Below, one piece after another: positions 1 through 34,996 of a stretch of 34,996 nucleotides of DNA. A model generated the notes under the pieces. It ran no database searches and had not been told where the DNA came from. It worked only from the letters and a program-made list of their open reading frames with translations. Location of the stretch: assembly GCA_030625815.1 (NCBI GenBank), contig DAOUQF010000035.1, positions 1 through 34,996 of the forward strand, given 5' to 3'. The stretch is from Eubacteriales bacterium (GTDB taxonomy: Bacteria; Bacillota; Clostridia; Tissierellales; GPF-1). The translations under genes were made by a program, and so were the position numbers. Position 1 is the first letter of the stretch; every line of letters starts with the position of its first letter.

Positions 1-148
1 CTTCAACGTCGTGTCCGGCTTTTTTCAAAATACTGCCTAGAATCAGCGGGCCTGTTATTGAATTCATATGTCCATAGATGGATCCCCCTGCTCTATAAAG
101 AAAATTTCGCCTTATATTACTTGCGGGCACTATAAATCTTATTTTCAT
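1..148 (-). CDS. Probable B12-binding-domain radical SAM protein, N-terminal fragment
   Basis: Partial gene running off the low-coordinate end of the window; only the first 49 codons are visible. The start is an ATG at 146-148 preceded by a good SD (GAGGTGAT, 154-161, five bases away). The visible protein begins MKIRFIVPASNIRRN, continues with an RAGGSIYGH stretch and then GPLILGSILKKAGHDVE. That pattern (a beta strand, then a loop, then a helix ending in AGHDVE) is what I recall from the N-terminal cobalamin-binding Rossmann domain of B12-dependent radical SAM proteins. The radical SAM CxxxCxxC motif would lie outside the window, so the family call is an inference from the N-terminus only. 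The gene follows a roughly 340-nt leader with its own promoter. Confidence 0.6.
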   Translation of the reverse strand, partial: MKIRFIVPASNIRRNFLYRAGGSIYGHMNSITGPLILGSILKKAGHDVE

Positions 149-497
149 AAAACATCACCTCGTATACCGTAATATATATTCCCTAAATGAATATTCTTGT
201 CGTCTAGAGCCAGGAATCCGGTATAGACTGAGCCATTATTCTGTTCATAGAGAGCCATGCTCGAAATAGCGCAAGTGCGCCTTAGCCGCCATAGTGGCCA
301 AGATCTTTTCACACAAGTCGTGTCAATGACTTGCTGGGTTACCAGTGGCACATCCTTGACTGAGATCTGGATGAAAAGCACACTCAAGCCCGGCAAAATA
401 AGGTGGCTCAAAATGGCACGGATTACTCACTAAATTCTGCGTTAACTAGATTCATAGTTATATTCCATCAAATTTACGAAGAATTTAAGTTCCATTT
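149..497 (-). promoter_or_regulatory. Long untranslated leader of unknown type upstream of the radical SAM gene
   Basis: About 340 nt separate the predicted transcription start (near 490) from the start codon at 148. The stretch 180-400 is visibly richer in G and C than the AT-rich DNA around it. On the minus strand it contains several short inverted repeats: GCGCA/TGCGC near 270-281, GAGC/GCTC near 252-262, and a longer one from about 201 to 228 (GTCTA...TAGAC enclosing CCGG...CTGG). I do not recognise any known riboswitch. It could be a structured leader or a decayed coding remnant: several short overlapping frames are open here, none of them with an SD. Confidence 0.3.
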
Positions 498-526
498 ACT
501 ATATTTTACCACAAAAAATGTTGCAA
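498..526 (-). promoter_or_regulatory. Candidate sigma-A promoter for the radical SAM transcript
   Basis: On the minus strand TTGCAA (521-526) is followed after 17 bases by TATAGT (498-503). It lies immediately downstream of the rlmD terminator and points toward the radical SAM gene. This placement, directly after a terminator, makes it the natural start of the next unit. Confidence 0.5.
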
Positions 527-529
527 TCT

Positions 530-572
530 CAAAAAAGACGAGTTTTGATTGTATAATCAAATCCTCGTCTTT
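530..572 (-). terminator. Rho-independent terminator after rlmD
   Basis: On the minus strand AAAGACGAG pairs with CTCGTCTTT, with an inner TTTGATT/AATCAAA stem, followed by a T-run ending near 531. It lies 144 bp after the rlmD stop and closes the dnaE-pfkA-pyk-rlmD group. The intervening 573-715 is AT-rich and holds no gene that I can support. Confidence 0.8.
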
Positions 573-715
573 AACTTTTATATTGGTAGACATGTTCCTT
601 TTTAGCTAGATTCGCACAGCAATAATTACCTCAAGTTTGTTCACACTAGTTTTTTCTATAAAATCGTGTTTATTTCTATCAAACCTGAAATCACCTGTAG
701 ACATTGAAAACACTG

Positions 716-2074
716 CTATTTCGCAGATTCTTTTACACATAGTCTCACCACGGTCTCCACATGCATACTATGCGGGAACATATCCACAGGCTGCACTTGT
801 TTCAGTGTGTATCCCTGTTCCGTCAGTGCCTTTACATCCCTCGCTAATGTGTTGGGGTTGCAAGAAACATAGACGATTCTTTCTGGTTGCATAGTTGCTA
901 TTGTGTCGATGACCTGCGGGTCCAGTCCCTTTCTTGGGGGATCTACAACCACCACTTCCGCTTTTCTTCCCTCTGTATAGAGCTCTGGGAATACTTCTTC
1001 TACCTTGCCGGCATAGAAACTCGCATTTTTTATATAATTATCTATGGCGTTCATCTGCGCATCTTTCACGGCGTCTTCTACGATCTCAATGCCGATGACT
1101 TCCTTGGCTTGTTTTGCCAGGAAAAGCGAGATGGTTCCGCTACCGCAATAGAGGTCATAAACCGTTTCTTTGCCCGTAAGTTCTGCCATATTCAATGCTG
1201 CATTGTAAAGTTTTTCGGTCTGTGTCGGGTTGATCTGGAAGAAGGATGCCGGGGAGATTTTAAAGTGCAAATCGCCAATGGTATCCACCAATTCCTTTTG
1301 CCCATATAAATGAATGAATCGCTTGCCCAAAATTCGATTGCCACTCATTCCATTGATGTTCTGGAAGATGGATGCGACTTCCGGCACCGCCTTTGTCAGC
1401 TTCGTGACGAAGCGGTACATGTCCATGTCCCCTCTGCCTGTTGTGACCAACATCACCATGACCTTTTTTTGATCGAAGGAAACTCGGACGATGACGTGTT
1501 TCAGCCAACCCTTTTTGCTTCGCTCATTGAAAGGAACTACCAGCTCATTGTTCAACAGGGTTCTGAGTTCTTTCATCACCTTATTGTGCAGCTCATGTTG
1601 AATATAACAGGTTTGAGTATCCACCACGTTATGGGTGCTCTGCTTGTAAAAGCCTAGCTTAAGATTCCCCTTTTTCCCAGATACAGGCACTTGCGCCTTG
1701 TTTCTAAACTGGTAGGGGTCTTCCATGCCCATAATGGGAAGGGGTTCGATGTCGATGCCAACCCGTTTGAATTCCGCTTTCACTCGAGTTTCTTTGTACT
1801 TCAGTTGCGCTTGGTACTCCAAGTGCTGAATCTGACAGCCTCCGCAGGTTCCCGCCAAGGAGCATACCGGGGTGACTTCGTCCGGTGAAGGCTGAATGGT
1901 TTCGGTGATTTTTGCGATGGCATACTGCTTCTTCATGGTGGTGATCTCCACCTCACATTCCTCGCCAATCAATCCGCCATTCACGAAAATAGCCATGCCT
2001 TCGTGCCGTGCAAATCCCTGTCCCTTTGTATTAAAATCTTCTATTGTTAACTGTAGCTTGTCGCCTGCTTTCAT
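716..2074 (-). CDS. rlmD: 23S rRNA (uracil-5-)-methyltransferase, RumA/RlmD type
   Basis: A 452-residue SAM-dependent methyltransferase that makes 5-methyluridine in 23S rRNA (U1939 in E. coli numbering; some Firmicute relatives, RlmCD, also modify U747). An N-terminal TRAM domain occupies roughly residues 1-60. Four cysteines (C71, C77, C80, C156) match the iron-sulfur site of this family. The SAM-binding DLYCGSG is at 307-313, DPPRKG at 378-383, the catalytic cysteine in SCNPNT at C405, and the general base in HVET at E440. Length is normal. The ATG is preceded by GGAGGG. It follows pyk by 40 bp, across a short hairpin with a T-run, and is probably reached by read-through from pfkA-pyk. The exact target uridine cannot be told from sequence. 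Confidence 0.93.
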   Translation of the reverse strand: MKAGDKLQLTIEDFNTKGQGFARHEGMAIFVNGGLIGEECEVEITTMKKQYAIAKITETIQPSPDEVTPVCSLAGTCGGCQIQHLEYQAQLKYKETRVKAEFKRVGIDIEPLPIMGMEDPYQFRNKAQVPVSGKKGNLKLGFYKQSTHNVVDTQTCYIQHELHNKVMKELRTLLNNELVVPFNERSKKGWLKHVIVRVSFDQKKVMVMLVTTGRGDMDMYRFVTKLTKAVPEVASIFQNINGMSGNRILGKRFIHLYGQKELVDTIGDLHFKISPASFFQINPTQTEKLYNAALNMAELTGKETVYDLYCGSGTISLFLAKQAKEVIGIEIVEDAVKDAQMNAIDNYIKNASFYAGKVEEVFPELYTEGRKAEVVVVDPPRKGLDPQVIDTIATMQPERIVYVSCNPNTLARDVKALTEQGYTLKQVQPVDMFPHSMHVETVVRLCVKESAK

Positions 2075-2085
2075 GGTTTCCCTCC

Positions 2086-2112
2086 AAAAAAAGAAACGGG
2101 CAAAGCCCGTCT
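2086..2112 (-). terminator. Hairpin with T-run between pyk and rlmD
   Basis: On the minus strand ACGGGC-TTT-GCCCGT is followed by TTCTTTTTTT and then directly by the rlmD SD (GGAGGG). The stem is only six base pairs. It probably terminates part of the pyk transcripts and lowers rlmD expression relative to glycolysis genes. Confidence 0.6.
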
Positions 2113-2114
2113 CA

Positions 2115-3863
2115 TTACTTCTGTGCCTTATAAATCAATCCGCCTTGGGCATCGATGGTAACGATGTAACCATCTTTCAATTGTGCCGTTGCATCGTCCA
2201 CTCCGACGATGGTTACCTTGCCTAATGTTAGGCCGACAACAGCCGCATGGCTGGTTAAACCGCCCGCTTCCGTCACAATCCCTGCCGCGCGCTCCATGTA
2301 TTTGACCATGTCCTTCGCCGTGCAAGTCGTGACCAGAATATCACCAGTTTTGAATTTTTCTTCCGCTTCTTCCGCCGAGTTGGCAATGCATACCCGTCCG
2401 GTTGAAGACTGACTGCCAATGCCCATTCCCTTTAGAAGAATCTCGCCTGCAATATGAACCTTGATCATATTGGTCGCTCCGCGGATGCCGATTGGAATGC
2501 CGGCACTGATGACAACCAAATCGCCAGGTTGAATCAGGTCTGTTTCCATGGCCCGGGTTACGGCATTTTCAATGACCGTATCGGTATCTTTCGCTTTGGC
2601 TACCTTGAAAGGTTTGACACCCCATACCAAGGCTACCCGACGCATCACTCTGTCGAATGGCGTCACCGCAATAATCGTGCATGCAGGACGATGTTTGGAC
2701 ACTTCCCGCGCCGTATGGCCAGATGAAGTGGATGTAATAATCGCTTTCGCTCCCAACTCCTCCGCAGTGGTTACAGTCGCATGGGAAATCGCGTTGGTTA
2801 CAGACAGGGTAATCGACAGATTTCGTCGCTTCATCGCCTCTTCAAAGGCCGGTGAATTCTCTGTTTTCAAAGCAATTTGCGCCATCATCTGAACCGATTC
2901 CACCGGGTATTTGCCGGCAGCGGTTTCCCCCGAAAGCATAACCGCGTCGGTGCCGTCTAGAATTGCATTGGCAACGTCGCCAACCTCCGCTCGAGTTGGA
3001 CGTGGATGCTCCTGCATGGAATCCAGCATTTGTGTTGCCGTAATAACCGGCTTGCCTGACTCGTTGCATTTTCGGATGATCTGCTTTTGAACAAATGGTA
3101 CGTCCTGGGCTGGAATCTCCACCCCAAGGTCGCCCCGGGCAACCATGATGCCGTCAGACACCTTGATGATTGAATCGATATTTTCTACGCCTTCTTGATT
3201 CTCAATCTTCGAAATGATTTGAATCTCGGTGGCGCCATGATCTTCTAAAATCTTGCGGATCTCAATCACATCTTCGGCTTTTCTAATAAAGGAAGCTGCA
3301 ATGTAATCCACCCCTTGCTCAATGCCGAATTCGATGTCCGTTCTATCTTTTGCTGTAATCGCCGGCAGGTTGATCTTCACACCCGGCAGATTCACACCCT
3401 TGTTGTTCTTCAAGGTTCCGGCATTATGCACGCGACAATGAATTTTGTCGCCTTCAACGGAAACAACCTCCATGCCGATCAAACCGTCGTCGATCAACAC
3501 GATATTGCCTACATCCAAATCGTTGGTCAGTTGATCATAGGTCACGGCGATGCCGTTCTCGTCCCCAATCAACTCTTGATCCATCGACAGAAAGAAATCC
3601 TGTCCCGTTTGCAATTCAACGATGCCGTCCTTGAAGGATTTGATTCTGATTTCCGGACCCTTTGTATCCAACATAATGGCAATGGGTTTCTCCAGTTCCG
3701 CGCTAATGCGCTTCACACGATCCATTCGTTCCTTATGCTCTTCAAAGTTACCATGAGAAAAATTTTGTCGGGCAACGTTCATACCCGATTCCATCATCGA
3801 TCGAACAATATCATCCGAGTCCGCTGCCGGACCCAACGTACACACAATCTTAGTCTTTTTCAT
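2115..3863 (-). CDS. pyk: Pyruvate kinase with C-terminal PEP-utiliser domain
   Basis: A 582-residue pyruvate kinase, the last ATP-forming step of glycolysis (PEP + ADP to pyruvate + ATP), cytosolic. Visible signatures: R32 with N34 and S36 in the ARQNFSHG segment, the catalytic lysine K219 with metal ligand E221 in SKIENQEG, and D245 in ARGDLG. After the regulatory C domain an extra domain of about 100 residues (roughly 480-582) carries TSHAAVVG with H539. This matches the mobile PEP-utilising domain fused to many Bacillus and Clostridium pyruvate kinases. It lies 8 bp after pfkA, so the two are co-transcribed. The start is the ATG in TATG following AGGAGG. Nothing is missing. Confidence 0.97.
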   Translation of the reverse strand: MKKTKIVCTLGPAADSDDIVRSMMESGMNVARQNFSHGNFEEHKERMDRVKRISAELEKPIAIMLDTKGPEIRIKSFKDGIVELQTGQDFFLSMDQELIGDENGIAVTYDQLTNDLDVGNIVLIDDGLIGMEVVSVEGDKIHCRVHNAGTLKNNKGVNLPGVKINLPAITAKDRTDIEFGIEQGVDYIAASFIRKAEDVIEIRKILEDHGATEIQIISKIENQEGVENIDSIIKVSDGIMVARGDLGVEIPAQDVPFVQKQIIRKCNESGKPVITATQMLDSMQEHPRPTRAEVGDVANAILDGTDAVMLSGETAAGKYPVESVQMMAQIALKTENSPAFEEAMKRRNLSITLSVTNAISHATVTTAEELGAKAIITSTSSGHTAREVSKHRPACTIIAVTPFDRVMRRVALVWGVKPFKVAKAKDTDTVIENAVTRAMETDLIQPGDLVVISAGIPIGIRGATNMIKVHIAGEILLKGMGIGSQSSTGRVCIANSAEEAEEKFKTGDILVTTCTAKDMVKYMERAAGIVTEAGGLTSHAAVVGLTLGKVTIVGVDDATAQLKDGYIVTIDAQGGLIYKAQK

Positions 3864-3871
3864 ATTTCCTC

Positions 3872-4831
3872 CTAAATTGCCAGGATCTTAGCAAGTTCAT
3901 ATAAGTCCTCGCGCGTTTGATGCTTTATTGCCAATGCCTCATGGATGTCCATATCATAAATTTCCGCACCGTCATATCCAATGACTCGATTGCTTTCATC
4001 CGCCAAAAGCAGATCAACAGCAGCCGCACCCATTCGGGTCGCCATAACTCGGTCAAAGGCTGTTGGACTTCCGCCCCGTTGGGTGTGCCCCAGGATGGTA
4101 ACACGGGTCTCTAGACCAGTGCGCGCTTCCAGGGTTTCGCCAAATTTTTGAGTTTCCATAATTCCCTCTGCCAGCATAATAATGCTATGTCTCTTGCCGC
4201 GCTTCACGCCATGCAACAAACGATCGCAGATATGATCAATATTAAAGTTAATTTCCGGGATCACGATACTTTCCGCGCCTCCGGCAATTCCCGTATACAA
4301 GGCGATATCGCCGCAATTTCGACCCATTACCTCAATCACGTTGACTCGATTGTGGGAAGACGATGTGTCCCGCACGCGAGAAACCGCATCCAGAACCGTA
4401 TTCAATGCCGTATCAAAACCAATTGTATACTTTGTGTATCCCAGATCGTTGTCAATGGTTCCCGGAATTCCGATGGCATTAATGCCCATCTCGGCCAGTT
4501 TTTGCGCCCCGACAAAAGAACCGTCTCCGCCAATAACAATAACACCTTCAATATCATACTTCTCCAGGATCTTGATCGCCTTTTTACGACCCTCCACCGT
4601 CTTAAACTCGAGGCATCGCGCTGAACGCAAAACCGTTCCACCGCGGTGAATAATATCCCCAACTGACGCCAGGTTCATTTCCTTGATGTGGCCCTCTATC
4701 ATGCCCTGATAGCCGTCCTCGATCCCGTAAATCTTCAATCCATGGTAGATAGACTTGCGGACGATAGCGCGGATAGCCGCATTCATGCCCGGAGCATCTC
4801 CCCCACTTGTTAACACTGCAATTGCTTTCAT
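3872..4831 (-). CDS. pfkA: ATP-dependent 6-phosphofructokinase
   Basis: Phosphorylates fructose 6-phosphate to fructose 1,6-bisphosphate, the committed step of glycolysis. I chose the ATG at 4829-4831, which has GGAGGGG just upstream; this gives 319 residues, the family norm. A longer in-frame start adds 23 unconserved residues. Active-site residues fall at the same numbers as in the E. coli enzyme: GGDGS at 101-105, TIDND with D127 and D129, R162, M169, E222, R243, H249 and R252, plus E187 of the effector site. It is followed by pyk after 8 bp and preceded by dnaE, an arrangement I know from other Clostridia. Its product also activates HPr kinase, encoded elsewhere in the window. Confidence 0.97.
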
Positions 4832-4859
4832 AAACACCCCTCCAAAAATCCATACACCC

Positions 4860-4889
4860 TTAATACAAATTTTTGCATGCATAAAACAA
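4860..4889 (-). promoter_or_regulatory. Possible promoter for pfkA-pyk
   Basis: In the 113-bp gap between dnaE and pfkA, the minus strand reads TTGTTT (4884-4889), an 18-base spacer, then TATTAA (4860-4865). Predicted start is about 22 nt before the pfkA ATG. Both boxes are imperfect, and I see no terminator after dnaE, so read-through is equally possible. Confidence 0.3.
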
Positions 4890-4944
4890 AAATCACTCAA
4901 TATCTTATAACAAAACTTGCAAAAAAGGAAGAGTTTTCACACAA

Positions 4945-7900
4945 TTAACGGATAACTACGTTGTCCTTTCCCAGCAGATCCCGCAGGCGTTCTTCCAGCC
5001 GCCCCGTGATTTTCACCCCTTTGCCTTGGGGCGTTTTAAAGCTCTTTCGATCTTTCACAAAGTGCCAAACCACGGCGGAATCTCCCGGGTATTCCGCGAA
5101 GAGCCGCTTGATTTTGCCTTCCAGATCTTGATTTCGTATAGGAAAACGCAAATATACCGTTCGAATGGGTTTGAGTACCCGAATATCTTGCGCGATGACC
5201 TTGGCGGCTTCCTCGTCGCTGAGGTTCACCCGCCCGGTCACATACACCATTTCCTCCGGGTTCAATAGCTGGTGATACTTCTCGTAGGCTTCTGGAAAAA
5301 TAATGACTTCCACCAAGCCCTCCAGATCCTCCAGCTGCATAAAGGCCATGCGCTTGCCGGTTTTTGTTGTTAATGCTTTCATACCCGCAACCATGCCGCC
5401 TATCTTCACTCTTTGTCCATCCCGCAATTTCCTTGGGTTTCCCACATGATATTCCTCATCCTGTTCCCGAAATGCCAAGGAGGAATGGCTGGTATTTTGC
5501 TCCATCGCATCGGCGACACGATCCAAAGGATGACCCGACAAATAGATGCCCGTCATCTCCTTTTCCATTTCAAACTTCTCCTGCTCGGTAAACGCCGGCA
5601 GATCCGGAATCGGAATCGCCATCTCCGTCGGAGACTCCTCTCCGAAGAGGGAAAATTGTCCGCTCAGGGTGCGTCTTCGCTGGTTCTGAATCTCGTTGAT
5701 CATCACCTCAAAGATTGCGAGCATCTGAGACCGGCGCATGTGAAGACCGTCCAAGGCGCCCGCCTTGATCAGACTCTCCACGGTTCGCTTGTTCACCGCG
5801 CCCAGATCCGCTCTATCGAGAAAATCATAGAGGCTGGTGAACTGTCCATTCTTGGCTCGCTCTTCAGCAATCCCTTCAATGGCGCCGCTGCCTACGTTCT
5901 TGATGGCAGCCATGCCGAATCGGATCTTTCCGTTTTCCGTGTTGAACTTCGCGCCGCTCTCGTTGATGTCCGGAGGCAGCACCTCAATCCCCAGGCGCTT
6001 GGCCTCACGGATATACGAATAAATATTATCGGAACTCCCCATGACACTGGTCAAGAGAGAGGTCATAAACTCAACGGGATAGTAGACCTTCAGCCATGCT
6101 GTCTGATACGCCAGATAGGAATAAGCGGCCGAATGCGACTTGTTGAAGGCGTACTTCGCGAAGTCGATCATCTCGTCATAGATCTTGTTCGCCGATCTTT
6201 CATCGACGTCTCGCTCCAGGGCGCCTTTAACAAAATTTTTGCGCTCCTCTTCCATAACCTTCATTTTCTTCTTGGCCATGGCACGGCGCACCAGGTCGGA
6301 TCGACCGAAGCTGTATCCGCCCAAGTCTCGCACAATCCGCATAACCTGTTCCTGATAGACCATGCATCCGTAGGTCTCCGCCAGGATCGGCGCGAGGCTT
6401 GGATGGGTGTATTGAATAGGCGCGCTGCTGTTCTTATTGGCGATATATCTCGGGATCTGCTGCATGGGACCCGGTCGGAACAAGGCGTTCGCGGCAATGA
6501 GGTTTTCAAATCGCGTCGGCTTCAATTCCTTGAGAAAGGCACGCATCCCCGATGATTCAAATTGGAAAACCCCCAGGGTTTCGGCGTTCTGGAAAATCTG
6601 ATAGACCTTTGCATCATCGTAGGGCACCTCGTTCAGATCAATTTCCCTGCCGGTGTTTGCCTTGATCATGGCCACAGCTTTCTGAATGATGGTCAGGTTC
6701 CTGAGCCCCAAGAAATCCATCTTCAACAGCCCCAATTCTTCCAATTCCGTCATATTGTACTGGGTGGCGATGATATCTCCGTTTCTGCAAAGTGGCACGT
6801 AGTGATCCACCGGCTCCTTGGCGATCACCACGCCGGCCGCATGGGTCGAAGTATGGCGCGGTGTCCCCTCCAATGCACGCGAGACGTCAATCAGGCGCTT
6901 TACAGTGGAATCTTCGCTATAGAGGACTCGTAGCTCCTCATTGTCCTTCAAGGCCTTGTCGATGGTGATATGGAGCTCCATGGGAATCATCTTGGCAACG
7001 CGATCCACCTCTCCATAGGGAATATTCAAGGCACGGCCCACATCCCGAATGGCAGCCCGCGCCGCCATGGTTCCGAAGGTTACGATCTGAGAAACATGAT
7101 CCGCTCCGTATTTTTGAATGACATAGTCGATGACCTCTCCTCGACGCTCATAGCAGAAGTCGATATCGATATCCGGCATGGAAACCCGTTCCGGATTCAA
7201 AAAACGTTCAAAGAGAAGATCGTATTTGAGGGGATCGATATCAATAATCTCCAGACTATAGGAGACAATGCTCCCCGCCGCGGATCCCCGTCCCGGTCCC
7301 ACAATAATATTATTTTCCCTGGCATAGCGAATAAAGTCCCAAACGATAAGGAAATAATCCTCATAGCCCATTCCCTCGATGACCTCCAACTCATACTCGA
7401 ACCGCTCCTGGATTTCCGGAGTAATCGTCTCGTATCGCTCCTTCAGTCCCGCCACGCAAAGCTGGCGCAAATAGGCATGGTTGGTCAAACCTTCCGGTGC
7501 CGTGAATTGAGGCAGATGGAGGTTTCCAAATTCCAGTTCCACATGGCAGCGATCGGCAATTCGCTCTGTATTATCCAGTGCCTCCCGCGGAAAGAGCTTC
7601 GCCATCTCCTCCTCGGATTTCAGATAGAATTCATCCGAAGGAAAGCGCATGCGATTCTCTTCATCCACAGTCCTCGCCGTCTGGATGCATAAAAGAACAT
7701 CCTGCACCGCAGCGTCCTCTCGATTGACATAGTGAACATCGTTGGTCGCCACCAAAGGCAGCTTCGTTTCCATGGCCAGCTGACGCAGATAGCGATTCAC
7801 CATCCGCTGCTCGTCCATCCCATGATCCTGCAGCTCCAGATAAAAATTATCCTCGCCAAAGATATCGGCATATTCCAGTGCCAACTCCTTGGCTTGCTCG

Positions 7901-8352
7901 TATTGATTTCTCAACAAGGCTTGCTGCACCTCGCCCGCCAAGCAGGCGCTCAGGGCAATCAGCCCCTCCGAATGATCCCGTAAAAAAGGAATGCTCACCC
8001 GCGGCTTATAGTAAAACCCATGGACAAAGCCTTCCGTTACCAGCTTCATCAGGTTCTTGTATCCGATTTCATTCTCCGCCAAGAGCACCAGATGGGCATA
8101 GTCCCGCTCTCGCCCCTGTTTTTGCGCCCGATCGTCTCCCCGAGTCACATAGATCTCACAGCCCAGGATGGGTTCCATCCCTCTTTTCTTGGCAGCCTTA
8201 TAAAACTGAACCACCCCGTACATCACTCCGTGATCCGTGATGGCGATGCGGTTCATCCCCAATTCCTGACACCGATCCAAAAGTGTCTCAATGCGGGAGG
8301 CGCCATCCAAGAGGCTATATTCCGTATGCACATGTAAATGTGTAAATCCCAT
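4945..8352 (-). CDS. dnaE: DNA polymerase III alpha subunit, DnaE type
   Basis: Replicative C-family DNA polymerase, 1135 residues from the ATG at 8350-8352, which has GGGAGG upstream; an upstream in-frame start would add 11 residues without an SD. The N-terminal PHP domain keeps its metal-binding pattern (H5-L-H7-V-H9 and TDHG near D40/H41), compatible with a PHP exonuclease activity known in some DnaE enzymes. The polymerase palm has GPGRGSAAGS at 352-361, PDIDIDF with D394 and D396, and the third catalytic aspartate D546 in KMDFLG. An OB fold lies near 985-1060 (GGMVAGMK onward). Firmicutes usually carry PolC as well, so this may be either the main or the auxiliary polymerase. It follows a terminator and precedes pfkA. 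Confidence 0.96.
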   Translation of the reverse strand: MGFTHLHVHTEYSLLDGASRIETLLDRCQELGMNRIAITDHGVMYGVVQFYKAAKKRGMEPILGCEIYVTRGDDRAQKQGRERDYAHLVLLAENEIGYKNLMKLVTEGFVHGFYYKPRVSIPFLRDHSEGLIALSACLAGEVQQALLRNQYEQAKELALEYADIFGEDNFYLELQDHGMDEQRMVNRYLRQLAMETKLPLVATNDVHYVNREDAAVQDVLLCIQTARTVDEENRMRFPSDEFYLKSEEEMAKLFPREALDNTERIADRCHVELEFGNLHLPQFTAPEGLTNHAYLRQLCVAGLKERYETITPEIQERFEYELEVIEGMGYEDYFLIVWDFIRYARENNIIVGPGRGSAAGSIVSYSLEIIDIDPLKYDLLFERFLNPERVSMPDIDIDFCYERRGEVIDYVIQKYGADHVSQIVTFGTMAARAAIRDVGRALNIPYGEVDRVAKMIPMELHITIDKALKDNEELRVLYSEDSTVKRLIDVSRALEGTPRHTSTHAAGVVIAKEPVDHYVPLCRNGDIIATQYNMTELEELGLLKMDFLGLRNLTIIQKAVAMIKANTGREIDLNEVPYDDAKVYQIFQNAETLGVFQFESSGMRAFLKELKPTRFENLIAANALFRPGPMQQIPRYIANKNSSAPIQYTHPSLAPILAETYGCMVYQEQVMRIVRDLGGYSFGRSDLVRRAMAKKKMKVMEEERKNFVKGALERDVDERSANKIYDEMIDFAKYAFNKSHSAAYSYLAYQTAWLKVYYPVEFMTSLLTSVMGSSDNIYSYIREAKRLGIEVLPPDINESGAKFNTENGKIRFGMAAIKNVGSGAIEGIAEERAKNGQFTSLYDFLDRADLGAVNKRTVESLIKAGALDGLHMRRSQMLAIFEVMINEIQNQRRRTLSGQFSLFGEESPTEMAIPIPDLPAFTEQEKFEMEKEMTGIYLSGHPLDRVADAMEQNTSHSSLAFREQDEEYHVGNPRKLRDGQRVKIGGMVAGMKALTTKTGKRMAFMQLEDLEGLVEVIIFPEAYEKYHQLLNPEEMVYVTGRVNLSDEEAAKVIAQDIRVLKPIRTVYLRFPIRNQDLEGKIKRLFAEYPGDSAVVWHFVKDRKSFKTPQGKGVKITGRLEERLRDLLGKDNVVIR

Positions 8353-8361
8353 TTTTTTCCT

Positions 8362-8395
8362 CCCAAAATAAAAAATAGAGCCCAATGGACTCTAT
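8362..8395 (-). terminator. Rho-independent terminator after the PfkB kinase gene
   Basis: On the minus strand ATAGAGTCC-ATT-GGGCTCTAT is followed by TTTTTATTTT. The stem overlaps the stop codon of the kinase gene (8392-8394), and the T-run ends just before the dnaE SD. It separates the kinase unit from dnaE. Confidence 0.82.
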
Positions 8396-9282
8396 CGAAA
8401 CGCCTTCTTTATCTCTTCAATACATCCCCTGGGCCCCATGCATTCCGTGGCCTTGGAACTGAATTGAATCGCGTTTTCCAACGCTTCACGATCGTCCATT
8501 CCCTTTATTCTACCATAAAGAAAGATCGCGTTAAATGTATCTCCGGCACCTGTTGTGTCGACGACCTCCGCAGGTCTTGCTTCCTGCTTGATTACACCGG
8601 CAAGGGTATGCAGTTCCGCTCCCTGCTCGCCCCGCGTAATCAGGATTTTTTTTTGTTCGTTATTCAAGAGTCGAGCGATTGTCTGGTCCCCGAGTTCCGT
8701 TTTCATCTTGTTGTAGCCAGACTCGCTAAAGGAGATAATCGTCGCTTGATCAATAATAGCCTTGTCAATTTCAAAACTGTCAAAGGCATTATCTTCCACA
8801 TCCAGCATAAGAATTAGTTTTTTCACTCGAATGAGGGACATAAGTTCCGGCAAGTTGATTAAGTTCTTGAGTTCATGCACCGTTGAATAGATCGCTTTCG
8901 CGTTTTCAATATAATTAAATTGCTGCTCATTTAAGCGATAACGCTCTTTTTGCCCTTCGATCACAAAAATCGTGCTCTCCTGTTTGGTGCGATAAATATG
9001 GCAGCGATATCCTTGGGTCGTGGGGGACCGCGTAATGCCCGCCGTATCAACCTTGTGAACCGTTAAATCACGCAGGATCAGCTCGTCCGAGGTCGTCATT
9101 CCCACCTGATCAATCATCAGGGCGGTTTCCCCCGTCGCCGCAAAGATGCAAGCCGAATTGGCGATCATGCCTCCCGCGAAACTTCCCAGGTAGTTCACCA
9201 TCGCCTTATCCCCTTCTCGGGGATAATTGCTGCAATCGTAATATTCGTCAATCGCGTTGCTCCCGATAAATACTGTATACAT
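8392..9282 (-). CDS. PfkB-family sugar or nucleoside kinase
   Basis: A 296-residue ribokinase-like kinase. The C-terminal PfkB signature VVDTTGAGDTFNA (about 240-252) holds the catalytic base D248 and the anion hole. The N-terminal GGMIAN segment (38-42) corresponds to the substrate-side GG motif. The substrate is not deducible: ribose, a nucleoside, pseudouridine or fructose derivatives are all possible for this family. The start overlaps the end of the upstream ADP-ribosylglycohydrolase gene by 35 nt, with an AGGGGAGA SD inside that gene. The two are therefore translationally linked and probably act on the same or successive substrates, for example phosphorylating a sugar released by the hydrolase. 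That link is inference from context. Confidence 0.88.
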   Translation of the reverse strand: MYTVFIGSNAIDEYYDCSNYPREGDKAMVNYLGSFAGGMIANSACIFAATGETALMIDQVGMTTSDELILRDLTVHKVDTAGITRSPTTQGYRCHIYRTKQESTIFVIEGQKERYRLNEQQFNYIENAKAIYSTVHELKNLINLPELMSLIRVKKLILMLDVEDNAFDSFEIDKAIIDQATIISFSESGYNKMKTELGDQTIARLLNNEQKKILITRGEQGAELHTLAGVIKQEARPAEVVDTTGAGDTFNAIFLYGRIKGMDDREALENAIQFSSKATECMGPRGCIEEIKKAFR

Positions 9283-10297
9283 CCTGTTCTCCCCTCGACT
9301 GCATCTGAAGAATCTCCTCCGTCAATAACCGAAGATCCATCTGATTGCGTTCTTCTATAATTGAAAGGTATCGGTCGCCCCAGCCGGACGCACCGTTCAA
9401 TCCACCCAAAATTGCCCCCGCCATCGTCGCGATGGTGTCGGTATCGTCACCGATGTTGACGGCATACTGAATGCCCTTATCGGCATCCCCTTTCGATAGA
9501 CAAAGAATCCCAAAGACTGCTGGAACCGATTCCGACACATGAATGCCCGTACCGATAATTTCTCGTATTGCACATAATCCCGCAACGGGATCCTCTTCTC
9601 TGGACACGATCTCCCTCGCCCATTCCATCCGTTTCACAACCGATGGGCCGGCAATCTGAAAGCCCCGTTCAATTCCAATTTCCGCCCCGCGTTTCGCGCC
9701 GTAGATGCCCGCCTCAAAAATGGAATCCACCGTTGCCTCTTCCGTAATAGCCTCACTAACCGCCGCCGCAACGGCAGCCGCGCCAGATAGACAAAGATGA
9801 TAGGGATGCGTCACTTCCGCGATGGAAATCGCCGCGTCAATTGCCAAGTCCCAATTCCCCGGTTTAAAAACACCGCCGACAAAGGCCTTCATGGCCGCGC
9901 CATTGGTTGCCTTGCCGCATCTCCCCAATAGAGAACTTTCCTTCAAATGTCCCTCTTCGATCAGCTGTTGAATCGCCGCTCTTGTAGTGGGACCGGCAAA
10001 GGTTTCAAAATACTCGCTTTTCGCCCAAGACAAAATCCCCGCTTTTGCTATCTGCGGGGTAATTTTTCCACTTGCAGCCAAGATGGCTCGAATCGTAAAA
10101 TACGCGGAACTGAAATCATCGGTGATCTGTCCCGCTTTTCGGCCGCCAGCAAATGCATCCGCCGGCGGGATTTCAAAATCCGTCACCCAGTGACCAAAAG
10201 TTTGAAAGATTTCATCAGGAGTACGCAACTCAGTAGCAGCACCCATGGCGTCACCGACTGCTGCCCCCAATAAAACACCTAGTATCTTATCATACAT
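9248..10297 (-). CDS. ADP-ribosylglycohydrolase family protein
   Basis: A 349-residue all-alpha hydrolase of the DraG/ARH family, which cleaves N- or O-glycosidic bonds of ADP-ribose or related nucleosides using two magnesium ions. The metal ligands are visible: ITDDF with T59, D60 and D61, and GDDTDT with D284, D285 and D287 followed by the usual helix ATMAGAILGG. The start is the ATG at 10295-10297, 8 bases after GGAGG; an earlier ATG five codons upstream has too short a spacing to its SD. It lies 77 bp after ptsH behind its own likely promoter and overlaps the kinase gene by 35 nt. The substrate is unknown, and many family members act on small molecules rather than proteins. Confidence 0.9.
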   Translation of the reverse strand: MYDKILGVLLGAAVGDAMGAATELRTPDEIFQTFGHWVTDFEIPPADAFAGGRKAGQITDDFSSAYFTIRAILAASGKITPQIAKAGILSWAKSEYFETFAGPTTRAAIQQLIEEGHLKESSLLGRCGKATNGAAMKAFVGGVFKPGNWDLAIDAAISIAEVTHPYHLCLSGAAAVAAAVSEAITEEATVDSIFEAGIYGAKRGAEIGIERGFQIAGPSVVKRMEWAREIVSREEDPVAGLCAIREIIGTGIHVSESVPAVFGILCLSKGDADKGIQYAVNIGDDTDTIATMAGAILGGLNGASGWGDRYLSIIEERNQMDLRLLTEEILQMQSRGEQDVYSIYREQRD

Positions 10298-10320
10298 AAT
10301 CGCTTCCTCCATTCCCCTCC

Positions 10321-10349
10321 ATTATACGGGGAACCAAGAAGTATTTAAC
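10321..10349 (-). promoter_or_regulatory. Candidate promoter for the ADP-ribosylglycohydrolase/kinase pair
   Basis: A perfect minus-strand TATAAT (10321-10326) lies 17 bases after GTTAAA (10344-10349). The predicted transcript starts just before the SD GGAGGAAG. Upstream, next to the ptsH stop, AACATTC/GAATGTT forms a hairpin without a T-run. Confidence 0.5.
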
Positions 10350-10374
10350 ATTCTGTAAGAATTCGTAAGAATGT

Positions 10375-10632
10375 TTATTCGATGCTTGCCAAAATTTCCA
10401 ACAATGTATCCAATGCGGCCTTCTCATCCTCGCCCTCGGTGCGGATAACGATTTCCTCGCCTTGATCGACACCCAAGGCCATGATGCCCATGATGCTTTT
10501 TGCATTCACAATATTATTTCCCTTTTCAATCGTAATCTTGCAACGGAAATCACTGGCTGTCTGAACGAACCTGGCAGCAGGTCTTGCATGCAATCCGGTT
10601 TTTAATTTCACTGTAACTCTTTTTTTCAGCAT
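10375..10632 (-). CDS. ptsH: Phosphocarrier protein HPr
   Basis: An 85-residue HPr, the histidine phosphocarrier of the sugar phosphotransferase system. GLHARPA places the PTS phosphorylation site at H15, and NAKSIMG places the regulatory site for HPr kinase at S46. Both are present, so the protein can carry phosphate for sugar uptake and also act as a Ser-phosphorylated CcpA co-repressor. Its ATG overlaps the whiA stop (ATGCTGA), with GGAGGAAGG as SD, so it is translationally coupled to whiA. In Bacillus subtilis this position is occupied by crh, which lacks the histidine; here the histidine is kept. The HPr kinase gene is about 9 kb away in the same window. Confidence 0.95.
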   Translation of the reverse strand: MLKKRVTVKLKTGLHARPAARFVQTASDFRCKITIEKGNNIVNAKSIMGIMALGVDQGEEIVIRTEGEDEKAALDTLLEILASIE

Positions 10633-11519
10633 TTTCCTTCCTCCTTCTCATGTAGTTCATCAGCTATCTGCATTAACTTCTTTAAGCGGTGATTGACACC
10701 GGACTTACCAATAGGCGGCTGTAGCATCTCGCCCAATTCCCGGAGGCTGGCTTCCGGATAAGCCATCCGAAGTTCAGCCAATTCCTTCAGGTGATTCGGC
10801 AGATCATCCCAAGCGCGATTGCGCTCGATCATTTCGATAGCTCGCTGCTGATCCACAGACGCGTTAATGGTCTTCGACAGGTTTGCCGTTTCGCAGTTCA
10901 CCAATCGATTGACATTGTTGCGCATCTCTTTGACAACGCGTATATTTTCAAAAGCCATCATGGCAACAGTTGCACCCACAATGGTTAAAAAATCCGAAAT
11001 CTGTTCACCCTCTTTCAGGTACACCACCGTATGTTCTTTTCGGGTGATCTGCTTGGGCTTCAAGTTAAAGTGTTCCATAGCGATTTCCAGCCGTTTCCCC
11101 TGAGCCTGATTCTGAGTGACAATCTCCAAGTGATAGGTCTTCTCCGGATCACTGATGGATCCAGCCCCCAAGAAAGCTCCCCTTAAAAAATCCCGGTATT
11201 CTCCGCTGCGCTCATAGGCAGGGGGATGAACCAATTGATCCCGAAGATTAGCGGAATGAAAATCGAATTGATAAATGCTGTGTCTCTTTTTATAAACTTG
11301 CCGCTCCACCTCAAGATTCAAACCCTCCGGTTCCACCATCTTCAACAGAGAATAGAATCGTCGCGCCGTTGCCGCATTCTCGGTGACAAAGACAAAGTCA
11401 GCCTCTTCCCAAGCCAAATCCAGGGTCTGGGCAAATCCAAAGAGCTCTGTGCGCGCGTGGAAATGATGCGGCACTGCCAATCGGCAAAGCTCGTTCTTAA
11501 CTTTTACAGAAAATGACAT
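10626..11519 (-). CDS. whiA: DNA-binding protein WhiA
   Basis: A 297-residue WhiA: an N-terminal LAGLIDADG-like fold (GAFLGAGSISDPEK segment near 113-126 is the family hallmark) and a C-terminal helix-turn-helix (SLRELGEML through NHRLKKL, about residues 250-282). In Streptomyces it controls sporulation septation; in Bacillus it affects division and chromosome segregation. It starts 3 bp after the NUDIX gene stop with only a weak SD, suggesting coupled translation, and overlaps ptsH by 7 nt. It is part of the conserved rapZ-yvcK-whiA cluster. Confidence 0.95.
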   Translation of the reverse strand: MSFSVKVKNELCRLAVPHHFHARTELFGFAQTLDLAWEEADFVFVTENAATARRFYSLLKMVEPEGLNLEVERQVYKKRHSIYQFDFHSANLRDQLVHPPAYERSGEYRDFLRGAFLGAGSISDPEKTYHLEIVTQNQAQGKRLEIAMEHFNLKPKQITRKEHTVVYLKEGEQISDFLTIVGATVAMMAFENIRVVKEMRNNVNRLVNCETANLSKTINASVDQQRAIEMIERNRAWDDLPNHLKELAELRMAYPEASLRELGEMLQPPIGKSGVNHRLKKLMQIADELHEKEEGKC

Positions 11520-11522
11520 TCT

Positions 11523-11939
11523 TTACACAACCCTCATCTCTTCGATGGCCATCCGAATAACGTCGCGCTCGTCATCATGCTTCGCAATTTCGACTGCTCG
11601 CGCCATGGATATATATTTCGCCTCGACAAAGCCTTCTTCCTTTTGCGGTTTTGACCGCATGCTCGTAACCTCCATCAAAAACCAATGCACTTTTTTGACG
11701 ACCTTTTGTTTACGATTAAACCGCGTTGAATTGAAGCTGTATTCGATGGATCGTAGATACTTGATAATGGTTCCTCGGGCGCCGCCTTCTTCGAAAACTT
11801 CACGCACGGCTGCCTCCTCCATGGATTCCCCGGGTTCGATTCGTCCCTTGGGCAATACCCAATCGCCATTGAATTTTTTCAACAACAATATGGAATTATG
11901 AAATACGACTACACCACCTGCACTCCGTTCTCGTCTCAT
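11523..11939 (-). CDS. NUDIX hydrolase
   Basis: A 138-residue single-domain NUDIX hydrolase, which cleaves a nucleoside diphosphate linked to another moiety. The complete Nudix box is visible: G32, E38, R46-E47 and E50-E51 followed by G53. I chose the ATG at 11937-11939 because it has GGGGGAATC upstream and gives the typical family start just before the first beta strand (SAGGVVVF). A longer reading frame extends upstream only through yvcK coding sequence. The gene sits between yvcK and whiA, with an extended -10 promoter directly upstream. The substrate cannot be told; family members range from dinucleoside polyphosphates to oxidised nucleotides. Confidence 0.9.
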   Translation of the reverse strand: MRRERSAGGVVVFHNSILLLKKFNGDWVLPKGRIEPGESMEEAAVREVFEEGGARGTIIKYLRSIEYSFNSTRFNRKQKVVKKVHWFLMEVTSMRSKPQKEEGFVEAKYISMARAVEIAKHDDERDVIRMAIEEMRVV

Positions 11940-11969
11940 CGGGATTCCCCCATCTCTTATTATAGGTTC

Positions 11970-11998
11970 ATTATACCATAATTTGTAGAAAGTCTGTA
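11970..11998 (-). promoter_or_regulatory. Internal extended -10 promoter for nudix-whiA-ptsH
   Basis: In the 68-bp gap after yvcK the minus strand has TGGTATAAT, an extended -10 (TATAAT at 11970-11975), with a weak -35 (TACAGA) 17 bases upstream. Predicted start is about 24 nt before the NUDIX ATG. It would let whiA and ptsH be expressed independently of murB. Confidence 0.55.
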
Positions 11999-12007
11999 TA
12001 AATTTCC

Positions 12008-12988
12008 CTACCGCTTGTGGGTGAGAATCGCTTGGATCTCTCGAGAAATCGCATGGGCGTCGTGGCGAATATAGCCTTTCGACACCTCCACAAAGGAAGC
12101 CGCAATGGGTTGAATTCCCCACGCATGCAATTGCTCGCCCTCTTCCTTTCGATAGGAAATCAAGTGAGCACCATCCTCTTCATAGCGCGCCAATGCTTTC
12201 GCCGGCACATCGCCCGTATGGATGAGGCAAAAATCCATCAATCCAATTCCGCCATGATCCCGTATTACCTGCACATGATCCTGAACCGTAAATCCATCGG
12301 TTTCACCGGGTTGAGACATGATATTGGACACATAGACCCGCGGCGCCTTTGCCCGAGCAATGGCTTCCCGCAATTCTCGTACTAAAAGATTGGGCAGAAT
12401 GCTGGTATACAAACTGCCGGGGCCCAGGATAATGCAATCCGCCGAAGCGATGGCTTCCACCGATTCCGCAGGCGCATCCACCTCTTCAGGTTCCAGCCAG
12501 ATCCGCTGGATTCGCTCCCCGCGTTTCATGGCTTCCAGGGGAATTTGAGACTCTCCGTAGACCTTCACCCCGGAAGAAAGACAGGCCGCCAGATTGACAT
12601 CCTTCAGCGTCATGGGATAGACTCGCCCATTCACCCGCAGAACCGAGGACAACTTTTCAATGGCAACGCCAAAATCCCCATAGATTTCCGTCATGGCTGC
12701 TATCAAGAGGTTTCCGCAATTCTGCCCCTTCAATCGCCCTTGGGTAAATCGGTGGTTCATCATTTTTTCCATGGCGGGCTCTATGTCCGCCAAAGCCAAG
12801 AGGCAGGCCCGGACATCCCCCGGGGGCAGCATCCCCAGGTCTTCCCGCAAGACGCCGGAGCCTCCGCCGTTATCCGCCACCGTAACCACGGCAGCCACAT
12901 CATTAAAATGATGCTTCAGACCGGACAAAAGAACGGAGGTCCCCGTCCCTCCGCCAATCACTACAACTCTTCGATTCATTTTTTCCAT
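12008..12988 (-). CDS. yvcK: YvcK / gluconeogenesis factor, CofD-like UDP-GlcNAc-binding protein
   Basis: A 326-residue YvcK (GlmR) protein. The N-terminal VVVIGGGTGTSVLLSGL nucleotide-binding loop (about 8-24) and NGGGSG followed by GDVRACL match the CofD-like fold. In B. subtilis YvcK binds UDP-GlcNAc, localises in a helical pattern and is needed for growth on gluconeogenic carbon sources and for normal wall synthesis, where it stimulates GlmS. The ATG lies one base after the rapZ stop, so translation is coupled; a second ATG four codons in is possible. Placement between murB-rapZ and whiA is the standard Firmicute order and fits a link between wall-precursor supply and carbon flux. Confidence 0.94.
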   Translation of the reverse strand: MEKMNRRVVVIGGGTGTSVLLSGLKHHFNDVAAVVTVADNGGGSGVLREDLGMLPPGDVRACLLALADIEPAMEKMMNHRFTQGRLKGQNCGNLLIAAMTEIYGDFGVAIEKLSSVLRVNGRVYPMTLKDVNLAACLSSGVKVYGESQIPLEAMKRGERIQRIWLEPEEVDAPAESVEAIASADCIILGPGSLYTSILPNLLVRELREAIARAKAPRVYVSNIMSQPGETDGFTVQDHVQVIRDHGGIGLMDFCLIHTGDVPAKALARYEEDGAHLISYRKEEGEQLHAWGIQPIAASFVEVSKGYIRHDAHAISREIQAILTHKR

Positions 12989-12989
12989 G

Positions 12990-13880
12990 TTATTTTCCCG
13001 CCTTCATTTCATCTCGATGGATCAGGTTCGTGGCGTACTCCGCATCCGCTTGCATCGATTCATAGATTCGATTGGCGAGGGTCACGGAACGATGCTTTCC
13101 GCCGGTGCAGCCAATAGCCAGCACCAAGCGCTGCTTGCCCTCTCTTTGATACCGAGGGATCAAGAAGTTCAGCATGTTCAAAACCTGTTCCAAGAAAACT
13201 CCCGCGTCTTCAAAGCCCATGACATAATCCTGCACCTCTTTGTCATTTCCCGTTTTGGTGCGAAGCTCCGGAATATAAAAGGGATTCGGCAAGAATCGCA
13301 CATCGAATACCAGGTCGGCTTCCAAGGGAATCCCATGCTTGAATCCAAAGGAAATCACATTCAGCTTGAACAGATCGCTTCCGTCTCCGCCGTTCAATTC
13401 CTCAATAATCCGTTCCCGCAACTTGCCCAGGGTCAGACTGGAGGTATCGATGACAAACTGCGCCAGTTCAAAGATCCGGCTTAATGTCTGGCGTTCCTTC
13501 TTGATGCCGTCCAAGATGCTGCCGTCCGGATTCATGGGATGCGGCCGGCGATGTTCCTTGTATCGCTTCACCAGCACCTCGTCCTGACAGTCCAGGTAGA
13601 GGATGCGGTAGCTGTGTCCTTCTGCTTCAAATTGCTCAAGCACATCAAAAAGATCCTGAAAATATTCCCCGCCCCGGATATCCACCACGGCGGCAACCTT
13701 TTTCACACGAAATTCGGAAGACTGATGCAGAATCGCGAATTGCGGCAGCAATTGCGGCGGCACATTGTCCATGCAGAAATAGCCCAAATCTTCCAAGACA
13801 TTGGCTGCCTGGGACCGGCCCGCGCCGGACAAACCCGTTACAATGACGAATTCCATGGATTCGGGTGTTGATCTATTCAT
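12990..13880 (-). CDS. rapZ: RNase adapter / nucleotide-binding protein RapZ (YvcJ)
   Basis: A 296-residue P-loop protein of the RapZ family. In E. coli RapZ guides RNase E to the GlmZ small RNA; in Firmicutes (YvcJ) the role is less clear and includes nucleotide hydrolysis. The P-loop is GLSGAGRS at 16-23, with arginine at 22 where lysine is usual. The conserved CTGGKHRSV is near the C-terminus. I chose the ATG at 13878-13880, which overlaps the murB stop and has GGGAG upstream. An ATG eight codons later would match the usual N-terminus more closely but has no SD, and a longer frame reads only through murB sequence. Confidence 0.94.
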   Translation of the reverse strand: MNRSTPESMEFVIVTGLSGAGRSQAANVLEDLGYFCMDNVPPQLLPQFAILHQSSEFRVKKVAAVVDIRGGEYFQDLFDVLEQFEAEGHSYRILYLDCQDEVLVKRYKEHRRPHPMNPDGSILDGIKKERQTLSRIFELAQFVIDTSSLTLGKLRERIIEELNGGDGSDLFKLNVISFGFKHGIPLEADLVFDVRFLPNPFYIPELRTKTGNDKEVQDYVMGFEDAGVFLEQVLNMLNFLIPRYQREGKQRLVLAIGCTGGKHRSVTLANRIYESMQADAEYATNLIHRDEMKAGK

Positions 13881-14808
13881 CTCCGTCTCCCTTCTCGTCT
13901 CCAAGAATAATGACTTCTCTTTCCAACTGCACGCCAAATTGATCAAAGACCGTCTTTTGAATCATGCCAATCAGCGTTTCCACATCCTTGGCGCATCCCT
14001 CGCCGTCCAAGATCACAAACCCGCAATGCTTGGGCGATACCCGCGCACCTCGATATCGAAGCCCGCGAAGACCCGCCACGTCGATCAAACGACCCGCGTA
14101 ATCTCCCTCCGGCCGCTTAAAGGTGCTGCCGGCGCTGGGCTTGTCCAAAGGCTGTTTGGATGTTCGTTTAAAATCCAACTCCTTCATGGTCAAAAGGATC
14201 TCGCCGGGATCCTTTTCCATCAATTCCATGGTCACAGACAACACGATATCGCCCGCCTGATGGAACCGGCTGGTGCGATACCCAAAGGCAAGCTCCTCTC
14301 GTGTAAACGTCGACACTTCGCCCGATTGATTCAGGACTCGAACGGAGGTGACGACATCCTTCATTTCTCCACCATAGGCGCCCGCATTCATATATACGGC
14401 TCCGCCCAGGCTTCCCGGGATTCCGCCCGCAAATTCCAAGCCGGACAGGCCCGCCTGCTGCGCGCGCTTGGAAACCGTGCTCAAGAGAGCCCCTGCCTCC
14501 GCGGTAATCTTTGTGCCTTCCACCGTAACAGCCTTCATGCCCTGATGATTGATCTTCACTACAATTCCGGGGAATCCCCCATCGCGAATCAAGAGGTTGG
14601 TGCCGTTGCCGATCAAAAGCATCGGCGCCTGCGTTTCCCGCACCGTTTGCACGGTCGCAATAAGCGCCGCTTCCGTCTCTGGGATCACCAGAAGGGCAGC
14701 TGGTCCGCCCAGCCGAAAGTTTGTATGTTTTTTCATGGGTTCATCTTGATAAACCCGAATTTTCGAATTAATGGTTGTTAGTCTTTCATATAGGTTTTCC
14801 CAATTCAT
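13873..14808 (-). CDS. murB: UDP-N-acetylenolpyruvoylglucosamine reductase
   Basis: A 311-residue FAD enzyme that reduces UDP-GlcNAc-enolpyruvate to UDP-MurNAc with NADPH, the second committed step of peptidoglycan synthesis, in the cytosol. FAD-binding segments are visible (GNGTNLLIRDGG at 68-79, GGIPGSLGGAVYMNAGAYGG at 128-147). The catalytic set is R178 in GYR, S228 in AGSTFKRP and E298 in EREVI. The lack of the extra C-terminal loop of the E. coli enzyme makes it type II. It is the first gene of the murB-rapZ-yvcK cluster, behind its own promoter, and its stop codon overlaps the rapZ start. Confidence 0.96.
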   Translation of the reverse strand: MNWENLYERLTTINSKIRVYQDEPMKKHTNFRLGGPAALLVIPETEAALIATVQTVRETQAPMLLIGNGTNLLIRDGGFPGIVVKINHQGMKAVTVEGTKITAEAGALLSTVSKRAQQAGLSGLEFAGGIPGSLGGAVYMNAGAYGGEMKDVVTSVRVLNQSGEVSTFTREELAFGYRTSRFHQAGDIVLSVTMELMEKDPGEILLTMKELDFKRTSKQPLDKPSAGSTFKRPEGDYAGRLIDVAGLRGLRYRGARVSPKHCGFVILDGEGCAKDVETLIGMIQKTVFDQFGVQLEREVIILGDEKGDGDE

Positions 14809-14840
14809 TTCCCACTCATCCTTTGTTTTTAATCCCTTCT

Positions 14841-14870
14841 AGTATACTCTATTTTTCGGGCTTTAGACAA
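14841..14870 (-). promoter_or_regulatory. Promoter of the murB-rapZ-yvcK operon
   Basis: On the minus strand TTGTCT (14865-14870), an 18-base spacer and TATACT (14841-14846). It abuts the nifJ terminator, and no other candidate lies in the 102-bp gap. Confidence 0.6.
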
Positions 14871-14899
14871 GAAAAAGGGGAGACGCGAACGTCTCCCCC
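14871..14899 (-). terminator. Rho-independent terminator of nifJ
   Basis: A perfect nine-base-pair stem on the minus strand, GGGGAGACG-TTCG-CGTCTCCCC (14877-14898), followed by TTTTTC. It starts 12 bp after the nifJ stop and is the strongest simple terminator in the window, fitting a highly expressed single gene. Confidence 0.92.
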
Positions 14900-14910
14900 T
14901 TGTATGTTTC

Positions 14911-17900
14911 TTAGTACTCCATCTCTGCCATTCGTACATAGCCAGCGTAGCGCTCATTCATATCTACTTCAGCTTGTGCGTACAATTCTTCCGCTACTTC
15001 CGGGAAGGTCTTCATCAATGATGAATAACGAACTTCTCCTTGAAGGAATTCTTGGAAGCTTGCTGTTGGCGGTTTTGAATCCAAAGTGAAAGGATTCTTA
15101 CCTTGTTTCTTCAACTCTGGGTTGAAGCGGTATAGATGCCAGTAACCTGAATCTACGGCCAATTTCATGCGATCTTGTGTTTTACCCATGCCCACTTTGA
15201 TGCCGTGGTTAATACATGGCGCATAACAGATGATCAATGAAGGTCCTTTATAGGCTTCCGCTTCAATCAAGGCTTTCATAAATTGATTCTTATTAGAACC
15301 CATTGAAGTTTGTGCCACATAGACATAACCGTAAGTTGCAGCCATCATGCCCAAGTCTTTCTTCTTCGTTCTCATGCCCGCTGCCGCGAATTTCGCTACG
15401 GCTGCAGTTGGAGTCGCTTTAGAAGCTTGGCCGCCTGTATTTGAGTATACTTCCGTATCGAATACGATTACGTTCACATCATCGCCAGAAGCAAGAACGT
15501 GATCCAATCCACCGTATCCAATATCGTAAGACCAACCGTCTCCACCAACGATCCATTGTGAACGCTTAACCAAGAAATCTTTCTTCTCAGCTACCGCTGC
15601 CCACGCCGCATTGGCTTCTTCGCTACCTAGGTCTTTGCCAAGAAGGTCTTTGACTTTTGCTGCTGCAATCTTGGATGCTTGTCCGTCTTGCGCACCAGCC
15701 AACCACTCTTCGCAAACTGCTTTCACGTCTGCAGGAATTTCCATGTTTGCCAATGCATCCATTTGGATTGCAACCGCTTCACGGATCTTCTCAGTCGCTA
15801 AAGCCATACCGTATCCAAACTCAGCGTTGTCCTCGAATAACGAGTTCGCCCATGCAGGACCTTGACCTTGAGAGTTTGTTGTATATGGTGTAGTAGGAGC
15901 AGAACCACCCCAGATTGAAGAACAACCAGTCGCGTTCGCGATCATCATGCGATCTCCGAACAACTGTGTAACAGCCTTCATGTAAGGCGTTTCGCCACAA
16001 CCCGCACATGCGCCGGAGAATTCGAACAATGGACGAACGAATTGAGATCCTTTGACAGTGTTTGGAGTCATCACGTTTTTGTCTTCTACTTTGCCGATCA
16101 TGTAATCCCAGTTAGGAACTTCTGTATCGACTTGTGTAGCAAGAGATTTCATCTCAAGCGCTTGTACTGGACAGATGTCTGCACAGTTTCCGCAACCTGT
16201 ACAATCCAAAGTGGAAACTTGGATCTTGTATGAAAGTCCTTCCAATCCTTTGCCCTTTGCGTCTTTCACTGTTGTTTTCACAGCTTCAGGTGCATTTGCA
16301 AGCTCTTCTTCGTTCAATAGGAACGGACGAATTGATGCATGAGGACAAACGAAAGCACATTGGTTACATTGGATACATTTGTCTTCGATCCATACCGGTA
16401 CGTTAACCGCGATGCCGCGCTTCTCGTATGCTGCTGAACCGTTGTCGAAAGTACCATCTTCACGGCCTTCGAACGCGCTAACTGGCAAGTTGTCGCCTTT
16501 TTGTGCGTTTACAGGACGTAGGATGTTTTCGATAAATGCAGGAGCTGCAATGTTTTCCAAAGTCATTTGCTCGTCAGTCGCTGTTTTCCAAGCGGCTGGA
16601 ACCGCAACTTCTACCACTGCGTCCGCACCGGCGTCGATTGCATTATGGTTCATTTCAACGATCTTATGACCTTTTTTACCGTAAGACTTCACTACGGCGT
16701 CCTTCATGTATTGCTTCGCTTCCTCGAAAGGAATTACGTTCGCAAGGTTGAAGAATGCAGATTGAAGAATTGTGTTTGTACGATTTCCAAGTCCCATCTC
16801 TTGCGCCTTGTCAGTCGCATTCAAGATGTAGAACTTGATTTCGTTGTTGGCGATGTATTGCTTCATTGATGCAGGAAGCTTTTCTTCCAAATCTTCCACA
16901 GACCAAACTGTGTTCAATAGGAATTTTCCGCCTTTTTTCAATCCGTCAAGTATATCATATTGGTTGACATACGCTTCTTTTGAACAAGAAACGAAGTCAG
17001 CCTCGCTGATCAAGTATGTGGAACGGATTGGGCTGTTGCCGAAACGAAGGTGAGATACGGTTACGCCGCCGGACTTCTTCGAGTCATACGAGAAGTAGCC
17101 TTGCGCGTACATATCTGTATGGTCACCGATGATTTTGATGGAGTTTTTGTTCGCTCCAACTGTACCGTCAGATCCCAAGCCCCAGAACTTGCAACGAATT
17201 GTTCCTTCTGGTTCTGTAATGATTGTTTCGCCAACTTCCAATGAAGTGTGCGTAACGTCGTCGTTGATGCCCAATGTGAATTGGTTCTTCGGCGCGTCCA
17301 ATTTCAAGTTGTCGTAAACAGCCTTGATTTGTGAAGGCGTAGTGTCCTTAGAACCCAAGCCATAACGTCCGCCAACAATCACTGGTCGTGTTTCTTGTGC
17401 GTAGTATACGGATTGAATGTCCAAGTATAGCGGCTCACCCAATGAACCTGGCTCTTTGGTTCGATCCAATACCGCGATTTTCGTTGCAGTCTTAGGCATT
17501 GCCGCCAAGAATGCTTCTGCCGCGAAAGGACGGTACAAACGTACCTTCAACAAACCAACTTTTTCGCCTTTTGCCATTAAGTAATCAATTGTTTCTTCTG
17601 CAGTTTCTGTTACAGAACCCATCGCAACGATTACACGCTCAGCGTCTGGTGCTCCGTAGTAGTTGAACAATTTGTATTCACGGCCAGTCACTTTTGTGAT
17701 CTCGTCCATGTATTTCTGAACAACACCAGGAACCACATCGTAGAACTTGTTTGCAGATTCTTTTGCTTGGAAGAAGATGTCAGGGTTTTGCGCCGTACCG
17801 CGCGTTACCGGATGCTCCGGATTCAATGCGTTGTTACGGAACGTGTTAACCGCTTCAAAATCAGTCAAACGTACAAACTCTTTGTAATCCATCACTTCGA

Positions 17901-18447
17901 TTTTAGAAATCTCGTGAGATGTTCTAAAGCCGTCGAAGAAATGAACGAAAGGAATGCGTGTTTCAATGGCTGCCAAGTGAGCAATTCCACCTAGATCCAT
18001 TACCTCTTGTACAGAACCTGATGCAAGCATCGCGAATCCAGTTTGGCGCGCTGCCATTACGTCGGAATGATCGCCAAAGATTGACAATGCATGTCCTGCA
18101 ACCGCACGTGCTGATACGTGGAATACGCCTGGCAACAATTCACCAGAAATTTTGTACATATTTGGAATCATCAACAACAAACCTTGTGACGCTGTAAATG
18201 TACTCGTCAAGGCACCTGCCGCCAATGAACCATGAACCGCACCTGAAGCACCACCCTCAGATTGCAATTCTGCAACTTTCACCGTTTGACCAAAAATGTT
18301 TTTCAGACCGTTTGCAGCCCAAAGATCAACATATTCTGCCATTGGTGAAGATGGAGTAATCGGAAAAATTGCCGCTACATCAGTAAACGCGTACGCTACA
18401 TGAGCTGCTGCGGTATTTCCGTCCATCGTTTTAAAAACTTTCGCCAT
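14911..18447 (-). CDS. nifJ: Pyruvate:ferredoxin (flavodoxin) oxidoreductase
   Basis: A 1178-residue single-chain PFOR: pyruvate + CoA + oxidised ferredoxin to acetyl-CoA + CO2 + reduced ferredoxin, the main pyruvate-oxidising step in strict anaerobes. Start at the ATG of MAKVFKTMDG, with GAGGGGG upstream. Domain I begins with FPITPSSPMAEY. A 2x[4Fe-4S] ferredoxin insert has cysteines 691/694/697/701 and 749/752/755/759. The proximal cluster ligands include C814, C817 and C842. The thiamine diphosphate motif GGDGWSYDIGYGG is near 955-967, ending in SNTGGQ. Length and motifs are complete. It stands alone between a near-consensus promoter and a strong terminator. It may also be called por; a role in nitrogen fixation is not implied. 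Confidence 0.97.
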   Translation of the reverse strand: MAKVFKTMDGNTAAAHVAYAFTDVAAIFPITPSSPMAEYVDLWAANGLKNIFGQTVKVAELQSEGGASGAVHGSLAAGALTSTFTASQGLLLMIPNMYKISGELLPGVFHVSARAVAGHALSIFGDHSDVMAARQTGFAMLASGSVQEVMDLGGIAHLAAIETRIPFVHFFDGFRTSHEISKIEVMDYKEFVRLTDFEAVNTFRNNALNPEHPVTRGTAQNPDIFFQAKESANKFYDVVPGVVQKYMDEITKVTGREYKLFNYYGAPDAERVIVAMGSVTETAEETIDYLMAKGEKVGLLKVRLYRPFAAEAFLAAMPKTATKIAVLDRTKEPGSLGEPLYLDIQSVYYAQETRPVIVGGRYGLGSKDTTPSQIKAVYDNLKLDAPKNQFTLGINDDVTHTSLEVGETIITEPEGTIRCKFWGLGSDGTVGANKNSIKIIGDHTDMYAQGYFSYDSKKSGGVTVSHLRFGNSPIRSTYLISEADFVSCSKEAYVNQYDILDGLKKGGKFLLNTVWSVEDLEEKLPASMKQYIANNEIKFYILNATDKAQEMGLGNRTNTILQSAFFNLANVIPFEEAKQYMKDAVVKSYGKKGHKIVEMNHNAIDAGADAVVEVAVPAAWKTATDEQMTLENIAAPAFIENILRPVNAQKGDNLPVSAFEGREDGTFDNGSAAYEKRGIAVNVPVWIEDKCIQCNQCAFVCPHASIRPFLLNEEELANAPEAVKTTVKDAKGKGLEGLSYKIQVSTLDCTGCGNCADICPVQALEMKSLATQVDTEVPNWDYMIGKVEDKNVMTPNTVKGSQFVRPLFEFSGACAGCGETPYMKAVTQLFGDRMMIANATGCSSIWGGSAPTTPYTTNSQGQGPAWANSLFEDNAEFGYGMALATEKIREAVAIQMDALANMEIPADVKAVCEEWLAGAQDGQASKIAAAKVKDLLGKDLGSEEANAAWAAVAEKKDFLVKRSQWIVGGDGWSYDIGYGGLDHVLASGDDVNVIVFDTEVYSNTGGQASKATPTAAVAKFAAAGMRTKKKDLGMMAATYGYVYVAQTSMGSNKNQFMKALIEAEAYKGPSLIICYAPCINHGIKVGMGKTQDRMKLAVDSGYWHLYRFNPELKKQGKNPFTLDSKPPTASFQEFLQGEVRYSSLMKTFPEVAEELYAQAEVDMNERYAGYVRMAEMEY

Positions 18448-18472
18448 AAACAAAGACCCCCTCATAAAATCG

Positions 18473-18490
18473 GTATCCATATATGGATAC
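18473..18490. promoter_or_regulatory. Perfect 18-bp palindrome in the nifJ leader, possible operator
   Basis: GTATCCATATATGGATAC is a perfect inverted repeat. It lies just downstream of the predicted transcription start of nifJ (near 18502) and upstream of the SD, where a bound repressor would block the promoter. It could alternatively form an RNA hairpin. It is not the Rex consensus, and I do not know which protein would bind it. Confidence 0.5.
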
Positions 18491-18508
18491 ATATATTAAC
18501 ACAGTACC

Positions 18509-18537
18509 ATTATAGTTTTTGAATTTCATCCCGTCAA
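18509..18537 (-). promoter_or_regulatory. Strong sigma-A promoter of nifJ
   Basis: Minus-strand TTGACG (18532-18537), a 17-base spacer and a perfect TATAAT (18509-18514), 62 bp before the nifJ ATG. This is the closest to consensus of any promoter in the window. Confidence 0.85.
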
Positions 18538-18579
18538 ATAATTACAAAATATTGTTTTCGTTCTATTTTTTTTGCAGAA

Positions 18580-18594
18580 TGAAAACGATTTTCA
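18580..18594. promoter_or_regulatory. cre-like inverted repeat upstream of the nifJ promoter
   Basis: TGAAAACGATTTTCA is a near-perfect 15-bp inverted repeat, 43 bp upstream of the -35 box. It resembles a CcpA cre site (TGWAARCGYTWWCA) but has one extra base in the second half, so the match is imperfect. It could instead be a weak hairpin trailing glcK; there is no T-run. Confidence 0.3.
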
Positions 18595-18622
18595 CTGTTG
18601 ACGAAATTTTCATATGTTGGTT

Positions 18623-19567
18623 TTATTTGTAATTCGCCAGCATGGCCGCGCCAATGATCCCCGCATCGTTGGAAAGCTGTGCAATCTCCAGTCTTGTCTG
18701 CTCTCCCTCTTTGAAAACCAAGCGTTTCCGCATCTCCGCTTCCACCTGATTCAAAAGAAAATCTCCCGCTCGCGACACGCCGCCGCCCAGGGCGATAACT
18801 TCAGGATCCAGCATATTCACCACATTGGCAAGACCGATTCCCAAATATTTGGCAAGGCGCTTAACGGACATCTCCGCTGCCGGATCCCCCGCCTTGGCGC
18901 CGTCGAAGATCTCCTTAGCCGTTACACGCTTGGCTTCTTTGGAGTCCGCACATAGTGCGGTCGCCTCTCCCGCTTCAACTCGACGCTGGAAATCCTTCAT
19001 TAAAGCTGTAGCGGACGCAAAGGTCTCCAAGCAGCCGTTGTTTCCGCAATTGCAGGTGTAGAAGTTTTCCCCGACAATCATGTGCCCAATCTCGGATCCC
19101 TTGTTGTGGGCGCCGCTGGTCACCTTGCCGTTGACGATAATCCCGCCGCCGACCCCGGTTCCCAGGGTGATAAAAACAGAATTCGCCACGCCCTGCGTGC
19201 AGCCTTTGGCACTTTCCGCGATCCCAGCCACGGTTGCATCGTTATCCATAAAGGTTGGCAATCCGTAGCGTTCTTTCAAATGGCTTCCCAAGGGAACGTT
19301 GTTCCAGCCGAGGTTGGTGCAGTACACCACCATATTCGACTCAACATCCGCAAGGCCCGGCACACCGACCCCGATGGACTCGATGCTCCAGCCCTCAGTT
19401 TTCGCCTTGGCCAATAGCTGATCCACCAGGAAGAAGAGTTTTTCCTCCATGGCCGGGTAACCGAACAAATCTTCCGTGGATTCCACATGGGTATAAAGAA
19501 TCTCACCCTCCGGATTAACGATTCCTCCTTTAAAGCTCATTCCTCCTACATCAATGCCAATCCTCAT
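18623..19567 (-). CDS. glcK: ROK-family glucokinase
   Basis: A 314-residue ROK kinase that phosphorylates glucose to glucose 6-phosphate in the cytosol, for glucose entering outside the PTS or released from oligosaccharides. The ATP loop IGIDVGGMSFKGG is at the N-terminus, the catalytic aspartate lies in FMDNDATVAGIAE, LGTGVGGG follows, and the ROK zinc site CNCGNNGCLE is complete. No N-terminal helix-turn-helix is present, so it is an enzyme rather than a ROK repressor. Glucose is the most common substrate for this subfamily, but other hexoses remain possible. It starts 2 bp after the hprK stop, with its SD inside the last codons of hprK, so the two are tightly coupled. Confidence 0.92.
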   Translation of the reverse strand: MRIGIDVGGMSFKGGIVNPEGEILYTHVESTEDLFGYPAMEEKLFFLVDQLLAKAKTEGWSIESIGVGVPGLADVESNMVVYCTNLGWNNVPLGSHLKERYGLPTFMDNDATVAGIAESAKGCTQGVANSVFITLGTGVGGGIIVNGKVTSGAHNKGSEIGHMIVGENFYTCNCGNNGCLETFASATALMKDFQRRVEAGEATALCADSKEAKRVTAKEIFDGAKAGDPAAEMSVKRLAKYLGIGLANVVNMLDPEVIALGGGVSRAGDFLLNQVEAEMRKRLVFKEGEQTRLEIAQLSNDAGIIGAAMLANYK

Positions 19568-19569
19568 GA

Positions 19570-20490
19570 TTATTTGCCTCCTGTCGTTTTCCGCAAAATT
19601 CGATCATTCAATTCCTGCGCCGCATTATAACCCATGCTCTTTTGGCGTTGATTTTTCGCCGCAGTCTCGATAATCATAGCCAAGTTTCTACCGGGACGAA
19701 CCGGCAGGGTTAATTCCGGCACCTCTTTGCCCAAAATGGACGTAAAGTGATCATCCATTCCAATGCGATCATAGGCCTTGGTGTCATCCCACAACTCCAA
19801 TTGCATCACAAGATGGATGGTTTTCGAGTTGCGAATCGCACCAACCCCGTAGAGTTCCTTCACATTGATAATGCCAATTCCCCGCACCTCCAAAAAGTAT
19901 CGGATCAATTCCGGCGCGTTGCCCAAAAGCTTCCCGTCGATCAACTTGATCTTCACCGCGTCATCGGCAACAAGACGATGGCCGCGTTTGATCAATTCCA
20001 AGGCGGTCTCGCTCTTTCCGACGCCGCTCTCTCCTTGAATCAAGATCCCCACGCCGTCGACATCGACTAAAACCCCATGCAGGGTCAGCATCGGCGCCAA
20101 AAGACGATCCAAATAGTTCACGGTTTTCGTAATAAACCGCGAGGTTGCCAACCTGCTTCGGAACACATTGCGATCATACTGCTTCGCGTATTCCAAAATA
20201 TACGGGTTCACCTCTTGATCCCGACAAATGATCAATGCAGGAATATCTTCCTTTAATATGCGGTGCAAGCGTTCCTTTGCCAATTCCTCCGGCAACTCTT
20301 CCAAATATGACCATTCCACAAATCCAATGACCTGCAAACGATGAGAAGAATAAAAATCAAAGTATCCCGCCAATTGCAATCCTGGACGATTGATGTCCGC
20401 TTCCATTAAGAAGATCGTGGGATCTTGGGCGCGATGAATCACTTCCAATCCCATCTCCTCGATAAACTCTTCTATTTTAATTTCTGCCAT
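19570..20490 (-). CDS. hprK: HPr kinase/phosphorylase
   Basis: A 306-residue bifunctional enzyme that phosphorylates HPr at Ser46 when ATP and fructose 1,6-bisphosphate are high and removes the phosphate when inorganic phosphate is high, thereby setting carbon catabolite control. The P-loop GESGVGKS is at 153-160, with H139 and D176/D177 (VADD) as active-site residues. The HprK signature EVRGIGIINV is at 201-210, and VRPGRN lies in the C-terminal part. Length is normal. It lies 24 bp after uvrC with GGAGGTG as SD, and is followed at 2 bp by glcK. Its substrate HPr is encoded at 10375-10632. Confidence 0.96.
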   Translation of the reverse strand: MAEIKIEEFIEEMGLEVIHRAQDPTIFLMEADINRPGLQLAGYFDFYSSHRLQVIGFVEWSYLEELPEELAKERLHRILKEDIPALIICRDQEVNPYILEYAKQYDRNVFRSRLATSRFITKTVNYLDRLLAPMLTLHGVLVDVDGVGILIQGESGVGKSETALELIKRGHRLVADDAVKIKLIDGKLLGNAPELIRYFLEVRGIGIINVKELYGVGAIRNSKTIHLVMQLELWDDTKAYDRIGMDDHFTSILGKEVPELTLPVRPGRNLAMIIETAAKNQRQKSMGYNAAQELNDRILRKTTGGK

Positions 20491-20514
20491 GTTTACACCT
20501 CCGTGTGTTCACTC

Positions 20515-22401
20515 CTATTGTATGGGATTCTCCGCCTCTTTGGAAGAGGTTTTCATCTTAAAATACGCGGCAACCGCCTCCGCGGCTCGCCTGTTCATTT
20601 CCGGCACCTGCGTCAAGGCTTCAACATCGGCTTCGGCAATGGCGTCGATGGTTCCAAACACCCGATACAGGGCATTTCTGCGTTTCTCGCCAATTCCCTC
20701 GATTTGATCCAACTCCGATCGCACCATGGTTTTTTTTCGCAGTTTCCGGTGATAGGTGATGGCAAAGCGATGCACCTCGTCTTGGATCTGAGTGATCAGT
20801 TGAAAGAGATGTCTATGGGCTTTCAGATCGATCTCCCGGCCCTCGAAAATCAGGGCGCGGGTGCGGTGATGATCATCCTTTACCATCCCGCAGATGGGAA
20901 TCACAACCCCGCATTCATCCAAAACAGTTTGCACGGCAGAGATCTGCCCCTTGCCTCCATCCACCAAAATCAGATCCGGGAATCGAGCGAATCCCTTGCG
21001 GCTATTGCCGCTTTCATTTTGCTCTTTCAGCCCCCGTTGAATGCGCCTTCTCATCATTTCTCGAAAACTCTCATAGTCATCGGGTCCCTGCAAGCTTCGA
21101 ATCTTAAAGCGTCGATAATCCTGATTCTTCTTGACCCCATCCTCAAAGACCACCATGGCCCCAACGATCTCCGCATATTGGAGATTAGAGATGTCATAGG
21201 CCTCCAGCCGCTTGGGCTGGGTGTCCATGCACAACACCTCTTGCAGGTTCGCCATCAAAGATTTCCCATGCTCCCGGCGATGAAGAACTTCCTTGGCGCG
21301 GCGATTGACCAGGTTCTCGGCGTTCTTCTTCGCCAACCGAACCATCTTGCGCTTGTCTCCCCGCTGAGGCACCATCAGATGCACGGGTCCTTGCCGCACC
21401 TGAGAGAGCCAGGTCTCGATCTGCTCCATATCATCCGCGGGCAGCTCCATATGAATCTCCCGCGGGATATAGGCCGTGCCGGAATAAAATTGCCGAATAA
21501 AGGCTGAAAGAATTTCCCCGACGGGTTGTCCTTCTCCACCGTCCAAAAGAAAATGATCGTGTCCTTGAATCTTGCCGTTTCTCAGAAAAAACACATAGGC
21601 GACGGTGTGGGTCTTATTTTGAGCGATCCCGACCACATCCCGATCCTCTCGATTCATCTCCACCATCTTTTGCTTCTCGGTGATCTGCTTAAAGGCCTCC
21701 AACAGGTCTCGCATCTCCGCGGCCGATTCATAGTTCATCTGCGCCGCTTCTGTGATCATCCTGTCCTGCAGGTTCTTTTGCAATCCCCGGTCCTTGCCGC
21801 CGAGCACCTTGATTGCCCGCTGTACATGCTCCTCGTAAATCTCCGTCGAAACCCCGCCCTGACAGGGACCCAGACAACGGCCCAGATCATAGTTCAGGCA
21901 GGGTCGCTTCAGCTTTCGGGTTCCATCCAAGGCGAGGGAACAGGTCCTCAGTGGCACCTGCCGTCTGAGATGCGCCATAACCAGATTGACGGCATGACCG
22001 CTGACAAAGGGACCGAAAAACTTCCCCTGCATCTTCTCACGATCCCGCACCTTAACCACCCGCGGATACATCTCCTGGGTAGTCACCTGGATATAGGGAT
22101 ACTGCTTGTCGTCCCGCAACAGAACATTAAACTTGGGCTGATACTTCTTGATCAGATTGGCTTCCAGCACCAAAGCCTCAATCTCCGAATCCGTCAACAC
22201 GTAATCCAGATTGGCAATCTGTTCCGCCAAGGACGCCACCTTGGGGATCTTCCAATTGGAAGGCTGAAAGTATTGCCGAACCCGATTGCGCAAGGAAACC
22301 GCCTTGCCCACATAGATTACAGTCCCCGATTGATCGCGCATAATATAAACGCCAGGAGATCCTGGCAGCTTGTCCAATACCGCTTGTACTTCATTATTCA
22401 T
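20515..22401 (-). CDS. uvrC: Excinuclease ABC subunit C
   Basis: A 628-residue UvrC, the dual-incision nuclease of nucleotide excision repair. I chose the ATG at 22399-22401, with GAGG five bases upstream; the open frame upstream runs through the divergent gene. Visible domains: GIY-YIG nuclease at about 15-95 (SPGVYIM, VIYVGKA), the UVR UvrB-binding helix near 210-240, the RNase H-like second nuclease (AYDISNLQ, ILVDGGKGQ and the HRFAITYHR segment), and C-terminal helix-hairpin-helix motifs (LDQIEGIGEKRRNAL). It is the first gene of uvrC-hprK-glcK. UvrA is at the other end of the window; UvrB is not present. Confidence 0.96.
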   Translation of the reverse strand: MNNEVQAVLDKLPGSPGVYIMRDQSGTVIYVGKAVSLRNRVRQYFQPSNWKIPKVASLAEQIANLDYVLTDSEIEALVLEANLIKKYQPKFNVLLRDDKQYPYIQVTTQEMYPRVVKVRDREKMQGKFFGPFVSGHAVNLVMAHLRRQVPLRTCSLALDGTRKLKRPCLNYDLGRCLGPCQGGVSTEIYEEHVQRAIKVLGGKDRGLQKNLQDRMITEAAQMNYESAAEMRDLLEAFKQITEKQKMVEMNREDRDVVGIAQNKTHTVAYVFFLRNGKIQGHDHFLLDGGEGQPVGEILSAFIRQFYSGTAYIPREIHMELPADDMEQIETWLSQVRQGPVHLMVPQRGDKRKMVRLAKKNAENLVNRRAKEVLHRREHGKSLMANLQEVLCMDTQPKRLEAYDISNLQYAEIVGAMVVFEDGVKKNQDYRRFKIRSLQGPDDYESFREMMRRRIQRGLKEQNESGNSRKGFARFPDLILVDGGKGQISAVQTVLDECGVVIPICGMVKDDHHRTRALIFEGREIDLKAHRHLFQLITQIQDEVHRFAITYHRKLRKKTMVRSELDQIEGIGEKRRNALYRVFGTIDAIAEADVEALTQVPEMNRRAAEAVAAYFKMKTSSKEAENPIQ

Positions 22402-22410
22402 AACAGCCTC

Positions 22411-22461
22411 TTTTTTTCTTGGATTTTCCTTGATATAATCATTCCATTGAGAGGTGAACAA
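22411..22461. promoter_or_regulatory. Overlapping divergent promoters between uvrC and the plus-strand membrane protein
   Basis: Plus strand: perfect TATAAT at 22434-22439, with only a poor -35 (T-run at 22411-22416). Minus strand: TTGTTC (22456-22461), a 17-base spacer and TTATAT (22433-22438). The two -10 boxes occupy the same bases, so only one polymerase could open the site at a time. Confidence 0.38.
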
Positions 22462-22462
22462 A

Positions 22463-23149
22463 ATGAAACGAACACAAAGCGCATTCGCGCTGCTAGTTGC
22501 AATTCTCGCAAGTTTTGGAGCCATCGCCATCGTCTCCGCTCCCGTCAACGGGTGGATCCAGTCACAACCGGCTCTGGCGGAATGGATCTCAACGGCAACC
22601 TATGGCACCGCGCTTCTATTCTTTTTCCTGGTTTACGGCGCGCTTCAAAGCCGTCAAGCCAAGAAGCAACTCCAACAGGAAACCAGCCTGCTCCAATTTT
22701 CCAATCCTCGGTTTCGTCCGATTGACAGCGCCGGCGGTCTGGGTCTGATTCTGTTGATCCTGCTTCTGCCCGCCATCCGTGCGGGCGGCCTCAGCCTGGC
22801 TCGCATCGCCATTGCCGCAATTGCAGTCTTGGCATATCTGGGGCTATTGCGCTTCAGCAGAAAGAATCTCGCCATTTCTTGCACCCGGCATCATATCCTG
22901 ATCCTCGGCTTTGACGTGCGGATCATGATTCCCGATCCCAATGGGCACCTCGCCTACGCGAATCCCACAGGACTTTTGGCCTATGATCGCATCCAGGGCT
23001 ATCGCCTGTCCGACACCCAGGCAACCCTCTATCTGCGGAACGAATCCGATCCGCCAGTCTTAATTCCAGTGGCCGGCGAAACCGCCAAGCAATTGGAAGG
23101 AATCTTGGCTATGCACCGAATCCCCCGTTGGTATCCCGAAACCGTCTAA
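22463..23149 (+). CDS. Hypothetical membrane protein with C-terminal PH-like region
   Basis: A 228-residue protein I do not recognise. The start is the ATG at 22463 preceded by AGAGGTG at a six-base distance; a GTG three codons upstream lies inside that SD. Four hydrophobic segments are visible, near residues 8-27, 44-62, 92-107 and 110-130. A soluble C-terminal part of about 95 residues follows, made of short beta-type segments (HHILILGF, TLYLRNE, VLIPVAG) and a final helix. This layout resembles bacterial membrane-anchored PH-like domains, but that is inference. It is one of only two plus-strand genes. Its last 41 bases overlap the convergent exporter subunit. Confidence 0.75.
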   Translation: MKRTQSAFALLVAILASFGAIAIVSAPVNGWIQSQPALAEWISTATYGTALLFFFLVYGALQSRQAKKQLQQETSLLQFSNPRFRPIDSAGGLGLILLILLLPAIRAGGLSLARIAIAAIAVLAYLGLLRFSRKNLAISCTRHHILILGFDVRIMIPDPNGHLAYANPTGLLAYDRIQGYRLSDTQATLYLRNESDPPVLIPVAGETAKQLEGILAMHRIPRWYPETV

Positions 23150-23555
23150 GGATTACACGGCTCACCGAAGAAGCCATCAAGATCCCCACGGCGATGCCGA
23201 CCCCAATCAATGCGACATTGGCTGCCTCCACAGAAGCGGCTGTTGTCTCTCTTCGAATCAGATAGAGAACCGATTGATAAATTGCATAACCGGGAACGAT
23301 GGTTACAATGCCGGGAACGACAAAGGTCGTTGCCGGCATTTTTAATTGCTTCGCAAAAATCTCCCCAAAGATCCCAATGGCCAATGCAGAAAAAAAGGCG
23401 GCAACCGCCAATTCCATACCGCTTTGTTCAAACTGCGCATAGATGCTCCATCCCACTCCGCCAATCAAGCCCGCCGGAATGATCGCTCGAAAGGGTGCCC
23501 GAAACACAACAGCAAATCCGATGGTCGCAAAAAACGCATAAAGTAATTCTTCCAT
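23109..23555 (-). CDS. Threonine/serine exporter, small subunit (ThrE C-terminal/YjjB-like)
   Basis: A 148-residue, highly hydrophobic protein with about five membrane segments. The arrangement (ELLYAFFATIGFAVVFRAP, RAIIPAGLIGGVGW, VVPGIVTIVPGYAIYQ) matches the ThrE_2/DUF3815 half of split threonine/serine exporters. The VPGI-VPG segment is the conserved transport motif. The ATG is two bases after the stop of the large subunit, with AGGAGG overlapping that stop region, so the pair is translationally coupled. Substrate is inferred from the family. The 3' end overlaps the plus-strand gene by 41 nt. Confidence 0.85.
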   Translation of the reverse strand: MEELLYAFFATIGFAVVFRAPFRAIIPAGLIGGVGWSIYAQFEQSGMELAVAAFFSALAIGIFGEIFAKQLKMPATTFVVPGIVTIVPGYAIYQSVLYLIRRETTAASVEAANVALIGVGIAVGILMASSVSRVILRRFRDTNGGFGA

Positions 23556-23556
23556 C

Positions 23557-24324
23557 CTAGAGTCCTCCTCCCACAAAAAGCTGCAACGCGATTCCAACCC
23601 CCAAGGCAATGGAAAAGGCAATCAAAATCGCTTCCACTACCCGGGCAATGCCCGAAACAAGATCCCCATGGATCAAATCACGCAGCCCGTTGGTAAAGGC
23701 GACGCCCGGCACCAGGGGCATCATATTTCCAATAATGACTGGTGCCAAATCATTCATCAATCCCAGACGCTGCGCAAACACCGCAAAAATCGCCACTAAG
23801 AATCCAGAAACTCCATCGGCCATCATGGTCGTCAATGTTTTTCTTATCATAGTCTGCCGCAAAAAGGTAATCAGCATCCCCATGGCTAGGGATACGGCAA
23901 AGCTTCGGCCATTGCCCCCGGCCAAGAGAGCGAAAAAAGCCGCGCTGACACCGGCCCCAACAACAACATGCCATCTTCGATAGCTGGAATCCGTGGCAAT
24001 TTTTTTCAGGGCAACCAGCATCTCGTCTTCCGTATATTTTCCTCCGCAATATTTTCTGACCAAATCATTTAATTCTGTAATTCGCTTTAAGTCGATGCTT
24101 CTGGATTTGATTCGCTTGATAAAACTGAATCCATCCAGGCGATCATCGGACAAAAAGATCCCCGTGGGCACGGCAAAAGGACTGACATGCATCAATCCTC
24201 GCGCTCGGCACATCCGTTCAATCGTCTCCTCCACACGGTAAGTTTCCCCGCCGTAACGCAGAGTCAATTCCCCCGCAAAAAGGGCGACGCGCATAATCTT
24301 CTTCTTTTCTATTTCTGTTCGCAT
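23557..24324 (-). CDS. Threonine/serine exporter, large subunit (ThrE N-terminal/YjjP-like)
   Basis: A 255-residue protein of the ThrE/DUF1212 family. The N-terminal half (1-115) is soluble, with the conserved LRYGGETYRVEETIERM segment. The C-terminal half holds about five membrane helices, with VPGVAFTNGLRDLIHGD as the signature. With the small subunit it should form an inner-membrane exporter of threonine and serine. I chose the ATG at 24322-24324: GGAG lies six bases upstream, whereas an earlier ATG would lie at or before the predicted transcript start. The gene diverges from the plus-strand phosphodiesterase. Confidence 0.87.
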   Translation of the reverse strand: MRTEIEKKKIMRVALFAGELTLRYGGETYRVEETIERMCRARGLMHVSPFAVPTGIFLSDDRLDGFSFIKRIKSRSIDLKRITELNDLVRKYCGGKYTEDEMLVALKKIATDSSYRRWHVVVGAGVSAAFFALLAGGNGRSFAVSLAMGMLITFLRQTMIRKTLTTMMADGVSGFLVAIFAVFAQRLGLMNDLAPVIIGNMMPLVPGVAFTNGLRDLIHGDLVSGIARVVEAILIAFSIALGVGIALQLFVGGGL

Positions 24325-24342
24325 TTTCATCTCCATATTCCT

Positions 24343-24373
24343 ATTATACAAAAAAAATCCAAAGGGTTATAAT
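24343..24373. promoter_or_regulatory. Back-to-back promoters for the exporter and the phosphodiesterase
   Basis: Two perfect TATAAT boxes point away from each other: minus strand at 24343-24348, plus strand at 24368-24373. They are so close that each -10 falls in the other's -35 region (TATAAC and TTATAC), and neither -35 is good. Expression of the two units is likely mutually exclusive at the polymerase level. Confidence 0.5.
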
Positions 24374-24405
24374 GAATTTATAAATTTATTATTTCGGAGG
24401 AAAAA

Positions 24406-25125
24406 ATGAAAATATTCGCACATCGAGGCGCCTCGGGAAATTACCCGGAAAACACCCTGCTCGCCTTCCAAAAAGCCATTGAAGAGGGAGCGGACGGCGT
24501 GGAGTTCGATCTCCATCGCACCAAGGACGGCATCCTCGTGGTCCACCATGATTTCGACCTCAAACGCACCGCAGGAGTTCCCCTGGTGATCGGCGAGACC
24601 GATTACACCGCCCTCGCAAAATACGATCTGGGCATCTGGAAGGGCAATTATCCAAAACAGATCCTGCCCACCCTTGATGAAGTCCTCGCCGTGTTTCGCG
24701 ATACCGATTTGATGATCAACATCGAATTGAAGGCCGGCAGCTCCATCTATCCCGGAATCGAAGCGGAATTGCTTGATGTGTTGCAGGCGGAATCCCGCCC
24801 CGAACGATTTGTGCTTTCTTCCTTCGATCACCCAGCCCTGATGACCCTGCGCGCCTTAGGCTCTCCATATCCCCTTGGCGTGCTGACGGAAGCGCGCTGG
24901 ATCGCACCCTGGGTCTACGTGGAAACCCACGACTTTCAAACCTACCACCCAAACCATCAAACCCTGGATCCGGAAACCGTTAAGGAACTCAAAATCCGAG
25001 GCATTTCCATCTATACCTATACGGTCAATAACCGCAATGCTGCCAAACGCCTGCAAAGTTTGGGCATCGACGGAATTATCACCAACAAACCTGCTGAACT
25101 GCGAAATCAATTGAATAGCAATTAA
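24406..25125 (+). CDS. Glycerophosphodiester phosphodiesterase
   Basis: A 239-residue GDPD (GlpQ/UgpQ-like) enzyme that hydrolyses glycerophosphodiesters to sn-glycerol 3-phosphate and an alcohol. The catalytic pair H6 (HRGASG) and H48 (HHD), and metal ligands E33 and D35 (EFDLH) and E107 (IELK), are visible. There is no signal peptide, so it is cytosolic (UgpQ-like). The start follows GGAGGAAAAA. It stands alone between its own promoter and a terminator shared with the trp operon. It probably recycles phospholipid head groups; no linked glycerophosphodiester transporter is visible. Confidence 0.93.
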   Translation: MKIFAHRGASGNYPENTLLAFQKAIEEGADGVEFDLHRTKDGILVVHHDFDLKRTAGVPLVIGETDYTALAKYDLGIWKGNYPKQILPTLDEVLAVFRDTDLMINIELKAGSSIYPGIEAELLDVLQAESRPERFVLSSFDHPALMTLRALGSPYPLGVLTEARWIAPWVYVETHDFQTYHPNHQTLDPETVKELKIRGISIYTYTVNNRNAAKRLQSLGIDGIITNKPAELRNQLNSN

Positions 25126-25127
25126 AT

Positions 25128-25154
25128 AAGGATGCCCGCGCAGGCATCCTTTTA
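25128..25154. terminator. Bidirectional terminator between the phosphodiesterase gene and trpA
   Basis: AAGGATGCC-CGCGCA-GGCATCCTT followed on the plus strand by TTAT, and on the minus strand by a TTATTT tail. It fills the whole 33-bp gap between the two converging stops. It works best for the plus strand but probably ends trp transcripts too. Confidence 0.85.
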
Positions 25155-25158
25155 TCAT

Positions 25159-25938
25159 TTACTCAAACTCTATTTTAATGGATCGCACAAAGGCATCCAA
25201 TTCCGCCGAATCTCCCTGGCTCTGATGGATCACATCGACAATCTTTGATCCCATAATCACTCCGTCCACCATGGGAAGCAAGGGTTTTACCTGTTCCTTT
25301 TTGGTGATGCCGAAGCCCACGGCAATCGGCGTTTCCGTCTGGCTTTTCACCTTCGCCAAAAAAGCCTCCAATCCCGAGAAGAAACCAGCGCCTCCCCCCG
25401 TGATCCCCAGGGTCGAGATGCAATAGACGAATCCCTTGGCATCCCGAACCAGCTTCTCGATCCGTTGCTCCGAGGTGGGAGCCACCAGGGTAATCAGATG
25501 GACGGATTCGTCCATCAAAGCCACCATTTCTTCCCGCTCCTCGTATGGCAGATCCGGAATAATCAATCCATCCACGCCCGTCTCCTTGCACTCGCCTAGA
25601 AAAGCTTCCCGGCCATAGGCCAGTACCGTATTGTAGTAGACCAAGAAAACCAGCGGCACCTGGGACTGCGTTCGAATCCCGCGCACGGCGTCAAAGACTC
25701 CATCAATGGTTGTCCCTCGATTAAGAGAACGCTGGGCGGCCGCTTGAATCACGGCGCCATCCGCCAGGGGATCCGAGAAGGGAATCCCCAGCTCCACAAT
25801 ATCAGCACCAGCCTGCGCCTTGGCAAGAACCAGATCCACGGTCTGCTTAAGACCGGGATCCCCCGCCACGACATAGGTGATCAGGGCTTTCTTTCCCTCC
25901 GCCCGCAAGGCTTGAAAGGTCTTGTCGATTCGATTCAT
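25159..25938 (-). CDS. trpA: Tryptophan synthase alpha chain
   Basis: A 259-residue TIM-barrel subunit that cleaves indole-3-glycerol phosphate to indole and glyceraldehyde 3-phosphate and channels indole to TrpB. The catalytic E49 ([10 protein letters not shown]) and D60 (PLAD) are in the expected places, and the phosphate-binding glycines follow (GFGIT, MGSKIV). Last gene of the trp operon; its ATG overlaps the trpB stop as ATGA. Confidence 0.97.
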
Positions 25939-27116
25939 TGTAGTTCTCCTTTCTTATAAGCCGCAATAGTATGCACATCCTTGTCTCCCCGGCCCGAGAG
26001 ATTCACCACCAGAATCTGATCCGCGCTCATGGTCGGCGCCAGTTTCATCACATAAGCGATGGCATGGGCGCTCTCCAGCGCCGGCAGAATTCCGTCGCTC
26101 AGGCAAAGGGCGTTCAAGGCATCAATCGCTTCATCATCAGTAACCGATACATAATTCGCGCGCTGCTGTTCATGAAGCGCGGCGTGTTCCGGTCCGATTC
26201 CAGGATAATCCAATCCCGCCGACACTGAATAAGCCGGGGTGATATTCCCCTGTTGATCCTGAAGCAAAAAGGTCTTCATCCCGTGAAGAACGCCAACCTT
26301 GCCCTCCGCGATGGCTGCGGCATGCAGCCCGGTTTCAATTCCTTTGCCGGCACCCTCGACGCCGATCAATTCCACCGCCTCATCAGCCATAAAGGCATGA
26401 AAGATCCCCATGGCGTTGCTGCCTCCACCGACACAGGCGATGATGGCATCGGGCAGGCAGCCTTCTGCCTCTAACAACTGTTTCCGAGCTTCCTCACCGA
26501 TCACCTTCTGAAAGTCTCGTACCATCTCCGGATAGGGCGCCGGACCCACGACAGATCCAATCACATAAAAGGTGTCCTCCACCCGGTGAATCCACGCGCG
26601 AATGGCCTCATTGGTGGCATCCTTCAGGGTCTTGGTGCCGCTGTTTACCGGCTCGACAATGGCACCCAAAAGCTCCATGCGAAAGACGTTCAATGCCTGC
26701 CGCTCAATGTCTTCCTCTCCCATAAACACGGTGCACTCCATCCCCAAAAGGGCAGCGCCGGTCGCCGTAGCAACCCCGTGCTGACCCGCGCCGGTTTCCG
26801 CAATCACCTTGGTTTTCCCCATTCGCTTGGCCAGGAGCAATTGTCCCATTACATTGTTGATCTTATGGGCGCCCGTATGATTCAAATCCTCGCGTTTTAG
26901 ATAAATCTTCGCGCCTCCCAGGCGCTTGGTCAGCCCTTCGGCAAAATACAGCGGCGACGGCCGTCCAACATACTGCTTTAAATAGTAGCCATACTCTTCT
27001 AAAAATTCCGGATCATTTTGATAGTGGCGATACGCCGCCTCCAACTCGTGGAGGGCGTTCATAATCGTTTCGGGCACATATTGACCCCCGAACTGGCCGA
27101 ACTTCGTCTTATTCAT
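25935..27116 (-). CDS. trpB: Tryptophan synthase beta chain
   Basis: A 393-residue PLP enzyme (TrpB1 type) that condenses indole with serine to form tryptophan. PLP-binding lysine K85 in HTGAHKINN, the catalytic glutamate E107 in AETGAGQHG, and the phosphate loop GGGSNAMG are all visible. It overlaps trpF by 8 nt and trpA by 4 nt, consistent with equal production of the alpha and beta chains of the tetramer. Confidence 0.98.
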
Positions 27117-27711
27117 TCCCCTTCACCCGCCTTATGATTTGATTGACTAATTCTTCCGATTTCTTTCCGTTCTCTTCCACGCCCGAACTCACATCGATCA
27201 CATCCGGATTTGCCAGCCGCATGGCTTCCTGCACATTTTTCGAATTGATTCCACCGGCCAACACCAAGCGATACCAGCGGTTTTTTTGAATCATGCTCCA
27301 ATCAAAGGACTGGCCTGATCCGGGATCCCGGTAATCCAGCAGGATCGCCTCCGCCCGGGTCGTTGCCGCTTTTTCGATATCTTCTTGAGAGGTGACGCCC
27401 ACGGCATTCCAAACGGGGGCTTCAATCCGCTTCATTTCTTCCTCGGTTTCCTGTCCGTGCAATTGCACAATATCCAGTCGGCACGCCGCGGCAATCTCGT
27501 TGATCCGTTCCGGGGATTCGTTGACAAAGACACCCACAACCCGGATATCATCCCGCAACCAGTCCCGCAATTCCATTGCCTGATCCATCGTGACTCGCCG
27601 TCGGCTTTTCGCGAAGACAAATCCAATATAATCCACGGCCGATCGATTGAGAAACGCGATCTCGGCCTTTGTGGTAATTCCACAAATTTTCAATTTCGGA
27701 TTAGAATCCAT
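27109..27711 (-). CDS. trpF: Phosphoribosylanthranilate isomerase
   Basis: A 200-residue TIM barrel that isomerises N-(5-phosphoribosyl)anthranilate to the ribulose form. The catalytic cysteine is in KLKICGIT near the N-terminus and the catalytic aspartate lies in LLDYRDPG (about 124-131). The C-terminal [11 protein letters not shown] phosphate site is present. It is a separate gene rather than fused to trpC. It overlaps the trpC end by 11 nt, with AAAGGAG seven bases before its ATG. Confidence 0.96.
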
Positions 27712-28474
27712 GGGTCAGCTCCTTTACATCCTCAACAATCTGTTTGCTTCGCATAAACATCTCTCCCACCAAAATTCCATCGATCCCAATTCCCCGCAAG
27801 GAGATCAAGTCCCGCGGACTGCGAATACCGCTTTCACTGATCACGATCCGATCTTGCGGGATCAATTTTCGCAGCCGTGCCGTGGTATCCATGTCAATGG
27901 CAAAACTTCTGAGGTCTCGATTGTTGATGCCCAATACCCTCGCATCGACACCCATCGCCTTCTCCAAATCCTCTTCATCGTGAACCTCCACCAGTGCTTC
28001 CATGCCCAATTCCTGCGCCAATCCCTGAAACTCCCGCAATTGCGACTGATCCAAGATCTTGGCGATCAAAAGAATGCAGCTGGCTCCCCAAGCCTTCGCC
28101 TGATAGATCTGGATGAAATCGATAAAGAAATCCTTTCTCAGCAGGGGCAAAGTCGTATGGGCTTTCGCCTCCAGGAAATTCGCCTTGCTTCCCAGGAAGA
28201 AGTGCGGCTCCGTCAATACGGATACGGCGCTCATCACCTGATTGTACTCCTTCAAGATCCCCGGAATGTCCAGGGAGTCCCGAATCATGCCCTTGGAGGG
28301 CGATGCCTGCTTCAGCTCGCCGATCACCGACAATCCCGACGCCTTAAGCGCCGAATAAAAGGAGGGAGGGAGCGGTGCCGATTCAGCCTGATCCCTTAGG
28401 GCGAATCGATCCAAATTTCGTTTCTCTTCCCGCAGGCTAGCGCGGGTTTGCCAAACAATCTTGTCTAGAATCAT
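27701..28474 (-). CDS. trpC: Indole-3-glycerol phosphate synthase
   Basis: A 257-residue TIM barrel that closes the indole ring. The GELKQASPSKG segment holds E53 and catalytic K55; the RKDFFID lysine, the EVHDEEDL glutamate, GINNRDL and ISESGI follow in order. It is monofunctional. The ATG overlaps the trpD stop (ATGA), with AGGAGG in the last trpD codons. Confidence 0.97.
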   Translation of the reverse strand: MILDKIVWQTRASLREEKRNLDRFALRDQAESAPLPPSFYSALKASGLSVIGELKQASPSKGMIRDSLDIPGILKEYNQVMSAVSVLTEPHFFLGSKANFLEAKAHTTLPLLRKDFFIDFIQIYQAKAWGASCILLIAKILDQSQLREFQGLAQELGMEALVEVHDEEDLEKAMGVDARVLGINNRDLRSFAIDMDTTARLRKLIPQDRIVISESGIRSPRDLISLRGIGIDGILVGEMFMRSKQIVEDVKELTHGF

Positions 28475-29490
28475 GACAGCCTCCTCGTCAAATCAGCGAA
28501 TTGCTTCACCTTTTTTCCCACCTCGCCGCTATCGATCAAGGCAGCAGCCAATTCAATTCCGGCTTGAATCGAGGACGCCTTTTTTGCCAGATACAGCGCC
28601 GCGCCGCTATTCAATAGCAAAATCTCCCGCTTCGCACCCATTTCCCCGGCAAAGATACGATCCAGAATGGCTGCATTCTCTTGAGGATCTCCGCCCTTCA
28701 ATTCCTTCGAGTTTCGGATGGGGAGTCCAAAGATCCGAGGATCCAATTCATAGGACTCGGTCTTTCCGTCCTTCACTTCACATACCATGGTCCTGTTGGT
28801 CACGGTTATCTCATCCATCCCGTCCAGGCCGTGAACCACCAAGGCGGTTTTCACTCCGAGGCCGCGCAGGGCTTCCGCCATGGGTCGCACCAAATTCAAA
28901 TCATAAACACCGATCATTTGAATCGTCGCGTTGGCCGGATTGGACAGGGGCCCCAGGATATTAAAGACGGTTCGAATCCCCAGGGTTCGCCGAGTATTGG
29001 CAACGGCTTTCATGGCTTGATGAAATTTCGGCGCAAAGAAAAATCCAAATTGCTCCTCATTTACGCAGGCCACCACCTGTTCCGGCGTCAAGTTGAGATT
29101 GACTCCCAGGGCTTCCAGCACATCGGCGCTTCCGCTCCGACTGGATACCGCGCGATTGCCGTGCTTCACCACATGAATCCCGGCTGCCGCCAAGATGAAA
29201 GCAACCCCCGTGGAGATATTAAAGGTATCGATCCCATCGCCGCCCGTGCCGCAGGTATCCATCAAAAGCTCGCCTTCAATACCGACCACCGCTTCCGCAC
29301 GTTTTCTCAGGGCTCTGGCGCCTCCGATCATCTCTTCGACGGTTTCTCCCTTCATCCGCAAAGCGGTCAAGAATCCCGCCATTTCAATATCAGAAACTGA
29401 GCCGGTCATCATCTCGTCCACTGCCATTTCCATCTCTTCCGATAAAAGGTTCTGATAATCCAACACCTTTTGCATCGCTTCTCTGATCAT
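28471..29490 (-). CDS. trpD: Anthranilate phosphoribosyltransferase
   Basis: A 339-residue enzyme that transfers phosphoribose from PRPP to anthranilate. The PRPP-binding loop GTGGDG (81-86) and NIST (91-94), the KHGNRAVSS segment and the second metal site DE in GLDGMDEIT are visible. It is not fused to the amidotransferase. It overlaps trpG and trpC by 4 nt each. Confidence 0.97.
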   Translation of the reverse strand: MIREAMQKVLDYQNLLSEEMEMAVDEMMTGSVSDIEMAGFLTALRMKGETVEEMIGGARALRKRAEAVVGIEGELLMDTCGTGGDGIDTFNISTGVAFILAAAGIHVVKHGNRAVSSRSGSADVLEALGVNLNLTPEQVVACVNEEQFGFFFAPKFHQAMKAVANTRRTLGIRTVFNILGPLSNPANATIQMIGVYDLNLVRPMAEALRGLGVKTALVVHGLDGMDEITVTNRTMVCEVKDGKTESYELDPRIFGLPIRNSKELKGGDPQENAAILDRIFAGEMGAKREILLLNSGAALYLAKKASSIQAGIELAAALIDSGEVGKKVKQFADLTRRLS

Positions 29491-30062
29491 GATTGCTCCA
29501 CTCCCTTCAAAAAGTTCCGAATCATCTCCATCCCCAAGGGGGTGATGATGGATTCGGGATGAAATTGCACCCCGATTACTGGATATTTACGATGGCGCAC
29601 CGCCATAATTTCTCCGTCGTCCGCTTCCGCCGTGATCAATAGATCTCCCGGCAGACTGTCTCGATCGATCGCCAGAGAATGATACCGCGCTACCTGAGTC
29701 GGTGTTTCCACGTTTTTAAAAATCCCCACGCCGTCATGGTGAATCTGATCGCCTCGGCCGTGAACCAATTCCTTGGCGTATCCGATTTTGCCGCCAAAGG
29801 CTTCCCCGATGCATTGATGACCCAAGCAGACCCCCAAAATGGGAATGCGCTTGTAAAAGGCTTGAATAATCTCTACACAAGCCCCCGCATCTTTCGGCGC
29901 CTTCGGTCCCGGAGAGATGACAATCCCGTCGACATCCATCACCGCGATTTCCTTCACCGTGATCTGGTCGTTGCGCACCACCCGGATCTGATCGGTATAG
30001 TGTCCCAAATATTGATAGAGGTTGAATACAAAAGAATCATAGTTGTCAATCAATAGAATCAT
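29487..30062 (-). CDS. trpG: Anthranilate synthase glutamine amidotransferase subunit
   Basis: A 191-residue class I amidotransferase that releases ammonia from glutamine for TrpE. The catalytic triad is complete: C79 (GVCLGHQ), H168 and E170 (QFHPES). A PabA role in folate synthesis is often shared by this protein in Firmicutes and cannot be excluded. It overlaps the end of trpE by 17 nt, so the two subunits are translationally coupled. Confidence 0.96.
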   Translation of the reverse strand: MILLIDNYDSFVFNLYQYLGHYTDQIRVVRNDQITVKEIAVMDVDGIVISPGPKAPKDAGACVEIIQAFYKRIPILGVCLGHQCIGEAFGGKIGYAKELVHGRGDQIHHDGVGIFKNVETPTQVARYHSLAIDRDSLPGDLLITAEADDGEIMAVRHRKYPVIGVQFHPESIITPLGMEMIRNFLKGVEQS

Positions 30063-31464
30063 TTTCTTCCTCCCGCAAAATCTTCATCAAGGCCATCACC
30101 TTGTTGCCACACTCCTCGGCTTCCTTGGCCGGATCTGAATCGGCAACAATCCCTGCGCCGGCCTGCAAGACCAGTCGATACGCTTGATAAATCATCATTC
30201 GAATCGCAATGCAAAGATCCATATTTCCGTCATAACCGATATAACCGACGGCTCCGCCATAAATCCCGCGGCGCTCGGTTTCCAATTCCTCAATAATCTC
30301 CATGGCTCGCACCTTTGGCGCTCCCGACAGGGTTCCTGCCGGCAAGAAAGCTCTCAATACAGAAAATGCGTCTTCCTCCGGTCTTCTCATCCCCATGACT
30401 TCTGAAACGATGTGCATCACGTGGGAATATCGCTCCACCTTCAGTTGCTTGGGGATCTGAATCGAATCAAATTTCGCGATCCGACCCATATCGTTTCGTG
30501 CCAAATCAAGGAGCATCGTATGCTCGGACACTTCCTTGGGATCCGCCAGAAGCTCCGCCGCCAAGGCTTCATCCTGTGCCTTGTTCTTTCCGCGGGGGCG
30601 GGTGCCGGCGATGGGACAGGTGTCCACCCGATCCCCCTCCAGCCTCACCAGCATCTCCGGCGAGCTGCCAATCACTTCATACTCCCCGAATGAGAGATAG
30701 AAAAGATAAGGAGAAGGGTTCAGCATCCGCAGCTTTCGGTACAGCCGGAAGGGCGTTTCATTGGTTTCCACCATCCAGCGTCTCGATAGAACCACTTGAA
30801 AGATATCGCCGTCTCGAATATATTGCTTCGCTGCCTTGACTCGTTCCATAAACTCTTCTTTACTCGTTGCGCGAACCACTCGCGATTCACTCCGTATCGG
30901 TTCCTGCGCCTGAAGAGGCTGACAAGCCTCCACCTCCCGCTTCATTGCCTCCAAGGCTTTCTTGGCCCGCTGCCGCCCCGCTTCGTCTTTCTCCTCCAGC
31001 ACCAGCAAACTCAAGGTCTGATGATGATGATCGAAAACGAGCACTTGAGAAAAGAACATCAAATGCAGATCCGGCACTTCCAGATAATCTGGATTTTCGT
31101 CCGGTATCGATTCGAATTGGCGAATCAAATCATAAGCAAAGGTTCCAACAGCACCCCCAATAAAGGGAATCCCCGTTCCGTTTTCAACGGAGAAGCGATT
31201 GATCATTTTTCGCAGTTCTTCCAACCAATTTCCATTCCCTAGATAACGCATCCCCTTGGCGTCCTGAATCCTCATTCCCGCTCGGTCGGCGCGAACAATG
31301 GCTTCGGGGTTTTTCGCAATAAATGAATACCGCCCCTTCCGGTCCGCCCGGCTCTCCAGCAGGCATCCCGCCTGATCTTTCACATAGCCTTCATACAGGG
31401 TAATTGGCGTTAACCGATCGCCGTCCATTGTTGTTTGATAGACCTTGCATTCCCTTTGCTCCAT
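30046..31464 (-). CDS. trpE: Anthranilate synthase component I
   Basis: A 472-residue chorismate-using enzyme that makes anthranilate with TrpG, the first committed step of the pathway. The start at 31462-31464 has GGAGG eight bases upstream; a longer frame would run back into the T-box terminator. The LLES segment near residue 35 corresponds to the tryptophan feedback site. The C-terminal chorismate-binding domain has IQVVLSRR-type, IAGTRPRG, ARNDMGR and LPAGTLSGAPKVRAM motifs. First gene of the operon, directly behind the second T-box terminator. Confidence 0.97.
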   Translation of the reverse strand: MEQRECKVYQTTMDGDRLTPITLYEGYVKDQAGCLLESRADRKGRYSFIAKNPEAIVRADRAGMRIQDAKGMRYLGNGNWLEELRKMINRFSVENGTGIPFIGGAVGTFAYDLIRQFESIPDENPDYLEVPDLHLMFFSQVLVFDHHHQTLSLLVLEEKDEAGRQRAKKALEAMKREVEACQPLQAQEPIRSESRVVRATSKEEFMERVKAAKQYIRDGDIFQVVLSRRWMVETNETPFRLYRKLRMLNPSPYLFYLSFGEYEVIGSSPEMLVRLEGDRVDTCPIAGTRPRGKNKAQDEALAAELLADPKEVSEHTMLLDLARNDMGRIAKFDSIQIPKQLKVERYSHVMHIVSEVMGMRRPEEDAFSVLRAFLPAGTLSGAPKVRAMEIIEELETERRGIYGGAVGYIGYDGNMDLCIAIRMMIYQAYRLVLQAGAGIVADSDPAKEAEECGNKVMALMKILREEENDSID

Positions 31465-31497
31465 TCCGATTCCCTCCGTTTCTTTCCATAAAAAAAA

Positions 31498-31528
31498 CCA
31501 CATCAATCCCATAACTGGGACGATGTGG
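31498..31528 (-). terminator. T-box terminator 2, immediately before trpE
   Basis: Minus strand: CCACATCG...TGATGTGG outer stem with an inner TCCCA/TGGGA, one bulged base, loop GTTA, followed by eight T. The competing antiterminator pairs GGG and GCG of T-box 2 (31532-31550, canonical TGGTACCGCGG) with CGTCCC of this hairpin. Confidence 0.92.
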
Positions 31529-31531
31529 AAA

Positions 31532-31550
31532 CCGCGGTACCACCCAAATT
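31532..31550 (-). promoter_or_regulatory. T-box sequence 2 (canonical)
   Basis: Minus-strand GGGTGGTACCGCGG preceded by AATTT. The seven-base bulge TGGTACC contains TGGT, which pairs with the tRNA acceptor end. It lies 45-50 nt after terminator 1 with no second Stem I in between. Confidence 0.92.
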
Positions 31551-31575
31551 AGAAAACTCTTGGATCCAATTAAAC

Positions 31576-31605
31576 AAAAAAATCCCGCCCCTTTGGGACG
31601 AGATT
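31576..31605 (-). terminator. T-box terminator 1
   Basis: Minus strand: AATCTCGTCCC-AAA-GGGGCGGGATT, eleven base pairs including two G-T wobbles, followed by seven T. It is a complete intrinsic terminator upstream of the second T-box. Confidence 0.85.
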
Positions 31606-31613
31606 GTCATCTT

Positions 31614-31628
31614 CGTTTAACCACCCAA
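31614..31628 (-). promoter_or_regulatory. T-box sequence 1 (divergent)
   Basis: Minus-strand TTGGGTGGTTAAACG. It can form the standard antiterminator: TTGGG with CCCAA and ACG with CGT of terminator 1, leaving the seven-base bulge TGGTTAA. The ACC-GCG half of the T-box consensus is replaced by TAA-ACG, but pairing is preserved. Confidence 0.75.
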
Positions 31629-31878
31629 CACTCAAATCAAGTGTTTTCTCTCTCAACAGATACGGAATGATTCATCAATCGACTGATTGTCATTCGATAT
31701 CTTGCCCCTATAACGTGGGGATCCGGCATCGGGTACTCCTTGCGTTTCACCTAGCATCTCACAAATCCATTCTCCATCGTCTCCTGTATCGGACCTTTCA
31801 CCTACCGCCGACTCGCTAAAACAGCTTTCCATGGATACTCGTTTTGATCATCGCATTCGATTTTCAATTGTTTTTCCT

Positions 31879-31907
31879 ATCTTATCGGAACTCTTCGAAA
31901 TTGTAAA
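31879..31907 (-). promoter_or_regulatory. Promoter of the trp operon
   Basis: Minus-strand TTTACA (31902-31907), a 17-base spacer and TAAGAT (31879-31884). Predicted start near 31872, just ahead of the T-box Stem I. Confidence 0.65.
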
Positions 31908-31933
31908 GGGATTTTTTTGATTATTCTTTCAAT

Positions 31934-32347
31934 TTATTCCGCGCTTCGCAGATCCCAATCCAATTCGTAGCTTCCCTGATGCTCCCCCTCCACTTGCAGG
32001 CGGTATTCTCCGCTGATGGGAATGGGGATGTCAATCTCAATGGGTTCCTCCGGATTGCTCACAGAATAGAGCCGCTTTCCATTGGGGTCGATAAAACTCA
32101 AGTTCAAGTCCCCCGAAGTGGTCTTGATCTCTGCCTCCAGATGAAAAACTTTCCCCTTCAAAAGGGCAATGGTGCGGTATTTGGTTCCCTCAAAGCTCTC
32201 GTAGGACTGCTTCATCTGACTGCCGAAATTGCTGCTGATGGACTTCTCGACGACATAGGTGCCGCCTTCGTTGCCGACGAAATAACGCATCCCAAAAACG
32301 CCCGCGGTCACGATCAGGGCAAGAATCAAGAGTGATTTGAATCGCAT
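31934..32347 (-). CDS. Small exported protein of unknown function
   Basis: A 137-residue protein I cannot name. It begins MRFKSLLILALIV, a short basic N-terminus and one hydrophobic segment (about 5-20) that serves as signal peptide or membrane anchor; there is no lipobox cysteine. The rest is predicted beta-rich and outside the membrane, ending in SGEYRLQVEGEHQGSYELDW. That ending resembles bacterial pre-peptidase C-terminal (PPC) beta-sandwich domains, but this is inference. The ATG at 32345-32347 has AAGGGGG nine bases upstream, and this SD is also the 3' arm of the uvrA terminator. The gene lies between uvrA and the trp promoter. Confidence 0.72.
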   Translation of the reverse strand: MRFKSLLILALIVTAGVFGMRYFVGNEGGTYVVEKSISSNFGSQMKQSYESFEGTKYRTIALLKGKVFHLEAEIKTTSGDLNLSFIDPNGKRLYSVSNPEEPIEIDIPIPISGEYRLQVEGEHQGSYELDWDLRSAE

Positions 32348-32350
32348 AGG

Positions 32351-32393
32351 AAAAAACCCCCTTTTCTTTACTCTATCAGAGAAAGCAAGGGGG
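32351..32393 (-). terminator. Rho-independent terminator after uvrA
   Basis: Minus strand: CCCCCTT...AAGGGGG with an inner CTTTCTC/GAGTAAAG stem and loop TGATA, followed by six T (32351-32356). It lies 27 bp after the uvrA stop. Its T-run and 3' arm fall inside the ribosome-binding region of the next gene. Confidence 0.85.
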
Positions 32394-32419
32394 CACAAAC
32401 ACTTTTCGGAATTTTCAGT

Positions 32420-34996
32420 TTATCCGCGAGCCAGCACTGATTTCAAATACTGACCCGTAAAGGATTTTTTCGAGCGGGCAACCTTCTCGGGCGTGCCCGT
32501 GGTTAAAACCTTGCCGCCGCCACCGCCGCCTTCCGGACCCAAATCGATAATATGGTCCGCCACCTTGATCACATCCAGGTTATGCTCGATCACCACCACG
32601 GTATTCCCAGCGTCCGCCAATCGATCCAAGACATGAATCAGCTTGTCGACATCGGCGATATGCAGGCCCGTTGTGGGTTCATCGAGGATATACAAGGTCT
32701 TTCCGGTACTCTTCTTGCTTAATTCAGAGGCCAGCTTAATCCGCTGCGCCTCCCCGCCGGACAGCTGCGTAGAAGGCTGACCAAGGCGAATATAACCAAG
32801 ACCCACATCATAGAGGGTCTGCAATTTTCGGCGAATCGTCGGGATCGCATAGAAGAATTCCAATGCCTCCTCAACGCTCATGGCCAAGACATCGGCGATG
32901 GTCTTGCCCTTGTATAACACTTCCAGGGTCTCGCGGTTATATCGTTTGCCCTTGCAGGTCTCGCAAGGCACATAGACATCGGGCAAAAAGTGCATTTCAA
33001 TCTTGATCACGCCGTCGCCCTTGCAGGCTTCACAGCGGCCGCCTTTCACATTAAAGCTGAATCGTCCCTTCTTGTAGCCGCGCTCCCGCGCATCGGGGGT
33101 CATGGCAAAGAGATCGCGAATCGCATTGAAGACACCCGTATAGGTGGCTGGATTGGACCTGGGCGTTCGCCCAATGGGACTCTGATCGATATCGATCACC
33201 TTGTCGATCTGATCCAGTCCCTCAATCCTTTTATGCTTGCCCGGATGGGCAACGGTGCGATAGAAATGGCGAGCGGCTCCCTTATAGAGAATCTCGTTCA
33301 CCAGACTGCTCTTGCCGGAACCCGACACCCCGGTCACGCAGGTAAAGGTGCCCAAGGGGAACTCCACATTGATATTTCGCAGATTGTTCTCTTGCGCCCC
33401 CTCAATTCGAATCACTTCCCCGGTTCCTTTGCGTCTCGCCTCGGGAACGGGAATCGACTTGGTTCCCGACAAATATTGTCCCGTAATGGACTCCTCGCAG
33501 GCCATGATGTCTTCCATGGTTCCCTGACAGATCACTTCTCCGCCATGGATCCCGGCACCGGGCCCGATATCCACGATATGGTCCGCTTCCCGCATGGTTT
33601 CCTCGTCATGCTCAACGATAATCAGGGTGTTCCCCAGATTCGTCAACCCGCGAAGAGCGCGAAGCAACCGCGCATTGTCCCGTTGATGAAGGCCGATGCT
33701 CGGCTCATCCAGCACATAGAGAACCCCCACCAATTGAGAACCGATCTGGGTAGCCAAACGGATCCGTTGCGATTCTCCTCCCGAAAGGGTGGATGCGCTT
33801 CGAGACAAGGTCAGATAGCCCAGTCCCACATCCTCCAGAAATTGCAGCCGCGACTGAATCTCCTTAAAGATCTGGCGGGCGATAATCTGTTCCCGCTCGG
33901 TCAAAGGAAGACTGTCAAAGAAGGCCCTCGACTCGCCAATAGGAAGTTCCGTGGTTTCAATGATATTCATCCCGTGAACCGTAACCGCCATGCTGGTGGG
34001 ATTCAAGCGGCTTCCCCCGCAGGTTTCGCAGGGGATTTCCGCCATATATTGCTCAATTCGATTTCTCATAAAGTCGGATTGAGTTTCCTTGTATCGGCGT
34101 TCCAGGTTGTGAATAATCCCTTCAAAGGGCGCCGTGCGTTCTCGATCACCGCCAAAATGGCTGTGGAAGGTAATGGTGATCGCCTTCCTACCCGTACCGT
34201 AGAGCAGGGCTTTTCGAAAGGCCTTCGGCGCTTCCGTGATGGGTCGATTCATATCAAAGTCATAGGCCTCGGTCAGGGCCCGAAAGATCTCGTAGTAGTA
34301 GGTGTTCTCCTCGGCGCCATTGAACATTTCGATGGCTCCCTCGGCAAGACTCTTGCCCTCGTCGGGAATCAGCAGCTCCGGATCAATCTTGCGATGGCTG
34401 CCCAGGCCGTTGCAGGTTGGACACATCCCGAAGGGACTATTGAAAGAGAACATCCGCGGTGCCAATTCATCCATGGCAATCCCGCAATGATCGCAGGCGA
34501 ATTTCTCACTGAAGGTCAGCCGCTCCCCATTGACAACCTCGCAGATGGCCATGCCCTCCGCCAGGTGCAAGGCGGTTTCCAGAGAATCGGTCAATCGCTT
34601 GTGAATTCCATCGCGAATCACCAGGCGATCCACCACCACCTCCAGGCTGTGCTTCTTATTCTTATTGAGGATGATTTCTTCCTCCAGCTGCCGCTCTTCC
34701 CCGTTTACCATAATCCGAATAAAGCCCTCTTTTTTCAGGGTTTCCAGGGTCTTTTGATGGGTACCCTTTTCGCCGCGGACAATCGGAGAAAGAATCCTCG
34801 CCTTGCTCCCCATGGGCAGAGACATAACCCCATCCACCATCTGATCGATATTCTGCGATTCGATGGGCTTGCCGCAAATCGGGCAATGAGGCTTTCCGAT
34901 CCGCGCGAATAAAAGCCGCAGATAATCGTAGATCTCTGTGACCGTTCCCACCGTGGAGCGGGGATTTCGATTGGTTGTCTTCTGATCAATGGAGAT
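32420..34996 (-). CDS. uvrA: Excinuclease ABC subunit A, 5' end outside the window
   Basis: The damage-recognition ATPase of nucleotide excision repair. 858 residues are visible, in frame to the last base of the window (first residues [12 protein letters not shown]). About 95 N-terminal residues, including the first Walker A, are missing because the window ends. Visible in order: CPICGKP in the UvrB-binding region; the zinc module CDHCGIAM...CPTCNGLG; the first ABC signature [11 protein letters not shown] and its Walker B (VLDEPSIGL); the second Walker [10 protein letters not shown]; the second zinc finger CEACKGDG...CETCKGKRY; the second signature [11 protein letters not shown]; and a glycine-rich stretch near the end. 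UvrC is also in the window. Confidence 0.97.

Follow-up and report, generated by a model that had tools for sequence, protein, structure and literature searches.

T-box riboswitches, fully tandem trp T-boxes and partially tandem T-boxes are already known. In a transcriptional RF00230 T-box for tRNA-Trp, a Stem I with a UGG specifier, a T-box with the sequence UGGN and an antiterminator/terminator are found upstream of trpE. A partially tandem T-box has one Stem I and more than one antiterminator/terminator. In fully tandem trp T-boxes, which place more than one decision point before a trp operon in Bacillota-type bacteria, each unit has its own aptamer (available sections of PMC12452182). Double T-boxes in general may give a sharper response (as stated in the accessible part of PMC9413887), and partially tandem T-boxes are named as existing, with modes of action unknown, in the available sections of PMC7583486.

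The leader described here was found in an Eubacteriales bacterium within a window of 34,996 nucleotides, the whole stretch of DNA analysed, and all of its features lie on the minus strand. It extends over approximately 400 nt between a short ORF and trpE (30046-31465; TIGR00564, 540.5 bits, over cut-off; start ATG at 31465 picked by eye), the first gene of trpEGDCFBA, which is followed 3' by trpG, D, C, F, B and A. An Rfam scan with the T-box covariance model returned a single RF00230 match at 31860-31513, scoring 95 bits (gathering score, 93), and the UGG specifier agreed with the pathway encoded downstream. Consistent with the initial annotation, which had read one Stem I, a single Stem I was recovered (31758-31860, limits approximate, from the RF00230 alignment) with the UGG (Trp) specifier at 31767-31769 within GAAUGG. 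A promoter-like pair, TTTACA-17-TAAGAT (31879-31907), is a weak candidate, one such pair having been found in the region against 0.8 expected from shuffles. Further upstream, an ORF of 154 aa (31934-32398, minus strand) between uvrA and the trp leader had no NCBIfam match. The discriminator base of the genome's own tRNA-Trp was not found by a pattern search in which one of ten matches was followed up and was not a tRNA.

Two antiterminator/terminator modules follow the single Stem I, and the initial annotation, which had described a T-box and a terminator in each, was upheld on this point. In module 1 (M1), T-box 1 (GGGUGGUUAAACG, 31626-31614) lies in a predicted antiterminator (31595-31626; constrained fold -6.2 kcal/mol) composed of helix A1 (GGG/CCC), a 7-nt bulge UGGUUAA and helix A2, for which the previously noted ACG/CGU pairing was confirmed. 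The alternative structure is a terminator of 11 bp and seven T (31576-31605; stem 31605-31581, T-run 31582-31576; -13.4 kcal/mol), and both of the two sites returned by a terminator scan, against 0.5 expected from shuffles, correspond to this hairpin. In module 2 (M2), T-box 2 (GGGUGGUACCGCG, 31545-31533) lies in an antiterminator (31517-31545; RF00230 alignment, constrained fold -4.0 kcal/mol) with A1 GGG/CCC, bulge UGGUACC and A2 GCG/CGU. Its terminator (31490-31528) has a predicted fold of -19.0 kcal/mol and eight T at 31497-31490, and is absent from the list of the simple terminator scan. M2 closely follows M1 as had been noted, at a distance nearer 30 nt than the 45 nt first given. No second Stem I was found in the leader by the Rfam scan, and none would fit, because 30 nt separate the T-run of terminator 1 from the GGG of T-box 2. 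The leader thus lacks the two Stem I domains of the fully tandem class, each unit of which has its own aptamer, and under the general definition given above it most likely belongs to the partially tandem T-boxes. It differs from an ordinary RF00230 T-box in having a second module in the loop of Stem III.

This placement is evident in the Rfam alignment, which was viewed for the window alone: AGAAAAC, located before M1, is paired with GUUUUCU, located before M2, so that M1 appears as an insert of 81 nt in the loop of Stem III. The putative 5' strand of Stem III (AGAAAACACUUG, 31638-31649) forms 11 of 12 pairs with the 3' strand (CAAGAGUUUUCU, 31551-31562), which lies 3' of M1 and was identified by the RF00230 alignment and a pairing test; in a sister species (leader L026, genome G002) the strands are complementary at 12 of 12 positions. 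The only GAGAG-type sequence of the window (31650-31654), which fits the 5'-RRRxG motif described as preceding Stem III (available sections of PMC7583486), stands before M1, and the AA that follows Stem III in a canonical discriminator (31549-31550) stands before M2. If Stem III encloses M1, M2 of the window has the complete canonical discriminator of RRRxG, Stem III, AA and UGGNACC. The 5' strand is shared with a local hairpin of 6-7 bp immediately 5' of M1 (31627-31645; -6.0 kcal/mol), a rival for that strand which can form both in the window and in G002. The earlier description of two modules in series is therefore retained as to their number and amended as to their arrangement, as M1 is nested in the Stem III of M2. 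The reading that we favor, with a probability of about 0.7, is that one Stem I/Stem II holds tRNA-Trp while M1 lies between the split Stem III strands of the canonical discriminator of M2.

Relatives were compared at several levels. Within the order, 249 genomes were searched, a TrpE-family match was present in 49, and the curated cut-off was passed by 11. Each of the 11 had a two-module leader with a single Stem I (nine of these leaders were located via a motif pattern, two by reading the leader), and UGGY was retained in M1 throughout, so the comparison with related trp leaders proposed by the initial annotation bore out conservation of M1. The next-scoring TrpE genomes (G165 and G242) had single-module T-boxes, as did Lysinibacillus contaminans, and an Rfam scan found no T-box at nine further, lower-scoring trpE-like loci of the order. 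A third genome of the genus (G001) had neither a TrpE match nor the leader. The search with the two-T-box pattern was also extended to even samples of larger groups, comprising 391 genomes from the class and 398 from the phylum, and then to four families (20, 22, 96 and 6 genomes). As judged by eye, T-boxes besides that of the window accounted for 9 of 14 matches at the class level and 17 of 27 at the phylum level, and chance matches without T-box features for 6 of 15 in the order, 4 of 14 in the class and 9 of 27 in the phylum; the pattern also matches the backwards control. As the pattern demands GGTGGY in both modules, together with an A at position 5 of the M2 bulge, the 11 TrpE-anchored leaders are the only ones unselected for UGGY.

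A total of 55 double-module loci were extracted (37 in a first set and 18 later), of which 42 were kept. The 13 left out comprised five before genes that by eye resemble the serine pathway (L130, L136-L138 and L145), one before an asnA-like gene (L143, by eye), four before DAHP-synthase-like genes (L147-L150, by eye), one whose downstream gene was not examined (L134), and two trpE leaders in which M2 has its own Stem III (L142 and L144). The 42 kept leaders represent 11 families; 38 precede trpE and four (L124-L126 and L160) are nested trp leaders before trpB. GAATGG is present upstream of M1 in all 42. Each of the 33 leaders scanned had exactly one RF00230 match, some below the gathering score; the match spanned M1 through M2 in 24 (302-364 nt) and stopped with M1 in nine.

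The two modules differed systematically across these leaders. At M2, the AA linker was present in 39 of 42 and the bulge conformed to UGGNACC in 34 of 42, with A1 beginning with GGG in 36. At M1, the AA linker was found in 4 of 42 and ACC as the 3' half of the bulge in none; the bulge was UGGCAUA in 23, and A1 began with AGG in 37. M1 of the window follows this trend, since GUU precedes GGGUGG and the bulge is UGGUUAA, so that both the AA and the ACC of the canonical discriminator are lacking. For reference, among the other T-box matches of the same genome 22 of 23 were readable, with ACC in the bulge of 20, AUC in one and AAC in one; the genome as a whole (G000, 3.2 Mb) has 24 T-box matches, 21 over the Rfam cut-off. 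The altered M1 bulge is a rule of the element rather than decay because it is systematic (ACC in 0 of 42 leaders, UGGCAUA in 23).

The absence of AA from M1 in 38 leaders and of ACC in all 42 would also be expected if M1 were a tRNA-independent intrinsic terminator, situated in the Stem III loop and lowering basal read-through, with M2 alone sensing tRNA. The available sections of PMC7583486 describe tRNA binding as dependent on Stem III and its purines, and as very weak when an antiterminator has no Stem III; M1 may therefore be wholly unresponsive to tRNA. However, a plain terminator requires neither UGGY, which is complementary to the tRNA end and was retained in M1 of all 11 TrpE-anchored leaders, nor the M1 antiterminator pairs, which were 98% formed in 27 leaders; the sequence there is too conserved for covariation within the M1 antiterminator to be judged. 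We consider this explanation unlikely.

The enclosing helix was assessed by a permutation test in which the strand preceding each M1 was folded either with its own partner, the strand preceding M2 of the same leader, or with the corresponding strand from a different family. In 24 trp leaders from 11 families, the energy was -12.4 kcal/mol with the own strand and -6.4 kcal/mol (sd 0.6) across families, and 0 of 2000 permutations were as low. The same was true when all 37 loci of the first set were used, those later excluded among them (-12.6 versus -7.2 kcal/mol; 0 of 2000), and in the later set of 12 leaders from nine genera (-8.4 versus -5.2 kcal/mol; 0 of 2000), which is not fully independent of the first, as family f58 already had two leaders there and L167 is from the same genus as those two and near-identical to L120. 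For individual leaders, no foreign strand paired as well as the own strand in 14 of 24 and at least one did in 10 of 24; in L119, L028, L029, L030 and L031 several foreign strands matched the own-strand pairing.

For the examination of covariation, 27 leaders of the 42 (families f16, f58 and f166) were aligned; 79.3% of the cells of the enclosing helix were paired. The covariation score was 0.278 versus 0.155 in shuffles (0 of 500 reached it) and at most 0.107 in versions in which the helix had been slid, and the cells changed on both sides numbered 27 versus 11.7 in shuffles (0 of 500). The number of pairs with a double change, one of five covariation measures, was within chance (81 of 500). 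The base of the stem in family f166 formed the series G-C, G-U and A-U, and one A-U pair of Stem III was replaced by G-C in family f5. From sequence and comparison, the anatomy of one Stem I, two modules, a conserved M1, and a strand before M1 that pairs with the strand before M2 is well supported.

A simpler possibility is a partial tandem repeat, in which the two modules have separate Stem IIIs and the long-range pairing arose incidentally through duplication. The excluded leaders L144 and L142 fit this model, with local M2 hairpins of -11.1 and -7.9 kcal/mol, respectively, and L027 and L028 have local hairpin options at both modules. Among the 42 leaders, however, the enclosing helix was in every case the stronger structure when compared with the local hairpin before M2, and this hairpin was -3 kcal/mol or weaker in 38, the exceptions being L027, L095, L129 and L169 (-4 to -5 kcal/mol); before M1, a local hairpin of -3 kcal/mol or better within 27 nt was found in 14 of 42. 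Furthermore, the AA linker precedes M2 and not M1, and the position of the GAGAG of the window, before M1, likewise argues against two separate stems. Independent Stem IIIs were thus mostly rejected, and we regard the tandem-repeat model as quite improbable for these leaders. A point less favorable to nesting is that the helix found automatically ended 5-7 nt from M2 in only 27 of 42 leaders, the control value being 26.9%.

It is highly improbable that M1 is a functionless decaying duplicate, as the initial annotation had suggested as an alternative: although the window bulge departs from UGGNACC, this reading is largely contradicted and was rejected, given the UGGY retained in 11 of 11 TrpE-anchored leaders, the recurrence of one altered bulge, the M1 terminator hairpins and T-runs seen in 24 of 24 trp leaders folded (hairpin energies, -11.0 to -20.9 kcal/mol), and a leader that with its M1 is 89% identical in the same-genus genome G002, where TrpE is 65% identical.

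Folding analyses of transcripts ending after the 3' strand of Stem III predicted minimum-energy structures with the enclosing Stem III formed and terminator 1 inside it in 6 of 6 leaders folded. In the window copy, the enclosing Stem III was shortened in these folds and the local M1 hairpin persisted, and in the longest window transcript the minimum-energy fold exchanged the enclosing Stem III for other pairs. In some leaders, the T-box of M1 was predicted to pair with the stretch following terminator 1 (UUAAAC/GUUUAA in the window, CCAC with GGUGG in family f166). This sealing was not equaled in 500 simple letter shuffles of the flank (16 of 19 groups with a long enough flank) and only weakly exceeded that obtained with flanks taken from other groups (38 of 2000). 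Support is thus mixed for such sealing, which we put forward as a suggestion at the level of individual lineages.

A two-step decision, as proposed by the initial annotation, is the natural functional reading of one specifier domain and two modules, and from the nested layout we infer a two-gate function. Transcription would offer M1 first. With charged tRNA-Trp, most transcripts would stop at terminator 1; with uncharged tRNA, the CCA end would engage M1 and the polymerase would go on. The 3' strand of Stem III would then emerge, close around the looped-out M1, and set the discriminator of M2 in its canonical position, allowing M2 to read the same Stem I-bound tRNA a second time. For read-through, the polymerase would have to pass both gates, so that leakage would fall and the response would become steeper. 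Because the 5' strand of Stem III in the window can also form the hairpin of M1, closing of Stem III would there dismantle the platform of M1. A fuller version of the nested reading, offered tentatively and judged less likely to hold in all its parts than to fail in some, is a strand exchange in which a stripped-down M1 reads the tRNA and the long-range Stem III then loops M1 out and hands the 3' end to M2, with sealing of the M1 T-box in some lineages and a difference in stringency between M1 and M2, since M1 is devoid of elements to which the sensing of aminoacylation or the stabilizing of the discriminator has been ascribed.

Nesting offers a concrete, testable answer to how partially tandem T-boxes might act: one ruler, Stem I with its tRNA, could serve two switches because Stem III would close after the first has been read. 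If true, the leader would be a naturally occurring RNA device by which a single ligand is interrogated two times, and the layout would predict which mutations uncouple the two gates. This layout, which many related leaders share, suggests that one tRNA undergoes two checks before transcription reaches the genes. Neither a module nested in Stem III nor an asymmetry between M1 and M2 was found in the literature searched, as far as its texts were accessible. The T-box catalogues of Vitreschak 2008 and Gutierrez-Preciado 2009, where a nested layout might be noted, lie beyond that literature, and novelty of the layout is therefore not proven. The nested layout does not appear in the accessible portions of PMC7778990, PMC2494555, PMC11477304 and PMC9382623.

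Several other arrangements were observed at other loci. The leaders L130, L136-L138 and L145 are double-module T-boxes with a single match that precede the serine-pathway-like genes (by eye), and two of them, L130 and L138, show pairing between the strands that precede M1 and M2 (-11.4 and -14.2 kcal/mol, respectively). A different double-module type is represented by L142 and L147-L150, in which a CCCGUACCU-like stretch, the end of the helix preceding Stem III, occurs again 3' of terminator 1. A GAGNG and a Stem III of its own come after this second copy, and M1 thus appears to be nested one helix earlier; the genes 3' of this type are DAHP synthase-like in four cases (by eye) and trpE in L142. 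In L119, a SAM riboswitch (RF00162; 1082-1187, minus strand) adjoins the nested trp leader on the opposite strand.
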